From assembly GCA_020439745.1 (NCBI GenBank), contig JAGQSC010000019.1, forward strand, positions 1-64,000: a stretch of 64,000 bases of DNA, read 5' to 3'. The position numbers and the translations under genes were made by a program. Positions within the stretch are counted from its first letter, which is position 1; each line of letters starts with the position of its first letter. Under the pieces are notes generated by a model that saw nothing but the letters and a program-made list of their open reading frames with translations, made no database searches and had not been told where the DNA came from. This stretch comes from Acidobacteriota bacterium. Lineage in GTDB: Bacteria; Acidobacteriota; Holophagae; Acanthopleuribacterales; Acanthopleuribacteraceae. Shown here piece after piece: positions 1-64,000 of this stretch.

Positions 1-30
1 AACTCAAAAAGAGCAGTTTTGACCCGCCAC

Positions 31-86
31 TTCAAGCATGAACTGCTTCCGTCGGGCTACGCCCTCCTCCACCAGTTCATGCTGAA
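31..86. repeat. nested inverted repeat (hairpin within a hairpin)
   Basis: TTCAAGCATGAACTG (31-45) pairs with CAGTTCATGCTGAA (73-86) with one bulged base. The 27-base loop holds a second perfect hairpin, GGGC-TAC-GCCC (54-64). The arms read through an open frame from the left window edge, so this may be the 3' end of a coding sequence, a palindromic interspersed element or a mobile-element remnant. No T-run follows, so it is not a typical intrinsic terminator. Confidence 0.45.
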
Positions 87-95
87 CCACATTAA

Positions 96-422
96 GTGGA
101 ATTTACAGAAACGATGTTACACCCCCAATCAGAGTCTTTAGAAGCAGGACGAAATGGACTGCCAGAAAAGACAAAAAAGGCAAAAAGGATACTCGCGACT
201 AAGGTCATCTCGACCATCTCGATAGCGGCTGGCGGAGTGGCATTATCCAGCGGAAATTTCTCATTGAGAGTGGATTTCAGGCCTTCCAGCACCCTGTTTG
301 GAGTCAATCTTTATAAGAGAACAACTGGGTCACCGGGATATGGAGTCGAAGAGACATCCCCCTTGCTCGTTGACATGTTCAATGCTTTCTTAAGTCTTGA
401 AGCAAAGTATGGTGACTTGTAA
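96..422 (+). CDS. doubtful small ORF, unknown
   Basis: A GTG-started frame of 108 codons with a hydrophobic stretch near residues 35-50 (VISTISIAAGGVALSSG). No ribosome binding site precedes the GTG or the next in-frame ATG at 114, and the product resembles nothing I know. The opposite strand is also open over 92-307. It lies in the gene-poor edge region beside a palindrome and may be non-coding or a remnant. Confidence 0.12.
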   Translation: MEFTETMLHPQSESLEAGRNGLPEKTKKAKRILATKVISTISIAAGGVALSSGNFSLRVDFRPSSTLFGVNLYKRTTGSPGYGVEETSPLLVDMFNAFLSLEAKYGDL

Positions 423-629
423 TCATTGGGACAGTATCGGTTCTAGTTTGGACTGACCGATTCTTGAGCGCTGGGGATACTTACTCTGTTGGATATCACG
501 ACGCCGAATTAGCGATTCTGTTCATCAACGCAACAGATTAAACAAGTTTTAGAGAAACTGTGATTAGCCAAACTGTTTAGAGGGTCATTGAAATAGAATA
601 CGAAATGAGGCATCGCATGGAAGTTATTG

Positions 630-1133
630 ATGACTAGGCTCTTGACCATTGGTGATCCGTTTTTGAAGCAGGCCATGCCTCCGGTTTCATGGCCAGAGCC
701 GCGCCTGTGTGACTGGATCGATCAACTAGCCGGTGTTTTGAGGCATTACCGCCAGCAAACCGGGTACGGACGCGCCATAGCCGCTCCGCAATGCGGGATT
801 GATGCGCGATTGATCGCCATGCTTCAGGGCGACAACGTCGTTGCGTTGGTGAATCCAACCATCACCTGGTCCAGCCCCGAAACGCATTTGGTTTGGGATG
901 ACTGCCTGTCTGTCCCAGAATATATCGTCCAGGTGGCACGTTCCGTATCGATCTCAATTACGTTTCAGGATCGCGATGGAAAAAGCCATTGCTGGGACGC
1001 GTGCGATGCAAGCTTGTCAGAGCTATTACAGCACGAGATGGACCACCTGGACGGCATCCTGATGACCGATCGCGCCGTGGGCGAGCCGCTACCGATTAGC
1101 CAAAGGGCCGAAAAAATCCCCCTCCGCAGCTAA
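630..1133 (+). CDS. def: peptide deformylase-like protein
   Basis: 167-residue member of the peptide deformylase family, which removes the N-formyl group from new proteins with an active-site metal. Motif 3 is intact (QHEMDHLDG, two metal-binding His and the catalytic Glu) and motif 2 keeps the metal Cys (DDCLSVP). Motif 2 normally reads EGCLS, and motif 1 reads GRAIAAPQ instead of GxGLAAPQ, so this is a divergent, possibly accessory, copy. No fmt (methionyl-tRNA formyltransferase) gene is adjacent. I prefer ATG 630 over the TTG three bases earlier because GGAAG lies 6 bases upstream of it. The family call is firm; housekeeping activity is not certain. Confidence 0.82.
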   Translation: MTRLLTIGDPFLKQAMPPVSWPEPRLCDWIDQLAGVLRHYRQQTGYGRAIAAPQCGIDARLIAMLQGDNVVALVNPTITWSSPETHLVWDDCLSVPEYIVQVARSVSISITFQDRDGKSHCWDACDASLSELLQHEMDHLDGILMTDRAVGEPLPISQRAEKIPLRS

Positions 1134-1155
1134 TTTCACAACTTCAAAAGCGTGG

Positions 1156-1884
1156 TTAGTCTACCGAGAACGACTCCAAATCAACCGGTAGCCCTGGATT
1201 GGTGAACGGCGTCAAATTTAGCGTGAGGTTGGTGGTACCAGAGCTGGTGGTGAAGTTGGCCGGATTCGTCAGATCCGCCAGTACGGCTGTGGCTCGGTTT
1301 CCGGTAAAGTCCACGCCTACCCAGTTGGTGCCCACGAAATCCTGGAAGACTGCGTTGGGACTGGGATTCATCATTATCCTCGGGTCTTTCGACGTACCGT
1401 TCGCGTTGTCTAAATCCGTATCCAAATACGCATAAATCTCCGTGACGCTGTTAAGCGGCGATCCGGCATTGGAAGCCGCAAACGCGTAATGTGGATCAGC
1501 GGAAACCGATGCCTGCGTGCCTGAAATATGCATAACCGAGATACTGCCAATCACGTTGTAGTTCGTTCCCGTATCATATATGACCTGGCTCACAACCCCT
1601 TTCGCGATGGCAGCTGTGGTTGTGATTTGGATCGTTGCTTCGCCGGTTAAAAATGTTCCAGTCGTGTTATTCCAATCATTGTTGGTGACGTAAAACACCG
1701 TGCCCATGGGAATCATTTCCAAGGCAACAAAAGCGAACTCATCAGGTGCGTTGGCATCTTTGCCGGTGAATGCAACTATCTGCGCGCACAAGCTCGTTGA
1801 GAACAGTGCCAACATTGTAAGCCGCACGAAGCGAGTGACGGCAACTTCCCAAAGACATTTATTGAGCGGTCTGTTTATGTTCAT
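1156..1884 (-). CDS. secreted protein of unknown function
   Basis: 242 residues with a Sec signal peptide after a rather long n-region (hydrophobic core about 22-34, likely cut after SLCA before QIVAF). The mature part is beta-rich, acidic and Asn/Thr-rich, starting with a segment of the pattern AFTGxDANxPDEFAFVAL followed by TNNDW. I associate that pattern with exported proteins of marine bacteria that often precede lamin-tail or nuclease domains, but no such domain follows here. GAGGG lies 8 bases before the ATG. It converges with the deformylase-like gene. Function unknown. Confidence 0.72.
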   Translation of the reverse strand: MNINRPLNKCLWEVAVTRFVRLTMLALFSTSLCAQIVAFTGKDANAPDEFAFVALEMIPMGTVFYVTNNDWNNTTGTFLTGEATIQITTTAAIAKGVVSQVIYDTGTNYNVIGSISVMHISGTQASVSADPHYAFAASNAGSPLNSVTEIYAYLDTDLDNANGTSKDPRIMMNPSPNAVFQDFVGTNWVGVDFTGNRATAVLADLTNPANFTTSSGTTNLTLNLTPFTNPGLPVDLESFSVD

Positions 1885-2020
1885 GGAACCATCCCTCGAA
1901 TGATTTGACCAAGTATATCATCGAGTATTTGGTGAAGAAATGCCTCCGAATCGATGTGACTCTTCCCAAAGCCCGTGACCCAAAAAAGCCAACTTTCCGT
2001 CTGCGAAACGCTATAAAGCT

Positions 2021-3994
2021 TTAATCGCCTGCCAATTCCAGCTCCAACTGCTCAATGCGCGCTGCCATCGCCTCGATCTGTTCTTGTTGTTGTTGAACCG
2101 CTTTCACCAGTGGCACCACGAATTCAGCGTAACGCAGACCGAAGGGTGTCCGGTCATTGGGTGGTTTGTCCACACCACTGAAGGGAATCCCCATTTCCTC
2201 TGCCAACTTTGCCACATCCTGAGCGATAAACCCGTTGGTCACCTCGCTCAAGGCCGTTTCCCTCTTTTGACGTTGTTCGACTGGAATCTGGAGGAACGCA
2301 TCCACAGCATCTCGGTTAATGCGATAACTCACCGGCCTCAAAGCACGCACAAAATCCAGACCGGGCACTTCATCGGTCACATCCTCCTTGAACCGGCCAT
2401 CCGACAAGGTCGTCCAGGAAACCTGTCCGCCAATGCTGGTGATGGATGAACCACCCACCCTTACCTGATTTGACGCTGTTGTGTCGGTCCCGTATCCCAA
2501 CGCAGTGGTGTTACTCAAATTGCTCAACATGGATCCAGGGCCCGCGTTACTGCCAAGTGCCGTGTTATTGGAGCCTGAGATGTTCTCGTATAACGCATAT
2601 GACCCCACGGCTGTACAAGAATAGGCAGTATCCATCTTATACAAAGCTCGAGATCCCAGACCTACGTTGTCATAACCCGTTGTATTTGAATAAAGGGCGT
2701 TCTTACCCACGGCGATATTCATGTAGCCGTCAACATTGAATCGCAATGCGTGATGGCCCATGGCCACATTCCCGTATCCACTGGTATTCGCGTTAAGCGC
2801 TTGATAACCCACAGCCGTATTTCCCGACAAGTAACTCAAATGATTGTCATTGAACAACGCTTCAAAGCCAACGGCCGTATTCTCGTGCGACGAGATCGAG
2901 TTGTGAAGAGCGCGGAACCCGACAGCCGTGTTTTTGAAACCGGTCGTGTTGTTTCTTAGGGCCCCACTCCCAATCGCCACTTGAGCACCGCCCGTGGTGT
3001 TTTCGCGCATGGCTTCGGCCCCAACCGCCGTATTACCCCCAGCGAGATTCTTGTTGAGAGAACTGTGTCCCACCGCGACATTCATGTCCGCAGATACGAG
3101 TTTATTGAGCGCGTAGGATCCCAATGCTGTGTTCGATGTCCCATCTACAAGCGATTCCAGAGTTCTAGCACCCAGACAGGCGTTGGTGCCTGAAGTGGCG
3201 AAACGCAATGCGTTTTCGCCAACCGCGGTGTTGGCTAAAGCAAATACTGCATTTTCCAACGCAGACTCACCCACTGCCGTGTTGCTGTTTCCAATTGTTA
3301 ACTTCGCTAGTGATTTGTAACCCACACCGGTGTTCCATGAGCCTTCAGTGACCGCTTCTAAGGCATTTATCCCCACGCCAACATTATGAATTCCGGTGGT
3401 TGTTGGGACTGAACCCGCACCCAACCCTACATAGACGCAGCTTGAGTCGTTGGTCACCTCCAGCCGTCCGCCGATCCAATCGCCATCCGAATCAATGACT
3501 GGCCCTACACCGCTGATGCTGTAGCTAGTGCCCTGCACGTCCAGGCTGGACAGGTTACCCACCATGAAATGGGCCACCTGGGCCAGGTACGAGGCATCCA
3601 CTCCGGGCAAGCCGGCCTTCAGCCCTTCGAACCATTGCTCAGGTTTTGAGGTGATAGTCACCGCATCGCGGCGGGGAAACAGCTCATATGGCCCAAAACT
3701 TTGGTCGTCGGTTTCAAACGTGACCCATACGGTCGCCCGCCGTGTCACGTCCTTTGGCAGCGGCATCCCGGTGGCGCCAAGTACCATGACTGGCTTGTCC
3801 TGAATCCACCAAACCTTCTCTCCTGGCTCATAAAAGAGTTCATCCCCAGCTGGAGAAGCGCTGTAGATGACCTGCAGCCAGATATCGTCGCCGGGCTCAA
3901 ATAACCCATCATCCAACATCCAGGGTAAAACGAGGGGTCCAAACGGAACAGCCGTATCCCCGGGATTCCAACACAAGAGAAGGCATAACCACAT
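2021..3994 (-). CDS. secreted head-repeat protein with C-terminal S74 intramolecular chaperone
   Basis: 657 residues. A short leader (MWLCLLLCW) is followed by about 190 residues of unknown fold. Then come roughly 17 imperfect repeats of about 22-24 residues with the core NTAVGxxAL, as in trimeric adhesin heads and tail-fibre-like proteins. The end carries a peptidase S74 / endosialidase chaperone domain: SDGRFKEDV near residue 531 supplies the Ser and the Lys five residues later that form the self-cleavage dyad, followed by GFIAQDV and a Gln/Glu-rich coiled coil. S74 domains trimerise beta-helical fibres and then cut themselves off. I chose ATG 3994, with GGAG 8 bases upstream, over the TTG at 4012. 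There are no phage genes nearby, so a surface fibre is more likely than a virion part. Confidence 0.85.
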   Translation of the reverse strand: MWLCLLLCWNPGDTAVPFGPLVLPWMLDDGLFEPGDDIWLQVIYSASPAGDELFYEPGEKVWWIQDKPVMVLGATGMPLPKDVTRRATVWVTFETDDQSFGPYELFPRRDAVTITSKPEQWFEGLKAGLPGVDASYLAQVAHFMVGNLSSLDVQGTSYSISGVGPVIDSDGDWIGGRLEVTNDSSCVYVGLGAGSVPTTTGIHNVGVGINALEAVTEGSWNTGVGYKSLAKLTIGNSNTAVGESALENAVFALANTAVGENALRFATSGTNACLGARTLESLVDGTSNTALGSYALNKLVSADMNVAVGHSSLNKNLAGGNTAVGAEAMRENTTGGAQVAIGSGALRNNTTGFKNTAVGFRALHNSISSHENTAVGFEALFNDNHLSYLSGNTAVGYQALNANTSGYGNVAMGHHALRFNVDGYMNIAVGKNALYSNTTGYDNVGLGSRALYKMDTAYSCTAVGSYALYENISGSNNTALGSNAGPGSMLSNLSNTTALGYGTDTTASNQVRVGGSSITSIGGQVSWTTLSDGRFKEDVTDEVPGLDFVRALRPVSYRINRDAVDAFLQIPVEQRQKRETALSEVTNGFIAQDVAKLAEEMGIPFSGVDKPPNDRTPFGLRYAEFVVPLVKAVQQQQEQIEAMAARIEQLELELAGD

Positions 3995-4020
3995 GGACGA
4001 CACTCCCAGCAATCAGATAG

Positions 4021-4033
4021 GTTCAATGTGAAC
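4021..4033. promoter_or_regulatory. inverted repeat, possible operator
   Basis: GTTCA-ATG-TGAAC is a perfect 5+3+5 palindrome. It sits 27 bases before the start of the S74 fibre gene (leftward) and 132 bases before the response regulator (rightward), inside their 170-base shared upstream region. A second short palindrome, GGTC-TCC-GACC, lies at 4074-4084. Binding by any regulator is inference. Confidence 0.3.
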
Positions 4034-4128
4034 GATACCCGAGGATGAATAAAGACCATAAACTGGGTAAATTGGTCTCCGACCGGCGCCTCACACCCAT
4101 CAACGACATCCCGTCTCTTGGGAATCGT

Positions 4129-4134
4129 TATAAT
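4129..4134 (+). promoter_or_regulatory. possible -10 box for the response regulator/kinase pair
   Basis: A consensus TATAAT lies 30 bases upstream of the GTG start at 4165. No good -35 box stands 16-18 bases before it; the best nearby match is ACGACA at about 20 bases. This is a weak promoter call. Confidence 0.3.
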
Positions 4135-4164
4135 TGTCGTAGGCCCATTGGAAAGGACACAAGC

Positions 4165-4791
4165 GTGCAAATCGCCATCGTTGAAGACGACCCTCAGACC
4201 CGCTCCCTGCTTAAGGCTCTGCTTGACACGGAACCCAGCTTTTGTGTGGTGATGGATAGCGACAGCATGGAGCATTTCCTTTGGGACGCAAGACATGTGG
4301 ACCATCTCGATCTAGTCCTGCTGGATATCGAGTTGCCGGGCATGAACGGCATTCGAGGGGCATCGATGGTGCGCGACCGCTGGCCAGAAGCCGACATCGT
4401 CATGCTCACGGTCTACGAGAACTGGGACTATATTTTCAAAGCGTTGCAGGCAGGGGCCTCAGGTTATCTGCTTAAATCAAGTCCGCTTGATCAGATCGTA
4501 CAGTCCCTGCATCTGTTGCGAGAAGGGGGTGCCGCTATGACCCCTCAAATCGCCATGAAGCTGGTGAAGTATTTTCACCCAGACAGCGCCCAACCCTCAG
4601 AATCGGACCTCACTGATCGGCAAAAGGAGGTCGTGGCCGCCATTCTGGACGGTTTGAGTTACAAGGAGATCGCCGATCGTTTGTGCGTCTCGCTGGGGAC
4701 CGTTCACTCGCATATCAAGCGTATCTATCGAAAACTAAACGTCCACAGCAAGGGCGACATCTACCGCCTGGGCGAACAACTTCTGTCATGA
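4165..4791 (+). CDS. NarL/LuxR-family response regulator
   Basis: 208 residues. The receiver domain (about 2-118) has the acidic pair D8/D9, the phospho-acceptor D54 in LVLLDIELPG, T82 and K104. The LuxR-type helix-turn-helix (about 148-203) contains LTDRQKEVVAAI and SLGTVHSHIKRIYRKL. It is expected to bind DNA when phosphorylated by the kinase encoded next. The frame is open further upstream to 4045, but GTG 4165 starts exactly at the receiver domain and has AAAGGA 8 bases before it. Its stop overlaps the kinase start (ATGA), so the two are translationally coupled. Targets are unknown; the divergent S74 fibre gene is one candidate. Confidence 0.93.
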   Translation: MQIAIVEDDPQTRSLLKALLDTEPSFCVVMDSDSMEHFLWDARHVDHLDLVLLDIELPGMNGIRGASMVRDRWPEADIVMLTVYENWDYIFKALQAGASGYLLKSSPLDQIVQSLHLLREGGAAMTPQIAMKLVKYFHPDSAQPSESDLTDRQKEVVAAILDGLSYKEIADRLCVSLGTVHSHIKRIYRKLNVHSKGDIYRLGEQLLS

Positions 4792-7712
4792 ATAGCCGCC
4801 ATGTATGGTTGTGTTTCTTCGTCGCGGCAACCATTCCCACTCGCGCACAAATCGCGTTTGACCATCTGACAAAAAGCGATGGACTGCCCAGTTTCGCGGT
4901 GACGGATATTATTGAGGACTCATTGGGGTTCATCTGGTTTTCCAGCGAAGCGGGACTTGCCCGCTATGACGGCACACGTGTAGAAACAGACATCGCTTGG
5001 GAAGTCAGTCCCGACCAACCCTATCGCGGAGTCATCAGTGAATTGTGCGATGTATTTGATGATCAACTGACGTTTGTCACCTACACCGACTACTTGATGC
5101 AGTTGGACCTTCGAACCGGGCGAGTGTCGCAAATCCTCGGCCCAGAAATGCATGGATCCATTGGATCCTCTGCCTTTGACGCGTCAGGTCAGCTGTGGGT
5201 GACTACCAAGCAGGGCGTTTTTCGCCGTGATGGGGAAACCTACATCCGCGTCGTCGGAATTAACACCCCTAAGGTGACCCATGACACACCAACCAGCATC
5301 GGCATACCCCATACCCTCAAATGTATCGCGTTCGACCAGGAGGGTACCCCTTGGTTCGCAGGAAACGGAGGCCTGTACACGAAACCCCAAGATCGGGATC
5401 GGGCCATTGAGCTTTACTCCGAGGTCATCTCCTGCATGGCCATTCGTGGCGATCGGGTGTGTGCACTGTCGCAAACCGGCGTGGTCATGGTCAACAGAAT
5501 TACCCATGAAATAAGGAGATTCTCATGTGACATCCCGCCATTGATCGGCAGTGAACAAATCGCATTTGATCCAGAAGGGGCTCTTTGGATTGCTGCGGGC
5601 GGATTGCTGCGCCTGGACTTGGATACGTCTCAATTAAGTGTGTTTACGCCAGACCCCTCAGACCCATTCTCTGTTTCAGGCAGATCGTCCGCCGTGATGT
5701 TCGACCGTCAAGGACGGCTGTGGGCCGCGTCGGAGGGCGCGGTGGACATGGCAGATGTCGCACGTCGAAGGATCCGTTACATCCGACCGGCCGGCCAAAG
5801 TGGTGCCAACGTTTTCTCTTTGGCCACAGACAAGAATGGCACAGTGTGGGGGCAAATGGGTGATGGCTCGGTGGCCTCACTCACGGGACAGACACGGGTC
5901 GTCCTCAATCCAGACTCGCCCGTGCCTCACAATTTGCCTACCGCCACCACAACCCGTCTCCATGTAGATTCCACGAACACACTTTGGATCTGCAGTCTGG
6001 TTGGGGCCTTCCCATATAGCATCGACCAGGACCGCATCGATTTGGGCCAAGTCATATCGGGTCCAGTGACGGTGATCCATGAATTGTCGAATGGTGAGCT
6101 TCTATTTGGTGCATTAGGTATCAAGAGCTACCAAAACGGGCGAACCCAAACGCTGATTCAACGGGTCTTCACACGTTCAAGCCGCACGCTAACCACAATC
6201 ATTCCCCTCCAAACAGATCGGTTTTTGGTGGCCAGCGCCGAAGAAATCGGTGAATGGCACCGTGACACAAATCAGGTCGCGTACTTCGAAGGTCTGCCAG
6301 ATGCATTGGACCCATCACCATTTGTCCTCCACGCTCTGCGGGACAGTCACGGCCGCGTATGGATATCTACCTACGGCCACGGACTCTGGACCCTAAATCA
6401 AGGGCAGTTTCATGAACTCGATGATGCGCTGGCCTTCGAATACGTCTATGGCGGTGTCGAAGCCAAAAACGGTGACCTGTGGTTTGCCACGAATAATGGA
6501 CTCATCCATGTGTTTGAAGGGGGTTGGAGCCGTGAGGCTCACGCTGCAGGTTTCCCAGTTTTGGAATTCAATGGGGACAGTTTTGCCGCCTCAAACAGTG
6601 GCATGCTCTATTTCGGCAGTTACGAAGGCGTGTTCGCATTCGACGTGTCACGACTCATTGCGGCACCCAATCCACCACCCGTATTCTTCACAGGTTTATT
6701 CGTACGTAATCAACCTGTTCGCTACCTTGAACAACTGGACAAGGCCCTCATAGACCGTCGATTGGAATACATGGATCAACTTCACCTGAGCCACAAAGAG
6801 GATTTCGTGGGACTGCAATTCGCGGCTCCCAGCACGTCGGCTCAAGATGCCCAGTTTCGCTATCAAATCAAGGGACTGAGTGACGAATGGCTACCCTGCT
6901 TGCCGCAAGAGCGTATTAGCTTTACGGATATGCGTGCAGGTAGCTATCAGATTCGTGTCCAAGCAACCAACGACAGATCATCTTGGAGCGCACAAGAAGC
7001 CAGATTAAATGTAATCGTCGCACCAGCCCCGTGGGAAACCTGGTGGGCAAGATCCTTGGCGGTCACTTTTTTAATGCTCGGAGCGCTTGCCATTTACCGT
7101 ATTCGCATGGGTCAAGCACTCGCGGTTGCTCGATTGCGACAGCGTATCGCCAACGACCTCCATGACGATCTGGGCGTGATGCTCACCCACATCGCCCAAA
7201 CAGCCGAACTGGGCAAGGTCAGAAGCCAAGGTGACGTACGTCAAACATTCGAGCAGGTGGCGGATCTAGCGAGGACGGTAATCCAACATTTTCGTGACGT
7301 GCTGTGGACTTTGGATCAAAACAACGAGTCCTGGAACACTTTGATTGCACGCATGCGATTGTTCGCCTCCAGTACGTTGAACCGTGCTCAAATCCAGTTG
7401 GAATTTCAACGCAAGGTGCAGGGGCAAGGTGATGGCTGGCAGGTAGGTCATACTCGAGAGCTCTTTCTGATCTTCAAGGAAGCCATTCACAATGTGGTCA
7501 AACATGCACAAGCCACTCAGGTAGATATCCGAACCGAGATTGATCCGGGCCATTTTCGCTTTGTCATTCACGACAATGGACGTGGCTTGGACGCCCAAGC
7601 GCCCATCGGGAAAGGGTTGGCCAGCATGCGCACACGTGCCAAAGGAATCGGTGCAGACTTGCAGGTCGAGTCAAAGAACGGGGTTCGCATTCAATTGACC
7701 ATGCCCATATGA
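4788..7712 (+). CDS. propeller-sensor histidine kinase (Reg_prop / Y_Y_Y / HisKA_3)
   Basis: 974 residues. A signal peptide (VWLCFFVAATIPTRAQ) precedes a periplasmic beta-propeller of two-component regulator repeats (about 25-650, recurring GLxxYDG- and DxxGxLW-type strands). A Y_Y_Y domain (about 665-750, FRYQIKGLSDEW) and one membrane helix (about 752-772) follow. The cytoplasmic HisKA_3 dimerisation box has the phospho-acceptor H792 in NDLHDDLG. The HATPase (about 890-974) has an N box (KEAIHNVVKHA), G1 (DNGRGL) and G2 (GKGLASM). This layout senses periplasmic ligands, often oligosaccharides, and signals to a NarL-type regulator, here the gene just upstream. The start ATG 4788 overlaps the regulator's stop by four bases. 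Confidence 0.93.
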   Translation: MNSRHVWLCFFVAATIPTRAQIAFDHLTKSDGLPSFAVTDIIEDSLGFIWFSSEAGLARYDGTRVETDIAWEVSPDQPYRGVISELCDVFDDQLTFVTYTDYLMQLDLRTGRVSQILGPEMHGSIGSSAFDASGQLWVTTKQGVFRRDGETYIRVVGINTPKVTHDTPTSIGIPHTLKCIAFDQEGTPWFAGNGGLYTKPQDRDRAIELYSEVISCMAIRGDRVCALSQTGVVMVNRITHEIRRFSCDIPPLIGSEQIAFDPEGALWIAAGGLLRLDLDTSQLSVFTPDPSDPFSVSGRSSAVMFDRQGRLWAASEGAVDMADVARRRIRYIRPAGQSGANVFSLATDKNGTVWGQMGDGSVASLTGQTRVVLNPDSPVPHNLPTATTTRLHVDSTNTLWICSLVGAFPYSIDQDRIDLGQVISGPVTVIHELSNGELLFGALGIKSYQNGRTQTLIQRVFTRSSRTLTTIIPLQTDRFLVASAEEIGEWHRDTNQVAYFEGLPDALDPSPFVLHALRDSHGRVWISTYGHGLWTLNQGQFHELDDALAFEYVYGGVEAKNGDLWFATNNGLIHVFEGGWSREAHAAGFPVLEFNGDSFAASNSGMLYFGSYEGVFAFDVSRLIAAPNPPPVFFTGLFVRNQPVRYLEQLDKALIDRRLEYMDQLHLSHKEDFVGLQFAAPSTSAQDAQFRYQIKGLSDEWLPCLPQERISFTDMRAGSYQIRVQATNDRSSWSAQEARLNVIVAPAPWETWWARSLAVTFLMLGALAIYRIRMGQALAVARLRQRIANDLHDDLGVMLTHIAQTAELGKVRSQGDVRQTFEQVADLARTVIQHFRDVLWTLDQNNESWNTLIARMRLFASSTLNRAQIQLEFQRKVQGQGDGWQVGHTRELFLIFKEAIHNVVKHAQATQVDIRTEIDPGHFRFVIHDNGRGLDAQAPIGKGLASMRTRAKGIGADLQVESKNGVRIQLTMPI

Positions 7713-7715
7713 GTA

Positions 7716-8399
7716 TCAAGGCGTGCAATTGAGAAGGCGGACAAGGTCACGTATGTCGATAGGACCACTTGGGGCCGAAAAATCGAATCGTATCGAGTCT
7801 CTCAGCCATTCAGCTACTGCATCCAAAATAGCTATGTCAAACGTCAAGGGAATCCAGGTCGCCAAGCTGGGTCCTGGGTCGGTCGCCAGAAGTTCTGGTC
7901 CATTTCCTGGCGAGACCATGCGCGACGCAACTTGACATCCAACCGCTAGGTCTTGCTGGGCCCATCCTTGATTTCCAGTCAAGACAAGTGTGGCCAAGAG
8001 ATACTCCCCATTCGCCGCATCCGTATCCGTTGACCAACCAGCTACAGACACCGAAGAACTCACCCACGCAGGTTGTGTGACCCGAATGCTCCAAGCCACA
8101 GGCGCACTGCCAGGCTCGATGAATGCCAAAGTCTGGGGATCCTGCATATTGACGATGGCCAAGAACCCATTGAGCCCCACGGGCTCGCCGCCAGCACCTG
8201 TGAATCCGGTCACGTCTGCCAAAATCTCCACGCGGCGACCATATCCACCACAGTCAGTTTGTCCTTCTACCAGTCGCAGCGGAACAACCTGACCCACGCC
8301 GGATTGGCCCACGGCATGGGGCATCCAGCAGGCGAGGAACCAAACAACTGGGTGCAATCGCATTGGGAGGAAAGCGTGATCATTCATCATACTGCTCAT
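7716..8399 (-). CDS. secreted protein of unknown function
   Basis: 227 residues with a signal-like segment (LHPVVWFLACWMPHAVGQ, about 14-31). The mature part looks beta-sandwich-like, with a D/N-rich middle. The C-terminus has the pattern PIDIRDLVRLLNC, reminiscent of a single calcium-binding dockerin-type helix, but one weak match is not enough to assign it. No clear ribosome binding site precedes the ATGs at 8399, 8390 or 8363, so the start is uncertain. It converges with the histidine kinase gene, three bases separating the stops. The upstream region holds four TTGAC/GTCAA half-sites. Confidence 0.6.
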   Translation of the reverse strand: MSSMMNDHAFLPMRLHPVVWFLACWMPHAVGQSGVGQVVPLRLVEGQTDCGGYGRRVEILADVTGFTGAGGEPVGLNGFLAIVNMQDPQTLAFIEPGSAPVAWSIRVTQPAWVSSSVSVAGWSTDTDAANGEYLLATLVLTGNQGWAQQDLAVGCQVASRMVSPGNGPELLATDPGPSLATWIPLTFDIAILDAVAEWLRDSIRFDFSAPSGPIDIRDLVRLLNCTP

Positions 8400-8452
8400 G
8401 AAGCAAGTCTGGCTTGTCAGCAGCGAAAGGGGAATACCATGAAATGGGTCTA

Positions 8453-8493
8453 TTGACTCAAATGGTCAACCTCATCCGTCAAAACCGGTTGAC
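8453..8493. promoter_or_regulatory. cluster of four TTGAC half-sites in two inverted pairs
   Basis: TTGAC (8453-8457) faces GTCAA (8465-8469) across 7 bases. GTCAA (8478-8482) then faces TTGAC (8489-8493) across 6 bases. All four lie in the 101-base gap between the TPR gene and the secreted-protein gene, upstream of the latter. This could be a tandem operator or overlapping hairpins; no T-run makes a terminator obvious. Confidence 0.35.
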
Positions 8494-8500
8494 ATGACGC

Positions 8501-10969
8501 CTACCTTGCCAAGATGTAGTTAACCGCCACATGTGGATAGTCGGGAACCACATTCAAATTGCGAGCCTTGTTGCGGCACATGACCGCATGTTTGGGATCG
8601 CGTTTTGCCATAGCCAACCACAAGACCGATAGCTCGCCCGCGCCTCCAACAGGAGCGAACCGATCCGCTGCCCCTTCTTCCAACGCATCAGCCATGTACA
8701 CTTGTTCGTGGGTCCCATTTCGCATGATCTCCAATGCCCTTGTCCATCCCTCGTGATCCGTTTGCGCCAAAGCGTCGGCATACAACCACAGTAACAGCCA
8801 GTCCACGGCATCGCCATGATCTTCCAACGATGATTTCAGCTCATCATATTTCCCTGAAAGAAGTAGGTACTCGTATCCACCGTATTGCTGCGTCAGCGCA
8901 TGATCCATGAACTGCTTTACATCACCTTCCGCATAAACCGCGAGCCACTCGAAATATGCCTGGAAGTGCTGTCTGGCCTCTGACTCGAAATCATTGTGGA
9001 CATGACTCATAAAGGTGTTGATGTCCCCTTGAGGCAAGCCTCTTCCCGCCAACGTGCTTATGGTCACCAATTCAACGACAGGTTCAACGGCATCTGGAGC
9101 CAGCTGTTTGTCGGCAAACGCCATAATCCTCAGATCCTCAAATCGTTTGAGACCGTACAATGCCAGCCTTCGTCGTTCACGAAATGCAAATTCACCGGGC
9201 ATTAATTCGCACGCTTTGTTAGCGTGACCGAGTGCTTGCTCGTACGCGCTTTCGCTACAGAGATCATCAACTAGCGCAGCTAATGGCCATGGGCATTCAG
9301 GCTCAAGCGATTCAGCAGTCTTAAACAACTTGGTCATTTTGTCAGGATCACCTTGTAATCGCGCAAAAAGATAGGCATAGCGACTGTCTTGCGGGTTTTC
9401 CTCCCAAAGCTCGCGGTACTCGTTAACAAGGGCATCATAATCGCCCTGTGACTCACGATAATGCTGATAGATTCGGTGCCACGCTACCTCATGGGGCTCG
9501 GCAGCCATATGTTCACGCAACAGTGAGATCGGATCGTCGCTGTCAAGGGCTGCGTATACGCTCAGAACGGCGGAGTCGCGCTCACCCAATGCCACCCAAC
9601 GGCGCAGAACCTCGACAAGAGCATCGTGTTCAAGGTCATCAAGCACAACCTCTATAGCCTTTAATGGGCTGACGAAGGTCCTATGAATGACCCTCCTCTT
9701 CTTGACCGTGGACTTGGACGACGGCAATTCAACGGTTTTGGGGAATTTCTTAAACCAGTAATCCACATCCCGAAGCAAATAAAAATATTCGCCGCAGAAA
9801 GTCACTGATTCACCCTCAGGTGCGGTTTCTGGATTCAATGCATAATAAGAATCTTGTTGCTGAACCACCGCCACGCGATCTGGATTAAGGATCCAACCTC
9901 CATCACCCCATGCATCTGACAGCCGCTGTTTATCCACAAAAAGATCCTCATCTTCAATCAGCCGGTCTGCCACGAAAAGCTGAATGTGGTGATTGCCTTT
10001 GGACAATGTGATTTGTTTTCGACCAAAAGCAGCAAGATTATGTATCTCGCCATCAATGACCACGCGCTCTGGATCGTCCATTCCGCTGACTAGGAACACA
10101 TCCGCATGGTTCGCTGCATGAGTGACCAGCCACAGGCCGCCGAGCACCAATGCCACAGGGATCGCCAAAGGAAACCATCGCGAGAGTCGAGAAGCACCCT
10201 TTTTTATCCCTAACTCATTCTTCTGCAATTTCGCCTTCCGACTCTTTCGCAGCTTTATGAAGGCCTTATCAGAGGAGAGCTGTGGGAAGGTTTCCAATAA
10301 CTTGTCAGCCAACTGATCGCCCACAACCGTTCGGTTCATGGCATAAAGCTGGCCTACGACATGCCTGAGGATAGGCACGTCATCCGCGTTCATAACCGAT
10401 GCCAAAGCTAACCGACCGGCATCATCGGGCTGATTCGCCCTAAGGTATGCCAACAATAGATTTCTGCGGGTTTGCGCGTTTTGCGGATCCAATTGGTGCG
10501 CCTTTTGAAAAAAAGAGACCGCCATCTCGTGGTCACCCAAATGACCAGCGGCCACGGCCAAACTCGACATGACCGCATGACTTTGAGCCCATTTCTTAGC
10601 AAAAGACTCCTTGATAAGATCAAACAAATCCCGGTCAAAATACGAGGCCGCCGTCAGAACCAACTTCTCAGCGTTTTCTTCAGTTGGGCTTTGTTTGTAC
10701 AACATTCCCGCTTCTTCGGTGGCATCGACGCGCAGTTGATGCCAATGTTTCAATGGCATGACTCGATGACGTCGGCAATGACTACATTCGTCCAAAATGC
10801 GTTTTCGCCCAAGTGGGATCAGCGGCACATAAAGCACACAAAAAAAGAGACGGGTGTCGTATGACTTGATCGGAGCGTAGGTGTCACAAAACTCGCACAC
10901 ACCCTCATCGAGATGCAGGTTCTCCTTGCCGTAATAGCTTGTTCCAATGCCGTTAATGGTCGCTGGCAT
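8501..10969 (-). CDS. zinc-ribbon / TPR membrane protein
   Basis: 822 residues. The N-terminus has GTSYYGKENL and a CxxC pair (C25, C28) with a second near residue 63 (ECSHC). Between them is the hydrophobic stretch FFCVLYVPLIPLG, a layout seen at the start of several bacterial proteins of unknown role. TPR-like helices occupy about 120-230 (GHLGDHEMAVSFFQKAHQLD). One membrane helix follows at about 265-285 (PLAIPVALVLGGLWLV), then a PEGA-like beta segment and a second long TPR array (about 430-800). GAGGGG just before the ATG supports the start. It is probably a membrane-anchored scaffold, with the partner unknown. Bases 10970-11099 upstream hold no gene; an eight-T tract lies at the far end. 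Confidence 0.75.
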   Translation of the reverse strand: MPATINGIGTSYYGKENLHLDEGVCEFCDTYAPIKSYDTRLFFCVLYVPLIPLGRKRILDECSHCRRHRVMPLKHWHQLRVDATEEAGMLYKQSPTEENAEKLVLTAASYFDRDLFDLIKESFAKKWAQSHAVMSSLAVAAGHLGDHEMAVSFFQKAHQLDPQNAQTRRNLLLAYLRANQPDDAGRLALASVMNADDVPILRHVVGQLYAMNRTVVGDQLADKLLETFPQLSSDKAFIKLRKSRKAKLQKNELGIKKGASRLSRWFPLAIPVALVLGGLWLVTHAANHADVFLVSGMDDPERVVIDGEIHNLAAFGRKQITLSKGNHHIQLFVADRLIEDEDLFVDKQRLSDAWGDGGWILNPDRVAVVQQQDSYYALNPETAPEGESVTFCGEYFYLLRDVDYWFKKFPKTVELPSSKSTVKKRRVIHRTFVSPLKAIEVVLDDLEHDALVEVLRRWVALGERDSAVLSVYAALDSDDPISLLREHMAAEPHEVAWHRIYQHYRESQGDYDALVNEYRELWEENPQDSRYAYLFARLQGDPDKMTKLFKTAESLEPECPWPLAALVDDLCSESAYEQALGHANKACELMPGEFAFRERRRLALYGLKRFEDLRIMAFADKQLAPDAVEPVVELVTISTLAGRGLPQGDINTFMSHVHNDFESEARQHFQAYFEWLAVYAEGDVKQFMDHALTQQYGGYEYLLLSGKYDELKSSLEDHGDAVDWLLLWLYADALAQTDHEGWTRALEIMRNGTHEQVYMADALEEGAADRFAPVGGAGELSVLWLAMAKRDPKHAVMCRNKARNLNVVPDYPHVAVNYILAR

Positions 10970-11099
10970 AGCCCCTCACTGCTTCGTTTCCATCCAACAT
11001 ATCTGGTCGAAAGGGACTCGTCACTCATTTTTCACGAGTCAGGCGATCGTCTCAGCAAAACAATAAATGTAACTCGCTGAAAAAAAATATGTTACGGAC

Positions 11100-12167
11100 C
11101 TAGTAGGGGTCGAAAAGAAGTGTGCCGTGCTCACCTTCGGAATCAAAAACGTGAATTTCAATGTCGCCCTCTTCGCCATAGGCACCGCGATAGTTCTCAG
11201 CTAACGAAGTTAGGTCGAAGGTGAACTCAGTCGACTCAAATTGGCGCGCACAATAGCCGGGAACGATACGGTACACAACCACCAGATCGGCTTGAACCGG
11301 AAGTGATTCCTTGAAACCGCCCGACATGATCAGCTCTGTCTCGTAAGCGCATGACGTCGGTAGGGTCACTTGAACCCGCAACAACTCCTCATCCAAAACC
11401 ATTCGGTCTATTTCAAACACATCCGCAGTCAATTTGTCTGGCGTATCGTCTGAAAACTCGACCAGTGAAAATGTCGGTTCCCGCACTGGTACCACGTTCC
11501 ATAAGGAAGCCTCGCCAGTTACTCCAGCCAGCGACATCAAGGCAATGGGATGGTCACATTCCACACGGACGGCCGCGGCTTTCAAGTCCGCCCCAAAAAA
11601 GTCTGCGTACAGCCCAATGTTCTTGGCACCAGAAGCCAGTGAAAAGGTTTGGGTCGCCATGGGTTTACCTGAATCATCCAATGCCGACACCACGACATTC
11701 GCAGAAAACCTCGACACATTCACGAGGGCATAGCCTTCCCAAACGGAATTCGTGTGGGTAGAGGCGGGATAAACCAGATAAGAACGGATGTCTGTTGGCT
11801 GTTCCCCAAGATAAGCTGAGGCGCCATCCAAAGACGCCGACTCAAATGAAACCGATACACTTACGCGATTCGAGCCGCTGACAAAAAAATGGCTCGCACC
11901 GGGCATAACCGCGGCAGCCTGCAGACGCAAAATTTCGCCAGACTTCAATTCGTGGGTTGTCGCCATACTGAGTACACCGTCCATAGAATATGGCGATAAC
12001 GTAATCGTCTTCGGTTGGCGAGACGTGTTGGTGAGATAAATGAACGTCTCAAAGCCACCGTTGGCCGCGGCAAGGTGGGGAACGACACGATCGCCCAACA
12101 CGTTACTCGCCAGTGTGTTGCAACACAAAACGAATACGAAAAGCGAATAAATGTTGAAGAGTTTCAT
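11100..12167 (-). CDS. secreted protein with the PHL..GGF N-terminal domain
   Basis: 355 residues with a signal peptide (MKLFNIYSLFVFVLCCNTLAS). The mature N-terminus (VVPHLAAANGGFETFIYLTN) and the next roughly 200 residues match the N-terminal part of the protein at 28880-31276 in the same window. Shared features are PHL...GGF, an L.N.S.QP..ITL strand pair, an FESAS/YESVN strand and a YP...W.GYA segment. This looks like a pair of tandem Ig-like beta domains. A smaller C-terminal domain (about 240-355) with paired Cys follows. GGGGG 6 bases before ATG 12167 selects that start over ATG 12182. Exported, function unknown. Confidence 0.7.
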   Translation of the reverse strand: MKLFNIYSLFVFVLCCNTLASNVLGDRVVPHLAAANGGFETFIYLTNTSRQPKTITLSPYSMDGVLSMATTHELKSGEILRLQAAAVMPGASHFFVSGSNRVSVSVSFESASLDGASAYLGEQPTDIRSYLVYPASTHTNSVWEGYALVNVSRFSANVVVSALDDSGKPMATQTFSLASGAKNIGLYADFFGADLKAAAVRVECDHPIALMSLAGVTGEASLWNVVPVREPTFSLVEFSDDTPDKLTADVFEIDRMVLDEELLRVQVTLPTSCAYETELIMSGGFKESLPVQADLVVVYRIVPGYCARQFESTEFTFDLTSLAENYRGAYGEEGDIEIHVFDSEGEHGTLLFDPY

Positions 12168-12225
12168 CCTACACCCCCACATACAACCTTCACTAGATTA
12201 TACGGGAAGCAAGAAACCGGCCAGA

Positions 12226-12672
12226 TCAGTTGCCCAGTGAGTAACGCGTCAAGAGCCATGCTCCGTTAATTTCAACCAACTCGAACTCAGCGGGAATATC
12301 TGTTCCTGACACCAGCTCTGCCGTGCCTTTGAAGGAGGTCACATTGTTATCGCGGTTGCGGCTTGTAAATGTAAGGTCCACGATTTGAAGCAGCTCCGAA
12401 TTCGCAAGCATCATTGTTTCAAATGCCTCGTAGCTCTGTTCGCGTTTCAAAGCCGGAGAAAACAACTCGTAGGCTTGTGGAAACTCGCCTGAGGCAAGAT
12501 GGTTGGCAAACTGCCTGGTGACCGCTTCAGGTGCCTCGGTCATTTTCAACACACCGAAAAAAATAGCGGCCACAAAACCGACCACAGCAACCAACGCACA
12601 TCCACAACCACCCACAACCCAGGGCCAAACCGGTTTTTTTCGCGGTGCTTGAATAGGAGGTGGCACATTCAT
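12226..12672 (-). CDS. membrane-anchored NTF2-like protein
   Basis: 148 residues. A Pro-rich cytoplasmic start (NVPPPIQAPRKKPVWPW) is followed by one helix with GGCGCALVAVVGFVAAIFFG (about 18-40) and a periplasmic part. That part has the helix-then-beta pattern of NTF2-like/DUF4878-type domains (FANHLASGEFPQAYELFSP, ending in GAWLLTRYSL). A perfect AAGGAG 6 bases before ATG 12672 fixes the start. It is divergent from the CxxC protein gene and follows the 11100-12167 gene's upstream side by 58 bases. No enzymatic residues are recognisable; the role is unknown. Confidence 0.68.
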   Translation of the reverse strand: MNVPPPIQAPRKKPVWPWVVGGCGCALVAVVGFVAAIFFGVLKMTEAPEAVTRQFANHLASGEFPQAYELFSPALKREQSYEAFETMMLANSELLQIVDLTFTSRNRDNNVTSFKGTAELVSGTDIPAEFELVEINGAWLLTRYSLGN

Positions 12673-12760
12673 GGGATTCTCCTTAGAAGTTGCGGTACCC
12701 GCAGCATAGCAGAATGCCAACAACAGTTCGTGTTAAGATCGCCAAGCTCAGGACACGTGA

Positions 12761-13402
12761 ATGAATTACCTACGTATTACCGACATCAAAACACCCCCCT
12801 TTGCTTATGTGGCCAATCGGGAACAAGCCATGCACACCTGTTCCACCTGTTCCATGCCATATCCCGACTTAAGAGAACGACTGAAGGTAGAGATCTTCAC
12901 GACCGAGGTTTCCAATTGGGAGCGGGAGATTAAAGGCCAACCATTAATGGCGGAACATTGGATGATTGGAGACGCTCAATTGGTCCAGTCACTGCGGCAA
13001 CACTTGGGAGACAGCTTCATAACTCAGGAAGTGGAGGTGGTTTCATGGTTGTCGCGAAGTCCGCGTGCATTAAATGCCAAACAAGGGGTTGTGGATACCC
13101 ATCATGTTCCCAAGTTCTTTGCGGTATTTCCCAAATACACATTGCCGGTTGACCAGGAACTTTCCGACAAGTATCCACCTATTCGCTGCAACGAATGCGT
13201 TCGAGATATTCCCGATATTCCTTTCGATGTTGCCCTCATACCGGGGTTGGCTACCGAGAATCCCATGTTGGCAAGCTTGGCTGATCTTCACTATGAAGGA
13301 TATGACTATTTGGTGCGCGAAGACTGTGCAATAAGCCTGATCGACGCTTACCCAAACATGATCCTCGAAAAGTTGGAGTCGGGTGAGCCGAGTCTGTTTT
13401 AA
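12761..13402 (+). CDS. hypothetical double-CxxC protein
   Basis: 213 residues, cytoplasmic, without signal or membrane helix. Two cysteine pairs (CSTC at 27-30, CNEC near 143-146) could bind one zinc. The spacing, the short N-terminal beta hairpin and a C-terminal hydrophobic alpha/beta half recall the Myxococcus double-CXXCG family that includes Sit toxin immunity proteins. The glycine of CXXCG is absent here, so I hold that link loosely. AGGA lies 9 bases before the ATG. No toxin-like gene adjoins it. Function unknown. Confidence 0.6.
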   Translation: MNYLRITDIKTPPFAYVANREQAMHTCSTCSMPYPDLRERLKVEIFTTEVSNWEREIKGQPLMAEHWMIGDAQLVQSLRQHLGDSFITQEVEVVSWLSRSPRALNAKQGVVDTHHVPKFFAVFPKYTLPVDQELSDKYPPIRCNECVRDIPDIPFDVALIPGLATENPMLASLADLHYEGYDYLVREDCAISLIDAYPNMILEKLESGEPSLF

Positions 13403-13436
13403 TCTCAGCCTTATGGGCGCGTTTTTCCGGGTCCAA

Positions 13437-13772
13437 TCAGAATTCAACGTCTAAGTTGATCTCGTGACCGGCCGTCACAAACAGATCGAATGTCTTTACT
13501 TTTCCGTTTGATTCGATCTTGATGCGATAGGCACCCTGCTTCAAATGGAGCTTGCTGGGAAAACCGTCGAACTCATCTGCCATCCCGGCCAACCGTCCAT
13601 TGACATAAACAAGTGCCCGGTCGCGGTTGCAGTTGATATCGACATACCCCTGGTTTGTCACGATGGGCTTTGCCACAACCAACGTGTGGTGATGATACGT
13701 GCGATGTCGCAAGCCTGCAAATATTGGGGTTGCAAGCAACGTGATGATCATAACTGCGAGTGTCTTCTTCAT
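13437..13772 (-). CDS. secreted PEGA-domain protein
   Basis: 111 residues: signal peptide (KKTLAVMIITLLATPIFAG) and one PEGA domain. The domain shows the usual strand order GYVDINC, ALVYVNGRLAG, LHLKQGAYRIKI and a final LFVTAGHEINLDVEF. PEGA domains are small extracytoplasmic beta modules that often decorate surface-layer-like or sensor proteins. AAGGAG 7 bases before ATG 13772 fixes the start against the upstream ATG at 13793. It is a stand-alone domain with no partner visible; it diverges from the sigma-factor cluster. Confidence 0.78.
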   Translation of the reverse strand: MKKTLAVMIITLLATPIFAGLRHRTYHHHTLVVAKPIVTNQGYVDINCNRDRALVYVNGRLAGMADEFDGFPSKLHLKQGAYRIKIESNGKVKTFDLFVTAGHEINLDVEF

Positions 13773-13883
13773 GGCTTTTCTCCTTAATTGCACCCTTTTG
13801 GGTGTTCATGGTCAAAGACATGTGAAGCCAATCCATGGTTGAAGTGTGCAAGGCAAATGGTGATCTGGATTACACATCCGGCC

Positions 13884-13904
13884 ACGCGACGAAACACATC
13901 GCGT
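13884..13904. promoter_or_regulatory. inverted repeat in a divergent intergenic region
   Basis: ACGCGA (13884-13889) and TCGCGT (13899-13904) form a perfect 6-bp stem with a 9-base loop, and the neighbouring CGACG/CGTCG allows an alternative pairing. It lies between the PEGA gene and the sigma-factor cluster; a TTTTTT run follows at about 13917-13922. It may be an operator or a leader hairpin for the rightward genes. Confidence 0.3.
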
Positions 13905-13975
13905 CGTTCTGAAAGTATTTTTTGAAGAAATCGCAGGGTCAAGGGTCTAATGTGGTGAAACCAAAGGAGGTCTTT

Positions 13976-14722
13976 GTGAAAGATAGTCATTTTTATGTGT
14001 TGATATTGGTGCTTGCCGGGATGGGCTTGTTCGCGCTGGTCTTTAATCGTCAGGACCCCACCGCAAACATCAATGAAGCGTCCAAGACTGAGCTGCAGGT
14101 TTACCAAGTGCCAAGCGGCATGGCCCACCAGATCCGCGTCCATATGAACCGTCATTTCCGTTCCATTAGTGGTGACGGTGCCCAGATCGCCCGAGTGGAG
14201 ATTATGCCCGGAGGGAATCTCACGTTGATCGGACCAGACCATCTGCAGCGTGGATTCGCGGAGATGATCAAACGCTTGGCCTCTGCAGAACCCGTGGCGG
14301 TTGAAAACTATGTGCTTTCCTGCTGGGTGGTCATTGCCCCAGCCGATCTTTGGGCGTCGCTGGCGTCCGTTTCAAGTGCCGATTTCGATCAGCAGCTACG
14401 CGCTCAAGACGGCGTTTACCTTTTGGAGTACCTTCACATCACCGGGTCAGCAGGCACTTTGACCGACATATCTGGAAATCGATTCAACATGAGCCCCGAC
14501 TTTGCTCGAAATGGGTCGCAGTGGGAAGGCGAGCTCACCATCAGGGGTGTCGATCGCGATTTTGGCGCAACGGGTGTGCGCACTCAGATCGCCTTGACGC
14601 CGGGGAAGCCTGCATTGATTGCTGGGACCACTTTGACGTACAAAGGTGACGATCAAGAAATTCGCGAGGCACTCAATGTTGGTAGCCAGATCTACTACTT
14701 AGTTTCAGTTGAAACCATGTAA
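13976..14722 (+). CDS. single-pass membrane protein upstream of an ECF sigma gene
   Basis: 248 residues. One N-terminal membrane helix (HFYVLILVLAGMGLFALVF, about 4-22) leads into a periplasmic domain. Residues about 40-105 (VYQVPSGMAHQIRVHMNRHF, then NLTLIGP and IKRLAS) resemble the ring-building N modules of secretins: a strand, a helix, and a strand ending before a helix. I do not claim it is a secretin, as no barrel follows. AAAGGAGGT 4 bases before GTG 13976 decides the start over earlier in-frame codons. It ends 18 bases before the ECF sigma gene and is probably in one operon with it. Confidence 0.65.
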   Translation: MKDSHFYVLILVLAGMGLFALVFNRQDPTANINEASKTELQVYQVPSGMAHQIRVHMNRHFRSISGDGAQIARVEIMPGGNLTLIGPDHLQRGFAEMIKRLASAEPVAVENYVLSCWVVIAPADLWASLASVSSADFDQQLRAQDGVYLLEYLHITGSAGTLTDISGNRFNMSPDFARNGSQWEGELTIRGVDRDFGATGVRTQIALTPGKPALIAGTTLTYKGDDQEIREALNVGSQIYYLVSVETM

Positions 14723-14740
14723 GGGGACGGTGTTCTCGTT

Positions 14741-15229
14741 TTGGAGCCCCATGACTTCGACCATTTTTACCAAACTCATCACAGAGCACTGTTTAATGTG
14801 GTCTATCGCTGGCTTTGGCAACACGAAGATGCGGAGGACGTGATGCACGAGGCATTCGTCCGAGTCTGGGAAAACCGTCATGATATCCATCCGGACCATA
14901 TCCGAGGTTATTTGTTCCGAACCGCCACCAACTTGGCTGCCAATCGCAGGCGCTGGCTGAAACTGCGCCAATTTGTGAGCTTCAAAGGGTGGGAATCCAC
15001 GGCTCGTTCGATCGAGGACCTTTTCATTGGCAAGGAAACCGCCAAGCTCATGGCACAGGCCATCGATCGACTGCCGGAAAAACAAAAGACGGTCCTACTC
15101 CTGGTAAGATTTGCAGATATGAGCTATCAACAAGTTGCCGAAACGTTGGGCATATCATCCGGCACTGTGGCCTCACGCGTGCACCACGCAATGAAATCAC
15201 TGAAAGGCGTTCGCGATGGATCTGAATGA
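14741..15229 (+). CDS. ECF-type RNA polymerase sigma factor
   Basis: 162 residues. Region 2 (about 5-70) has FYQTHHRALFNVVYRWL and EDAEDVMHEAFVRVWEN with GYLFRTATNLAANRRR; region 4 (about 102-155) has LPEKQKTVLLLVRFADMSY and ISSGTVASRVHHAMKSLK. No sigma-3 domain is present, as expected for group 4. The only standard start in frame after the previous stop is TTG 14741, with a weak GGGG-type site upstream. The next gene overlaps its 3' end and may encode its control partner. The controlled promoters are not identifiable. Confidence 0.92.
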   Translation: MEPHDFDHFYQTHHRALFNVVYRWLWQHEDAEDVMHEAFVRVWENRHDIHPDHIRGYLFRTATNLAANRRRWLKLRQFVSFKGWESTARSIEDLFIGKETAKLMAQAIDRLPEKQKTVLLLVRFADMSYQQVAETLGISSGTVASRVHHAMKSLKGVRDGSE

Positions 15230-15491
15230 TTGGCTACCCGAAGTAGAACCTCCAACGGGTGGTCTGTTGCGGGTAAGACGGCGACTCGCGCGAAGGTCAA
15301 CCAGGACGAGGTGGCGTATGGTGATGGCTTTAGTCGCGTGCCTCTTTGTCTGCTATTCATGGCTCAGACTACCAAGACCGAGTGAGACATTCGAGCAGAC
15401 ATGGCCTCTGGAATTATCAAAGCCCGTTGCCACGTCTGGGGCTGTCGACTACTACGTCGTCATGAATGCTGAGCCCTTTGCGGATCCCTAA
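15216..15491 (+). CDS. small single-pass membrane protein, possible anti-sigma partner
   Basis: 91 residues: an acidic start (DLNDWLPEVEPP), an Arg-rich stretch (about 20-34), one membrane helix (MVMALVACLFVCYSWL, about 35-50) and about 40 periplasmic residues. Its start lies inside the sigma gene, 14 bases before that stop, with AAAGG upstream, so the two are co-translated. Position and topology suggest an anti-sigma role, but the cytoplasmic part is far shorter than a normal anti-sigma domain and lacks the ZAS His/Cys signature. The stop overlaps the convergent gene by 4 bases. Confidence 0.6.
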   Translation: MDLNDWLPEVEPPTGGLLRVRRRLARRSTRTRWRMVMALVACLFVCYSWLRLPRPSETFEQTWPLELSKPVATSGAVDYYVVMNAEPFADP

Positions 15492-16894
15492 CGGATTTCC
15501 TCACGAATACGCTGCATCAAAGAAGAGGGCGGATCTCCGGGTGTTGGGATGTAACCAAAGATCGGACATAAGAGCAGTGGCCGCAGCTCTGGGTCGAATC
15601 GGTCAAGTAGGTTGAGGCAGGCAGCCAGGTATTTGTGTTGGTGATGTTCCTGTCCCGAACGCACCAGCGCCTGAACCCAGGCGCTTATCTCAAATCCTGA
15701 TTCCAAAAGATGCGACATCCCAATTTGGGGTGGTGTAGTCCCTACCAGATTCGCTCTGGCAGACCACCATTCATCCAAGATGGCAACGTCTTGTCTCAAA
15801 CCCACGATTCGACGAAGCGCTTGGTCCATGCGAAGCAACCAATTCGCGGCCTGTAACACGTAAAATCGACGGGTTCGAAGCTCGTTTGCATCATAGAAGG
15901 CGAATTCAAGCGATTCAGTGACTGTGATTGCATGGACGGGTAACAGGGCTTCCCGTCGCGCTGGCCGGTCAACGTCCTTACGACTGGCTACTATTTCGGC
16001 GGCTCGCAGGATAAGAGCATCCCATACCGCGCGAACGGATTCGCCGGACCGAAGCCGCTCGAATACCAACTCTTGCGCCTGCTGCGCCGTACCGTTCCGC
16101 AAATGAAGCAACAAACCCAGTGTACGACCACTGTCACTGTGGTAGCGCAGTGGCACGTTGGATAGTTTGTCCGCCAGCTTCCAGCTCAGTTCGGTTCCTT
16201 CATTTTGGGCATCGCCATCACCGCGGAACAACAGTCCATGGACGGTAGCTCTCAGGACAGATTCACCATAATCCCAACCTACACCTCGCTGCATCCTCAG
16301 GACCTGTGTCGCCAGGATCATCTTGTGCCCAATGTTCACAAAACTACCTGCCGCATAGGGAACCAGGCGCATCGCAAGATCTTCTGCATCAATCACTCGG
16401 AGTGCACGTTGAACAGCTCGGTCTGAAACAGAGTCGTCCCACCGTTCCATGGCCTCCCTCAGCTCATCCCAATTGCCAGGCTCGCCGGTTCCTTCCTTAT
16501 CAAAAGTGGAAAGCGACCAGTCACCATCTTGTTGATCACGAGCAAGACTCTCCTTCAGGTCGTGCAGATGCCAGGCAGCGAGACAAAATCTATCGCGCCT
16601 ATGAAGGCGGCGTGCCAATTCTCGCAGCGGCTGAGCCATCATCACGGCATGCAGCTTTCCGCCCACATGGCGAGGTCTGATCTCACGTATACCCGCTATG
16701 AATATGGCCTTAAAGATATTATCCACATTTCGCTGGTTACGAAATCCGTTCGCGATTAGATTGAGACCTGACTCAAACGATTCATGGACAAATGATTCAA
16801 CCAGTGATTCAACTGATATCCGATCGCCAAAGCCTCTGGCGGTTGCAAGCCAACCAACGGTTTGCAGAAAGGTGCGTCTTGGAAGGGGGCACAT
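15488..16894 (-). CDS. uncharacterised helical protein with RR-type start
   Basis: 468 residues, mostly helical. It begins with PRRTFLQTVGWLATARG, which resembles a twin-arginine start with a short hydrophobic part; whether it is exported is unclear. Conserved-looking patches are GIREIRPRHVGGKLHAVMM (about 70-88), a DLKESLARDQQDGDW stretch and NIGHKMILATQ. I have the impression of a family found in Planctomycetes and Acidobacteria but cannot name it. The family fold may resemble helical redox enzymes; that is a guess. It follows the metal-transporter gene by 39 bases on the same strand. No clear ribosome binding site was seen. Confidence 0.6.
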   Translation of the reverse strand: MCPLPRRTFLQTVGWLATARGFGDRISVESLVESFVHESFESGLNLIANGFRNQRNVDNIFKAIFIAGIREIRPRHVGGKLHAVMMAQPLRELARRLHRRDRFCLAAWHLHDLKESLARDQQDGDWSLSTFDKEGTGEPGNWDELREAMERWDDSVSDRAVQRALRVIDAEDLAMRLVPYAAGSFVNIGHKMILATQVLRMQRGVGWDYGESVLRATVHGLLFRGDGDAQNEGTELSWKLADKLSNVPLRYHSDSGRTLGLLLHLRNGTAQQAQELVFERLRSGESVRAVWDALILRAAEIVASRKDVDRPARREALLPVHAITVTESLEFAFYDANELRTRRFYVLQAANWLLRMDQALRRIVGLRQDVAILDEWWSARANLVGTTPPQIGMSHLLESGFEISAWVQALVRSGQEHHQHKYLAACLNLLDRFDPELRPLLLCPIFGYIPTPGDPPSSLMQRIREEIR

Positions 16895-16933
16895 ACCCTA
16901 TCTATACGAGATTGGGCAGTCCTGGTTAAGTCT

Positions 16934-18736
16934 CTAGTGTGCCGATTCACTTTGAGGCGGATGATGAATGAGCCCCGGCACCATGCTCGCTAATGACGAG
17001 ATCCAGTGCAAAGGCCCAGACCGCCACATGCTTGCCAACGCCAACAGACCCATCGCCGAAAGCGTGATCCAATCCCACCACCTCAAATGGTGTTCGTGTA
17101 ATTCCAGAAAGTCGAGGTCAGTTGGTTGATAAAAGATGTTTACTAAAACGCCAAACACCACAGCAACGGCCAATGCTAATGCGGCCAGTTTCAACCCCTT
17201 CCCTTCACCAAACACCTTGTTCACGGTCAAGATAGTCGATATGTTGGTGGCCGGACCGGCAAACAAGAATACGAGCACTGCACCCACCGAAAATCCGTGC
17301 TGCAACAAAACCAACGCAATGGGAACCGATGCCGAGGCGCACACGTAAAACGGTATGCCAATCACGCCAAGCAGCACAATGTCCCAGTGACCAAACGGAT
17401 TCTGTACCGACTGCACGGGCCACAGCACTTGAGCCAAAGCCGCAGCGATCAAACCAAAACAAATCAGTGGGAAAATGTCGTCGACCAGATCCACAAACGC
17501 GAATCGCCACCAACTTACCGGCGCGGATTCCGCATTCTTCTTGGCACAGCAACTCTTTTCCTGCTCTACGTTTAAGGGTGTGCCGAGCCAAGACACTGCC
17601 AACATAGCGATCGCCACGGGGAGGACGATGGCTGCGATCAATCGCACAATGGAGAATTCCCAACCCAACAGCTTCACAGAAACCAAGAAGGAGTCCACGC
17701 CCAATTCTGGAGTAGCCACCAGAAATGCCACCAGGGCCGCTGTGGGCAGACCCTTTTTCGACAGGCTCATAAACAACGGCAACACGCCACAGGAGCAGAT
17801 GGGTAATGGGAGCCCAAACAACATGCCCTTAGCTGCTTGCTTCAAGGGACCACCCCGGTTAAGCCAGGCAACAGGCCTCTGTGGCATATAGGCGTGTAAC
17901 AAACCGGAAATAATCAAGCCAAGCAGCAAGTAGGGCGCGGTTGCTTGCAAAAGTGCCACAAAAGCCGCACCGAATGACAAAGACGGCGAACCATGCGCGT
18001 GTAGATGAACATCGCTATCACCCAGGTAGGACTGGGTCACCGCGAAAATCACGAGTCCGGCAAAAAAAGCCCCAAACTCCCAGTTACGGTCCACACGCCG
18101 ATGCGCATGAAAGTCGATGAAATCATGGATCAACAAATGAACAAATGAACCGGCAATCAGCGCATAGGCCCCGTTGACCACCACCGAGTCAAGTAAGAGA
18201 CCAAGCCAGGATGCGCCCAACGCCCCAACCACGGTGGCGCCACCCATCGCGGCAAGTCGCACCCAAGCGCCGCGTTCGTTTTTTTCTCGCAAAAAAAGCC
18301 ACATGATAATTGCAGCAACGGGGATACGATGCGCAATCACCATTAATGCCATGGGCAAGTCGTCAGCCAGTGATGACGAAGCCAAGGCAAGACCTACACC
18401 ATCAGTGAGTTGATGCAGGAGCAGGCCTATCCAAAGCATTTCGGCCGTGAAGAACCTTGAATTCCCGTCGGTCGCATGGTGACCCGAACCGGGCAACAAA
18501 CGCTCAAATGCGACCATGATCAAGAACCCGAGACCCGCCAACACAAGGCTCAACGGGCCAAGTCGTTCGTAAGCTTCTGGTAGCAAATGGACCAGCAACA
18601 AGGCGCCAAAGAAACTGGCCATGAGTCCTTTCAAGGCGGCGATACCCCAACCGTGCGAACTCATCAAACGTGCAAACAGCCCGCCCACGGGCAAAGCGAC
18701 CAGGCTGGCCAAAATCAGAATGGTGATTGATGTCAT
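16934..18736 (-). CDS. fusion of ZIP-type transporter and ArsP/SO_0444-type permease
   Basis: 600 residues, about 16 membrane helices. Residues 1-230 are ZIP-like: HLLPEAYE near 50, HQLTDG (H108, D112) and AHRIP (H136). The last motif is normally HEhP, so a key metal-site Glu is Arg here. A His-rich linker (DVHLHAH, about 243) leads to a DUF318/YraQ permease with PLPICSCGVLP (C314, C316), ATPELGVDS and a Cys pair (C396, C397), as in the SO_0444 Cu/Zn efflux group. The family exports metal or arsenic species. I chose ATG 18736, which shares one base with the gpmI stop (TGATG), over ATG 18763. The fusion is unusual. Substrate and direction are inference. Confidence 0.85.
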   Translation of the reverse strand: MTSITILILASLVALPVGGLFARLMSSHGWGIAALKGLMASFFGALLLVHLLPEAYERLGPLSLVLAGLGFLIMVAFERLLPGSGHHATDGNSRFFTAEMLWIGLLLHQLTDGVGLALASSSLADDLPMALMVIAHRIPVAAIIMWLFLREKNERGAWVRLAAMGGATVVGALGASWLGLLLDSVVVNGAYALIAGSFVHLLIHDFIDFHAHRRVDRNWEFGAFFAGLVIFAVTQSYLGDSDVHLHAHGSPSLSFGAAFVALLQATAPYLLLGLIISGLLHAYMPQRPVAWLNRGGPLKQAAKGMLFGLPLPICSCGVLPLFMSLSKKGLPTAALVAFLVATPELGVDSFLVSVKLLGWEFSIVRLIAAIVLPVAIAMLAVSWLGTPLNVEQEKSCCAKKNAESAPVSWWRFAFVDLVDDIFPLICFGLIAAALAQVLWPVQSVQNPFGHWDIVLLGVIGIPFYVCASASVPIALVLLQHGFSVGAVLVFLFAGPATNISTILTVNKVFGEGKGLKLAALALAVAVVFGVLVNIFYQPTDLDFLELHEHHLRWWDWITLSAMGLLALASMWRSGPLHWISSLASMVPGLIHHPPQSESAH

Positions 18737-20358
18737 CAGGGCACCAGCAAGGATGGGCGCCATCCGGCCAATGGATTTACACCCAATAACTCAGTCACGG
18801 TGGCTGCCACATTACTGAGTGCAAGCGACGGCTCCTGTCGCAAGCAGCCTTTTACCTGACCATGAGGGTCAAACAGAATAAAGGGCACGCGATTGAGTGT
18901 ATGGGATGTTTTCACGAGCCGGTTGCCTTGCTCGTCGAGTTTGATGTGGCCGACCGCATCCATCTCAAACATCTGTTCCGCATTACCGTGATCGGCCGTG
19001 ACCAAAGCCACACCGCCAGTTGCTTCAACAGCTGCTAGTACCCGGGCCAATTCCAAATCCAAGCAAGTCATGGCTGCAATGGTAGCTTGAAGATTGCCCG
19101 TATGGCCGACCATATCGCCATTGGCATAATTCACACGTAAAAAGCGGGAATCGCCGTTTCGAAGCTCCCTGATCATGGCGTCGCTAATTTCTGCCGCCTT
19201 CATCCACGGCCTCTCTTCAAAGGGCACTCGATCGGAAGCCACCTCGACAAAACATTCCAGAGACGGTGCCGTAATTCCGGACCGATTCCCGTTCCAAAAG
19301 TAGGTGACATGTCCATACTTTTGCGTTTCTGAAATCGCAAATTGGGCCAACCGCGCATCGAGCAAACACTCGGTTAAAGTGCCATCGATCCTTGGTGGGC
19401 CCACCAGGTATTGCTTGGGTATGCACAGATCCCCATCGTACTGCATCATGCCCGCATAGAACACTTTAGGTACGCGCTTGCGATTGAAGGCCGTGAACTC
19501 GGGGCCAGACTCAAAAGCGCGACTGATCTCCAGTGCGCGATCCCCGCGAAAATTGAAAAACACCACACCATCCCCATCTTGGATGGTGCCAACGGGGCCG
19601 TGTTCATCCACAATCACAAAGCCGGGCAGAAACTGATCGATTACCCCGGGCTGCTCGGACCGCAATGCTTCCACAGCGGTCCTGGCGTCTTTGAACCCTC
19701 GACCTTCGCCGAGCACGTGATGCTCCCAACCACGTTGGACCATGTCCCAGTCGGCTTCATAACGATCCATGGTCAAAACCATGCGACCGCCGCCGCTGGC
19801 AATACAAATATCGAATCCCGCCATACGCAGGGCCGTTAATTTCCGCTCCAAACGATCCAAGTAGAGGTGAGCAGTCGTCTCGCCTACGTCCCGTCCATCG
19901 AGCAAAACGTGTAATCGAACCGCGTGAACTTTTGCATCGTGGGCACCATCGATCAGCGCTTCCAGATGATCGATGTGTGAGTGCACATTGCCGTCCGACA
20001 ACAATCCGATCAAATGTAAGGTTCCCTGGCTTTGGCGAAGTTGGTCAGTCAAAGCGCGCCAAACTGGTCCCTCAAAAAGCGAGCCGTTTGCAAAGGCCTG
20101 GTTAACAAGTGATGCGCCCTGATCAATAACTTGACCCGCGCCGAGCGCATTGTGACCCACCTCAGAATTGCCCATATCACTGTCGCTTGGCATACCTACC
20201 GCTTTACCGTGAGCAGCCAGAGTCGTCATCCGGCAGGAGGCCATCAGACGGTCCAAGGTTGGTGTGTTTGCCTGCTGAAAGGCATTTCCTTCGCGGTAGG
20301 GCGAAAGACCGACACCGTCCATAATGATCAACGTCAGTTTTCCGGAAATCTTGCTCAC
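18736..20358 (-). CDS. gpmI: 2,3-bisphosphoglycerate-independent phosphoglycerate mutase
   Basis: 540 residues. It interconverts 3- and 2-phosphoglycerate in glycolysis using two metal ions. D14 (IIMDGVG) and the nucleophile S65 (MGNSEVGH) are present, with an alkaline-phosphatase-type C-terminal half ending in VTADHGNAEQM. The length is close to the usual 510-550. GTG 20358 follows GGGGG and the stop of the previous gene; in-frame ATGs at 20379 and 20385 would overlap that gene and add up to nine residues. It is coupled to the metal-transporter gene downstream by a one-base overlap. It sits in the valS operon. Confidence 0.94.
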   Translation of the reverse strand: MSKISGKLTLIIMDGVGLSPYREGNAFQQANTPTLDRLMASCRMTTLAAHGKAVGMPSDSDMGNSEVGHNALGAGQVIDQGASLVNQAFANGSLFEGPVWRALTDQLRQSQGTLHLIGLLSDGNVHSHIDHLEALIDGAHDAKVHAVRLHVLLDGRDVGETTAHLYLDRLERKLTALRMAGFDICIASGGGRMVLTMDRYEADWDMVQRGWEHHVLGEGRGFKDARTAVEALRSEQPGVIDQFLPGFVIVDEHGPVGTIQDGDGVVFFNFRGDRALEISRAFESGPEFTAFNRKRVPKVFYAGMMQYDGDLCIPKQYLVGPPRIDGTLTECLLDARLAQFAISETQKYGHVTYFWNGNRSGITAPSLECFVEVASDRVPFEERPWMKAAEISDAMIRELRNGDSRFLRVNYANGDMVGHTGNLQATIAAMTCLDLELARVLAAVEATGGVALVTADHGNAEQMFEMDAVGHIKLDEQGNRLVKTSHTLNRVPFILFDPHGQVKGCLRQEPSLALSNVAATVTELLGVNPLAGWRPSLLVP

Positions 20359-20368
20359 GTCGCCCCCA

Positions 20369-20824
20369 TCAGTACCCATACCCATCGCCCCATTGAGCCT
20401 GCCATAGCAACCAGCGACCTTGTTCTTGTCGAAACGTCAGGTAGAATTCGGCTTTGTCCTTAGGCAACAGACCTTCACCGGTAAGTACCAATAGACGTGC
20501 ATCGTAGACGGCCGGATTGGTGGTTGAGGTGATGTCGAGATTCACCTTGGAGATCGCAATCGTCGGGTGACGCAAAAATATGGCTCGCACGATGCGCAAA
20601 ACATCGTCTTTGGGTCGGTTGGATTCGTCTCTGAAACTGGGGCTGACGTGGTCTTCAAAGGGATCGATATCCTTGGCTTCCGCGCCTTCAATCATGGCGT
20701 CAATCGCCGCTTCAATGGCAGCTTCGGGGGAATCAGGATTCGATTTGAGGGACATATAGCCGATACCGAGGATCACCAGTATCAGCACAAAGGCCGATTG
20801 TTTTTGGCGGTTACTCCATGTCAT
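20369..20824 (-). CDS. membrane-anchored NTF2-like protein
   Basis: 151 residues. One N-terminal helix (SAFVLILVILGIGYMSL) anchors a periplasmic domain that begins with SPEAAIEAAIDAMIEGAEAK and ends with GRWLLWQAQWGDGYG, the usual start and finish of an NTF2-like/DUF4878-type cone fold. No catalytic residues are evident. Its ATG overlaps the stop of the AlbA_2 gene by four bases (ATGA), and gpmI begins 10 bases after its stop, so it is a true operon member. The function is unknown. Confidence 0.72.
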   Translation of the reverse strand: MTWSNRQKQSAFVLILVILGIGYMSLKSNPDSPEAAIEAAIDAMIEGAEAKDIDPFEDHVSPSFRDESNRPKDDVLRIVRAIFLRHPTIAISKVNLDITSTTNPAVYDARLLVLTGEGLLPKDKAEFYLTFRQEQGRWLLWQAQWGDGYGY

Positions 20825-21483
20825 CTGCGTTTCCAGACCACCGCAAGAGAATATTCGCGCCTCTTTTCATTGAAGAAGGCGTGGACCCAACCTCGTTGCT
20901 CCAAACCTACCAAGATGCGTTTGGCTCGATGGGTGGACACGTTGATGGATTTGGCAATTTGTCCCAGTGTTTGCCGAGGATGGGTATCCAGGTTATCCAG
21001 GATGCGTAACTCGGTTTTGTCGAGTTCTCCCACATGATCCTCAACGGGTTCACTGGTGACCTTGCTCATGTTTTTCAGGCTCTTGCGGTCTAACGGTAGG
21101 TTCTCGCGATCGGAACGGAAGTAGGGCCATTTATCGTCCGAGCGATTGGGGTCCACGGCGTAAACGGGTTTCAATGCAGCTTCAGGGACTTGGACCACCA
21201 ACACATTGACGCCTTTCATGGGCTCCCAGAAGTCCGCTTTGATCTTCACGGGTGGATCACAATAGAATCCGCTGACCTGCTGCACCAATTCCAAAGTTCC
21301 CTTGGCATTCTCCAGGCCAACGATTTCCCCTTCATCGTCGATTCCCATAAAGATCGTGCCACCGCTGGAATTTGAAAAAGCCGAAAGGGTGCGTGACAAG
21401 CGTTTGAGCTTGGGGCATTGTCTTTTGAATTCAACCTGAACGCCTTCTCCACGTCTGACCATATCCGACCATTTCTTGGCCAT
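20821..21483 (-). CDS. AlbA_2-domain (Schlafen-type) winged-helix regulator
   Basis: 220 residues. The AlbA_2 domain (about 8-115) shows GVQVEFKRQCP, then LSAFSNSSGGTIFMGIDDEG, the family's signature for a putative nucleic-acid or nucleotide-binding fold. A C-terminal winged helix (about 155-215) has LDKTELRILDNL and INVSTHRAKRILVGLEQRGW. Such proteins are usually called transcription regulators, some being Schlafen-like. The ATG follows the valS stop with no gap (TGAATG) and its stop overlaps the next start by four bases. Its position invites the guess that it regulates this operon or responds to translation stress. Confidence 0.85.
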   Translation of the reverse strand: MAKKWSDMVRRGEGVQVEFKRQCPKLKRLSRTLSAFSNSSGGTIFMGIDDEGEIVGLENAKGTLELVQQVSGFYCDPPVKIKADFWEPMKGVNVLVVQVPEAALKPVYAVDPNRSDDKWPYFRSDRENLPLDRKSLKNMSKVTSEPVEDHVGELDKTELRILDNLDTHPRQTLGQIAKSINVSTHRAKRILVGLEQRGWVHAFFNEKRREYSLAVVWKRR

Positions 21484-24126
21484 TCAGCGGGAACCCATTT
21501 GCAAGAAGTCTTCACGAGATTGCAGTAAAGTGTGACGCTGCCCATGTAGTGATTCCAAATCGGCGCGACATTTGGCAACGACTTCTTCGGGAGCTCGAGC
21601 CACAAAGTTTTCATTACCTAACCGTGATTCTAAACCCTGAATCTCCTTTTCCATCTTCTGCAGTTTGTGATCAATCTTCTCGATTTCGGCCTCCACATCC
21701 AGATGCCCTCGCAAATCAAGATACGCGTTCAGTCCGGTAAGAGCAAGCGGCACCCAACCTTGTTCCACATCGCGCCCACCCAACGCACCTATTTCGTAAA
21801 TACGTCCAAGGAACCGTATCTGCGGTTCAATTTCACGAACCAGCGCTGACATTCTTTCATCCGCATCAATCACCAGTGATAGTTCAGCAGAATTGGGCAA
21901 GTTATTGGATTTTCGAACACCTCGAATGGCCGTAATTAGGGACTGCAACAAGTCCATCGCCTGATCGGCATGGATATCAAGCCAAGACTCAGGACATTTC
22001 GGCCATGTCTGAGCCCCCAACAAGGCACCTTCACGGGCCTGCATGCTTTGCCAAATCTCTTCAGTCACAAACGGCATAAAGGGATGCAGCAATCGCAAAC
22101 AAGCGTCAACGACGAATTGAGTTCGACCCAATAACGCGGCTTTCGCAGCATCATCAGCTTCGCGAATGGCAGGCTTCAAGAACTCCACATACCAATCGCA
22201 GAACTCTCCCCAAAAGAAGTTGTAAATGGTGCTGGCTGCGTTGGCTAGTTTAAACGCTTCAATTTCTTCGGTCACTTGAGTGACCGTTGCAGACAGGCGA
22301 CTGAGAATCCAGCGACCCACCAGATCCTGTGGCGCATCCATCCAGTTCTCGTCGGCTGTGACCCCTTCAAAACTCATGTCTACGAAGCGATAAGCGTTCC
22401 ATATTTTGGTGCAGAATCCGCGGCCCAAATCACAGGACTCTGCCGAAAATCGGCTGTCGGCCCCAAAGGGTGTTTGGTAGACGATCGTAAATCGAAGTGC
22501 GTCGGCCCCATATTCGCGGATGATATCGAGAGGGTCGGGGCTGTTGCCTAGAGTTTTGGACATCTTGCGACCTTCCAGATCGCGGACAATCCCGTTGAAA
22601 TAGACATGACGGAACGGCACTTCACCCATGAACTGCTGGCCCGCCATAATCATTCGTGCTACCCAGAAGAAGATGATATCTGCTGCGGTTACGAGCGTCG
22701 TCGTGGGGTAGTAATACTTCAAGTCTTCCGTGGTATCAGGCCAACCAAACACGGAGAAGGGCCACAGCCATGAGCTGGCCCAGGTATCCAGAACGTCTTC
22801 ATCCTGCGTCAACTGAGGGCTATGGCACGTGGCGCAATCCACAGGCTCGGAGACCGCACAAGTCTGATGGCCTTCTGGGCAGTACCAGACGGGAATCCGG
22901 TGGCCCCACTTCAATTGACGTGAAATACACCAATCCTTGATGTTGGTGAGCCAGTGTTCGTAGGTCTTGACCCAGCGATCGGGATAAAAGGTGATTGCTC
23001 CCGTTTGGACTGGAACAAGCGCGCGCTGCGCCATCCCTTCCATTCGGATGAACCATTGTTCGGATAGATAGGGTTCTATGATGTCCTTGGTGCGGTAGCA
23101 GCGACCTACAGCTACGGTATGGGGTTCTGTCTTCTCCAAAAGGCCAAGGCGATCCATCTCCGCAACCACGGCCTTGCGGCACTGATTTCGGTCCATACCT
23201 TGGAACATCTCTGGAACCTGTTCGTTCATGTGCGCGGTTCGATCCATAATCACTATGAACTCCAGGTTATGTGTCGTACCCATTTCAAAGTCATTCATGT
23301 CGTGGGCAGGTGTTACTTTCACGCAACCGGTTCCAAAGCTTGGATCCACATGTTCATCGGCTACGATGGGAATCTCTCGACCCACGATGGGTAAGCGGAT
23401 GAATTTGCCAATGAGGTGCTGATAACGTTCGTCTTCCGGGTGGACGGCGACACCAGTATCACCCAACATGGTTTCGGGCCGTGTCGTAGCCACCACCAGA
23501 TGATCCGATCCATCACTGAGCGGGTACCGAAAATGCCACAGGTGACTGGCTTCCTCACTCCGGTCCACCTCGTCATCCGAAAGCGCAGTTTGGAGTGCAG
23601 GGCACCAATTAACAATGTACTTACCGCGGTAGATCAAACCTTGGTGGTACAAATCCACGAACGTTTGCAGCACTGCATGAGACAGGCCTTCATCCATGGT
23701 GAACCGTTCGCGATCCCAGTCGCAACTTGATCCCAGCTTTCTTAACTGCTGAATGATAATCCCACCGAATTTGTCTTTCCATTCCCAGACTTTCTTCAGA
23801 AATTCCTCTCGGGAAAGCGAGTCAGGATCGACGCCATCAGCTCGGAGTGCCTTCTCGACCATATTCTGTGTCGCAATACCGGCGTGATCAGTACCTGGCA
23901 CCCAGCACACATTGAAGCCCTGCATCCGCTTGGTGCGCGCCAGGATATCCTGGATGGTGTTGTTCAGCACGTGACCCATATGCAGCATACCCGTCACATT
24001 GGGAGGCGGAATCACCATGCAATAGGGTTGTCTGGTGCGATCCACTTCACTCTTGAAGGCGCCGCTCCGCTCCCAATGTTGATACCACTTTTCTTCAATG
24101 GGTAAATGACTGTAATGCTTGTCCAT
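21484..24126 (-). CDS. valS: valyl-tRNA synthetase
   Basis: 880 residues, cytoplasmic class Ia synthetase that charges tRNA-Val. It has the HIGH-type motif in PPNVTGMLHMGHVL (about 42-55), the KMSKS loop in GRKMSKTLGNSPDP, an editing domain (TTRPETMLGDTGVAVHP) and a zinc-ribbon-like insert (CPEGHQTC ... CATC). The C-terminal coiled coil typical of ValRS ends the protein (KIDHKLQKMEKEIQGLESRL). ATG 24126 has GGAGCAGGTGT immediately upstream and fits the family's usual N-terminus better than the frame's earlier start at 24147. It heads the leftward operon with the AlbA_2, NTF2-like, gpmI and transporter genes. Confidence 0.97.
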   Translation of the reverse strand: MDKHYSHLPIEEKWYQHWERSGAFKSEVDRTRQPYCMVIPPPNVTGMLHMGHVLNNTIQDILARTKRMQGFNVCWVPGTDHAGIATQNMVEKALRADGVDPDSLSREEFLKKVWEWKDKFGGIIIQQLRKLGSSCDWDRERFTMDEGLSHAVLQTFVDLYHQGLIYRGKYIVNWCPALQTALSDDEVDRSEEASHLWHFRYPLSDGSDHLVVATTRPETMLGDTGVAVHPEDERYQHLIGKFIRLPIVGREIPIVADEHVDPSFGTGCVKVTPAHDMNDFEMGTTHNLEFIVIMDRTAHMNEQVPEMFQGMDRNQCRKAVVAEMDRLGLLEKTEPHTVAVGRCYRTKDIIEPYLSEQWFIRMEGMAQRALVPVQTGAITFYPDRWVKTYEHWLTNIKDWCISRQLKWGHRIPVWYCPEGHQTCAVSEPVDCATCHSPQLTQDEDVLDTWASSWLWPFSVFGWPDTTEDLKYYYPTTTLVTAADIIFFWVARMIMAGQQFMGEVPFRHVYFNGIVRDLEGRKMSKTLGNSPDPLDIIREYGADALRFTIVYQTPFGADSRFSAESCDLGRGFCTKIWNAYRFVDMSFEGVTADENWMDAPQDLVGRWILSRLSATVTQVTEEIEAFKLANAASTIYNFFWGEFCDWYVEFLKPAIREADDAAKAALLGRTQFVVDACLRLLHPFMPFVTEEIWQSMQAREGALLGAQTWPKCPESWLDIHADQAMDLLQSLITAIRGVRKSNNLPNSAELSLVIDADERMSALVREIEPQIRFLGRIYEIGALGGRDVEQGWVPLALTGLNAYLDLRGHLDVEAEIEKIDHKLQKMEKEIQGLESRLGNENFVARAPEEVVAKCRADLESLHGQRHTLLQSREDFLQMGSR

Positions 24127-24172
24127 ACACCTGCTCCGGGTAGTCACCCTAAAAATAAGCCCTATAGCATAA

Positions 24173-24228
24173 CAGTGGTCAGTGGTCAGAGGCCAGCATA
24201 CAGTGGTCAGAAGTCAGTGTTCAGTTGC
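24173..24228. repeat. heptamer tandem repeat array (8 units, consensus CAGTGGT)
   Basis: Eight consecutive 7-base units all begin with CAG: CAGTGGT, CAGTGGT, CAGAGGC, CAGCATA, CAGTGGT, CAGAAGT, CAGTGTT, CAGTTGC. The array fills the gap between valS and the EamA gene and includes the last codons of the latter. It resembles the short tandemly repeated heptamers described in cyanobacteria and other bacteria. Phase is perfect over all eight units. Confidence 0.8.
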
Positions 24229-25138
24229 GGGGCTGCCAACGGAATGGGCTGGGCTTTTCCGCCAATTGGCGATTGCCCACGATTAGGGCCGGCACCATGC
24301 CTGAGCCAATGACTAACACAATACCTAACCATTCCCAGCCCGCCATCACCTCGCCAAACAAGAGGATGCCCCAACCAACGGCAAACACGCTACCCAACAA
24401 TCCGGCCGTACTGCCCGCAGTGGCTGTCAAATAGGCGAAGCTGCGCACCATGAACCACTGTCCACCATAGGCACCGAGTCCCGCAAGCACACCGTACGCC
24501 CATACAGTCAGGGACACGGGCCAGGGGTCCGACCCACAAAAGGGCAGGCTCAATGAAGCTGAGATTACGGAGAACCACAGCACGATCACTTCCGGCCGCT
24601 CGCTAAAACGCATGCGGCGGATGGCGATAAAAGCGATGGCGGCAAAAAAGCCGCTCGCCAGACCAGCCAACCAACCCCAAACGTGGATATTTGGGGCCCA
24701 GGGCTTGAAGATCAGAATCGTACCCGTGATGGCCGTGACCACGGCAACCACATTTACGGGTTGAGGTCGCCGACCGAAGAGCCCCCACACCAAGAGTACC
24801 GCAAACACAGGTGACGTCTGGTTGAGGACCGTTGCCGTTCCCAAGGGAATGGTTTGCAATGCGTAGAAATTCCCATACACGGCCAATGTCCCAACCAGTG
24901 CGCGGGCCACGAGCCAAAAACGAGCATTACCCCCAAGTGCAGACCGATGGGTCAAAGCCCAAGGCAACAGCATGCATATGGCCACGGTCCCGCGTACGAC
25001 CACCAGCTGCGGTAGACTGAACCCATCTCGGGCCAGCCGAACACCCACACCCATAACCGAGAAACACAAACTGGCCACCACCATGGCCAGATAGCCACGA
25101 ACTTGGGGCGTTCGCCAATCCAAGGAGCGTATGTTCAA
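24221..25138 (-). CDS. EamA/DMT-family transporter
   Basis: 305 residues with about ten membrane helices and two EamA halves (GYLAMVVASLCFSVMGVGVR ... GTVAICMLLPW, and GWLAGLASGFFAAIAFIAIR ... LFGEVMAGWEWLGIVLVIG). The family exports metabolites, and the substrate cannot be told. I place the start at TTG 25138, whose TTGA overlaps the stop of the M64 peptidase gene, because earlier starts (to 25231) would add a long hydrophilic tail overlapping that gene. The last codons lie in the heptamer repeat array. Confidence 0.85.
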   Translation of the reverse strand: MNIRSLDWRTPQVRGYLAMVVASLCFSVMGVGVRLARDGFSLPQLVVVRGTVAICMLLPWALTHRSALGGNARFWLVARALVGTLAVYGNFYALQTIPLGTATVLNQTSPVFAVLLVWGLFGRRPQPVNVVAVVTAITGTILIFKPWAPNIHVWGWLAGLASGFFAAIAFIAIRRMRFSERPEVIVLWFSVISASLSLPFCGSDPWPVSLTVWAYGVLAGLGAYGGQWFMVRSFAYLTATAGSTAGLLGSVFAVGWGILLFGEVMAGWEWLGIVLVIGSGMVPALIVGNRQLAEKPSPFRWQPRN

Positions 25139-26505
25139 TGAGGTTTGGGAGCCTGCCAAAGAATCACGCGGTTCAACGTGTTCGCACATACTCTGCAGAA
25201 CGGGACCCGATTGCGGGTAAACATGATGCAATCTGCCTGAGGCCGATAGAATGCGTTCGCGTCGTAGTTGGCACCCTGAAAGGCGCCAACTTGATGCGCG
25301 TGCTCTGCTTGACCCAACAATTCGGTTTGTTGTTTTTGCAGTTCAAGAAACAAGGCATCCATATGATGTTCCGGCAGTTTCTGTTGGCGAATCTGGGCTC
25401 GCCGCACACCGTAGTCTTTGGACTGTGCCTCGAAGGTTTCCTTGGGCCAAGGCGTCGGAATGGGGGTATCTTGATCAACCCACTCACGCCACTTCAATTG
25501 ATCGGGATTGAGCAACGCGGTTGCGTTGACTTCCCACGGCTCCACAACCACTTCTGGGGGTTGGTAGGCAACCGGAGAGGTGTAGTACTCGTCGGCCAGG
25601 CCGGCGAAATGGTGACCAAACTCATGGATCACAAGGTACTCGGCAAAGGAATTGTGAGCGGCTGCTGTGGCAAAAACTGAGAACATGCCACCGCCACCAT
25701 AGGTTTCGCCATTGGTCAACATAATCACGTACTCGTATGGGGCGCGGGCAGCGACATCTCGCCATGCCCTGTTCTCCATGGTAAGCACGTAGCGTTCGGA
25801 CCCAAATGAATCGTAGCTACAACCCAAGGGCGAGTTTCGGTAAAAGCCGGTAGACGGCCGAGCAATACCCGATTGGGTTGCGGGTGGACAAATGGCTCGG
25901 ACATTAAAGGAACGCCGCTGCGTGTGGAAGGGCTCAACTTGAAAAAGGGCCTCCATCAGGCGGTTGGCGTCAGCCAAAAAGACATCCTGTTCTGATACCG
26001 TGTAACCATCCCCCAGAAAAAGTAAATCTACTTTCTCCTGCGGTTTGCCGTTTATTTCGAGATCATGCACCAATTGGGGGTCGGGCACGGCAGGGTTCAG
26101 TTCTTCGGGACGGATGCGTATCCGCACTTTTTCTACGAACTGGTTACGAGCGTCGCGTCGTTTGATCACCAGATCGGCTTCATCGGAGAGTTCAGGAAAG
26201 CGAAACGACTCATGAAACGTCTTAAACTCACGCTCAGACTCGCCCGTCAACAGCCACTCGGTGGAGACCAGGGAGCTACCCCGAGCAAACAGCAGTGTCC
26301 CATCCAAGGCACGTAACTCCATCCGATCTGTTCCGAAATCAAAAGGCTCAATAAATGCGCTCTCCGATCCTGACCATGGCACGGGTTCCAAGCGCAAAGC
26401 GTCGACGGCATACACCGCAGTCTGGCGTCCGTGTGTCACGAATACATCCAAACGCCAAGTTGCCGGATTATTAGGAAAACTGACCAGTAGAAAGAACCAC
26501 CACAT
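25135..26505 (-). CDS. secreted M64-family metallopeptidase
   Basis: 456 residues. A very short leader (MWWFFLLVSFPNNPA) is followed by an N-terminal beta domain (about 15-135) and the M64 (IgA peptidase-type) catalytic domain. The zinc motif HEFGHHFAGLADEYY (about residue 293) gives two His, the catalytic Glu and the later Asp/Glu ligands. VDLLFLGDGYT and TNGETYGGGGMF are typical flanking blocks. The protein ends with CRVCANTLNRVILW. GAGGTG 6 bases before the ATG decides the start. Physiological substrate unknown; IgA cleavage should not be assumed. It is coupled to the EamA gene. Confidence 0.9.
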   Translation of the reverse strand: MWWFFLLVSFPNNPATWRLDVFVTHGRQTAVYAVDALRLEPVPWSGSESAFIEPFDFGTDRMELRALDGTLLFARGSSLVSTEWLLTGESEREFKTFHESFRFPELSDEADLVIKRRDARNQFVEKVRIRIRPEELNPAVPDPQLVHDLEINGKPQEKVDLLFLGDGYTVSEQDVFLADANRLMEALFQVEPFHTQRRSFNVRAICPPATQSGIARPSTGFYRNSPLGCSYDSFGSERYVLTMENRAWRDVAARAPYEYVIMLTNGETYGGGGMFSVFATAAAHNSFAEYLVIHEFGHHFAGLADEYYTSPVAYQPPEVVVEPWEVNATALLNPDQLKWREWVDQDTPIPTPWPKETFEAQSKDYGVRRAQIRQQKLPEHHMDALFLELQKQQTELLGQAEHAHQVGAFQGANYDANAFYRPQADCIMFTRNRVPFCRVCANTLNRVILWQAPKPH

Positions 26506-26545
26506 GAATCACCTCACCGTCGCTAGCATAGCCCAATCATTGTCT

Positions 26546-27628
26546 TTATTTGCAGGCGTGATGTAACGCCTCCACAACTCGCTTCACTTGGTCATGACGC
26601 AAATCAGGATATAGGGGAAGACACAAACAGGTTCGGCCCATCTGCTCACTGACGTGTAACGTGCCCAATTGCTCACCGCCATATTTCCGAAACACGGGTT
26701 GCTGGTGCAAGGGCGGGAAATAGCGACCGGTTTGAATCCCCAGTTGCCACAGTTCGTCGGCTACTTGATCGCGGTCGTGACGCGTCAGCAGCACGGGGAA
26801 CGTGAACCATGAACAGGCGAGATAATCTGCGGTTGGAGGCAAGCCGAAACGGCTGTCGCCCTCGAGAAGCTGGCGGTATTGGCACGCGACGTCTCGGCGT
26901 TGAGCGAGTCTGGAATCAAGACATGTGAGTTGAGACTGGCCAAGGGAAGCCTGCATCTCGCTCATCCGGCAACTGTATCCCCAATCAACTTGGTCCAGCC
27001 ATCCGCCTGCGGGATCACGACCCTGATTCACGAGGCACCGAACACGCGAAGCTAATTCGGCCTCGGATGTGACGAACATGCCACCCTCACCGGTGGTGAG
27101 AGGCTTGTTGGGATAAAAGCCAAACACGCCGCAACGCCCCCTGGTTCCGGCCAGAAGGCTATTGTGATGAGCACCCAATGCCTCGCAAGCGTCTTCGATC
27201 ACGTCCAGTGACAGCCCATTGAGCAGCCGCATATCCAGTGGTAGACCAAAATTGTGAACGGCAATCACGGCATCAGCCCGGCCATCCAGTCCGTCCAATC
27301 GCATGTTCCAGGTCTCCAGATCGTTGTCCACCAAAAGCGGTGTGGCCCCCACAGACCAGACCGCATTGATCACGGCCGCAAAGGTAAACGAGGGTAACGC
27401 GACGCGCATGCCCGGTCCTAGATTGAGCGCCCGCAAGGCCAACACAAGCGCTTGCGTCCCAGAGGAGACAGCGACGGCTTGGCGCACACCTAAATAAGTT
27501 GCGAAGTCATGCTCAAAACGTGCAAGTGAGGGTCCTCTGCTCAATGTGTCCGTCAACAGTACTTGAGCTACCGCGCGCCTGTCCTCCTCGGTAATGTTTG
27601 GCCTGCTAAGGGGAATCCATTCACTCAT
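26546..27628 (-). CDS. DegT/DnrJ/EryC1/StrS sugar aminotransferase
   Basis: 360 residues, PLP-dependent aminotransferase acting on keto sugars of nucleotide sugars. Motifs: SSGTQALVLALRAL (cofactor phosphate site), VIEDACEALGA (Asp pairing the pyridine nitrogen), FYPNKPLTTGEGG with the Schiff-base Lys, and GYSCRMSEMQASLG. ATG 27628 overlaps the stop of the epimerase gene (ATGA). Together they suggest an amino-deoxy sugar or nonulosonic acid branch (as LegC-LegG or PseC-type pairs), but no synthase or cytidylyltransferase is present in the window. Substrate uncertain. Confidence 0.9.
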   Translation of the reverse strand: MSEWIPLSRPNITEEDRRAVAQVLLTDTLSRGPSLARFEHDFATYLGVRQAVAVSSGTQALVLALRALNLGPGMRVALPSFTFAAVINAVWSVGATPLLVDNDLETWNMRLDGLDGRADAVIAVHNFGLPLDMRLLNGLSLDVIEDACEALGAHHNSLLAGTRGRCGVFGFYPNKPLTTGEGGMFVTSEAELASRVRCLVNQGRDPAGGWLDQVDWGYSCRMSEMQASLGQSQLTCLDSRLAQRRDVACQYRQLLEGDSRFGLPPTADYLACSWFTFPVLLTRHDRDQVADELWQLGIQTGRYFPPLHQQPVFRKYGGEQLGTLHVSEQMGRTCLCLPLYPDLRHDQVKRVVEALHHACK

Positions 27629-28788
27629 GCGCGCCAACAATCGGTAGGTGGATGAAGCGACTTCTTATGCAGAAGAGCAGCACGATCGGGTAGGTTCTGA
27701 ACGATTTCGGCAATTCGCTCAGATGCGGTCCCATCGCCATAGGGGTTCACCAAGCCCTTGATTCGGTGGCGAAAACCGGCGGACATGGCCTTTTTCACAG
27801 CAATTAGGATGGCGTCTTTCTCGGCTGGACAATCGATGACGTTCGGCGCTTTCAACCGCCCCTGTTGCCGTCGACCCACGTTGACGCAGGGTAAGTCAAA
27901 CGACGCTGCTTCCATAATGCCACTGGACGAATTACCCAAAAGCACCTGTGCGTGGCCCAAGAGGCTGAAGTACGTATGGGGGTTCAAATTCACGAAGATG
28001 TGTGAGTGGTGACGGGCACTGGAAAAGGACCTTGCGCTTTGAATTAGTTGTTGGTGACGGTGATCGGCATTGGGGAAGCAAAACCAAACGGGCTGATTGA
28101 TGGCTTCCAAAGCCTCAAAGAAGATTCTGGACTCCTGTGCCGGATCATCATCCAGCGTTACGGGGTGATAGGCCACCAAAATCGGCGCAGGATCCAAGCG
28201 GGCACCCAGTACGTTCTCCAACGCCGATTTTTCCATCAATTTGAAGCGGCTCAGATGGTCCAGCGAAGGCGCGCCGACTACGTGAACCCGCCAGGACTCC
28301 TCTCCCATGGCCAAGACCCGATTTCGAGCTTGTAAATGAGGTGTCAGATGGATATGTGCCATTTTTGTCAGTGCATTGCGAACACAATCATCCACAGCGC
28401 CCTCACTCACTTCGCCTCCCTCCAAATGAATAATGGGTATGCGCATAGCCATTGCCGCAGTTGCAGGCGCCATCAATTCGTAGCGATCAGCAATCAGCAT
28501 CACTACATCTGGTTGCAGTTGCGCGAATGCCTGCGCCATACCAATCGTGGCTAACCCGATGGAAGTGGCTATTGACTGATCATCATCTCCAGCCAGAAGA
28601 CAGGGCACCGCAAAGACCGAGAACCCATCGCGCTCAATTTCCGTGGCTGAGTTTCCAAATTGTGGTGACAAATGAGCCGCTGTGGCTACCACGCTTAGTT
28701 TCAGTCCAGGGCATTTCGCCAAGGTCAACAAAGGCAATCGAAGGTGACTGTAGTCAGCCCTAGATGTTGTCACACAAACCAGATGCAC
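27625..28788 (-). CDS. UDP-N-acetylglucosamine 2-epimerase, hydrolysing type (NeuC/LegG-like)
   Basis: 387 residues with the GT-B-like fold of UDP-GlcNAc 2-epimerases. The NeuC branch signature is clear: SRADYSHLRLPL, ADRYELMAPATAAM, HLEGGEVSEGAVDDCVRNA, then LLGNSSSGIMEA near the C-terminal sugar-nucleotide site. These enzymes release ManNAc or a related sugar for sialic- or legionaminic-type acids. GTG 28788 has AGGGGA 8 bases upstream and begins exactly at the first strand (VHLVCVTTSRADY), unlike the earlier frame start at 28848. It is divergent from the GH114-like gene and coupled to the aminotransferase. Confidence 0.88.
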   Translation of the reverse strand: MHLVCVTTSRADYSHLRLPLLTLAKCPGLKLSVVATAAHLSPQFGNSATEIERDGFSVFAVPCLLAGDDDQSIATSIGLATIGMAQAFAQLQPDVVMLIADRYELMAPATAAMAMRIPIIHLEGGEVSEGAVDDCVRNALTKMAHIHLTPHLQARNRVLAMGEESWRVHVVGAPSLDHLSRFKLMEKSALENVLGARLDPAPILVAYHPVTLDDDPAQESRIFFEALEAINQPVWFCFPNADHRHQQLIQSARSFSSARHHSHIFVNLNPHTYFSLLGHAQVLLGNSSSGIMEAASFDLPCVNVGRRQQGRLKAPNVIDCPAEKDAILIAVKKAMSAGFRHRIKGLVNPYGDGTASERIAEIVQNLPDRAALLHKKSLHPPTDCWRA

Positions 28789-28879
28789 GGTTCTTCCCCT
28801 TTGTGGATGATAATGGATGTCCGGTCCAAGACACAGTCTACGCATCAATCACAAGAATTCAATCATGCGAGGAAATGCG

Positions 28880-31276
28880 ATGCTTTTTTTTCTTTGCTGC
28901 AATGTGCTGGTTCAAGATACATGGCTGCCCCATTTGACGCGGCCAGGAGGCGGTTTCCGCACCGACCTCATCCTTGCTAACCCAAGCGCCCAGCCTCAAG
29001 GAATCACGCTCGATGCGTTTGACGCAAACGGACAGATGGTGAAAACCTATGTTTTGTCGCTGAGCCCCAACGAAACGCGGTTTCTATCCGCGGCAACGGT
29101 TCTAGGCGATCAGGCTGCCTCATTGCGTTACGCCCTGAGTCAAATCAAGGTTACCGCCGCTTACGAATCGGTCAATCCCCCATCATCGCCGGCTCACGTA
29201 TCCCCTTCTGTAGCGTCAGCGAAGCGTTGGTTATTGTATCCCGGCAATTGGGAAGTGGTTTTTGATGGCATCGCAGCCGTAAATCTTGGGACTCAGGCAA
29301 CGGACATTCATGTGAACATGCTTGGGCTAACAGGTGAGGTATTGCAGACGGAAGTCATTGCCAGCGCCCTTGCACCCAGAGGCAAGACCCTTTTTGTCCT
29401 GGGCGCACCTGGTGTATCGCTTTTCAACCCACCAGGTCAGGTTCATTTTGAAATCGTTTCGTCTGAGAATATCAGTTTGATTGCATTGCGGGGGTCGCCA
29501 CCGGGATCGAGTGTTGGATTTTTGTGGCAAAATGCTGCTTTTCCAACAATCGAACCAGATGATGCGACATTGGTGTGGGCGCCTCCCCCAGGCGAGAGCG
29601 CCCAGAATCCAGTATTGGGGCCAGATCGCAAAACCGTTTACTGCACCTTGTTTCACGGGGGGTATAACCATGGTCCCGCCGGGATCTGGTCCGTAACCGA
29701 CGCAACTACTATTCTGGACGACCACGACCACGACGCCGTCATGCTCCCAGGCAGTTCATGGAATGTACCTACCCAGAGAATTGCATTCTCTTGGGATCTG
29801 GAGGACCGTGACGAGATCTGGACTGCTAACCCGCAGGGCGGTGATGTTTTTCGAGTCACTCGTAGCACCAATGGTCGCGCCTTCGAACCCAGCTTCAGTC
29901 CAGATGGACTATGGTTGACTTATGAATTGAGGAACCTAAGCGACCAGGGTTCGATTTACAAAATCGCAGCCGATGGCACAGGGCCAACACGGCTCACAGA
30001 TGGGTTCGATGATCGCCAACCCAATTGGTCACCAGACGGAAGCGCGATCGTCTTTCAAAGGCGTGAACAATCCGGCGAACTTTGGCAAATCATGGTCATG
30101 GACCCAAGCGGCAGTAACTTGCGTTCGGTTCAACCCAGCTCGCGGTCGCAAACCGATATCAGTTGGTCACCCGATGGCAAGTATCTGGTCTATTCGTCCA
30201 GCGATGAAGCCAGCATTCAGCTACGGGTGATCGCGCCTTCAGGTGGCAGTCCGATCACAGTCACAAACCGAACGGGGCGTTACGATGGCGCACCTGCATG
30301 GTCACCTGATGGTCGCACCCTTTTCTTTGAGTCCGCGCCTTCAGAACCCGATGAACTTGCCACATCCCTCTTTCAGGTCAAAGCACCAAACATGCTGGCG
30401 GCATCCAATTCGACGAACCCTAGGGACCAGATGCGGCATTTCGTGAAGACCATTGCGCAGCGCGCCCGTCAACACAACTATCGTTTCACCATCATTCCGC
30501 AAAACGGTCTGGAGCTGGTGCGCGGAATTGATGGTGCGACCAGAATCGACTACCTCGCCTGGATTGACGGCATCGCGCAGGAACACTTGTACTATGGCCA
30601 GGAGGATTTTGATCGGCCAACCCCGACGGGCGACACGGAGTACTTAACCTCGTTCTTAGAAACCGCTCTCGCATATGGAGTCCGGCCATTGGCCGCTGAA
30701 TACTGTCAATCACAAGCATTTGTAACGGATGTGTTTGCACGCGCGAATGCATTAGGCTTTCTTGCTTTTGCAGGCAGCTATGACCTTGATGCGGTACCTA
30801 CCTATCCGGTCAATCAGGCCAACAGTCTAGACATCCACAATTTGCGGGACGCCGCAAATTTCCTCTATCTCATCACGCCCGACCAATATCCGGATCGCAG
30901 TTCGTATCTATCCGCATTGCGCAACTCCTCCCACGACATCATCATTCTTGATGCCTATCATCAGGGCCAAGTACTGACGCCTCAAGAAGTTGCTATGTTG
31001 AAAACCAAACCCCAGGGGGGTCGACGCCTTGTAATTGCGTATATGAACATTGGTGCCGCTGAAAATTGGCGCAGCTATTGGCAGCCCAATTGGGCAATCG
31101 GCAATCCAAACTGGCTGGTTGCAGCCTACGAGGGTTATCCAGACGAAACTTGGGTGCGATACTGGGATCCTCAATGGCAAACCATCATTTTGGACCAATA
31201 CCTAATTCTGTTGCTCGATGCGGGTTTTGACGGCGCCTATCTAGATAACATTCTGGCCTTTGAACAATTCGAGTAG
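28880..31276 (+). CDS. secreted PHL-domain / PD40 propeller / TM1410-type (GH114-like) protein
   Basis: 798 residues. A 12-residue leader (MLFFLCCNVLVQ) is followed by the DTWLPHL..GGF domain (to about 215) shared with the protein at 11100-12167. Next are TolB-like PD40 repeats (about 225-500: SFSPDGLWLTYE, NWSPDGSAIVFQ, SWSPDGKYLVYS, AWSPDGRTLFFE). The end is a TM1410/MJ1477 GH114-like hydrolase domain (about 535-798), with VIAYMNIGAAENWRSYW and DAGFDGAYLDNI, whose acidic residues probably are catalytic. That family includes endo-alpha-1,4-polygalactosaminidases and the PelA hydrolase. GAGGAA 5-6 bases before ATG 28880 decides the start. Substrate unproven. Confidence 0.85.
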   Translation: MLFFLCCNVLVQDTWLPHLTRPGGGFRTDLILANPSAQPQGITLDAFDANGQMVKTYVLSLSPNETRFLSAATVLGDQAASLRYALSQIKVTAAYESVNPPSSPAHVSPSVASAKRWLLYPGNWEVVFDGIAAVNLGTQATDIHVNMLGLTGEVLQTEVIASALAPRGKTLFVLGAPGVSLFNPPGQVHFEIVSSENISLIALRGSPPGSSVGFLWQNAAFPTIEPDDATLVWAPPPGESAQNPVLGPDRKTVYCTLFHGGYNHGPAGIWSVTDATTILDDHDHDAVMLPGSSWNVPTQRIAFSWDLEDRDEIWTANPQGGDVFRVTRSTNGRAFEPSFSPDGLWLTYELRNLSDQGSIYKIAADGTGPTRLTDGFDDRQPNWSPDGSAIVFQRREQSGELWQIMVMDPSGSNLRSVQPSSRSQTDISWSPDGKYLVYSSSDEASIQLRVIAPSGGSPITVTNRTGRYDGAPAWSPDGRTLFFESAPSEPDELATSLFQVKAPNMLAASNSTNPRDQMRHFVKTIAQRARQHNYRFTIIPQNGLELVRGIDGATRIDYLAWIDGIAQEHLYYGQEDFDRPTPTGDTEYLTSFLETALAYGVRPLAAEYCQSQAFVTDVFARANALGFLAFAGSYDLDAVPTYPVNQANSLDIHNLRDAANFLYLITPDQYPDRSSYLSALRNSSHDIIILDAYHQGQVLTPQEVAMLKTKPQGGRRLVIAYMNIGAAENWRSYWQPNWAIGNPNWLVAAYEGYPDETWVRYWDPQWQTIILDQYLILLLDAGFDGAYLDNILAFEQFE

Positions 31277-31307
31277 GTGCTATGATCTCGCCCGAAAGTG
31301 AGGGCAC

Positions 31308-32198
31308 TTGTTTCACCAACGAACAGCCGCCATGGTGGCTTCGGTTACGGCGCTTGTACTGGTTACGCTTAAGTTAGGCGTGGGTTTTGCCACGGGTACG
31401 CTGTCCCTGCTGGCCAGCGCAGCCGACTCCGCATTTGATTTGATCATTTCGCTGTTCAACTATTTGGTCCTAAAGACTTCCGATAAGCCCAGCGACGAAG
31501 ACTACAACTACGGCCGCGGCAAACTGGAAGCCCTTGCAAGTATCGTAGAAGGCTTGATCATTTTCGCCTCCGCCCTGGTGATCATGGTATCTGCCATCAA
31601 GCGACTCATCGTCGCGACGCCCTTACAGCAAGTTGACATAGCTACCTGGACCATGGGCTTTTCGTTGGCTGCCACTGTGTTTTTGGTTCTTTACCTGAAT
31701 CATGTAGCCAAGTTGACTAAGAACATGGTGATTGAAGCAGATGTGCTGCACTACAAGGCCGATCTATTGAGCAACAGCGGTATCCTCATTGCCTTGGTTG
31801 CAGTGCAGTACACCGGCTGGACATCCATCGATGCCATCGTTTCGATCGGTGTGGCTGGATACTTGGTATACGCCACGATTCCATTAATCCGCAAAGGGTT
31901 CCATATGATTATGGACCGTGCGCTTAGTCCAGATATCGTGCAGACCATTCGAGAAATTATGGAATCTGAGCCCGGCCTGAACAGTTTCCACGAATTGCGC
32001 ACACGCCAAAGTGCCGGGATCCACTTTGTCGACGTACACTTGGTGTTTACGCGCACCATTAGTTTGCTCGATGCCCATACCATCGCCGATCGGATTGCTG
32101 CTAAAATACGAGAGATTTCGAACTGCCGCTGGATGATCAATATGCACATGGATCCAACGGACGACTCAAAAAAGGAGTCGAATCTAACAAAAATTTAA
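31308..32198 (+). CDS. cation diffusion facilitator metal efflux pump (FieF-like)
   Basis: 296 residues, six membrane helices and a cytoplasmic C-terminal domain. The helix 2 metal ligands are D40 and D44 (SAADSAFD) and helix 5 gives H148 and D152 (HYKAD). This DD-HD set is the FieF/YiiP type that exports zinc or iron by proton exchange. The C-terminal domain has HELRTRQSAGIHFVDVHLVF. TTG 31308 has AGGG only 3 bases before it, and ATG 31332 would cut into helix 1, so the start is uncertain. A hairpin CGACTC..GAGTCG lies in the last codons. Confidence 0.9.
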   Translation: MFHQRTAAMVASVTALVLVTLKLGVGFATGTLSLLASAADSAFDLIISLFNYLVLKTSDKPSDEDYNYGRGKLEALASIVEGLIIFASALVIMVSAIKRLIVATPLQQVDIATWTMGFSLAATVFLVLYLNHVAKLTKNMVIEADVLHYKADLLSNSGILIALVAVQYTGWTSIDAIVSIGVAGYLVYATIPLIRKGFHMIMDRALSPDIVQTIREIMESEPGLNSFHELRTRQSAGIHFVDVHLVFTRTISLLDAHTIADRIAAKIREISNCRWMINMHMDPTDDSKKESNLTKI

Positions 32199-32247
32199 CC
32201 TTATTCATGATTCATACCTTCATATACTTCAAAAACGGGAGGGCTCC

Positions 32248-32982
32248 ATGGATCTCAGCATGGTCGTACCTATCTACAATGAAGAAAGCAATCTATTAGA
32301 ACTCGCCAATCGAATTGAATCGGCCATGAATCAGGCGGAAATCACACAGTGGGAAGTCATCTTTGTCAATGACGGTTCCACAGACCGCAGCCAATCTGTG
32401 CTCCTGCAGCTTCAACAAAGGGACAGCCGATATCGAGTGGTTCAGTTCCAGATCAACCAAGGCCAGACCGCAGCCATGGATGCAGGTTTTCGATACGCTC
32501 GAAACCCTTATGTGCTCACTATGGATGCCGATCTACAAAACGACCCACACGACTTCGTCAAACTTCAACCACACATGGCAGAGGGGGTCGGGTGTGTCTG
32601 CGGTGTTCGCCTAAATCGAAAAGACACGCTTTTGAAACGCATCTCGTCCAGAATAGCCAATGCGATACGCAACTGGCTATCGGACGAACAAATCACCGAC
32701 ACAGGTTGCAGCCTCAAACTATTTCGCAAAGAATGCCTTGACCGCCTAAAACTCTATGAAGGACTTCATCGGTTCCTGCCCACACTTTGCAAGATGGAAG
32801 GATTCACAGTGATTGAGGTACCCGTCTCGCACCATGCTCGCCTCTTCGGTACGTCGAGTTATGGCGTCTGGAACCGCGTGTTTAAATCATTTTTCGACCT
32901 TTTGGCCGTGCGATGGATGAAACGGCGACAGTTGAAATATCAAAAAATCGCCCAAGAGGTGCAGCGCCTTAAGAGCGCGTGA
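32248..32982 (+). CDS. polyprenyl-phosphate glycosyltransferase (GT2, DPM1/ArnC-like)
   Basis: 244 residues. GT-A fold with VVPIYNEESNLLELA, VNDGSTDRS, the DxD metal site MDADLQNDP and TGCSLKLFRKE. It has no C-terminal membrane helices, so it is the short form that loads a sugar on undecaprenyl or similar phosphate at the inner face of the membrane. GAGGG 4 bases before the ATG is good. It is followed within 9 bases by the LAB_N gene and then by the ArnT-like gene, a cassette for putting sugars on lipid A or another envelope glycolipid. The sugar is not known. Confidence 0.92.
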   Translation: MDLSMVVPIYNEESNLLELANRIESAMNQAEITQWEVIFVNDGSTDRSQSVLLQLQQRDSRYRVVQFQINQGQTAAMDAGFRYARNPYVLTMDADLQNDPHDFVKLQPHMAEGVGCVCGVRLNRKDTLLKRISSRIANAIRNWLSDEQITDTGCSLKLFRKECLDRLKLYEGLHRFLPTLCKMEGFTVIEVPVSHHARLFGTSSYGVWNRVFKSFFDLLAVRWMKRRQLKYQKIAQEVQRLKSA

Positions 32983-32991
32983 GGGACCACC

Positions 32992-33288
32992 ATGAATCAA
33001 GAATGGATGAGTGTGCTCAGCGACCCCTGGGCCGTTGTCGGACTCGTAGGCCAACTTCTGTTTTTTTCACGTTGGATCGTCCAATGGGCGGCGTCTGAAC
33101 GAATCAAATCCAGCCACGTACCCCTATCTTTTTGGATCATCAGTTTGGTTGGCGGCACGCTTGTCCTGATCTATGCCATCAAAATCCACAATCTCGTTTT
33201 CGTACTCGGGCAGTTGGTGGGCGTGGCTAACTACAGTCGCAATATTGTCTTGATCAAGCGAGCAAGGAGGCAGGTATCCGAAACCTGA
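32992..33288 (+). CDS. LAB_N (lipid A biosynthesis N-terminal) domain membrane protein
   Basis: 98 residues, three membrane helices. The family pattern is clear: GQLLFFSRWIVQWAASERIK, PLSFWIISLVGGTLVLIYAI, VFVLGQLVGVANYSRNI. The domain is named from its fusion to some LpxB proteins, while stand-alone copies often sit between a GT2 and an ArnT-like gene, as here; it may work as a flippase-like partner. GAGGGACC before the ATG supports the start. Its 3' end holds AAGGAGG (33264-33270), which may serve the next gene. Confidence 0.92.
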   Translation: MNQEWMSVLSDPWAVVGLVGQLLFFSRWIVQWAASERIKSSHVPLSFWIISLVGGTLVLIYAIKIHNLVFVLGQLVGVANYSRNIVLIKRARRQVSET

Positions 33289-33308
33289 CCGGCCTGGGAT
33301 ACGCATTC

Positions 33309-34895
33309 TTGGCCTGTGCCTTTTTCCTCTTCGGCTTGGGCGGGTACGACCTCTCCGCCCCAGACGAGCCGCGCTACGCCTTGGTCGCACAAGAAATGAT
33401 GCGTGACGGGCATTGGCTGCTTCCTCATCGCAATCAACGCGCGTATCCCGACAAACCACCCCTCTTTTTCTGGTCGATCGCCGCAACCAGCACGATCTTG
33501 GGAGGAGAGATAGGTCCGTGGTCCGCAAGATTGCCAAGCGCACTTGCCGCACTCGCCATTTTCGGCTTGCTGTTCCAGTGGGAACGGGAAACCACAGGTA
33601 CCGACACGCCCGTTTCACCGCTCATAGCCATGGCTTCTTATCGGTTTCTGTTTCAGGCACACATGGCTCAGATCGACATGCTCCTGTGCCTCACCACCAC
33701 CATTGCCGGGATCGAAGGATACAGGCACCTGACAGGCGCCACGCGACGAACCGCATTGATGGGCTTAGCCATGGGATTCGGCATTTTGGCAAAAGGCCCA
33801 GTGGCCTGGCTGATTCCCGTTGGTGCCTGCCTGCTGTATCGATTGATGCATCGCGACGCTCGCTTTCCCGTTCACGCCATGACCTGGTCGTTGATACCAC
33901 CCCTCATCTGGCTGGCAGCGCTGGGAATTCAGGTATGGCAGCAGCAACAGTGGCATTATTTTGCCAACCTTTTGTTCGATCAAACCCTGGTGCGCTACGT
34001 GAACCCCTGGCATCATCACAAACCCATCACGTACTACCTCACCACCTTCCTTTATGATTTCTTCCCATGGTCGCTTTTGCTGTACGCAGGGATACCCGCC
34101 TCAAAGCAACGATGGCGTCAACTGGCACAACATGAGAAATTTTCTTGGCTGTTTATCGCTTTCGTGTTTGTGTTTTTCAGCCTTAGCAAAGGGAAACGCA
34201 ACCTGTACCTGATGCCATGTTTCCCTTTTGCTGCCGTCGTCTTGCCTCACATCCTGAAACAGATCGGCCAAAGTCGCCTGGTAAGGTGGGTTGCAGGGTT
34301 TACCTCTGCGATCTGGTTATTGCCCGCGGGCTTGTTGCTGGCGATCGTCATCAAGAACGATTTATTGCCGCCACAACTAAGCGAACCACCCCACTCCCTG
34401 TTCGTGTTCGCGGCAGTCTCATGGGTTTGCCTGGTACTGCTTTCGATTAGGTGGGTTTCGCGCCACAGATGGGTCCCCTTCTTGTGGAGCCAGGTTGCAT
34501 CTTCAGCCGTCTTGGTGATCTTGCTGTATGGGATTGTTTTGCCTTGGGTCAACCCGCAACGCAGCGCCAAAGCATTCATGACCCAGGTGAATGAGTTGGT
34601 ACGAGATGATCCCAGCCCGCTTGCGATGGTTGATTTTCGGGCCGCCTATCGATTCTACGGTGTACGACATGTGGTTGAATTATCAACCCTGGCCACAGAT
34701 CGTTCTGAACCCAAGCTGTTGGGTTTACCGGATTTATTTGAATTTACGCAATTGAACCCCGAAAGCTGGGTGATCATTCGCGAGCCAGACTTGCAGGACT
34801 TCGAATCTCATTGCGATTTGCCTGACTATGATGAAGTACTCAGGTCGTACGTCGGCGACAGTAAGCAGATGATCTTGTTGAGGTTTCACCACTAA
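33309..34895 (+). CDS. ArnT-like membrane glycosyltransferase (GT39/GT83)
   Basis: At least 528 residues, about 11-12 membrane helices. After helix 1 comes the periplasmic loop SAPDEPRYALVAQEMMRDGH with the catalytic-type Asp-Glu, then PDKPPLFFWSIA. The family moves a sugar from a polyprenyl carrier to lipid A or protein. The first standard start is TTG 33309, which has no ribosome binding site and shortens helix 1. The frame is open back to 33231 with no ATG, GTG or TTG, and AAGGAGG at 33264-33270 stands 5 bases before an ATC (33276) and 14 before a CTG (33285). Initiation at one of these would restore a full helix. The start is thus unresolved. Confidence 0.88.
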   Translation: MACAFFLFGLGGYDLSAPDEPRYALVAQEMMRDGHWLLPHRNQRAYPDKPPLFFWSIAATSTILGGEIGPWSARLPSALAALAIFGLLFQWERETTGTDTPVSPLIAMASYRFLFQAHMAQIDMLLCLTTTIAGIEGYRHLTGATRRTALMGLAMGFGILAKGPVAWLIPVGACLLYRLMHRDARFPVHAMTWSLIPPLIWLAALGIQVWQQQQWHYFANLLFDQTLVRYVNPWHHHKPITYYLTTFLYDFFPWSLLLYAGIPASKQRWRQLAQHEKFSWLFIAFVFVFFSLSKGKRNLYLMPCFPFAAVVLPHILKQIGQSRLVRWVAGFTSAIWLLPAGLLLAIVIKNDLLPPQLSEPPHSLFVFAAVSWVCLVLLSIRWVSRHRWVPFLWSQVASSAVLVILLYGIVLPWVNPQRSAKAFMTQVNELVRDDPSPLAMVDFRAAYRFYGVRHVVELSTLATDRSEPKLLGLPDLFEFTQLNPESWVIIREPDLQDFESHCDLPDYDEVLRSYVGDSKQMILLRFHH

Positions 34896-34933
34896 TCCAC
34901 GACGTGATATGGTCCCCATGCCGGGAGGTCAAT

Positions 34934-35770
34934 ATGTGGCTGTGTATGTTGTTGCTTTTTAGCGAATCGATGGATGTCCAATTGAACGAGAAGACCTCAG
35001 TTCAAGTCACTTGGTCTGATTTGCCTGCATTACCAGACGGATCAAGGGGCGTTCAAATTGACTGCGCCAATTTGGCTGATGGCGCCAACGACGCAAAAAT
35101 CATGGCTTACCAAATCATCTATAGCCTGAACGAAAAGTTAGCAAAAGCGCCCGAACTGCGGATTACCGGCAATAATCACGAGTTTAGATTCGAGCAAACC
35201 GAAGATCACCAATGGATTCACCAGCCCAATATTTCCTCGACTGAATACGTGAATCGTCTTCTGGGTATCTCAATATCGAGACACGAGGACTGGCATTTTC
35301 ATTGGACAACCGAACCCGAAGACTCACCCGCAACACAAGAGAAACGCGCAATACGACTTAAACAGGTCTTGAAGTTTGCGACGCTCAACAATCATCTTTC
35401 CATCACGCGTTTTCCTGAACCCTATGCGGGAGTCAATCCGACCATCAACCTTTCTGTGTACCCGATCACATTTGATTCAGAACATGTGGCCAGGGATTAT
35501 TTGGAACAAATCATGACCCAGTCCCAGTCGGAGGTGTTACAGGCACCCGTCGCCACAAAAATGGGTGGTCGCGATGCATGGCACGCACGCATGAATGCCC
35601 GAGCCATTGTCGCAGGTGAGACTCTCAAGATGACAGTAGATCTGTGGGCAGTTGTCGATCGCGGCCAGGTCATTTTTATCAATGCGGGTTATCCTGCAGA
35701 CGCTGAGCAATTGGTTCAATGGGCCTCAGAGTCACAGTCCATGGTGTCGTCACTCAAATTTGTCCAATAG
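34934..35770 (+). CDS. secreted protein of unknown function, short leader
   Basis: 278 residues. The start MWLCMLLLFSESMDVQL has only an 8-residue hydrophobic stretch, nearly the same opening as the S74 fibre gene's MWLCLLL. The mature part has alternating short helices and strands; the C-terminal half (about 170-278) recalls PsbP/DcrB-like alpha-beta domains, but I cannot confirm it. GGGAGGTC 5-6 bases before ATG 34934 strongly favours that start over 34904. Its stop region overlaps the convergent WYL regulator gene by 21 bases. Confidence 0.68.
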   Translation: MWLCMLLLFSESMDVQLNEKTSVQVTWSDLPALPDGSRGVQIDCANLADGANDAKIMAYQIIYSLNEKLAKAPELRITGNNHEFRFEQTEDHQWIHQPNISSTEYVNRLLGISISRHEDWHFHWTTEPEDSPATQEKRAIRLKQVLKFATLNNHLSITRFPEPYAGVNPTINLSVYPITFDSEHVARDYLEQIMTQSQSEVLQAPVATKMGGRDAWHARMNARAIVAGETLKMTVDLWAVVDRGQVIFINAGYPADAEQLVQWASESQSMVSSLKFVQ

Positions 35771-36772
35771 CTCGAACGCCGCACGATGACGAGCTGCCAG
35801 CGCCTGTCGAAGATGCGCAGGTGTCTCAATCTGAACAAATGCACCATATGATAAAAGCCAACCTATGAACTCTTGACTGGGCGCCACGTGCAGCCACAGA
35901 CGGGCTGACCCATCATCGAGGCGTTCAACCCTCTGGTCCGGGTGCCAAACCCTGCTGACCACGTTCTCGGCTACCTGAGCGTCAAAACGAAGCACAATCT
36001 CTTCAGCTTTGCCCCCCATCAAACCAAAATGATGTTGAAATCGCGTTGCAGGATCATAATCCACAGGGTAAGCAAATCCAGTTTCAAGAACCCAAGCTTC
36101 CTGAATGCGTTCCACGGCGAAGGTCAAGGTTTTTGTATCCGCGCGGCCAATCACGTAAAGGCCTCGCTTATACATCAATAGCGTCAAGGGCATGATCACG
36201 TGAATCTTGCTGTCTCGCTGAGGTGCCTGATAACTGATCTTCACGTGATGTTGTCTCACCAGGCTATCGATGAGCCGCTCAAGGACTTGGTTTTTGTGAC
36301 TGTAGTCTTTAGGTGCCTCTGACCAATGAAAGAACTTACGGTCCATGTCTTTCATCATCAGAGCGGCTTTGTGGTTGCCGGTTTTTTGCAGCAGGTCACG
36401 AAATCGGTCCATTAGGTCACGGGCCCCTTCGCGAATCAGTGTTCCCTCCAAAAATTTCATCAAGTCGAGGGCGAGGAACAGGCTCAGCAACTCAAGCGCT
36501 GAACCATCTAGGGGCGTCGTTCGCTTGCGAAACCTCATGCGTACCCCTGCTTGATGGCGAACGGTTTCGACCATACTCCGACCATCATCATCGACTAAGG
36601 CTTCCTGCAAAACATGAACATACCGATTCACCGTCCGTTCGGATACGCTCAGACGCTCAGCCAATTCTGTCAGACCCAGACCCAAAGGGCTTTGATGCAA
36701 CCAATAGACAATTTGGATGACTCGCGTCGCACTACCGTAACTGGGCGCAGTGCCCGGTGGAAACTCACTCAT
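35750..36772 (-). CDS. WYL-domain helix-turn-helix regulator
   Basis: 340 residues. An N-terminal winged helix (about 16-70: IVYWLHQSPLGLGLTELAERL, SERTVNRYVHVLQ) is followed by a WYL domain (about 165-240: HHVKISYQAPQR, LLMYKRGLYVIGRAD) and a WCX C-terminal extension. The WYL tripeptide itself is altered (MYK..LYVIG). WYL regulators often sense nucleic acids or nucleotides and include DNA-damage regulators. ATG 36772 overlaps the stop of the MBL hydrolase gene (ATGA), so they are one operon. Targets unknown. Confidence 0.88.
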   Translation of the reverse strand: MSEFPPGTAPSYGSATRVIQIVYWLHQSPLGLGLTELAERLSVSERTVNRYVHVLQEALVDDDGRSMVETVRHQAGVRMRFRKRTTPLDGSALELLSLFLALDLMKFLEGTLIREGARDLMDRFRDLLQKTGNHKAALMMKDMDRKFFHWSEAPKDYSHKNQVLERLIDSLVRQHHVKISYQAPQRDSKIHVIMPLTLLMYKRGLYVIGRADTKTLTFAVERIQEAWVLETGFAYPVDYDPATRFQHHFGLMGGKAEEIVLRFDAQVAENVVSRVWHPDQRVERLDDGSARLWLHVAPSQEFIGWLLSYGAFVQIETPAHLRQALAARHRAAFELLDKFE

Positions 36773-37608
36773 ACTTCAAGGAGGTCGCAGATCTGATCCT
36801 GGCGGGCAATCGTGAAAGCAAGTTCGTGAAGGCCCATGCGTCTTAATGTCTGACGGACCTGTGCTCTTAGCAATGGCACATTGTTGTTGGTTTCGCTCAG
36901 ATGACCAAACACGATGTGTTCAAGCCCATCATGGGCGATCTCCTGCAAGACCTCAAGCATCGCCTCATTGGACAAGTGGCCCAGCTTACTCGCAATTCTC
37001 TGTTTGAGCGACCAGGGATATGGCCCGTTACGCAACATATCAAGGTCATGATTGGCTTCAAGCAAGATCAGATCACATCCGCGCAAACTCTCCCGAACCA
37101 GAGAACTGACATAGCCGAAATCCGTCATATGCGCCATCACGCGACCGCCACATTCGATGCGATACCCAACCGGGTCAGCTGCATCGTGAGGCAGCGTAAT
37201 CGGATGAAATACCATGGCGCCCAACTGAAAACTACGTCCAGGAAACACTTCAACCCAGTCAAACAGCGGTTTTTCCTGCAGCGCTGTTGCGAACGTCCCT
37301 TCAGTCGTGAAAATCGGAATCTTCATTTTTCTGCTGATGGTGTGTGCCGAACGAACGTGATCACCATGTTCGTGCGTCACAAGCACGGCGGTCAACTGCT
37401 CAGGCTGTAGACCATACTGAACCAAACGTTCGCTAATCTCGCGATACGAGAAGCCGGCATCTATCAGCACGTGGGTTTCACCATGTGAAATCAAGCTGCA
37501 ATTGCCAGAACTGCCACTCCCCAATACACGGAGCTGCAACCCCACCGTCAAGGGAGAGGTTCGTGACAAAGAAGGTACCAAGCTTGATGATATGTTCACG
37601 TGTTTCAC
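36769..37608 (-). CDS. YycJ/WalJ-type metallo-beta-lactamase-fold hydrolase
   Basis: 279 residues. It has the GSGSSGN start of the YycJ group, the metal motif VTHEHGDH, a further metal His in LPHDAADPVGYRI, MTDFGYVS with an Asp ligand, and FGHLSETNN. YycJ homologues are exonuclease-like or linked to cell-wall signalling in Firmicutes; elsewhere they are loosely defined. The GTG at 37608 gives a 24-residue tail before LQLRVLGSGSSGN; a later GTG or TTG just before this strand is equally possible. It is upstream of and coupled to the WYL gene, and divergent from hemB. Confidence 0.88.
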   Translation of the reverse strand: MKHVNISSSLVPSLSRTSPLTVGLQLRVLGSGSSGNCSLISHGETHVLIDAGFSYREISERLVQYGLQPEQLTAVLVTHEHGDHVRSAHTISRKMKIPIFTTEGTFATALQEKPLFDWVEVFPGRSFQLGAMVFHPITLPHDAADPVGYRIECGGRVMAHMTDFGYVSSLVRESLRGCDLILLEANHDLDMLRNGPYPWSLKQRIASKLGHLSNEAMLEVLQEIAHDGLEHIVFGHLSETNNNVPLLRAQVRQTLRRMGLHELAFTIARQDQICDLLEV

Positions 37609-37749
37609 TATACCGAAGGCGAGCCGGTAGGATCAAGTCACATACCCATAAATGGGGTCACAAATTTACGAGACCGCAACATATAGGTCCCAATAACCGC
37701 TGTAGGGGGGTTTTGAGCAAAGGGTTGCAACGTTAACAAGGGTGCCAAT

Positions 37750-37778
37750 TTGATGAAAAACTGTGTCCGAACTAAGAT
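37750..37778 (+). promoter_or_regulatory. sigma70-type promoter for hemB
   Basis: TTGATG (37750-37755) and TAAGAT (37773-37778) are 17 bases apart, each matching four of six consensus positions. Transcription would begin near 37785, shortly before AGGAGG (37789-37794) and the ATG at 37803. The strict spacing makes this the best promoter I see in the window, although still a prediction. Confidence 0.5.
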
Positions 37779-37802
37779 GGGCGCAGCCAGGAGGGAAGTG
37801 CC

Positions 37803-38780
37803 ATGGAGATAAGAAGAAGGTGTCGTCGCAATCGGTGGCATGCAAGCATGCGAGGTCTTGTTCGAGAGACAAGTATTTCGCCATCAGACCTCATCTACCC
37901 TATGTTTGTGGTTGAGGGTCATGGGGTCCGACGCGAGATATCCACCATGCCGGAAAACTACCATCTCTCGATTGATATGTTGATTCGGGAATGTGAGTCG
38001 TTACTAAATTTAGGTGTAAAAGCCGTCAACCTATTCGGATATTGTGCTGACAAAGACGATCAAGCCACATCCGCATACGATGATCGTGGGTTGATTCCCC
38101 GAGCCATTCGCGAACTCAAAAAGCAGCTTCCTGAAATCTACGTCCAGACAGACATCGCATTGGACCCCTACACCAATCACGGCCACGACGGGCTCGTGGT
38201 CGATGGTGAAATTGTCAATGACGCCACCAACGAAGTCCTGGCGCGTATGGCTGTGTGCCATGCCAACGCAGGTGTAGACATGGTCAGCCCATCAGACATG
38301 ATGGATGGTCGCGTGGGCGCGATCAGACAAGCACTGGATCAGGCGGGTCACCCCTATGTCGCTATCATGGCCTATTCGGCCAAATACGCTTCTTGTTTTT
38401 ACGGCCCATTCAGGGGCGCATTAGACTCAGCTCCTAAGTCAGGTGACAAGAAGACCTACCAGATGGATCCAGCCAATCGCCGAGAGGCGCTTAAGGAAAT
38501 CGCACTGGATATTGAAGAGGGAGCCGACGTGGTTATGGTGAAACCGGCCATAGCCTACCTAGACATTATCGCCGAAGCACGAGCCCAATTTGATGTCCCG
38601 ATCGCAGCCTACCATGTCAGTGGCGAATACGGCATGATCCTAGCCGCAGCTGAAAAGGGCTGGTTGGACAAGGAACGCGCCATGATTGAAACGACCACAG
38701 CCATCAAAAGAGCAGGTGCGGACATGATTCTTACTTACTTCGCTCCAGCCTTAGCCCGATACCTCAAAATGCGGGTGTAA
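37803..38780 (+). CDS. hemB: delta-aminolevulinic acid dehydratase (porphobilinogen synthase)
   Basis: 325 residues. It joins two aminolevulinate molecules into porphobilinogen, the second common step of haem synthesis. The two active-site lysines are K194 (AYSAKYASCFYGP) and K247 (VMVKPA), the latter forming the Schiff base. The metal loop reads TDIALDPYTNHGHDG, with Ala and Asp where zinc enzymes have Cys, so it is the magnesium-dependent type. AGGAGG 8 bases before the ATG fixes the start. It stands alone; another haem gene (hemY) lies at 49181-50542 on the other strand. Confidence 0.97.
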   Translation: MEIRRRCRRNRWHASMRGLVRETSISPSDLIYPMFVVEGHGVRREISTMPENYHLSIDMLIRECESLLNLGVKAVNLFGYCADKDDQATSAYDDRGLIPRAIRELKKQLPEIYVQTDIALDPYTNHGHDGLVVDGEIVNDATNEVLARMAVCHANAGVDMVSPSDMMDGRVGAIRQALDQAGHPYVAIMAYSAKYASCFYGPFRGALDSAPKSGDKKTYQMDPANRREALKEIALDIEEGADVVMVKPAIAYLDIIAEARAQFDVPIAAYHVSGEYGMILAAAEKGWLDKERAMIETTTAIKRAGADMILTYFAPALARYLKMRV

Positions 38781-38854
38781 AAGGTCAACATTGGCATTAT
38801 CAGTATTTTTTATTTCATTTCGTTTGAAAGAGACTTAAAAAAAGGCCATCATGT

Positions 38855-38888
38855 AGTACAGAACAGCAGTTGTACTTGGATTTCCAAG
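38855..38888. promoter_or_regulatory. two adjoining perfect inverted repeats upstream of the PATAN/SPOR gene
   Basis: AGTACA (38855-38860) pairs with TGTACT (38871-38876) across 10 bases. CTTGGA (38875-38880) pairs with TCCAAG (38883-38888) across two bases, sharing two bases with the first repeat. They lie 26-59 bases before the ATG at 38914. They may be operators or alternative hairpins in the leader. The rest of the 133-base gap is A/T-rich with no strong ribosome binding site. Confidence 0.45.
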
Positions 38889-38913
38889 ATACTTATGTAG
38901 GATTAAGACTACT

Positions 38914-40851
38914 ATGTCTCATACTGAATATCGGAACTACGAAATCCATGCCAAGCTCATGGAATTAGTGCGGACCGATTTTACCGGCAGTCTGACTACA
39001 CGTCCGGAAAAGCGAAAAATGTTTTTCCAGAAGGGTAACTTGGTTTATGCCAACTCCGATATCGATGGTGAGAGTTTTGCCGACATTCTCACCGAGATGA
39101 ACGTCCTTTCTCCGAACGTGCTGGAACAATTGAAGGGCGACTCGCAACAGGGTCTGAGCCTGGGCAAACGGATCCGAGATGATGGTTTGGCTTCGCCGAA
39201 CGAATTGGCTTTGGCACTGAAACAACAAATCATGAGGGTTGTCAGTCGAGTCGTAAATACCGAGAGCGGTGCCTACGAGTTGGTTTATGGCAACCTACCA
39301 CCTAAAATCCCCATTCTCAAAATCTATACGCTCCCACTTTTTGTTAAGTCGTTTCTCTTGGTGGAGGATCCTGAATTCCCGGTTGATATTCCGGAGGGGT
39401 TAACCCTTCAGCTCAATCGGAATCTGGACAAATATCGCGATGACTTGAACCTTCCTCTCAACTACTTGGAAGCCTTGAACAGCATTCAGCAAACTGCCAC
39501 CATCGAACGCATCGCCAACCAGTCAACTCTGGATATCAGGCAGGCCAAACGGCTCGCTTACACGTTGGTTATGCTCGGAACAGCTAACCTCGTAGCCCAA
39601 GAACGGGAAACCATGGAACTTGGCGACGACGAATTAGAAGACCTGAGTGCCGATGATCTGTTGGACGAATTGGACAGTGCCAGCACGCTTCCTGATGGCA
39701 CCGATATTAAGGCTCAACTGGAAGACACCATTTTTGGTCGCCTACCTGTGACTGCTCAGGATCTGGATCCCATGTCCCGGTTCGATACAGACACAACACC
39801 AGACCTCAGCAAGCAATTAGCGGAGAAATTTGGTGATGCGGAAGCAGCGGCAGCCGATCCTGTATCTGAGCTCAATAGGGTCCTTTCTGAAACGGCGCCC
39901 CATCCCAGCCTTCATGATCAACCGAGTCTCATTGACGAAACAGAGACCGTGCCGGCACGCCCCCTGGACACGCTGATGGATGATTCCAGTCGAGAAATCA
40001 CTTACGACGAATACGATGCGGATGATCTGGCGTTGGATGAAGATGCACAAGCCACGGCACCTATGCCTACAATCCACGACGAAACTGTTCCAGCGACCAG
40101 CCAACAAGACTTGCGGGAACGGGGATTCATCCTGCCGGAGACATCTGAGTCCAGTTTTCAGGTAACCCATTCAAAGCCACGAAAAAGTAAGCTTCCCCTA
40201 ATTGTTGGAGTCATCGTTGTGTTAGGTCTGGCCGCCGCCGGATACTTCAAACGAGACCAACTTATGGAGCTCATCAGCCCAAGGACAGGAACGGAACCCA
40301 CCACCGAAACGACTCAACCGCTTGAGCCACAGGTCCCAGACGAAGCCACAGAATCACTCGCGGAGAGCGAAAGCAAGCTGCCGGAAACCTCAGAACCCGA
40401 AGCGAACGAATCTGAAAACCTGTCGCCGGGCCTGGAACCAGACGAAGTTGCCTTGCAACTCGACAACGCGCCTCAGGAAAACGTCGCAGAACATGCGACA
40501 AGTCCCGATCCATCCCCAACGGCGGCGCAGCCACAGGCAGGTAGCTTTGAGTATTACGACTCCCTGGCCAAAGACCATGTCACCATGCTGCGCGCGTCCC
40601 AAAAACGCTACGCGATCGCCTTTACCGTGGCTTGCGAGATGACTACGTTAGATCAACACTTCGCCAATCACCGCAACGATCCGGACCTGTACATTCTTCC
40701 TCGACGAATTGGCAACCGTCCCTGTTTCATTGCCATGTGGGGCTTGTTTGCGTCCAAAGAAGGGGCCAACCAGGCCATGGCCCGCATGCCCAAGGACTTC
40801 GTCAGTACGTCCGATCCACCTTGGATCATTCACTTGGATCAATACCTGTAG
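38914..40851 (+). CDS. PATAN (DUF4388) / SPOR domain membrane protein
   Basis: 645 residues. An N-terminal PATAN/DUF4388 domain (about 5-130: FTGSLTTRPEKRKMFFQKG, LVYANSDIDGESFADIL) is common in deltaproteobacterial and acidobacterial signalling proteins. A helical part and a long acidic linker (about 235-410) follow. One membrane helix (KLPLIVGVIVVLGLAAAGYF, about 425-445) leads to an acidic, Pro-rich periplasmic stretch. A C-terminal SPOR-like domain follows (about 566-645: YAIAFTVACEMTTLDQHF ... FIAMWGLFASKEGANQAMA). SPOR domains bind denuded peptidoglycan at division sites, so the protein may link cytoplasmic signals to the septal wall. That role is inference. Confidence 0.82.
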   Translation: MSHTEYRNYEIHAKLMELVRTDFTGSLTTRPEKRKMFFQKGNLVYANSDIDGESFADILTEMNVLSPNVLEQLKGDSQQGLSLGKRIRDDGLASPNELALALKQQIMRVVSRVVNTESGAYELVYGNLPPKIPILKIYTLPLFVKSFLLVEDPEFPVDIPEGLTLQLNRNLDKYRDDLNLPLNYLEALNSIQQTATIERIANQSTLDIRQAKRLAYTLVMLGTANLVAQERETMELGDDELEDLSADDLLDELDSASTLPDGTDIKAQLEDTIFGRLPVTAQDLDPMSRFDTDTTPDLSKQLAEKFGDAEAAAADPVSELNRVLSETAPHPSLHDQPSLIDETETVPARPLDTLMDDSSREITYDEYDADDLALDEDAQATAPMPTIHDETVPATSQQDLRERGFILPETSESSFQVTHSKPRKSKLPLIVGVIVVLGLAAAGYFKRDQLMELISPRTGTEPTTETTQPLEPQVPDEATESLAESESKLPETSEPEANESENLSPGLEPDEVALQLDNAPQENVAEHATSPDPSPTAAQPQAGSFEYYDSLAKDHVTMLRASQKRYAIAFTVACEMTTLDQHFANHRNDPDLYILPRRIGNRPCFIAMWGLFASKEGANQAMARMPKDFVSTSDPPWIIHLDQYL

Positions 40852-40860
40852 CAGACGACT

Positions 40861-42087
40861 ATGATCCGTGCCTTGTTGTGGGCTTATCGCGAGGCCTATT
40901 CCGGACTTCCCCGCGCTGTTTGGGTACTGGCAATCACGCTGTTCATCAATCGAGCGGGAAACATGGTACTCCCCTTTGTCGCACTCTACTTGACGTCCGC
41001 CATGCATGCCAGTCCAAGCCAAGTTACGTTAGCTCTTAGCGCTCATGGCGTAGGCGCTATGTTGGGTGCCAATCTCGGCGGTCGATTATGCCGAGTTTTC
41101 AATTACCACTTGATCCAAGTAGGGTCGCTGCTACTCAGCGGCCTTGGATTATTGGCTTTACTAAGGGTTACCACACCGGAAGGCGTGGCGTTATCGTTCT
41201 TGTGGATTAGTACCATGAGTGAGGCCTTCCGCCCAGCCAACGGTGCAGCCGTCACCAGCGCTTGTTCGGCACAAGACAGAGCCCGCGCGATGGCCCTGGT
41301 TCGCATGGCCGTGAACCTGGGTATGACGGTAGCCCCAGCGATCGGAGGGTTGCTTGTGGGCATCGATTACAGCTGGATTTTCTGGGTGGATGGAGGGACA
41401 TGCTTGCTCGCAGCATTGTTCCTGATGGCCACGCCCTATCACAAACAAGCAGGCGGTAGACCCAGTTCATCGCAATCAACGAGCCATTCGCCTTGGAAAG
41501 ACAAAAAGATGTGGCTTCTGATTGGACTCTCGTATCCGACAATGCTCATTTTCTTTCAACTCCTAACCACTTGGCCATTGTACTTGACACAAGAACGAGG
41601 TTTTTCTGAATTCCAGTTTGGATTATTCATGGCCCTGAGCACGCTGTTGATTGTGGTGTTTGAAATGCTCCTTGCTCACAAATTGGCGACGGCACGCCAT
41701 TGGAAAGTAATCGCGGTCGGGGCTCTGCTCGTAGGCTTGGGTTTGGGCGTGATGCCCCTTGCAGGATCTGGATTCACCCTAGCGTTGACCGTCTTTGTAT
41801 GGACGTTTGGTGAAATGCTGTTTGTGCCGTTCCTTTCGAGCGAAGTCGCCAACCTATCCGACGATGACAATCGCGGCGCCTACATGGGCCTGTATACATT
41901 TTCATTCGCGACAGCCTGGGTCGTCGCACCGATCATTGGTATGGCCATCTATTCCCACTGGGGAGGCCAGATCCTTTGGCCCATGTGTGGGTTGACAGCT
42001 ATCTTCCAGTTCCTTGCTTTTCAGATGTGTTCGAATTGGTATTCCAATGCCGTATCCAAAAGCGGTCAAGCCGTCTTCCCAAAGTGA
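40861..42087 (+). CDS. major facilitator superfamily transporter
   Basis: 408 residues, about 12 membrane helices. The first half has MLGANLGGRLCR, resembling the loop 2-3 MFS motif (G..aGrlaDr..r), and NRAGNMVLPFVALYLTS, typical of the multidrug-type DHA1 group. The substrate is not predictable. The start ATG lies 9 bases after the PATAN/SPOR stop, with no strong ribosome binding site, so coupling to that gene is likely. After its stop come 137 bases (42088-42224) with no gene, which include TTACAAA and TTTGTAA arms about 38 bases apart. Confidence 0.88.
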   Translation: MIRALLWAYREAYSGLPRAVWVLAITLFINRAGNMVLPFVALYLTSAMHASPSQVTLALSAHGVGAMLGANLGGRLCRVFNYHLIQVGSLLLSGLGLLALLRVTTPEGVALSFLWISTMSEAFRPANGAAVTSACSAQDRARAMALVRMAVNLGMTVAPAIGGLLVGIDYSWIFWVDGGTCLLAALFLMATPYHKQAGGRPSSSQSTSHSPWKDKKMWLLIGLSYPTMLIFFQLLTTWPLYLTQERGFSEFQFGLFMALSTLLIVVFEMLLAHKLATARHWKVIAVGALLVGLGLGVMPLAGSGFTLALTVFVWTFGEMLFVPFLSSEVANLSDDDNRGAYMGLYTFSFATAWVVAPIIGMAIYSHWGGQILWPMCGLTAIFQFLAFQMCSNWYSNAVSKSGQAVFPK

Positions 42088-42224
42088 CAAGCGCTCTCGA
42101 CTATTCCACAGCCCACAAAGAAAAGGCCATTAAAAAGAGGTGCTTACAAACACGAGCCGGGGCATCAATGTTTGGCACAGGGTTCGCTTTGTAAACAGAG
42201 ATAGCTTGTGTGTGAGGTGAATAC

Positions 42225-42941
42225 ATGAAATCGATGGGATGGATACTATTCGTTACCAGTTGCCTAGCCATGGCTCAAAACGATTACTTTGTCGGCGATA
42301 GCCACACGCTGATGCAAATTCGGGGTGGCTGGTTTGAGCCTCAGGCCGACGGTGAACTGTATGATTTCGTGGAAGAGGAACTGACATTTGACCGCAATCG
42401 TTTGGACGGCATCAGTTTTGACATCAACATTTACCGCCAACTCAATAACTACGTGTCATTAGGAGGCGGTGTGACAGGTTTTGGAGACTCGGTCTCATCC
42501 GAGTACCGTGATTTCACATTTGAGGACGGCGATTCCATCACCCAAACGACCCGTTTGGATCAAACATGGGTAGGATTCCTAACCATGATCACGCCATTCG
42601 GCGCAGGAAGCTACTATGGGAGTCGGGCGTGGGCGCCCAAGGCAGTTGTGCCTTACCTCGTTTTGGGCGCTGGCGTCGTTCAATGGGAATTCAGTCAGGA
42701 AGGCGATTTTGTGGATGTGGATACCTTGGACGTCTTTTATGACAGTTTCTTCACTGAAGGCTCAACCCCTTCACTGAGAGGGGCTCTGGGGATTCGCGTT
42801 AATCTTTCAAAGAACATCGACTTGGATATAGCCACAACTTATGATGTAGCTGAGGACGACGTGGGCGACGACTTTCAAGGGTTTGGCGATATCCAGCTTG
42901 ATGCTCAACACACAAGTGCAGGCATAAACTTGAGGTTTTAG
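42225..42941 (+). CDS. probable outer-membrane beta-barrel protein
   Basis: 238 residues. The signal peptide is short (MGWILFVTSCLAMAQ, cut before NDYF). The mature part has amphipathic strands alternating with acidic loops (LMQIRGGWFEP, GISFDINIYRQL, VSLGGGVTGFG, AVVPYLVLGAGVVQWEF, LRGALGIRVNL, TSAGINLRF). The final Phe is the usual barrel-assembly signal. Size suggests an 8-stranded barrel. GAGGTG before the ATG supports the start. It is probably co-transcribed with the next gene, 11 bases on. The cargo or role is unknown. Confidence 0.8.
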   Translation: MKSMGWILFVTSCLAMAQNDYFVGDSHTLMQIRGGWFEPQADGELYDFVEEELTFDRNRLDGISFDINIYRQLNNYVSLGGGVTGFGDSVSSEYRDFTFEDGDSITQTTRLDQTWVGFLTMITPFGAGSYYGSRAWAPKAVVPYLVLGAGVVQWEFSQEGDFVDVDTLDVFYDSFFTEGSTPSLRGALGIRVNLSKNIDLDIATTYDVAEDDVGDDFQGFGDIQLDAQHTSAGINLRF

Positions 42942-42952
42942 GAGGTACCACC

Positions 42953-43534
42953 ATGAGAACCGCATTAATGATCATGTTCCTTTGCGTGTCAGCCCTGGCA
43001 CAAATGGACTACGAAACATTTGTCCAACGAGTCAAGACAACCACGGACAGGCATGCCCTTCAAGCGGAGATCCGTGATCAAGGCGTGGCATTTTCGGTGG
43101 ATCTGAAGCGGCTCAAGCGTATGAAGTCCGACGGACTTCCCGACTGGGCCATCGATACCTTGGTACTCATGAACGAAGATCATGACGCATACGATGAGGA
43201 CCTCTACTACAGGAACCACTACCAACCATTGGGTTACTGGTCAGGATACTGGAACCCTTGGTTTGCCATGGGTTACGGCTACTTTGCACCATGGAATGTA
43301 TGGAACTATCCCTACTGGTACTCAGACTGGTATTGGGGCGTTACCACAGGATATGGCGTGCCAGGCAATCGCGTCTCTCCTCGAGGCTATGTGAATCGAC
43401 ATGAACCTCGATATAGAGGCCGAGCGGTTCGGCGAGACCACAGCCATTCCTCGTCGGGGGACCATGCTTCGAGTCGATCCTCATCTGGTTCGAGTCGTGG
43501 ATCGGTCACCCGTTCGGGGTATCACAAGGACTGA
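42953..43534 (+). CDS. secreted Tyr/Trp-rich protein with Arg/Ser tail
   Basis: 193 residues: signal peptide (RTALMIMFLCVSALAQ), a helical part (about 17-75), then a stretch dense in Tyr, Trp and Gly (about 80-125: GYWSGYWNPWFAMGYGYF). A basic Arg/Ser/His-rich tail (about 135-193) ends the protein. Such composition suggests a low-complexity surface or cell-wall-associated protein. GGAGGTACC before the ATG is strong. It follows the barrel gene closely and overlaps the convergent gene by 13 bases at the ends. I recognise no family. Confidence 0.7.
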   Translation: MRTALMIMFLCVSALAQMDYETFVQRVKTTTDRHALQAEIRDQGVAFSVDLKRLKRMKSDGLPDWAIDTLVLMNEDHDAYDEDLYYRNHYQPLGYWSGYWNPWFAMGYGYFAPWNVWNYPYWYSDWYWGVTTGYGVPGNRVSPRGYVNRHEPRYRGRAVRRDHSHSSSGDHASSRSSSGSSRGSVTRSGYHKD

Positions 43535-44118
43535 TTGCGGAACAGCCACTCATAGAACCCTACATTTCCGTGACCACGGTGCATACGGTCCCAGCGAAGC
43601 AGAGAATCAATCCCAAAAAACAAACACATACCCCAAAGCTTGAAGACGGGTAACGTTTGGGTCACCAGCCCGATGACCGAAAACGCCAAGGCCAAAACAA
43701 CGACCAGATAAGATAAAAAGACCGACCCTTGAGTCGCTAATACAGTGTCGATGCCAAAGCGTTCATGGAGCGCGTCCTTTGCGCCACTCCACAGATAACC
43801 AATCAACGGCAACACCATCAAAGACATCATGATGGCTGCCATCCCCTGACGGTTCCTGAAGATCGCCTTTCGCCGTGCCTGCCTATAGACTTCATCATAG
43901 TGAATCACGTCACCAGGCAAGTCATTCAGGTCGTCTGGCCAGGGTGCCAAAAAGTAAACGAACTTCCGGCGCCCATGTTCCTGTTTTTCGGCTACGAAGA
44001 AAGGACGACCATCGATGATTATTTTGGACTTGCGGTAGGCTCGAACTTCCCAGCCGGGCATGTCGTGCTGTGATTCAACGATCCAGCGTTCTCCAGCCTT
44101 GGTACATTGGTCTTGCAT
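43522..44118 (-). CDS. membrane protein of unknown function
   Basis: 198 residues. A soluble N-terminal half (about 1-90, with EVRAYRKSKIIIDGRPFFVA and a strand-rich VYFLAPWPDD) is followed by three membrane helices (about 93-110, 128-150, 155-170). I know no family for it. It lies 20 bases after nadE on the same strand, with no strong ribosome binding site, and is probably the last member of the hemY-mutase-meaB-nadE operon. Its end overlaps the Tyr/Trp-rich gene's end. Confidence 0.62.
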   Translation of the reverse strand: MQDQCTKAGERWIVESQHDMPGWEVRAYRKSKIIIDGRPFFVAEKQEHGRRKFVYFLAPWPDDLNDLPGDVIHYDEVYRQARRKAIFRNRQGMAAIMMSLMVLPLIGYLWSGAKDALHERFGIDTVLATQGSVFLSYLVVVLALAFSVIGLVTQTLPVFKLWGMCLFFGIDSLLRWDRMHRGHGNVGFYEWLFRNQSL

Positions 44119-44138
44119 AACCCGTTAACCCGCCTTGG

Positions 44139-46061
44139 TCAGCTGCCCATCTCTGTTTCATGCGCATGATCTAGATCCAATAGTTCGCGTTCATAACAAC
44201 CCGACAAGATGGGAAACCGAGCCCAGGTTTTGGGGTCTAAACTCCGATCATCCAAGTGAAAGGAAGGCGCATATCGTTCACGTTTCCATTGGCTCACAGA
44301 AAACAAGCGAAAAAACTTTCGCGTCCAGCGATAGGCATCTCGAGCGTGGTGCTGGACCTTGAGCCTGCGATAAGCCTGTACGGGACTCAGTCGTTCACCT
44401 GTTGTTAATCGCTCCAATTCGTCCAGCACCTCAAAGGGCATCAAGTCGTCTTCATCCCGTTGCTCGCGATCGGCAGGTCTCAATTCGGCGGTGGGTTGTT
44501 GCTCGTTCACAGCTTTCAAGGCGGGAAAACACCTATATCCAGCAACGCTACCTGCTTCTAGCTTACGTAGCCATGAACGCAGAAACGATTTCTGAACACC
44601 CGCTATAGGCGCTAACCCGCCACAGGTGTCCCCATCCATGGTCGCATAACCCACTGCTACTTCTGACCGGTTGGACGTGGTCAAAAGCAATCGATTCTCG
44701 ATGTTCGCAATCATCCATATGCTGGGGCCCCGTGACCGCGCCTGAACGTTTTGTAGGGCCGTATCGTCTTGTTCCCAAGTAAGCAAACGTCCAAGCGCCT
44801 TTTCAATCTGCTGGGTGTAATAAGACACCACCATGTCGACATCCAATTCGAGGTGTCGAGCGCCCAGCGCTTCGGCCAAAGATCTAGCTGCCATTCGTGT
44901 CACGTCCCCACTATTTCGTGTGGACTGATAGGCGGTCACCAGTAGTCGGTGTGTCAACGCATCGGCTGTCCATTCTGCAGGTTGGTCTGGGAGATACGCG
45001 AGAATCTCCTTTAACCGATCAAGCGAATAGGCGCCAATAGCTCTCTCGACCATGAGGCGTACCAATACAGCCGTGGTGGCACTATCGACACCACCGCTTA
45101 AGGAAAGTGCAAACCCTTCGGCCCGCGCCTTTCGCATGTAATCCCACAGCCCCAAGGTCGCCGCGGCTGCAAATTCCTCATCGGAACTGGGTAGATCCCG
45201 CGTCGACCGGACCAATCCATCTTCACCACGCTCCTTTTCTTCAAGCGTTACAGAAATTGCGGTCAATGGGACCCTGGGTTCGTAGGTTATGTCCCAGCAA
45301 AGCGTCTCCCAGTCGCCCATATAAAGGCGTCGGCTGCGCCTGACGATTTCACCATCAGTCGCAAACAACAACTCGCCATCGTAAATGGCTCGACCCGATT
45401 CACAACCCACGAGGTTGGCGTAGGCATAGGCAAAGCCGAATCGACGGGAACTCTCCTTCACGATCCGTTCGCGTATCTGAATCTTATGCATCGAGAAATG
45501 TGAAGCCGAGGCGTTAAACACCAGATGCACGCCTTCCAAGTGCAAACAGGGGCGCTGACGGTCGTCGACCCAAGCGTCTTCACAAATCTCCACGCCAAAA
45601 CGGAAGCCAGCCCCTTCAAAAACAAGAGAACCCAAGGGTATCGCCTCTCCATCGTGCCAATAGTCGTCACGCTTGCCTAAAGGCCATGCTCGAAACCATC
45701 GGGGCTCGTAATGAATCCCGTCCCGGGCAAGATGACTCTTTAACACCAAACCGACAATCTTGCCTTCGTTCAGGACGGCAACGGCATTGTACGTGAGGCG
45801 TTCATGCACCAATGGCAAGCCCAAAAGCACCACCTCTGGACCTGTCTCTCGAGCTATTTCCAGCACCGCATCAAACGCTTGCTCAGCTACATAGGTGCTG
45901 TAGAACATGTCCTCACAGCCATAACCTGTCACGGCCAATTCAGGCAGGCAAATGATTCTGGCGCCTCGGGACTTGGCCTGGCGGACCGCGCTCCGGATAT
46001 GGCTCATATTGCCATGCCAGTCCAAAGGCGTCTGGTTTAGTGAACACAAGGCTATTCTCAT
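44139..46061 (-). CDS. nadE: glutamine-dependent NAD+ synthase
   Basis: 640 residues. An N-terminal nitrilase-type amidase (about 1-275, triad E41 in LPELAVTGYG, K108 in LVLKSHL, C160 in EICEDAW) supplies ammonia from glutamine. The C-terminal NAD synthase has the PP-loop SLSGGVDSATTA and the TTSNRSEVAVGYATMDGD block. It makes NAD from deamido-NAD. ATG 46061 follows the meaB stop after 2 bases; a TTG at 46067 overlapping that stop is an alternative. It sits in the B12-mutase operon, an unusual neighbourhood. Confidence 0.95.
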   Translation of the reverse strand: MRIALCSLNQTPLDWHGNMSHIRSAVRQAKSRGARIICLPELAVTGYGCEDMFYSTYVAEQAFDAVLEIARETGPEVVLLGLPLVHERLTYNAVAVLNEGKIVGLVLKSHLARDGIHYEPRWFRAWPLGKRDDYWHDGEAIPLGSLVFEGAGFRFGVEICEDAWVDDRQRPCLHLEGVHLVFNASASHFSMHKIQIRERIVKESSRRFGFAYAYANLVGCESGRAIYDGELLFATDGEIVRRSRRLYMGDWETLCWDITYEPRVPLTAISVTLEEKERGEDGLVRSTRDLPSSDEEFAAAATLGLWDYMRKARAEGFALSLSGGVDSATTAVLVRLMVERAIGAYSLDRLKEILAYLPDQPAEWTADALTHRLLVTAYQSTRNSGDVTRMAARSLAEALGARHLELDVDMVVSYYTQQIEKALGRLLTWEQDDTALQNVQARSRGPSIWMIANIENRLLLTTSNRSEVAVGYATMDGDTCGGLAPIAGVQKSFLRSWLRKLEAGSVAGYRCFPALKAVNEQQPTAELRPADREQRDEDDLMPFEVLDELERLTTGERLSPVQAYRRLKVQHHARDAYRWTRKFFRLFSVSQWKRERYAPSFHLDDRSLDPKTWARFPILSGCYERELLDLDHAHETEMGS

Positions 46062-46063
46062 CT

Positions 46064-47044
46064 TCAAGGAACACCACCCAATATGGTTGCGGCCAATTCG
46101 CGCGCGGCCGTGAACGGTGCGACCGTACCACGCCGAACCGCCTTACAAGCTTCAATAATGGATTGTTGTATTCCTGGATGACGCTGAAGGAGATCCAGAA
46201 CCTCATCCTGAAAGGCGTGTTGGAACCATGCTTCATTCTGGGTCAGTCGCTGTTGTTGAAACCAACCATTGCTCTTGACGGTCTTTTGAAAGGCTAGAAC
46301 CTGCTGCCATACCTCGTCGATACCCAGGCCATGCAAAGAACTAGCTGTCAGAACAGGTGGGGTCCAACTTGGCACTTTGTGTCTTGCCAATTGGAGGGCA
46401 TTGCGAAACTCGCGAACGGTTTGTTGGGCCGACTCAACTAAGGATCCATCACACTTGTGCACTACCAACAGGTCCAGCACCTCCATGACGCCTTTCTTGA
46501 TGGCCTGCACTTCATCACCAGCATGGGGCAAAGCGAGCAACACGAGGCAGTCCACCATTTCAGTGACTGTCACCTCGGATTGGCCGACACCGACGGTTTC
46601 AATCAGTATCACGTCATATCCAGCGGCTTCGCATAAAAGCAAGGTTTCATGGGTTCTGCGATTCACGCCGCCTAAAGCTCCACTACTGGGGCTTGGCCTA
46701 ATAAAAGCCCGATTGTCAGCCGCTAATTCAGGCATGCGCGTTTTGTCACCGAGAATTGAACCGCCGCTGAGGCTACTCGATGGGTCAACTGCTAGTACAG
46801 CTACTCGGTGACCCAACGACAACAGGTGCATCCCGAGCTTTTCGATAAAGGTGCTTTTTCCCACACCGGGTGCACCGGTGATTCCGATTCTAAAACTCGA
46901 GTTTCGGACGACACCTACCGATTGAAGAACTTCTTGAGCCAGATCCCTTTGGTCAGGGCGGGCACCTTCAATGAGCGTTATGGCTTTGGCCAAGGCCCTG
47001 CGTTCGCCGGATTTCAATCGGCCAATTAATTCCTCAGTCTTCAC
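46064..47044 (-). CDS. meaB: methylmalonyl-CoA mutase-associated GTPase MeaB
   Basis: 326 residues, G3E-family P-loop GTPase that loads and protects adenosylcobalamin in the mutase. Walker A is GAPGVGKST, with [19 protein letters not shown] and ETVGVGQSE as switch regions. The base-recognition motif, normally NKAD, reads HKCD (VVHKCDG): the Asn is His, an odd substitution at a residue that contacts guanine. GTG 47044 overlaps the mutase stop (GTGA), so the pair is coupled. Function is clear from sequence and context, though nucleotide specificity may be altered. Confidence 0.95.
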
Positions 47045-49167
47045 GTGACAGCCTGATCAATTTCCGACAATACGCGAGCCGCAGCTTCAGGGATGCGTGT
47101 TCCTGGCCCAAAGATGGCGCTGACACCCACTTGCATTAACGCATCATAGTCCTGCGGCGGAATCACGCCTCCACATACAACCCGCACATCATCAGCGCCA
47201 TGTGCCCGAAGAGCCTCAATCAATTGCGGTACCAGCGTCTTGTGACCACCTGCTTGAGTGGACACGCCCACCACATGGCAGTCGCAATCCACCGCCTGTT
47301 GAGCCGCCTCTTGAGGCGTCTGAAACAAGGGGCCCACATCGACGTCAAATCCCAGATCCGCAAAGGCCGTCGCGATCACCTTAGCACCGCGATCGTGCCC
47401 GTCCTGACCCATCTTGACAATGAGAATCCGCGGACGGCGCCCGTGTTTGACGCCAAAGGCGACAACTTGATCGTGGAGCTCTTTCCACTGAGCATCTTTT
47501 CCAAAACCTGCGCCGTACACGCCAGCTATACCCTGGTACTGCGCTTTGTGACGACCGTAAATCTTTTCAAGTGCATCTGATACCTCCCCAACCGTCGCCC
47601 GAGCTCGCATTGCCTCCACGGCACATGACAAAAGGTTTTCTTTTCCGTTAGCCGCCGCGCTGGTCAACGCATTAAGCGCCGATTCCACCCGCACGTCATC
47701 ACGATTTGCACGTAGTTCTTGAAGACGGTTGATCTGGTTACGCCTAACTTCAGTATTGTCGATGTCTAGGACGTCGATGGGCGGTTCATCAGGAGCTTGA
47801 TACTTGTTGACCCCCACAATCACGTCCTCTCCTCGGTCAATTCGGGCCTGCTTACGAGCTGCCGATTCCTCAATCATCCGTTGTGGCACACCTCGATCGA
47901 TGGCCTTCGCCATACCGCCCAAATCAGCGATTTGTTTCAATATCGAGCGGGCCGAGTGGGCCAGATCTAGGGTGAGCGATTCCATGAAGTAGCTCCCCGC
48001 CCATGGATCAATGGTCTGGGTGATATGTGACTCTTCCTGGATGATCAGTTGTGTATTGCGGGCAATTCGAGCGGAGAAGTCGGTGGGTAATCCAACGGCC
48101 TCGTCCAACGCGTTGGTATGCAAGGACTGGGTTCCCCCAAACACGGCTGCAAGTGCTTCCAAAGTGGTTCGTATGACGTTGTTGTAGGGGTCTTGAGCCG
48201 TTAGGCTCCAACCCGACGTTTGACAATGGGTCCGCAACATCTGTGACCGTGTGTCCTTAGGATCAAAGGCACCTATCAATTCCGACCACAGCATGCGAGC
48301 GGCTCTTAGCTTGGCTATTTCGGTGTGGAAATTCATGCCGATACCAAAAAAGAACGACAATCGCGGTGCAAACTGATCTATATCAAGGCCTGATTGGAGT
48401 GCCGCGTGGACATACTCGAGCCCATCTGCCAAGGTCAGTGCCAATTCCAGGGCAGCATTCGCACCTGCTTCCTGGATGTGATAACCGCTGATGGATATGG
48501 AATTGAAACTTGGCATCTCTTCGGCTGTGAAGGCAATAATATCGGACACGATGCGCATCGAAGGAGTGGGTGGGTAAATGTAGGTGTTGCGCACCATGAA
48601 CTCTTTAAGGATATCGTTCTGAATGGTGCCCTTCAGTTGATTCCTGGTAACGCCTTGTTCTTCAGCAGCAACGATGAAACCGGCCAGTATGGGTAGCACA
48701 GCTCCGTTCATGGTCATCGAAACACTCATTTGCGAAAGATCGATGCCGTCAAACAGGATTTTCATATCCGCAACCGAATCGATGGCCACGCCTGCCTTAC
48801 CGACGTCGCCTACCACACGGGGGTGATCCGAGTCATATCCCCGATGAGTTGCAAGGTCAAAAGCAACCGACAAGCCTTTTTGCCCTGCTGCGAGATTGCG
48901 ACGATAAAAGGCGTTGGACGCTTCAGCCGTTGAAAATCCGGCATACTGGCGAATGGTCCAAGGCCGACCCGTGTACATGGTTGCGCGAGGGCCGCGAGTA
49001 TAGGGGGCAATTCCTGGAAGTGATTCGCGATAACTTCGAGACGTCAAATCCTCCGACGTATACAGCGCCTTTATGGGAATGCCTTCATCGCTTATGCGTT
49101 GTTCATATGATGCATCCTGGCCTCGCCATTCCTTGCTGGCCAAACGACGCCAAGCTTCCAATTCCAT
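47041..49167 (-). CDS. methylmalonyl-CoA mutase
   Basis: 708 residues, cobalamin-dependent isomerase converting (R)-methylmalonyl-CoA to succinyl-CoA in propionate metabolism. The TIM-barrel catalytic part has [18 protein letters not shown] and [16 protein letters not shown], and the C-terminal B12 domain has the base-off motif GQDGHDRG (DxHxxG) and [10 protein letters not shown]. Size and both domains match the single-chain catalytic subunit. AAAGGG 7 bases before the ATG supports the start. It overlaps meaB by four bases and follows hemY by 13. No epimerase gene is seen in the window. Confidence 0.96.
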
Positions 49168-49180
49168 GTTGTGCCCTTTC

Positions 49181-50542
49181 TCAGAAATCTCTCAAGTAAC
49201 CCATGATTTGGGATGCTGTTGCCTCGGCGGCCTTGATGCAATCCCCAACGGAGATCCCGTCACGATAATTGGCACGCAAGTACATTCCGGGATTGTCCGA
49301 TTCAAGCGTGCTCAGCCTTTCAATTCTTTGCAGGTGTTGGAGATCGTATTGGGGAATCGCATGCGTCCATGCCGTAACGGATCTATACACAGGGTCACCA
49401 TTGATCCCCAGTATCTCAGACAACTCCTGACAGACCATAGACGCAACTTGCTCATCCGTTTGATCGGTGAGTGCCGGTTGCCTTGTGCCGCCTACAAACG
49501 TCGTCAGAAGCACATGGCCTTCGGGTGCCCGACCGGGGAACAAGCCACTGGAGAACAGTGAACCCAAAATCATGCGCTTTTCCTTCTCAGGTACGAGGAA
49601 ACCAAATCCATCGAGGGTATGCGCGACTTGTTCCCGCTTGAATCCCAAAGCAACCGACGTTACCGGTGGGTAGTGAATTTCCCGCAGCGCATTGGCCGCG
49701 TCAAGATCCAGGTCGTCTAGCAAGTTGGCCGCGGTCATTGCAGGTACCGCGAGCACTAACACCCGGGCGTGTAGCGCCTTTTCTCCCGCGGTTTGAAGGC
49801 GATATCCCCCAGGATTTCTAGCCAAGGATATCACTCGGTCCTCGATCCAATCCGCACCTAACATCGCTCCGAGCCGTTCAGGGAGTGCACCCATACCTCG
49901 CTTGAATGAGAGCATGCGAGCTCGGTCTTTTGCGACTTCAGCACGTTTCTTGCGCGCTCGCGCACCACGTAGAGCACCCATAATGAGCCCACCATAATCT
50001 CGTTCCAATGCGTACAGTTTGGGGAACCCTGCAGCCACGCTTAAGAGATGTGGATTTCCCGCATAAACACCGGCCACAAACGGGTTAATCGCATAGTCGA
50101 GAAACTCCTGGCCCAATCGTCTTTTGACAAAATCCGCAAGAGACTCGCCTGGCTTTCCTTTTCCAATGAATGGCTCCAGCGCCAGGCGGGCTTTGGCACG
50201 CATACTAAATAAACCCGTGCTTAGAAACGAAATAGGCGACATGGGCAAATCATAAAGCCGTTTCCGACGCAAGATGAAGCGCCTCTTGGCCCGATCCGAA
50301 GCATAAATACGTTCCGAACCCAAATCCAATTCGGCAATCAATTTGGTGATTTCCGGGCAGGTCTCGAGCGTGCTGTTGGGCCCTCTCTCGGTTAGAAACC
50401 CCCCTTCGAAGCGACTGGAAATGACGCCACCGGGTGAATTGGGATCCAGACAAACCACCGTGTGGCCGGTCTGCTTCAGCCGATGCGCTACGACCAGGCC
50501 GGAAATCCCAGCACCGACAACCGCTGCATCTACTTCAATCAA
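49181..50542 (-). CDS. hemY: protoporphyrinogen oxidase (HemY/HemG-type, FAD)
   Basis: 453 residues. It oxidises protoporphyrinogen IX (or coproporphyrinogen III in some lineages) with FAD. The Rossmann start is [17 protein letters not shown] with [20 protein letters not shown], and the C-terminal FAD region is [19 protein letters not shown]. The start is TTG 50542, with GGAGGT 4-5 bases upstream. It leads the leftward operon with the mutase, meaB and nadE. Another haem gene, hemB, is far away at 37803, so haem genes are scattered here. Confidence 0.92.
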
Positions 50543-50626
50543 AACGACCTCCGCTCCTCATTCTACTTTATTGACACCGTGGAAGGCACTTGCCATGTGT
50601 GTACGATCTAAGCAAGACTACATCCC

Positions 50627-51754
50627 ATGCCCCGCATATACACCATTAACAGTGAACAGGCCCGTCGATTTCTGATTCATCATTTGGGGCTCACAAAGCG
50701 TCACGATCATGCGCCGTCGATTCTTCACCGTTTACGCGTGATTCAGATCGACCCCTTGAATCCCATGGGCTGCAACCCAGACTTCGTACTGGCGAGTAGG
50801 CTCAACACTTATCGCGTGGGTGGTTGGACCGAGCTATTCGCGCCTTTGGGATTTGAACACTATGCCAAAGAACGCTGTCTCATCGATGCAGCCTCCTTTC
50901 CTCAATATCGCGACAACCACGTGCAAACCAGTTGGTGGAAGCATCGAGATCGACAGTCCCGCCTAAACAAGAAAGTTGTGGCATCCGTGCTTGAAGAAAT
51001 CGAAGCGCGGGGCCCCATTCGAGCATCGGAATTGAGCGACCGTGGCAAGGTCGACCCCTTGGATTGGAGTGGTTGGAAAGGGACCAGTTCATTGACAACC
51101 CTAGCCTTGGAGCTTTTGTGGATCACGTGCAAAGTGGTGGTGGCCAAGCGAACGCAGCGAGACAAATACTTTGATCTGCCACAACGAGCGTTACCTGACC
51201 AATGGACAAAACCATCATGGACTTACGCATCATGGGCCATCGAAGACCGCATTCAATCTGCTGGCTTGTTAGCAGAAACAGCCGGGCCTTGCTGGTCCAC
51301 GATTGACAAGTTGAGGAAATCATCTGCTGTGGAGCAGCTCATCAAAGCTGGTCGTATAGTCAGACTTAAAGTGGAGGGTCATAACCGAACTTTCTTGGCC
51401 CCTCTCAGTGCATTAGACACCATCTCATGGGAACCTGATCACGAAATGCGCATCCTTGGTCCTCTCGAACCTTTGATTTGGGACCGCAAACTCGTGCAGC
51501 ACATATTTGGATTTGATTACGTGTGGGAAGTCTACAAGCCGGCCGCCAAACGAACCTGGGGATGGTATGTGCAGCCACTTTTGTGGGGAGAGAAAATGGT
51601 GGGCCGTTTGGAAGGAAAAACAGAGCACCAAGAACTCGTGATCAAAAACATCTGGCCGGAAAAGGGTTTTGACGCGGCCGCTTTACGAAGCGCATTGGAG
51701 AGACACGCCACCATATGTGGCTGTCACAAAATCATCATGCCAGGCGAGGCATGA
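50627..51754 (+). CDS. YcaQ/AlkZ-family (HTH_42) DNA glycosylase-like protein
   Basis: 375 residues, winged-helix protein of the HTH_42 family. The catalytic-type motif is Q40-I-D42 (RVIQIDPLN), matching the QxD signature of YcaQ-type enzymes that unhook DNA interstrand crosslinks and remove alkylated bases; AlkZ has QxQ. Further blocks are GFEHYAKERCLID and EPLIWDR, close to the family's usual ends. It is divergent from hemY and convergent with the AbgT gene. Crosslink repair is inferred from the family. Confidence 0.88.
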   Translation: MPRIYTINSEQARRFLIHHLGLTKRHDHAPSILHRLRVIQIDPLNPMGCNPDFVLASRLNTYRVGGWTELFAPLGFEHYAKERCLIDAASFPQYRDNHVQTSWWKHRDRQSRLNKKVVASVLEEIEARGPIRASELSDRGKVDPLDWSGWKGTSSLTTLALELLWITCKVVVAKRTQRDKYFDLPQRALPDQWTKPSWTYASWAIEDRIQSAGLLAETAGPCWSTIDKLRKSSAVEQLIKAGRIVRLKVEGHNRTFLAPLSALDTISWEPDHEMRILGPLEPLIWDRKLVQHIFGFDYVWEVYKPAAKRTWGWYVQPLLWGEKMVGRLEGKTEHQELVIKNIWPEKGFDAAALRSALERHATICGCHKIIMPGEA

Positions 51755-51763
51755 ACCCCGCCT
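51742..51763. terminator. weak hairpin between convergent genes
   Basis: AGGCGAGG (51742-51749) pairs with CCCCGCCT (51756-51763) with one A-C mismatch and a 6-base loop. It overlaps the end of the glycosylase-like gene and faces the end of the AbgT gene. No T-run follows on either side, so it would be a poor intrinsic terminator. Confidence 0.22.
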
Positions 51764-51773
51764 GACGCACTAT

Positions 51774-53345
51774 CTAGGGATAGGTGTACGAAGACTGAAG
51801 TCCAAGCGGAATACCCAAACCCCAATAGATCAATAAGAAGACGGACCAACTCAACAGGAAAGCGATGCTGTATGGCAACATCATAGACACCAATGTACCG
51901 ATTCCTGTCTTCTTCACGTAACGTTGACAAAAGACCACAACCAATGGGAAGTACGGCATCAGCGGTGTGACAATATTCGATGTGGAATCACCAACGCGGT
52001 AGGCCGCCTGTGTGAGATCCGGCGATATTCCAAGCGGCATTAACATGGGTACGAAGATCGGGCCAATTAAAGCCCACTTTGCAGAAGCTGAGCCCACCAA
52101 CAAATTCACGAATGCCGAAAGGAAAATGATTCCGGTGATTGTTACCTGTGGTGCCAAGTTCATTTCACGCAAGAAGTTGGCGCCCTTTACGGCCAACAGC
52201 GCGCCAATATTCGAATTACCAAATGCGGCAATAAACAGTGCACAAAAGAAGGCCATTACAATGTAGTAACCCATCGTGCGCATGGTCTCGCTCATGTGAT
52301 CAATCATGTCCTTAGACTTCTTATAGACACCACTCACGTAGCCATACACGACACCGGGTAACAGGAACAACAAGAAGATCAAGGGGACAATAGACCTCAT
52401 GATCGGCGCCTTAAAATCTGTGATGGCTCCGTCGGGACCTCGCATGGGCGAATCCTGGGGCCACACGATAACCGCCAGGAAGATCAAGCCAACGATCATG
52501 GCCAAACTGGCCCACATGAATGCCTTCTTTTCGGTGGCTGAAAGGTCGTGCATTTTGGGAATCTCGTCTGGGTCGCCATCGATTTCAGCGTGGGCTAAGC
52601 GAGGTTCTACAATTCGGTCAGTGAGATACCAACCAACCAATACGATCAAGAGACTACTCGCCCCAGTAAAGAAGATATTGCATAGAGGATTTACCTGAAT
52701 ATCGGGGTCTATGATCTGTGCTGCTGCTTGTGTAAAAGACTGCAGCAGAGGATCGATCCCAGATGGAATGAAGTTGGCACTGAACCCGCCTGAGACGCCC
52801 GCAAAAGCAGCTGCGATCCCGGCCAAGGGGTGACGCCCTGCGGCAAAAAAAATCACGCCACCAAGAGGAATCACCAGTACATAACCCGCATCTGTGGCAG
52901 TATGGCTGACAATCGCCACGAGTATGAGCATGGGGGTTAAGAGCGACTTGGGTGTGAAACTCAACAAATACTTCAACCCCGCGCTGATATAACCGGAATG
53001 CTCTGCCACGCCCACGCCCAACATAGCCACCAGAACAATGCCCAATGGTGCAAAACTGGTAAAGGTCTTCACCATGTTCGCAAGAAACTCGGCCATCACA
53101 GGCCCCGACAACTGATTGATCACCTTGATAGCCGAACCATCTGGATTATCTGGTGTTACCGACCTCGGATCGATTTCCGTAAAAGACATAGGCGCCAGCA
53201 CCGCAGACAACAACCAAATGGCGACCATAGCGACTAAAAAGAGAATCGCAGGGTCTGGAAGTTTATTACCAATGCGTTCAATCCAATCGAGTGCTTTCAC
53301 CAACCAACCATTGGTTTCAGCACTTTTGACCTGTTCCTCACTCAT
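51774..53345 (-). CDS. AbgT-family transporter
   Basis: 523 residues, about 11-13 membrane helices. The family's start GWLVKALDWIERIGNKLPDPAIL and the helical-hairpin core VFVNLLVGSASAKWALIGPIFVP type segments are present, including SGGFSANFIPSGIDPLLQSF. AbgT proteins import p-aminobenzoyl-glutamate or export antimetabolites such as sulfonamides using ion gradients. GAGGAGC before the ATG fixes the start. No abgAB hydrolase genes lie nearby, so the substrate is not settled. Transcribed alone. Confidence 0.92.
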   Translation of the reverse strand: MSEEQVKSAETNGWLVKALDWIERIGNKLPDPAILFLVAMVAIWLLSAVLAPMSFTEIDPRSVTPDNPDGSAIKVINQLSGPVMAEFLANMVKTFTSFAPLGIVLVAMLGVGVAEHSGYISAGLKYLLSFTPKSLLTPMLILVAIVSHTATDAGYVLVIPLGGVIFFAAGRHPLAGIAAAFAGVSGGFSANFIPSGIDPLLQSFTQAAAQIIDPDIQVNPLCNIFFTGASSLLIVLVGWYLTDRIVEPRLAHAEIDGDPDEIPKMHDLSATEKKAFMWASLAMIVGLIFLAVIVWPQDSPMRGPDGAITDFKAPIMRSIVPLIFLLFLLPGVVYGYVSGVYKKSKDMIDHMSETMRTMGYYIVMAFFCALFIAAFGNSNIGALLAVKGANFLREMNLAPQVTITGIIFLSAFVNLLVGSASAKWALIGPIFVPMLMPLGISPDLTQAAYRVGDSTSNIVTPLMPYFPLVVVFCQRYVKKTGIGTLVSMMLPYSIAFLLSWSVFLLIYWGLGIPLGLQSSYTYP

Positions 53346-53427
53346 ACTGCTCCTCTTTAAGAATCAAGATATGTTCATAGTCGTCTAGATCTAGTTTAGC
53401 AAGACTCGTGAACGCAATAACGCGCCC

Positions 53428-55230
53428 TTATTCAAACAGTTCAAGTTGTTGGGACGTGGGTTCGGTTACAGATTGACCCCTGCGAAACTGGGTACGAAGA
53501 CCCGAGGCACGTTCCACACGTCGATCAATTGCTGCAAGAATAGTCGGGACGGAGCCAAAGATGCTCACCTTCTCCTGGGCACGCGTTAAGCCTGTATACA
53601 CGAGTTCACGGGTCATGATGGGTGATACCCAATCGGGAAATACCAATCCCACATGACGCCATTCACTGCCTTGACTTTTGTGGATCGTTAAGGCGTATGC
53701 GGTCTCGCAAGCCGGTAATTGAATGGGATTGAATGACCGAAGAAGACCGTCAGAACCCAGAAAACCCACGCGCGATGCTCCATCGGCTTGGCGGAACACC
53801 ACCCCCATATCACCGTTAAACAGATCAAGCTGTTGATGGTTTTGTGTCATTATGACCGGCCTACCTGAGTACCATTTGGCACCAGTCTTTACCAATCCCT
53901 TCTCCATGAGCAACGACTCGATCAATGTGTTCAAAGCCAATGATCCAAAACGGCCATATCGATGGGCACACAATAGACGACATTCACTTTGGCGCGCCAG
54001 CAAATCCATCGGATCGTCACCGCCAAGATCGCCAAAGTGTTCCATGATCCAGTTCTCAAAATCTCTGCTATTGATCGCGCTTCCGAACAACTCAATATCA
54101 TCACAGGTGGTGAGCAACTGTTCACATTTTTCTTTTAGCCCACCTCGAATGGCGTGGGTCAACCGGCCCAGTTGACTGGACGCATCGATTCGATAACTAG
54201 TTTTCAAAACGACCACGTGATTGTTCAGGTTAGGTTCGGCCCGGCTCAACCAATCACGACTTAGATGCTCATCTTCCACAAGATCCCCTAAGACTGAACC
54301 GACCTCGATCGACGACAATTGATGGTGATCACCCAACAGGATCAAACGAGTCTCGGACCTTAGACTTTGGGTCAACTTGGTCATTAATGGCAGATCAACC
54401 ATGGAGCATTCGTCGACTATGACCAGATCAAAGGAGAGAGGATTCGTCGCGTTATGTCTAAACTCGGTTGGGGCGAATGGCTGGTATCCCAGCAGTCGAT
54501 GAATCGTACTGGTTTCGTTCGGCAGATATTGGGCTAACCCAACAAGATCCTTTGGCAACAACTTCACTTGAGACTGAATAGAGGACATCAAACGCGATGC
54601 AGCCTTGCCTGTAGGCGCCAATAACGCCATACGTGGTAGCGATCGACCCCCAGCCAATGCGCGTTGAATGTACAACAACAAAAGGCGCGTGACGACCGTG
54701 GTTTTTCCTGTACCCGGTCCGCCTGTAATAATCGCCAAGGGACTGCGAACGGACACAAAAGCCGCGTCACGTTGATGTTCATCGAACAGATCTGCTGGAA
54801 AGAATCTGAGGATTTGCGCTCGGACTTCTGCATCGATTTCTGTTTTTGGCATCTTGATCCGCGCGTTCAAAAACTGGGTAAACTGCTGTTCATACTCCCA
54901 ATATCGCCACATATAAAGGCGCGACTCTCCATCAAAGAAGAAAGGTTTGGGTGACTGCCCATCCGGCATCGCTACCAAACCTGACTTCTTGAGACAGTTG
55001 AGCCAATCTCGAGGATTTGGCCAAGATAGATTGTGCGATTCGCCATGGACATCCCACTGGGTGGGTAACCGAGCGAGATCAAAACAACTACTACCCTGTT
55101 CGACGGCTCGGCACACCAAGGCAAATGCCAACTTTTCATGCTCGCTGACCTTGGCCAGCCGCCCAAATGTCTCCGCAAAACACACATGCCCATTGGACAA
55201 GAACCCCATCTCGATCCATTTCCGCCACAT
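53428..55230 (-). CDS. recD: RecBCD enzyme subunit RecD (exodeoxyribonuclease V alpha)
   Basis: 600 residues, fast 5'-3' SF1B helicase motor. Walker A is ITGGPGTGKTTVV, motif II VDECSMVDLPLM, then GDHHQLSSIEVGSVLGD and the late motif ALTIHKSQGSEW with LVYTGLTRAQEKVSIFG. The N-terminal 140 residues match the RecD-type start that contacts RecC. ATG 55230 shares one base with the recB stop (TGATG); an in-frame GTG at 55245 is less likely. It ends the recC-recB-recD operon. Confidence 0.94.
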   Translation of the reverse strand: MWRKWIEMGFLSNGHVCFAETFGRLAKVSEHEKLAFALVCRAVEQGSSCFDLARLPTQWDVHGESHNLSWPNPRDWLNCLKKSGLVAMPDGQSPKPFFFDGESRLYMWRYWEYEQQFTQFLNARIKMPKTEIDAEVRAQILRFFPADLFDEHQRDAAFVSVRSPLAIITGGPGTGKTTVVTRLLLLYIQRALAGGRSLPRMALLAPTGKAASRLMSSIQSQVKLLPKDLVGLAQYLPNETSTIHRLLGYQPFAPTEFRHNATNPLSFDLVIVDECSMVDLPLMTKLTQSLRSETRLILLGDHHQLSSIEVGSVLGDLVEDEHLSRDWLSRAEPNLNNHVVVLKTSYRIDASSQLGRLTHAIRGGLKEKCEQLLTTCDDIELFGSAINSRDFENWIMEHFGDLGGDDPMDLLARQSECRLLCAHRYGRFGSLALNTLIESLLMEKGLVKTGAKWYSGRPVIMTQNHQQLDLFNGDMGVVFRQADGASRVGFLGSDGLLRSFNPIQLPACETAYALTIHKSQGSEWRHVGLVFPDWVSPIMTRELVYTGLTRAQEKVSIFGSVPTILAAIDRRVERASGLRTQFRRGQSVTEPTSQQLELFE

Positions 55231-58200
55231 CAACTCAGGCCCCACAACTTGTCGAGTGCCTCAATGCGCTGCTGAGGCGGCCGATCACGGAACACCCCGT
55301 AGGTTGCATCCCCTGTCATGCCGCGAAGAAACAAATAGGCTACGCCCCCGAAGTGAGTCTGATAGTCATAACCGGGCAATGTATGTTTGAGATGGCGGTG
55401 CAAAGCGCTGACATAGATATGGTATTGCAGCACGTAGTGATGTTTCGCCATCACACTCACCAATCTCTCGTGGTGGTAGTCCAGCTGGTGGTCCCCCAAA
55501 TCATTGCTCTTGTAATCGATCACATACCAACGCCCGCGATGCTCGAACACCAGATCCACGATGCCTTTGAGAAAACCTTTCATGGCACGGAAATGAAGTC
55601 TTAAGAGATAGGGGCGATACGCTTGGATTGTAGGTGAACTGGCAACGCTCAAAGCGTCGAGAAGCGACTCAGGGCTGACTTCACCCGTAACCAGCGCCAT
55701 TGGCAACGTGAATGACCATTCGTTCAGGCGTTTCTTTGAGGTCACTTGTGACAGAGTCATCCCATCTTGCTGTAAAGGCGTGGTCACCACAGATTCCATC
55801 ACAGAAAACAGAGGATCGGCCCATTCTTCCGAATAACCGAATCGATTGAGGCTTTCAGTGAATTCTGCTCGCCAATCGGCGGCAGACGAAAAATCAATCA
55901 TTTCCAGGATCCTGTGCAGACAGGTACCTGCATGACTACCTCGTGGGAAGAAGGCCAAGGGTAAGGAGATGGATTCACCTCGCTCATCTTCTGAGGGTTC
56001 GTCCTCGATCCACCCCTTTTGCGCAAGATCAAGGGATTGAGATGTCATCATACTGAAACTGGATTGCATGAGTCCCATTGGTAAAGCTTTGGTTCGCGCC
56101 AGGGCCCTATAGGTCAACTTTTCGATGCTCTTTTGAGTCGGAATGTCACAGCCGGCATCGACAAACTTTTCCATGCGTAACAGTCCAGACCGTCGCCAAA
56201 GTTCTGATACCTCTGATAGTGGCGGCGCCGTTCTTGCGGTGTGCCAATCGCAGATACCCAGAATCAGGCCGTTCAGCGGACTTATCCTCTTTTGGTCACC
56301 TGTGATGACATGAACATACGAACTTGCTCGGGTGAGTGCCACATAAACCAATCGCATGGATTCAGCGGCAGCCGATTGTTCAGCCTGTGCTTGCAGCTGA
56401 AGCCAATAATCGCTATCGGTGAGGCAAATGGATGTCGTTCCCTGGTACGACACCGTCTCAAAGAATTTTGCTTTGTAGCTCCGATACTTCCACATGTAAG
56501 GGCAGAAAACCGCCGGAAACTCAAGTCCCTTGCTTTTGTGAATGGTCATTACCTGGACTGCGTGTTCATCTGTTTCCAGACGCATCTCGTCTTCTGCAGC
56601 CTGTTCGCTGCCAGCCTCGAAAAGCCAGGAGACCAAGCCCGCGGGCCCCAAGTGATGGCGACTGGACATCTCGGACAGTCTTTCGCCAAGATGCAAAATA
56701 TTCGTCACTTTGCGCTCACCGCCCGGTTGCCCAATGAGGCGCGCCTCGATCCCAAACAGGTCCAGCATGGCGCGGAACATGCGGGCAAACCCTTTCTTGT
56801 GCCAAAGGTCGCGTAGGACCTGAAATCGCGATAGCCAATCCATCCACTCCGAGTAACCAGAAACGTTGAGCTGATGCACGTAATTGGCGGTGCAGCCCAG
56901 TAACGTCGTAACCAATGCACGTCGGACCATACCCAAATCATTGCATTCAAGAATGGCCGATAAGATAACGAAAAGATCATCAGCTTCCGATGATCGAAAC
57001 ACCGAACGAGCGCCTTGATAGGCTGCCGGAATCCCTAAGGCACGCAAGGTGCTAATGATCCATGCCGCTTGGTCGTGGTTATCCACCAACACCGCGATGT
57101 CGGCTGCAAGCAGCGGGCGCCCGTCTACTGTCGGCCGTTCCGCCAGAAATCGAGCAATAGCAGCGGCTGCAGCCGAAGCCGCTTTCTGCTCATTCAGTTC
57201 GTCTTGTTCGATCACTGATACATTGAAAGGGATGATTACTTCACCATCGACACAGATCTCTTTGACATCAGCATGGGCAGAGCCGACACGGTGATAGTCA
57301 ATACCTTCCACAAGAAAAGGCGACAAGCCGTTTTCTAAAGGGAACAATGACCTTAGGAACAAACCATTAATCGCAGACACCAGTTGTCCCGACGAACGCC
57401 AATTCGTCGTTAACCGATGGACGGTTGTGCTGGAATTTCTTGCTGCTCTGAGGTAGGAGTCCACATCGGCATTGCGAAAGGCATAGATGGATTGTTTGGG
57501 ATCACCGATCATGAATAGACACCCATGATCACCATAAATACGTTCAAGCACACGAGCCTGCACGGGGTCAGTATCCTGGTATTCATCCACAATGGCATAG
57601 GGAATTCGATCCCGGATCTTTTGCACCAATTCCACACCCGATTTGCCCGACAAAGCAGCGTCCACACGACTTAACAGGTCATCGTGATAGACGGCGTGCT
57701 CGCGATTCTTGCGCAGAGCTAGCTCCTGTCGGGCGAACGCCGCGAATTCGACCAAGAACCGCTGGCTCCAGGCGCGTGCACACGCCAAAAGGTTCCTCGC
57801 CAGATGTACCAGCTCGTGATCAAAGCCGATAGAGTCCGCCTGTTCGGTTACCGAAACACACGCATCCTTAACCAAGGACATGGCGTCATCTTCAAGTTTT
57901 GACCACCGTTTGAGGGTGCTGTGGTGGATCTTGGCTGTGCGGGCAGCCGCTTTGATTTCAGCTTCACGATCCAGCCAAAACGCCCGAATGCGTTGGTGAC
58001 ATACACCCACCGACTCCAGGTGGGCGGGAGGGCTGTCAGCCAAGATAGGCATTCTGGGATCCGCACAAACACGAGCCGCAAACTTTGCCAAATCCATATT
58101 TGTGGGTAGTTCACCAATGGTTTCCGGGTCGAGTGAATAGGTGAACCGAACAATGAAGTCGTGCTTCAACTCGCTTAACCAACGGTCTTGTTGGGTCACC

Positions 58201-58553
58201 AACTCCCAATCGGACATGGAATCGGTATGGAGTGGAAATTCCCGCAATACGCGGCTACAAAATCCATGGATCGTGCTGATCCGCGCCCGATCAAAAGAGT
58301 TCATCGCCGTCTGGAGCGATGATTTGTGTGGTTTATCTTTGATTAATTCATCTGCTAGTGATGAACGGATCCGTTCCACTAATTCTGCAGTCGCCATTTC
58401 AGTGAATGTGACCACCAGTACCTTGTCTACATCGCCACCGAGTTGGCGCATCAAACGCAGATACAACTGCATAACACAGTAAGTTTTACCTGTTCCGGCA
58501 CTGGCTTCAATCAAGTGGCGGCCCGCCAGGGGAACCGTTTCAGGATTGAACAT
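55230..58553 (-). CDS. recB: RecBCD enzyme subunit RecB (exodeoxyribonuclease V beta)
   Basis: 1107 residues, UvrD-like 3'-5' helicase with C-terminal nuclease. Walker A IEASAGTGKTY, motif II AIVDEYQDTDPVQ, QVMTIHKSKGLEF and VYVALTRAS mark the motor. The nuclease domain (about 890-1107) has GSHAGTCLHRILE, GIVDLVFEHRG and VIDYKSN (Asp..Asp..Lys catalytic set), so it looks active. It is shorter than the E. coli enzyme (about 1180). ATG 58553 lies within the recC end (14-base overlap) and begins right at the family's N-terminus. Confidence 0.96.
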   Translation of the reverse strand: MFNPETVPLAGRHLIEASAGTGKTYCVMQLYLRLMRQLGGDVDKVLVVTFTEMATAELVERIRSSLADELIKDKPHKSSLQTAMNSFDRARISTIHGFCSRVLREFPLHTDSMSDWELVTQQDRWLSELKHDFIVRFTYSLDPETIGELPTNMDLAKFAARVCADPRMPILADSPPAHLESVGVCHQRIRAFWLDREAEIKAAARTAKIHHSTLKRWSKLEDDAMSLVKDACVSVTEQADSIGFDHELVHLARNLLACARAWSQRFLVEFAAFARQELALRKNREHAVYHDDLLSRVDAALSGKSGVELVQKIRDRIPYAIVDEYQDTDPVQARVLERIYGDHGCLFMIGDPKQSIYAFRNADVDSYLRAARNSSTTVHRLTTNWRSSGQLVSAINGLFLRSLFPLENGLSPFLVEGIDYHRVGSAHADVKEICVDGEVIIPFNVSVIEQDELNEQKAASAAAAAIARFLAERPTVDGRPLLAADIAVLVDNHDQAAWIISTLRALGIPAAYQGARSVFRSSEADDLFVILSAILECNDLGMVRRALVTTLLGCTANYVHQLNVSGYSEWMDWLSRFQVLRDLWHKKGFARMFRAMLDLFGIEARLIGQPGGERKVTNILHLGERLSEMSSRHHLGPAGLVSWLFEAGSEQAAEDEMRLETDEHAVQVMTIHKSKGLEFPAVFCPYMWKYRSYKAKFFETVSYQGTTSICLTDSDYWLQLQAQAEQSAAAESMRLVYVALTRASSYVHVITGDQKRISPLNGLILGICDWHTARTAPPLSEVSELWRRSGLLRMEKFVDAGCDIPTQKSIEKLTYRALARTKALPMGLMQSSFSMMTSQSLDLAQKGWIEDEPSEDERGESISLPLAFFPRGSHAGTCLHRILEMIDFSSAADWRAEFTESLNRFGYSEEWADPLFSVMESVVTTPLQQDGMTLSQVTSKKRLNEWSFTLPMALVTGEVSPESLLDALSVASSPTIQAYRPYLLRLHFRAMKGFLKGIVDLVFEHRGRWYVIDYKSNDLGDHQLDYHHERLVSVMAKHHYVLQYHIYVSALHRHLKHTLPGYDYQTHFGGVAYLFLRGMTGDATYGVFRDRPPQQRIEALDKLWGLS

Positions 58554-61500
58554 GACAATATGCCTGCAAGGGCTCAAAGACGTCCCTCACCAAGTCACAG
58601 AATTCTTGAGCCACTGATGAGGGTTCAGGGAAGAAACGCACCCAAAACTCATCAGACTCACCCTCCAATGCCTTCACAAACCGATCCATGAGGTCATGGT
58701 CTTCACGAGCAACCAGTTTCCAGCCTAGTTCAGGTCTTAAGGGAACCGGCTTTTGCAACCCTCGTTGGTAGATCTGGACGATGCGTTGCAACAGATCTTG
58801 TGGGTGATCAGGCACCTTCATTAAGTAAGTCTTGATCTTGATGCGGTCCTTGTTCTTCTCATAAAAAACATGGCGCGCTTGCCAATCAAACGACTCGAAG
58901 GAAGCGATAGCCAGCAACTGGATCCATGTGGCCAGCAGATGTTTTCCGGTAGGATTGGCTACGTTAAAACGAACCAGAGTCCCACCTACCCAATCCGCGA
59001 TCGAACCCGAAAGGACAACGCCATCCAAATGCACTTGGATCTGTTTGGGTGCCTGTCTGGGTTCATACCAGTGCATTTGAAGTTCGTGGTACATGGGAAT
59101 GACGATACGTTCTAAATCCAGATAAACCCGTTCTCCGAGACTGCCATGTGGCAACATCCCTTTGGCCGAGAGGATTTCGCGACCGGCGGGAATATGGAAC
59201 AACTTGTTGCGGATGAGTAGCTTCGCCGCATCACTGCGACTGAGTGGATCAAGCGCGATGAGTTCATCTTGGACCAATTCTCGATGATGCAGACGCGTGC
59301 TAACACCTAGCTGTTGTCTGAGAAAAGCATCAACCGGATCTTTAAAGAACCGGACCAATGCGCTCAGATCCACGGTTTCTGGCGGCTTGATGTCCAGTGA
59401 TTCGCGACACAACGGTGGTGGTGGAGAGGGCGGACTGGATCGTTTCTGAGCCACACTGGCATGTTCGACCACGAAGCTGAATAAGCGAGGATCTGTCCGC
59501 TCGAAATAATGGCGGCTAAACCGTTGGAGCGGATGGCGAACCACCAACCTATCCCAAATGAGGTCTGCTCCATTAGCGGTCGTGGTACGCGCTGCGATGG
59601 CGTCCCACAATGCACAAACGACAACTGACGGCGGCATCGACCGATTGTCTTTGAGGCTTTGCCCCACATAGAAAAGCCAGAGCTTCTCGCGCGCAGAAAG
59701 AATCGTCTCCAGGAAGAGGTACAGATCATCATTGCGCTGAGACCGGTCGCCTATTCGTCGGTTCTGCGCCATGTGATCAAACGTGTCCCTCACCTCGTTG
59801 CGAGGAAAGGTACTTTCATTGAGACCCAATAGACAAATCACGCGAAAAGGAAGTGCACGCATAGGCAGCAGCGCACAAAAAGACACACCGTGGTTCATGA
59901 ACCTTGATCGCACGACGGATTCGGCCAGCTGGCGTTTGATGAACCAAATAACCGTAGCGATTGAGAACAAGTCGCCTGAAGCCGGAGCATGGACTCTCAT
60001 TTCTTGAACAACTTGTCTCAGACAATAGATCTCATAGGCCGAGTGATGGTCTGGCTCAAAGAAGTCTGTGATGAATCGATCCATCAAATCGCACCAGGCG
60101 CTCATGCTCAATATAGACGAAGCATCTCGATGGGCCGCCATGAGAACCTCTGTGAATTGGGACAGTCTTCCCAACAGATTCATGTCCATCCCTTCCACGT
60201 GGTCATATCCCAATCGGTCATGGAACAGCCGATAATCACGTCCCGGGAAGCAATATCCAATGAAGAGACGGTCTAGAGCGAATTGCCAAGTATGGGCATC
60301 GTTCCCAGGCTGGTCCAATTGGTGCCGATGCTGACGGTCACGACCCCAGCGCAGCCCACAATTCATCAGCCAATTTGATATTTGGTCTAGATCGTCAGCT
60401 TCCAATCCAAATTTCTGACTGATAGGTGGGTGGGCCAAGAAGTCCATCACTTCGGGTGCGCCCAAACGGGAAGAACACAACTGGAGCAGCTTCAGAAACC
60501 CGGATATGACCGGTGAATCGTCGCTTTGCGCCCGATCTGAGACCGTGAATGGAATAAATAGTGGGTGTTTGGGGTCGTGACCAAATACAGACTCTATGAT
60601 CGGTGCGTACTGATTGATATCCGGTGCCATCACTAGCACCTCATGGGGGGCCACGTCTGTGGTCTCAAACAAATGAAGCAATCGATCGCGTAGTACTTCA
60701 ACTTCACGAGTGGAAGAATGACAACTATGGCATTGAACAGACGTGTCGTCAGACAACATGGGAACGCGTTCAATTTCTGCCATGGGCCTGGCATGGAAGA
60801 TATCCGACTGTATGCGGCCGAGCAGTGTCTCGCGCGACGGCTCTTCGAAAAAATCCACATCGGCTTGGATATAGGGTTCCGCCTCCAACATGGACTGAAA
60901 ATCACGTCCTACCAGGCCGTATGCACCCAATAAATCAGAATCGGCATGATCCCTTTTTGTGCGCGATGTATTTGTATGTCCCCAAAAAAAGGCAGAAGGC
61001 GCATGCACAAAAACATGCACCAAACAATGATCGGAAACGGCTCGCAGGATCTGCAGGTAAAGCGGAGAAAGCGTAGGCGGCGCGAAGACCGAAATCCGCC
61101 TGGGCAAGGACGCGCTTGGTAAGGCCGTAACAAATGACTGGACCAACCTTACCGGTGACTCGCGCAAGTGCTCGGTTACGGTGCGCCATAGGTCCGACTG
61201 CCAATCCTTGGAGGATTGTTGCTCCCAGTGCGCCAACATATCCATTCGATAAACGGTGTATTGCTCGAATAGGTGCGCCATTTTTGCGGCAAACTGCAAT
61301 CGCCGATCTGGACTTTCGCCCATCGAGGCGCGAATCGGCTCGTACAAAGGCATCGACAACCGCTGCTTCAAAGCCTCAAGCACGTCCCAAACCAGTCGGT
61401 CGCGACCGAAACGCGACATGGCATCAGTACCTAGAACCGATGTAACAAGATCGGTGATCAGAGCTCGCGGGAATGGAAACGAAACGCAGGCACAAATGCC

Positions 61501-61662
61501 ACTGTCCTTCGCAATCTCTCGGGACAGCCAGGTGGCCATGGCATTGCTCTGAACGACGACAATGTCCTGTTCAAGCGGCAAGGGAGCCGGATGTCGGAGC
61601 CAAACCCCTAAGGCCTCGCCCAATCGTTCTAGCCGATTGCTTTGAGTGATGATTAAAGCCAT
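58540..61662 (-). CDS. recC: RecBCD enzyme subunit RecC (exodeoxyribonuclease V gamma)
   Basis: 1040 residues. RecC recognises the recombination hotspot sequence and holds the complex; its helicase domains are inactive. Family blocks are QSNRLERLGEALGVWL at the start, VVQSNAMATWLSREIA, VFAPPTLSPLYLQIL, MAPDINQYAPII and ICLLGLNESTFPR. ATG 61662 starts the protein at the conserved first strand (ALIITQSN). The earlier frame start at 61800 would run into the divergent operon. No strong ribosome binding site was seen. First gene of recC-recB-recD. Confidence 0.93.
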   Translation of the reverse strand: MALIITQSNRLERLGEALGVWLRHPAPLPLEQDIVVVQSNAMATWLSREIAKDSGICACVSFPFPRALITDLVTSVLGTDAMSRFGRDRLVWDVLEALKQRLSMPLYEPIRASMGESPDRRLQFAAKMAHLFEQYTVYRMDMLAHWEQQSSKDWQSDLWRTVTEHLRESPVRLVQSFVTALPSASLPRRISVFAPPTLSPLYLQILRAVSDHCLVHVFVHAPSAFFWGHTNTSRTKRDHADSDLLGAYGLVGRDFQSMLEAEPYIQADVDFFEEPSRETLLGRIQSDIFHARPMAEIERVPMLSDDTSVQCHSCHSSTREVEVLRDRLLHLFETTDVAPHEVLVMAPDINQYAPIIESVFGHDPKHPLFIPFTVSDRAQSDDSPVISGFLKLLQLCSSRLGAPEVMDFLAHPPISQKFGLEADDLDQISNWLMNCGLRWGRDRQHRHQLDQPGNDAHTWQFALDRLFIGYCFPGRDYRLFHDRLGYDHVEGMDMNLLGRLSQFTEVLMAAHRDASSILSMSAWCDLMDRFITDFFEPDHHSAYEIYCLRQVVQEMRVHAPASGDLFSIATVIWFIKRQLAESVVRSRFMNHGVSFCALLPMRALPFRVICLLGLNESTFPRNEVRDTFDHMAQNRRIGDRSQRNDDLYLFLETILSAREKLWLFYVGQSLKDNRSMPPSVVVCALWDAIAARTTTANGADLIWDRLVVRHPLQRFSRHYFERTDPRLFSFVVEHASVAQKRSSPPSPPPPLCRESLDIKPPETVDLSALVRFFKDPVDAFLRQQLGVSTRLHHRELVQDELIALDPLSRSDAAKLLIRNKLFHIPAGREILSAKGMLPHGSLGERVYLDLERIVIPMYHELQMHWYEPRQAPKQIQVHLDGVVLSGSIADWVGGTLVRFNVANPTGKHLLATWIQLLAIASFESFDWQARHVFYEKNKDRIKIKTYLMKVPDHPQDLLQRIVQIYQRGLQKPVPLRPELGWKLVAREDHDLMDRFVKALEGESDEFWVRFFPEPSSVAQEFCDLVRDVFEPLQAYCHVQS

Positions 61663-61726
61663 GACCGTTGCCGTTTCATATCTGGCTGATATTATAGTGG
61701 CCAGCAACTTATCGGGTGATGATTCA

Positions 61727-62317
61727 ATGGCTCGCAAACTGAAACTCCTTTTGGATGACGTGGAGTATGAGTGCACGGTGGACAAATTGGATCGCGGCAA
61801 GCTTTACGGCCATAAAGAAGTCAGTGTGCGCGCCACTGACCACACACCACTGACGAAAGCCTATCTTGATGATTGGGGCAGCGTCTTAATCCACTCCACC
61901 GGCATGGGCTATATCGATGAGGGGTGGCAATGGTGCGATCGTAGCTCACTAGAGCCCGTCGACAACCTAGGCCAACCCATCGAACAGTTCCCATCCACCT
62001 TTGATGGGCCTGTGACGCTTCAGCAGAAAGCAACATTGGACGATTTCTTTATGCATGAAGTTGATAGCGTTTACATCCTGAGGGGCCAGCGCATCCCTGA
62101 ACTTATCGAGATCCTTTCTCAGATGGAGGGCATGTTTGTTTTCCCTTTTAACTACCGGGCGGGACACTCCCCGAAATCGGCGTTTGTGAATCCGGCCGAC
62201 GACGCCCTTTTTCTCATGGTTGCCGAACCTACTGAGGCCACCTTTCTCGACCGTCCACAACGCTTTGAAATCGAAGATATGGACGACGAAGATGAACTTG
62301 ACTTCAGCATGATGTGA
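61727..62317 (+). CDS. unknown protein, first gene of the ligase cassette
   Basis: 196 residues, soluble. It begins with KLKLLLDDVEYECTVDKLDR and GKLYGHKEVSVRA and has a conserved-looking middle (GMGYIDEGWQW, QFPSTFDGPVTLQQ, VDSVYIL). A hydrophobic GMFVFPFNYRAGHSPKSAF and an acidic C-terminus ending DELDFSMM follow. No catalytic motif stands out. I have the impression of a widespread family of unknown role but cannot name it. ATG 61727 has GGGTGAT 6-8 bases upstream. It diverges from recC across 64 bases and precedes the next gene by 6 bases, so one operon with the ligase-like gene is likely. Confidence 0.72.
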   Translation: MARKLKLLLDDVEYECTVDKLDRGKLYGHKEVSVRATDHTPLTKAYLDDWGSVLIHSTGMGYIDEGWQWCDRSSLEPVDNLGQPIEQFPSTFDGPVTLQQKATLDDFFMHEVDSVYILRGQRIPELIEILSQMEGMFVFPFNYRAGHSPKSAFVNPADDALFLMVAEPTEATFLDRPQRFEIEDMDDEDELDFSMM

Positions 62318-62323
62318 GGACGA

Positions 62324-63037
62324 ATGCGGGCCATCAATCTAACAGACCACCACCAGCGCGATACGCATGTCGCGTTTTCATCGGTTACCAAAGGCCGCGA
62401 TGTATTTTTCCGGAAACAAGGTGGGGACAAGGTCTTCTCGGTCAGAGTCATCAAGAATACTTTTCAATCCAATCTAAAGCGGATCGCCAATCGTGCCATT
62501 TCCGAAGAAAAGGAAATCGAGACCCTACTCATTGAAGGTGATCCGGAGATCGACTTTGACTATTCGGGAAAAACCACATCATCCACCAAGACTGTGTACG
62601 TCGATGACGAGGACCGGATCGCCTACCACCTTCGATTTGTGGATGTAACCTTTGACCCGGACGGTACACTCCGCCAAGAATCTGAACATGTGACCCAACC
62701 CTCAAACATAACCGTGGAAATACCGTTGGTCTGGACCAACAAATACGTACCACTCAACAAACTTGCCCGTATGCTGGCTTTCTCTAAGGTCTATCAATTG
62801 CATCATGTCAATGGGTTGACTTATGACTTTCTGTTTCAGGCAGCCAGACACCTTCAAGACAAACGCTCAGCGGTGATGATTGGTGCGGGTGAAAGAGGGA
62901 GGGATCCCCTTCGATTCCAGCGCGACGGACTCAATTACCGCGCGTTCCTCATGGGTACCACAGATGGCGATCGTTATCGCTTGACCTTGCATTTGAGCAA
63001 TCTGGAACTGAAGGAGTTCCAACAGCATGGACATTGA
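62324..63037 (+). CDS. unknown protein, second gene of the ligase cassette
   Basis: 237 residues, soluble, mixed alpha/beta. It has RDVFFRKQGGDKVFSVRVIK near the start, an acidic VDDEDRIAYHLRFVDVTFDP (about 90-110), TVEIPLVWTNKYVPLNKL (about 130), HHVNGLTYDFLFQAARHL (about 160) and a C-terminal strand set (YRAFLMGTTDGDRYRLTLHL). I recognise no family or catalytic site. GAGGACG before the ATG and an 11-base overlap with the downstream ligase-like gene show co-translation. A role in nucleic-acid handling is inferred only from position. Confidence 0.7.
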   Translation: MRAINLTDHHQRDTHVAFSSVTKGRDVFFRKQGGDKVFSVRVIKNTFQSNLKRIANRAISEEKEIETLLIEGDPEIDFDYSGKTTSSTKTVYVDDEDRIAYHLRFVDVTFDPDGTLRQESEHVTQPSNITVEIPLVWTNKYVPLNKLARMLAFSKVYQLHHVNGLTYDFLFQAARHLQDKRSAVMIGAGERGRDPLRFQRDGLNYRAFLMGTTDGDRYRLTLHLSNLELKEFQQHGH

Positions 63038-64000
63038 TCTCAACCGAGCCGAAGTGATCCTTGGGCGTTTTGTTGAAATCCCCATCGAGGCCATTGCTTT
63101 CGATTTGTACCAAAAGGTCAAGGAATACAAACTGCGCATCGCATCAAAGTTCAAATCCATTGACCGAGCCGGGCTGGACCGAATCCAAGGCAACGAATTC
63201 TATGCGTCGGTCAAACTGGACGGAGAACATGCGCATCTCTATTTCAATGGCGATCAGGCATTGTTGATCAGGCACCGCGGTTATGCCTATGCCGGATTAC
63301 CCTGTCTGGACGAAGCTGCCGATCTGTTCAAGGCCCAGGGCATCCGATCAGCGCTGATCCCCGGCGAGCTATTTGTGAGAAAGCCTGATCTGGCGCGAAC
63401 TCGGGTCTTTGACGTGATGTCACTTACCAAGAGCCCAAAGTCCACTCATGAACTCAAAGCGCTCAGTTTTTCACCATTCGACATCCTGGAATTGGACCAC
63501 GAGACGTTCAGCGACTATCGTGAAATCCGAAAACGACTGGAGGACCTGTTCGCGTCGTCTTCCATGAAACCTCCCCCCCTCATACAAACCACTGATATTG
63601 GGGACATCGCGGCTTTCTACGAGCAATGGGTCAATCAGAACAATGCGGAAGGATTGATGATTCGATCTGACCTGACCTTTCGCTACAAACTGAAGGCACA
63701 ACACACAACTGACGCCGTGGTGATTGGTTATTCAGCGGATGACGACCTACGCATGATCACCAGCGTACTGACCGCATTAGTGAACGACGATAACACGCTC
63801 CAAGTGCTCGCGGCTGTGGACAAGGGATTTTCCGATCTCGACCGGTCACAGCTCTACGAACAACTCACCTCGATTCCTGCAGAATCACAGTTCATGGAAG
63901 TCAGTGCATTTCAAACGCCTTTTCATATGGTGAAACCTCAGATCATAATTGAGTTCAGTGCGACAGATATGGTGGCGGAAAAGAGCAATGGTCTGCCGAT
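63027..64000 (+). CDS. ATP-dependent DNA ligase-like nucleotidyltransferase (cut by window end)
   Basis: At least 324 residues; the frame is open to the window edge. Covalent nucleotidyltransferase motifs appear in order: motif I with the AMP-accepting K63 in YASVKLDGEH, a Glu in IPGELFV (IIIa region), FDILEL followed by RKRLEDL (motif III, as in DNA ligases), EGLMIRSD (motif IV) and YKLKAQHTTDAVVIGY (motif V). An OB-fold-like part follows (LAAVDKGFSDLDRSQLYEQL, KPQIIIEF). The N-terminal 55 residues are too short for a full DNA-binding domain. The start ATG is inside the previous gene, with AAGGAG about 10 bases upstream. DNA rather than RNA joining is likely but not proven. Confidence 0.82.
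   Translation, partial: MDIDLNRAEVILGRFVEIPIEAIAFDLYQKVKEYKLRIASKFKSIDRAGLDRIQGNEFYASVKLDGEHAHLYFNGDQALLIRHRGYAYAGLPCLDEAADLFKAQGIRSALIPGELFVRKPDLARTRVFDVMSLTKSPKSTHELKALSFSPFDILELDHETFSDYREIRKRLEDLFASSSMKPPPLIQTTDIGDIAAFYEQWVNQNNAEGLMIRSDLTFRYKLKAQHTTDAVVIGYSADDDLRMITSVLTALVNDDNTLQVLAAVDKGFSDLDRSQLYEQLTSIPAESQFMEVSAFQTPFHMVKPQIIIEFSATDMVAEKSNGLP

Follow-up and report, generated by a model that had tools for sequence, protein, structure and literature searches.

The stretch of DNA analyzed here (the window) comprises 64,000 nucleotides of contig JAGQSC010000019.1, from an Acidobacteriota bacterium of the family Acanthopleuribacteraceae, and carries on its reverse strand a gene (16934..18736) that encodes a ZIP-like unit and an SO_0444-type permease in one chain of 600 aa. 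The gene starts at the ATG at 18736 (protein MTSITI...) and ends with the stop codon at 16934-16936, within a single frame that runs uninterrupted over 16934-18763 (609 aa) and offers a possible in-frame upstream ATG at 18763. The earlier note on this DNA had proposed a fusion of the two families, and its proposal is borne out by the single open frame with both domains assigned; the motifs it listed (HLLPEAYE, HQLTDG, AHRIPV, PICSCGV and a CC pair) all lie where it placed them. A congener encodes the fusion as well, at 70% identity to the window protein, which excludes the frameshift or sequencing error that the note had named as its own possible undoing.

The ATG at 18736 overlaps by one base (TGATG) the stop codon of a gpmI-like gene located upstream on the same strand (18736..20385), whereas the corresponding overlap in the congener is ATGA. 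The gene order valS, SLFN_AlbA_2, small gene, gpmI and fusion is kept in the congener and in no other of 94 flank sets, and the only flank set in which gpmI adjoins the fusion is again that of the congener. Of the suggested coupling to a metal-dependent gpmI enzyme, the one-base overlap thus stands, and the wider link finds no support outside the genus: because the arrangement is confined to the genus, the metal dependence of gpmI says nothing about the fusion family. The SLFN_AlbA_2 protein encoded between valS and gpmI (20824-21483) contains a winged helix and is also conserved in the congener.

Positions 31332-31913, some 13 kb away from the fusion, encode a Cation_efflux (CDF) domain, the sole one found in the genome. 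Searches of the same genome detected no ZnuA, no second Zip match and no second ArsP_1 match, and the congener likewise has no ZnuA. Among 396 genomes sampled from the window's phylum, ZnuA is present in 183, and it is present in 12 of 20 carriers of the fusion; on these counts, we rejected the absence of ZnuA as a sign of replacement by the fusion, and its absence from the window genome proves little, since over half of the sampled phylum also does without it.

Fold and metal site of the ZIP-like half

The first half of the protein (aa 1-238; 18023..18736, reverse strand) is too divergent for direct assignment. Pfam Zip (PF02535) goes unreported when the window protein is searched alone and, in a search of its own genome, where it is the sole Zip match, reaches 20.8 bits (E 4.5e-4), below the curated cut-off of 35.1; among 49 fused relatives, 19 are matched by the same model with E values no higher than 0.1, the best being 7.1e-10. 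Since the Pfam match on the window protein is this weak, the assignment rests on relatives, on a profile-level match to E. coli ZupT and on structure. In hhalign, a profile built from fused proteins and their stand-alone relatives is collinear with ZupT at 97.6-98.5% probability (E 5e-12 to 2e-14). AlphaFold2 models the whole protein with pLDDT 85.1 and pTM 0.83, and the ZIP half alone with pLDDT 87.7 and pTM 0.83, the latter showing the eight-helix ZIP fold. When this modelled half is compared with solved structures, the ten top Foldseek matches are all BbZIP (E 1.1e-4 to 3.6e-3, the next match at 0.19), with modest TM-scores of 0.4-0.56 and rmsd of 6-8, and in VIA-align the eight leading rows are again BbZIP (Z 9.5-11.8, with an rmsd of about 5 across 197-216 residues, the next row at 6.4), making BbZIP the sole solved structure well above background. 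The first half is therefore a divergent ZIP by three independent lines; an alignment showing otherwise, which the earlier note had allowed for, did not materialize, as the half is collinear with ZupT and models as BbZIP. A sequence search of solved structures gave no match at all for A4, L057 and L058, and the CD1 matches of the window protein were spurious. With no useful sequence match to a solved structure, residue numbering was taken from the ZupT alignment and from the names of BbZIP mutants in the literature.

In BbZIP, according to PMC11549095, H177 and E211 lie within site M1, site M2 is formed by N178, D208 and E240, and the transport site is M1 and not M2. When aligned to the window protein, H177 corresponds to His108, N178 to Gln109 and the acidic TM4 ligand to Asp112, with His136 opening the TM5 motif. 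The TM4 motif HQLTDG (aa 108-113; 18398..18415, reverse strand) thus keeps His and Asp at the positions equivalent to H177 and to the acidic TM4 ligand, which we take to be E181, with Gln at the N178 position. In the TM5 motif HRIPV (aa 136-140; 18317..18331, reverse strand) the His is kept, but the M2 residue equivalent to D208 is Arg137 and the M1 residue equivalent to E211 is Val140. The ZupT alignment places Thr168 (18233..18235, reverse strand) at the TM6 Glu position, equivalent to E240 of M2, and TM7 contributes HLLIHD (aa 200-205; 18122..18139, reverse strand). The canonical M1 set is consequently incomplete (His108, Asp112 and His136 are present, Val140 replaces the Glu) and the M2 set is absent (Gln109, Arg137, Thr168). 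Read from the alignment, the putative metal site of the ZIP half is one with M2 erased, one M1 ligand gone and a TM7 His fixed. The TM7 segment with H200 and H204 would correspond to H275-E276 of BbZIP, residues to which PMC9873690 assigns a role in the release region.

This pattern is close to invariant in the family. Among 79 relatives, H108 is kept in 78, D112 in 79, H136 in 79, R137 in 77, T168 in 78, H200 in 79 and H204 in 68, and V/I140 in 78, although the conservation of Val140 is partly built in, as the scan for relatives used two peptide patterns, one with PVGL. H108, D112, H136, R137 and H200 lie outside both patterns, and all five positions (with D or E at 112) are kept together in 77 of the 79. 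The earlier note had described the replacement of an M2-site Glu by Arg. The altered M2 position stands, but Glu is not universal there: BbZIP has Asp, ZupT has Asn and another ZIP has Glu, so that the replacement of a Glu holds for the class of site and not for all ZIPs. Moreover, the Arg also occurs (as HRIPEG) in stand-alone ZIPs belonging to this class in which the remaining motifs are kept, so it is no mark of the fusion; the family-specific step lies in losing the M1 Glu and gaining the TM7 His. The change of the M1 Glu to Val140, which the note did not list, is at least as important as the Arg change, and could impair transport. By inference, Arg137 may possibly act as a built-in counter-charge to Asp112.

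In comparison with the ZIP family (SLC39, PF02535; BbZIP and E. coli ZupT), the fusion family shares the eight-helix fold, the collinear alignment, TM4 HxxxD/EG, TM5 HxxP and the loop charge pattern, and differs in its M2 ligands (replaced by Gln or Ala, Arg and Thr), in the M1 Glu (Val or Ile), in the invariant TM7 His and in the fused permease.

Linker, permease half and topology

The two halves are joined by a linker (aa 239-256; 17969..18022, reverse strand) with three His in DVHLHAHG, modelled with low pLDDT over residues 243-251. Across 81 fused-length proteins, His makes up 16.9% of linker residues versus 5.1% overall. In the Psychromonas marina fusion (L087:5974-8307), the linker region reaches about 199 residues with 54 His, and other Psychromonas linkers are long too. 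Positive charges are concentrated in four loops (TM5-6, TM7-8, permease-entry and CC), and the TM4-5, TM6-7, linker and TMd-HP2 loops have few or none; following this charge pattern, the ZIP half is predicted to lie in the membrane in the usual orientation, with a periplasmic linker and with both the CC loop and the C-terminus on the cytoplasmic side.

The second half (aa 257-543; 17108..17968, reverse strand) matches PF03773 (ArsP_1) at E 7.2e-30 and 104.6 bits, above the gathering cut-off of 32.3, over aa 268-542 of the 609-aa frame. The NCBIfam SO_0444 model (NF033936) gives E 1.2e-68 and 231.9 bits, short of its equivalog cut-off of 300, and by these profile matches the permease half is closest to NCBI's SO_0444 Cu/Zn efflux family. 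With that family, placed within ArsP_1, it shares a whole-domain match and the PxCSCG, YVCA and GPATN motifs: PICSCGV, the permease CxC motif (aa 312-318; 17783..17803), YVCASAS in the second permease repeat (aa 464-470; 17327..17347) and GPATNIS (aa 494-500; 17237..17257), together with the CC pair (aa 396-397; 17546..17551) in the loop predicted to be cytoplasmic, all on the reverse strand. Modelled residues 249-543 match carriers of the ion-transporter fold at Z 10-13, with ArsB at Z 13.1 (rmsd 4.9, 262 residues aligned), and in the models both halves resemble elevator-type carriers. The SO_0444 family includes UxC selenoprotein forms (PMC13188914). The aligned span of a match to the permease half in L023 (G369:C103:68822-69835) runs through two stop codons, a TGA and a TAG.

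Distribution, origin and regulation of the family

In the 396 genomes of the window's phylum, whole-protein matches occur in 180, mostly to the permease alone, and matches to the ZIP-half profile in 82; the fused forms are patchy in this phylum and distant from that of the window (about 28-33% identity). A scan of GTDB genomes yielded 209 confirmed relatives, and analysis of the best 80 of these uncovered the further two-family chains that the earlier note had suggested seeking, in Acidobacteriota, Gemmatimonadota, Latescibacterota, Binatota and Pseudomonadota. Counting direct matches to the permease half of the window protein, at least 59 of these best 80 loci are fused, a lower bound given that several loci, L119, L120, L148 and L154 among them, were scored as stand-alone yet belong to the 49-member alignment; every one of its 49 members is matched by the SO_0444 model with E no higher than 0.1, and 46 by ArsP_1. 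The 80 loci are distributed over Gammaproteobacteria (54), Alphaproteobacteria (1), Gemmatimonadota (11), Acidobacteriota (7), Latescibacterota (3) and Binatota (1), with 3 unplaced. Two of them, L077 and L107, are recorded as Acidobacteriota and are contigs already present, as L003 and L039, in the sample of the window's phylum; the former was left out of the counts over 79 relatives and the latter kept in. Plasmid records gave 14 permease-only matches and no fused form. The observation of a fusion is thus right, and more general than the window alone shows.

The two halves are unevenly preserved. The permease CSCG is kept in just 25 of the 79 relatives, and in Gammaproteobacteria its position reads PICIPDA, PVCSPSA and similar, or is absent (Shewanella); by sequence, the ZIP half is the more conserved part of the fusion. 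Complete stand-alone genes of the HRxPV ZIP type number five (L111, L116, L124, L129 and L137), and ZIP-like frames below 300 aa number eight, with L109, L125 and L156 cut by the end of their sequence stretch. Stand-alone ZIP-like genes adjoin CDF genes in L064 and L065. A permease tree of 57 rows took in 16 stand-alone permeases, drawn from the 23 permease-only loci of L006-L030 and all belonging to the phylum of the window. In it the fused forms group together (SH-aLRT 93) and apart from these 16, with the exception of the long-branch L015. This grouping disfavours separate origins and makes a single origin of the fusion likely. In the ZIP-half tree, which has many weak forks, stand-alone HRxPV genes are nested among the fused, consistent with later loss of the permease. 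The pairing of ZIP and permease is ancient and widespread, and we found no published description of such a fusion in the open-access library searched.

Genomic context is mostly uninformative in this family. Clustering of the neighbours in 94 loci revealed lineage-specific gene orders only, the Pfam domains of 83 genes flanking 24 loci with an intact permease included no common metal gene, and most members have no metal-related neighbours. Acanthopleuribacter pedis harbours two fused copies (L079 and L149), the first with divergent imelysin and di-haem oxidoreductase genes upstream.

The gamma-proteobacterial Zur box is given as GAAATGTTATANTATAACATTTC in PMC2706843 and PMC4219657. Scanning for its core in the best 80 of the 209 relatives (857,413 bases) returned 40 sites at three mismatches or fewer, 34 of which, including all 16 at one mismatch or fewer, fall within the 400 nt before the ZIP domain, which make up 3.7% of the bases. 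With a leave-one-out matrix, 29 of the 80 loci score 16 or more and the next 9.7, and the box outscores every other site of its locus in each of the 29. As controls, the E. coli znuA-znuC region has a box with two mismatches, and in six carrier genomes sites at one mismatch or fewer also occur beside ZnuA-family genes, 123 nt before one of them in G396 and elsewhere up to 2 kb away. All but one of the boxed loci are Gammaproteobacteria (28 of 29). One box directly precedes a stand-alone ZIP-like gene (L124); a decayed-looking box stands at the same place in three Shewanella loci (L127, L146 and L148), and neither Shewanella nor Neiella has a good one. The scans detected no Zur box for the window, nor for members from Acidobacteriota, Gemmatimonadota or Latescibacterota, the best site in the window having four mismatches and lying at 2580, far from the fusion gene. 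The 26 CSCG loci are all unboxed and the 29 boxed loci all lack CSCG, an anti-association that is confounded with phylogeny owing to the gammaproteobacterial make-up of the boxed set.

Searches for Fur, ZntR/MerR-like, CueR and generic palindrome boxes revealed no enrichment before the genes, and no shared palindrome was seen before those of non-gamma members. The Neiella homologues (L092 and L110) lack a Zur box but have, some 100 nt ahead of the ZIP domain, the palindrome TTGAGAATTATTCTCAA, which we take to be Fur-box-like. The Kordiimonadaceae locus (L124:1939-5898) encodes a 705-aa protein in which an ArsP_1 permease is fused to a Band_7/SPFH domain; its gene is followed by two more SPFH genes and then by the stand-alone HRxPV gene. 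ArsR/SmtB-family regulators (L100:2087-2428 and L149:8015-8434) are encoded 56 and 86 nt downstream of two fused genes that keep CSCG, and the last helix of both regulators fits the alpha5 zinc motif DxHx10Hx2E (PMC8790569; residues in PMC1665450). Present in two of the 24 intact-permease loci, these neighbours are suggestive of zinc-excess control.

Interpretation of the fused protein

The reading we prefer, to which we would give an even chance, is that of a zinc-homeostasis transporter holding two carriers in one chain. The ZIP half would be an elevator-type ZIP of an HRxPV subfamily, with M2 lost and M1 rebuilt as His108-Asp112-His136 with a scaffold-side His200, that carries zinc, or a divalent ion like it, inwards; a periplasmic, His-bearing linker would join it to a second carrier, the SO_0444-type permease half of ion-transporter fold, which keeps its CxC in the window and probably exports Cu/Zn. 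Under Zur control, as in many Gammaproteobacteria, the gene would serve uptake, with a permease half that has lost CSCG or been shortened; with both halves intact in the window, both activities may be present. We infer the zinc substrate, the two directions of transport, the topology and the carry-over to the window protein, and the direction of the ZIP half, metal import into the cytoplasm, would follow solely from the Zur boxes of relatives. For the family, zinc uptake through the ZIP half is the function with the strongest support; where the permease motifs survive, export is the role most naturally ascribed to that half, and the window protein plausibly combines the two. The Zur box before the stand-alone gene of L124 suggests that the HRxPV subfamily works alone, though a separate ArsP_1 permease lies four genes away. 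Also counted in favour of zinc homeostasis are the window genome, with its lack of ZnuA and of any other Zip or ArsP_1 match, and the His-rich linkers and tails. On the other side of the balance are the CSCG loci, all unboxed, since the evidence for uptake therefore comes from members unlike the window protein in their permease half; the SmtB-type regulators, which point to zinc excess; the stand-alone relatives beside CDF exporters in two loci; the prevalence of members with no metal-related neighbours; the missing box of the window, of the non-gamma phyla named above, of Shewanella and of Neiella; and the lost M1 Glu. With respect to znuABC, the Zur-regulated uptake system, the gammaproteobacterial relatives share the box that also marks ZnuA-family genes in six carrier genomes, but the fusion is an elevator-type carrier rather than an ABC system and the window has yielded no box.

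The SmtB-type neighbours of two intact-permease relatives, the intact permease motifs of the window and the altered M1 and M2 sites would also suit a Cu/Zn efflux permease with the ZIP-like half as auxiliary metal sensor, chaperone or gate, as would the requirement for SO_0444 in Shewanella under Zn or Cu stress (PMC3219624). The earlier note had suggested a sensor or chaperone, drawing on the Arg, but we consider this account unlikely: the Arg also occurs in stand-alone ZIPs and affects a site that is not the transport site of BbZIP (PMC11549095), the ZIP half outlasts a permease that is degenerate or gone (77 of 79 relatives versus 25 of 79), and the ZIP type occurs in five stand-alone genes and under Zur boxes in 29 of 80 loci, one of them stand-alone. 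Persistence of the ZIP half also weighs on the proposal that it transports nothing and provides a fused scaffold or dimerization platform for an elevator-type permease. ZIPs dimerize through scaffold helices (PMC9873690), both halves resemble elevator carriers and the M1 Glu is lost in 78 of 79 relatives; yet the conserved residues are the His, Asp and His of the transport site and not scaffold positions only, stand-alone forms exist and the permease half is lost more often than the ZIP half, leaving this proposal decidedly improbable.

A substrate other than zinc (Fe, Mn, Ni, Co or Cu), with both halves active, draws on the imelysin and di-haem genes beside the A. pedis homologue, on the Neiella palindrome and on the broad substrate range of ZIPs; it has to contend with the Zur boxes of 29 relatives, with the alpha5-type zinc-sensor neighbours of two others and with the His-rich linkers, and we hold it to be quite unlikely. 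That the fusion is an artefact, by frameshift or assembly error joining two genes or by a first half that is not a ZIP, could appeal to the silence of Pfam Zip on the window protein alone, but the 70% identical fusion of the congener, the fused state of at least 59 of the best 80 related loci and the ZIP fold make it negligibly probable.

Set beside the known efflux family, the fused permeases split from the 16 stand-alone permeases of the same phylum (L015 excepted), and the window protein has a subthreshold SO_0444 score. For the family at large, we tentatively propose a history that is rather doubtful in its entirety: a widespread HRxPV class of zinc importers with no binuclear site would have been born joined to a Cu/Zn exporter, placing inward and outward zinc carriers in one polypeptide. 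Later divergence would have affected both regulation and the permease half, leaving marine Gammaproteobacteria with starvation control and a decayed exporter, and other members with excess-type control and an intact one.

If the two-carrier zinc reading is true, a ZIP subfamily that works with neither M2 nor the M1 Glu would constitute a natural experiment on the ligands required by an elevator-type zinc carrier, and opposite carriers would be found paired in one chain. The NCBI model would name such proteins by efflux or leave them as permease; as many of them seem to be zinc-starvation genes, their annotation may mislead on the direction of transport.

Follow-up and report, generated by a model that had tools for sequence, protein, structure and literature searches.

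Nonhomologous end joining (NHEJ) in bacteria pairs a Ku homodimer (PF02735) with the ligase LigD, and in eukaryotes the Ku70/Ku80 heterodimer is paired with DNA ligase IV. Surveys of bacterial NHEJ define its presence by the Ku sequence family, and the literature on Ku distribution treats recognizable Ku and LigD (PMC11936186, PMC7719229). Here, we analyzed three adjacent genes, denoted P1, P2, and an ATP-dependent DNA ligase, that lie at one end of the window (the whole 64,000-nucleotide stretch of an Acidobacteriota genome under study). Like bacterial NHEJ, the trio combines a predicted Ku fold with an ATP-dependent ligase in a chromosomal operon, and in one family of the phylum, f22, a neighboring gene is predicted to encode a polymerase of the primase type together with the activity class of a 3'-end phosphatase. 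It differs in having two unlike small subunits without the Ku sequence signature, and in a ligase that carries a WGR-like tail and no Pol/PE fusion, the polymerase and phosphatase forming a separate and optional gene. With Ku70/Ku80 and DNA ligase IV the trio shares two different subunits, predicted as one Ku-like body, and a separate ligase. However, P1 and P2 are much smaller, lack vWA and SAP domains, and are unrelated to Ku70/Ku80 at the sequence-profile level, and no XRCC4 or BRCT parts were detected in the trio. A stand-alone ATP-dependent ligase and a separate primase-polymerase are also features of mycobacterial LigC and Prim-PolC; to our knowledge, LigC has neither Ku-like dedicated partners nor a WGR-like tail.

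We think it likely, largely from predicted structure, that the trio is an NHEJ-type module for double-strand-break repair whose Ku is unrecognizable by sequence. By function we would class it as an NHEJ variant; by sequence, it falls outside strict Ku membership. The preliminary description had suggested a distinct system, for break repair or for the sealing of nucleic acids, in which the ligase has two dedicated partners, and this view gains support from the Ku-like fold, the WGR-like tail, and the f22 PrimPol-phosphatase. The broader proposal, of a second NHEJ lineage in bacteria without recognizable Ku that uses an obligate two-subunit Ku and a WGR-tailed ligase, with a PrimPol-phosphatase in one lineage, we hold with somewhat better than even confidence. 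The P2-ligase linkage is one-to-one in 11 of 396 genomes, and the candidate Ku identity of P1-P2 comes from fold only. Searches of the open-licence literature for combinations of Ku-like, WGR, and PrimPol-ligase elements brought up no account of the trio. If the proposal is true, surveys with Ku profiles miss such systems, counts of end-joining bacteria would change, and bacteria evolved a heterodimeric Ku independently of Ku70/Ku80, giving a bacterial two-subunit Ku to compare with the eukaryotic one. The ring, the ligase with a break-sensing tail, and the PrimPol-phosphatase would also make a small end-joining kit for mechanistic study.

Layout, neighborhood, and conservation of the trio

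All three genes lie on the plus strand. P1 spans positions 61727 to 62317 (196 amino acids, with the family start MARxL kept), and P2 follows after a gap of 6 bases at positions 62324 to 63037 (237 amino acids). The ligase overlaps P2 by 11 bases and covers positions 63027 to 64000, the end of the window, which contains the N-terminal 324 of its 482 amino acids. On the minus strand, recC starts at 61662, leaving an intergenic gap of 64 bases to P1. These reading frames and spacings, as first described, proved exact on rechecking. Following the contig past base 64000, as had been proposed, gave the full 482-amino-acid ligase gene (L002:2028-3476, ending at contig base 64475). The next gene is a Sel1-repeat gene (Pfam Sel1, 4.6e-56) lying 219 bases farther on, so that in the window's own genome no co-directional fourth gene touches the ligase. 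The trio does face recC-recB-recD, and this adjacency is genuine. It is, however, confined to the trio's own genus (G000 and G001), and the functional link to RecBCD that had been suggested along with the layout is therefore unsupported; we rejected a RecBCD partnership.

Among 396 Acidobacteriota genomes, members of the P2 family were found in 11, and the full-length ligase family was found in the identical 11, a co-occurrence far above chance (Fisher 1e-21, phylogeny not corrected for). P1 was present at every one of these loci, usually in the order P1-P2-ligase, with P1 divergently oriented in genera g147 and g219. The upstream families thus do not occur mostly apart from the ligase, and P1 and P2 fit the proposed role of dedicated partners in this respect. 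One further genome, G140, gave a ligase match covering the catalytic part only (E = 1.5e-22). Within the class of genome G384, P2 was found in 25 of 162 genomes, P1 was seen for 21 of those 25, and by our count the ligase adjoins P2 in 23; in G479, where P2 has no adjacent ligase, the locus is cut by the contig end. Locus L050 (G478, contig C37) has P1 and P2 and no ligase within 1.5 kb downstream, and it is the sole case without a contig-end explanation. A scan of the genome collection with a four-member ligase alignment returned only loci of the trio's own family because the patterns from that alignment are narrow, and the trio may also occur outside Acidobacteriota.

The pairwise divergences of the P1, P2, and ligase proteins correlate with each other (r = 0.97 to 0.98), and dN/dS in a pair of close relatives is 0.03 to 0.05 for each gene. 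Purifying selection acts on each gene of the trio, and P1-P2-ligase is a conserved unit.

Two features of individual loci are of separate note. SocA/Panacea antitoxin-like genes lie beside the trio in two loci (L027:5907-6710 and L030:4601-5440), upstream of P1 in one and downstream of the PrimPol gene in the other. Genome G004 has two full trios, one of them strongly diverged (L007:1501-2850, contig C279), in which the ligase is 33% identical and motif I reads KQDG, not KLDG. The same genome has a third, internally deleted copy (L008:1498-2337, contig C328) that encodes a 279-amino-acid protein in which the N-terminal ~120 residues of P1 are joined in frame to the C-terminal ~135 of the ligase. 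This is either what a deletion left of another trio or a minimal variant.

The patchy distribution, the nearby SocA/Panacea genes, and the one genome that has a fused remnant in addition to two diverged copies would suit a module of antiphage defense or of a mobile element, sealing or capturing foreign DNA ends. We regard this as the most improbable of the alternatives considered, since the trio had no PADLOC match, did not turn up in the searches made of phages, plasmids, and viral contigs, and shows divergences that are congruent across its three genes. A mobile origin was rejected after the trio gave no phage or viral-contig match and the plasmid matches were ordinary LigD or other ATP-dependent ligases only.

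An ATP-dependent DNA ligase with a WGR-like C terminus

The preliminary description had attributed to the third protein the covalent nucleotidyltransferase motifs of an ATP-dependent DNA ligase, and these were confirmed as invariant across 13 homologues. They comprise motif I (K63/D65/G66; KLDG at positions 63213 to 63224, plus strand, with K63 as the adenylation lysine), motif III (E114), motif IIIa (F151), motif IV (E208/G209; EG at positions 63648 to 63653, plus strand), and motif V (K221/K223). A motif-VI-like RxRDDK around residues 357 to 360 is conserved in the same 13 members. Pfam searches matched DNA_ligase_A_M (1.3e-13) and, with the full protein, the OB domain DNA_ligase_A_C (2.4e-9); among the family members these were found in 12 of 13 and 13 of 13, respectively. 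With the nucleotidyltransferase motifs and the OB motif VI in place, the protein is by its motifs an ATP-dependent DNA ligase. Its best NCBIfam match is the NHEJ ligase domain TIGR02779 (3.5e-17), at 62.6 bits, below the 227.75 cut-off, and the best solved relatives of the ligase, including the matches of its model, are DNA ligases, archaeal and Lig1 enzymes first, followed by LigIV and LigD. Only catalytic, OB, and WGR-like domains were found, and the fused Pol and PE domains typical of LigD are absent. An NAD-dependent LigA is encoded elsewhere in the window's genome, in agreement with the earlier idea of an ATP-type ligase besides the replicative one, and LigA was found in all 12 trio genomes tested; the trio ligase is therefore an extra enzyme and not the sole ligase.

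These comparisons bear on the alternative that the trio is a module for repair of RNA or sealing of RNA-DNA hybrids, in which P1 and P2 would be unrelated beta-barrel adaptors bringing nicked RNA to the ligase, and the f22 HAD-PrimPol gene would heal ends as in phage-conflict RNA repair. The ligase does score weakly as Pfam RNA_ligase (1e-5, just below the cut-off). Much stronger scores, however, come from the DNA ligase domain and from the OB domain, which is of DNA-ligase type; motif VI is DNA-ligase-like, the best solved relatives are all DNA ligases, and Ku, the fold that P1-P2 most resembles, is a DNA-end protein. We judge RNA repair to be unlikely.

In the model, the last ~90 residues of the ligase (about 394 to 482) fold into four strands (394-405, 408-418, 431-439, and 446-453) followed by a helix (456-470). 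Aligned with a WGR profile built from Acidobacteriota, this C terminus gave an hhalign probability of 62 (E = 7.5e-5), while the remaining 20 pairwise profile comparisons in the same set gave probabilities of 1.1 or less. The WGR signature of Pfam (PF05406) was not matched by any of 13 ligase family members at E < 10 with HMMER, and we call the region WGR-like for its profile similarity and order of secondary structure. In PARP1, it is the WGR domain that contacts the break. Compared with the WGR domains of PARP1/2 and of bacterial MolR (PF05406), the ligase tail has its four strands and helix in the same order, and its profile match is weak but specific; it falls below Pfam detection and is joined to a ligase rather than to a PARP catalytic domain. 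In an end-joining module, this domain would probably aid the grip of the ligase on the break.

P1 and P2 as candidate Ku-like subunits

Neither P1 nor P2 found a match in Pfam, NCBIfam, PADLOC, PHROGs, or a PDB sequence search. These profile-database searches gave no family for either, leaving both as unrecognized as they first appeared and giving neither a known assignment unrelated to nucleic acids. Ku (PF02735) was likewise not matched by Pfam/HMM searches of P1, P2, or 12 homologues of each, and the Ku sequence signature is absent. Profile-profile comparison of P1 or P2 with an Acidobacteriota Ku profile stayed at background (hhalign E of 0.2 to 0.4), even with 28-member profiles. A direct comparison detected no sequence homology between P1 and P2. 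As no Ku homology was detected by sequence, the case for Ku is a structural one.

A single reading frame runs through P1, the stop codon of P1, and P2, which makes a read-through translation of positions 61727 to 63034 possible. Structure prediction, which the preliminary description had recommended, was run on this translation with the TGA read as Trp, an artificial fusion that serves as a modeling device only, using a shallow alignment of P1 homologues and, separately, P2 homologues. The joint AlphaFold model was confident (pLDDT 86.6, pTM 0.80) and Ku-like. A joint pTM of 0.80, obtained for a read-through fusion, suggests intimate packing of P1 against P2. When the joint model was compared to the PDB with Foldseek, the best 50 matches were all Ku or Ku-containing complexes (probability 0.97 to 1.00), including Mycobacterium tuberculosis Ku (E = 2.7e-4, probability 1.00), Bacillus subtilis Ku, and human Ku70/Ku80. 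Against viral models, the sole match with a probability above 0.1 was to Ku from Mycobacterium phage Dylan (0.98). The similarity to bacterial Ku is modest in TM-score (TMt 0.38 to 0.45), with a large rmsd of 7 to 12 Å, and it belongs to the joint chain as a whole rather than to each subunit or half. At these modest TM-scores, the joint P1-P2 chain is predicted to contain the Ku core fold of beta-barrel and bridge. DSSP assignments on the model show that P1 and P2 both end in the order helix-strand-helix-strand-strand-strand, and comparing by eye, we read this shared order as possibly the latter half of the core of Ku.

An end-joining mechanism for the trio can be outlined from these models. 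Together, P1 and P2 would make a ring like that of Ku, probably a heterodimer, and this ring would thread onto the ends of broken DNA. It would then recruit the ATP-dependent ligase, perhaps through a conserved acidic C-terminal peptide of P1, and the ligase would seal the break, so that ends are joined in the cell. The peptide follows the pattern [DE][DE][LIM][DS]F at the very end of nearly all of 28 P1 sequences, with minor variants, and its acidic-hydrophobic character would fit a docking tail. In the window it reads DELDFSMM (positions 62291 to 62314, plus strand), which recalls the acidic tip of SSB and, loosely, a clamp-binding motif.

Canonical Ku and a PrimPol-phosphatase gene in trio genomes

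Canonical Ku (PF02735) was found in none of the 12 trio genomes tested, against a base rate of 127 of 396 genomes (32%) in the phylum. Families f22 and f34 hold both Ku genomes and trio genomes, and no tested trio genome has Ku. The absence is weakly significant and suggestive only (Fisher p = 0.02 when counted by genome, 0.16 when counted by genus; uncorrected).

It also bears on a specialized module for single-strand or base excision repair, in which P1 and P2 would be a scaffold rather than a ring on break ends. The model for such a module is mycobacterial LigC with Prim-PolC, which has a known role in base excision repair (PMC5663958). The trio ligase similarly stands alone as a catalytic core, with no Pol or PE domain fused to it, and its PrimPol neighbor occurs in some lineages only. 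On the other hand, P1-P2 resembles Ku specifically and no other clamp, and the trio genomes are without ordinary Ku. We give this alternative a low probability, similar to that of RNA repair.

In family f22, an open reading frame of 416 to 448 amino acids lies directly 3' of the ligase. It combines an AEP-TOTE primase domain (Pfam, 1.9e-9) with, at the C terminus, a HAD region similar to a polynucleotide-kinase PHROG (2.3e-5), and its product is predicted to be an archaeo-eukaryotic primase-polymerase joined to a PNKP-like HAD phosphatase. The HAD region is also weakly like HAD_SAK_2 (0.068), and its resemblance both to this domain of RNA repair proteins and to phage polynucleotide kinase is the remaining point in favor of the RNA repair alternative. 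If the trio acts in end joining, the predicted activities of the f22 gene are of the same types as those of the LigD Pol and PE domains, and the PrimPol-phosphatase would fill gaps and clean 3' ends, as these domains do in ordinary bacterial NHEJ. The gene was not found in the trio genomes of families f1, f34, and f73. Among f22 genomes, it is missing from four that bear Ku, save for one HAD-only match, and is near full length in all eight trio-bearing genomes tested, with one in-frame stop in two of the copies. No copy of the PrimPol-HAD fusion was seen in the genome of the window; the fusion is exemplified by L029:10771-12027 and occurs at five other f22 loci.
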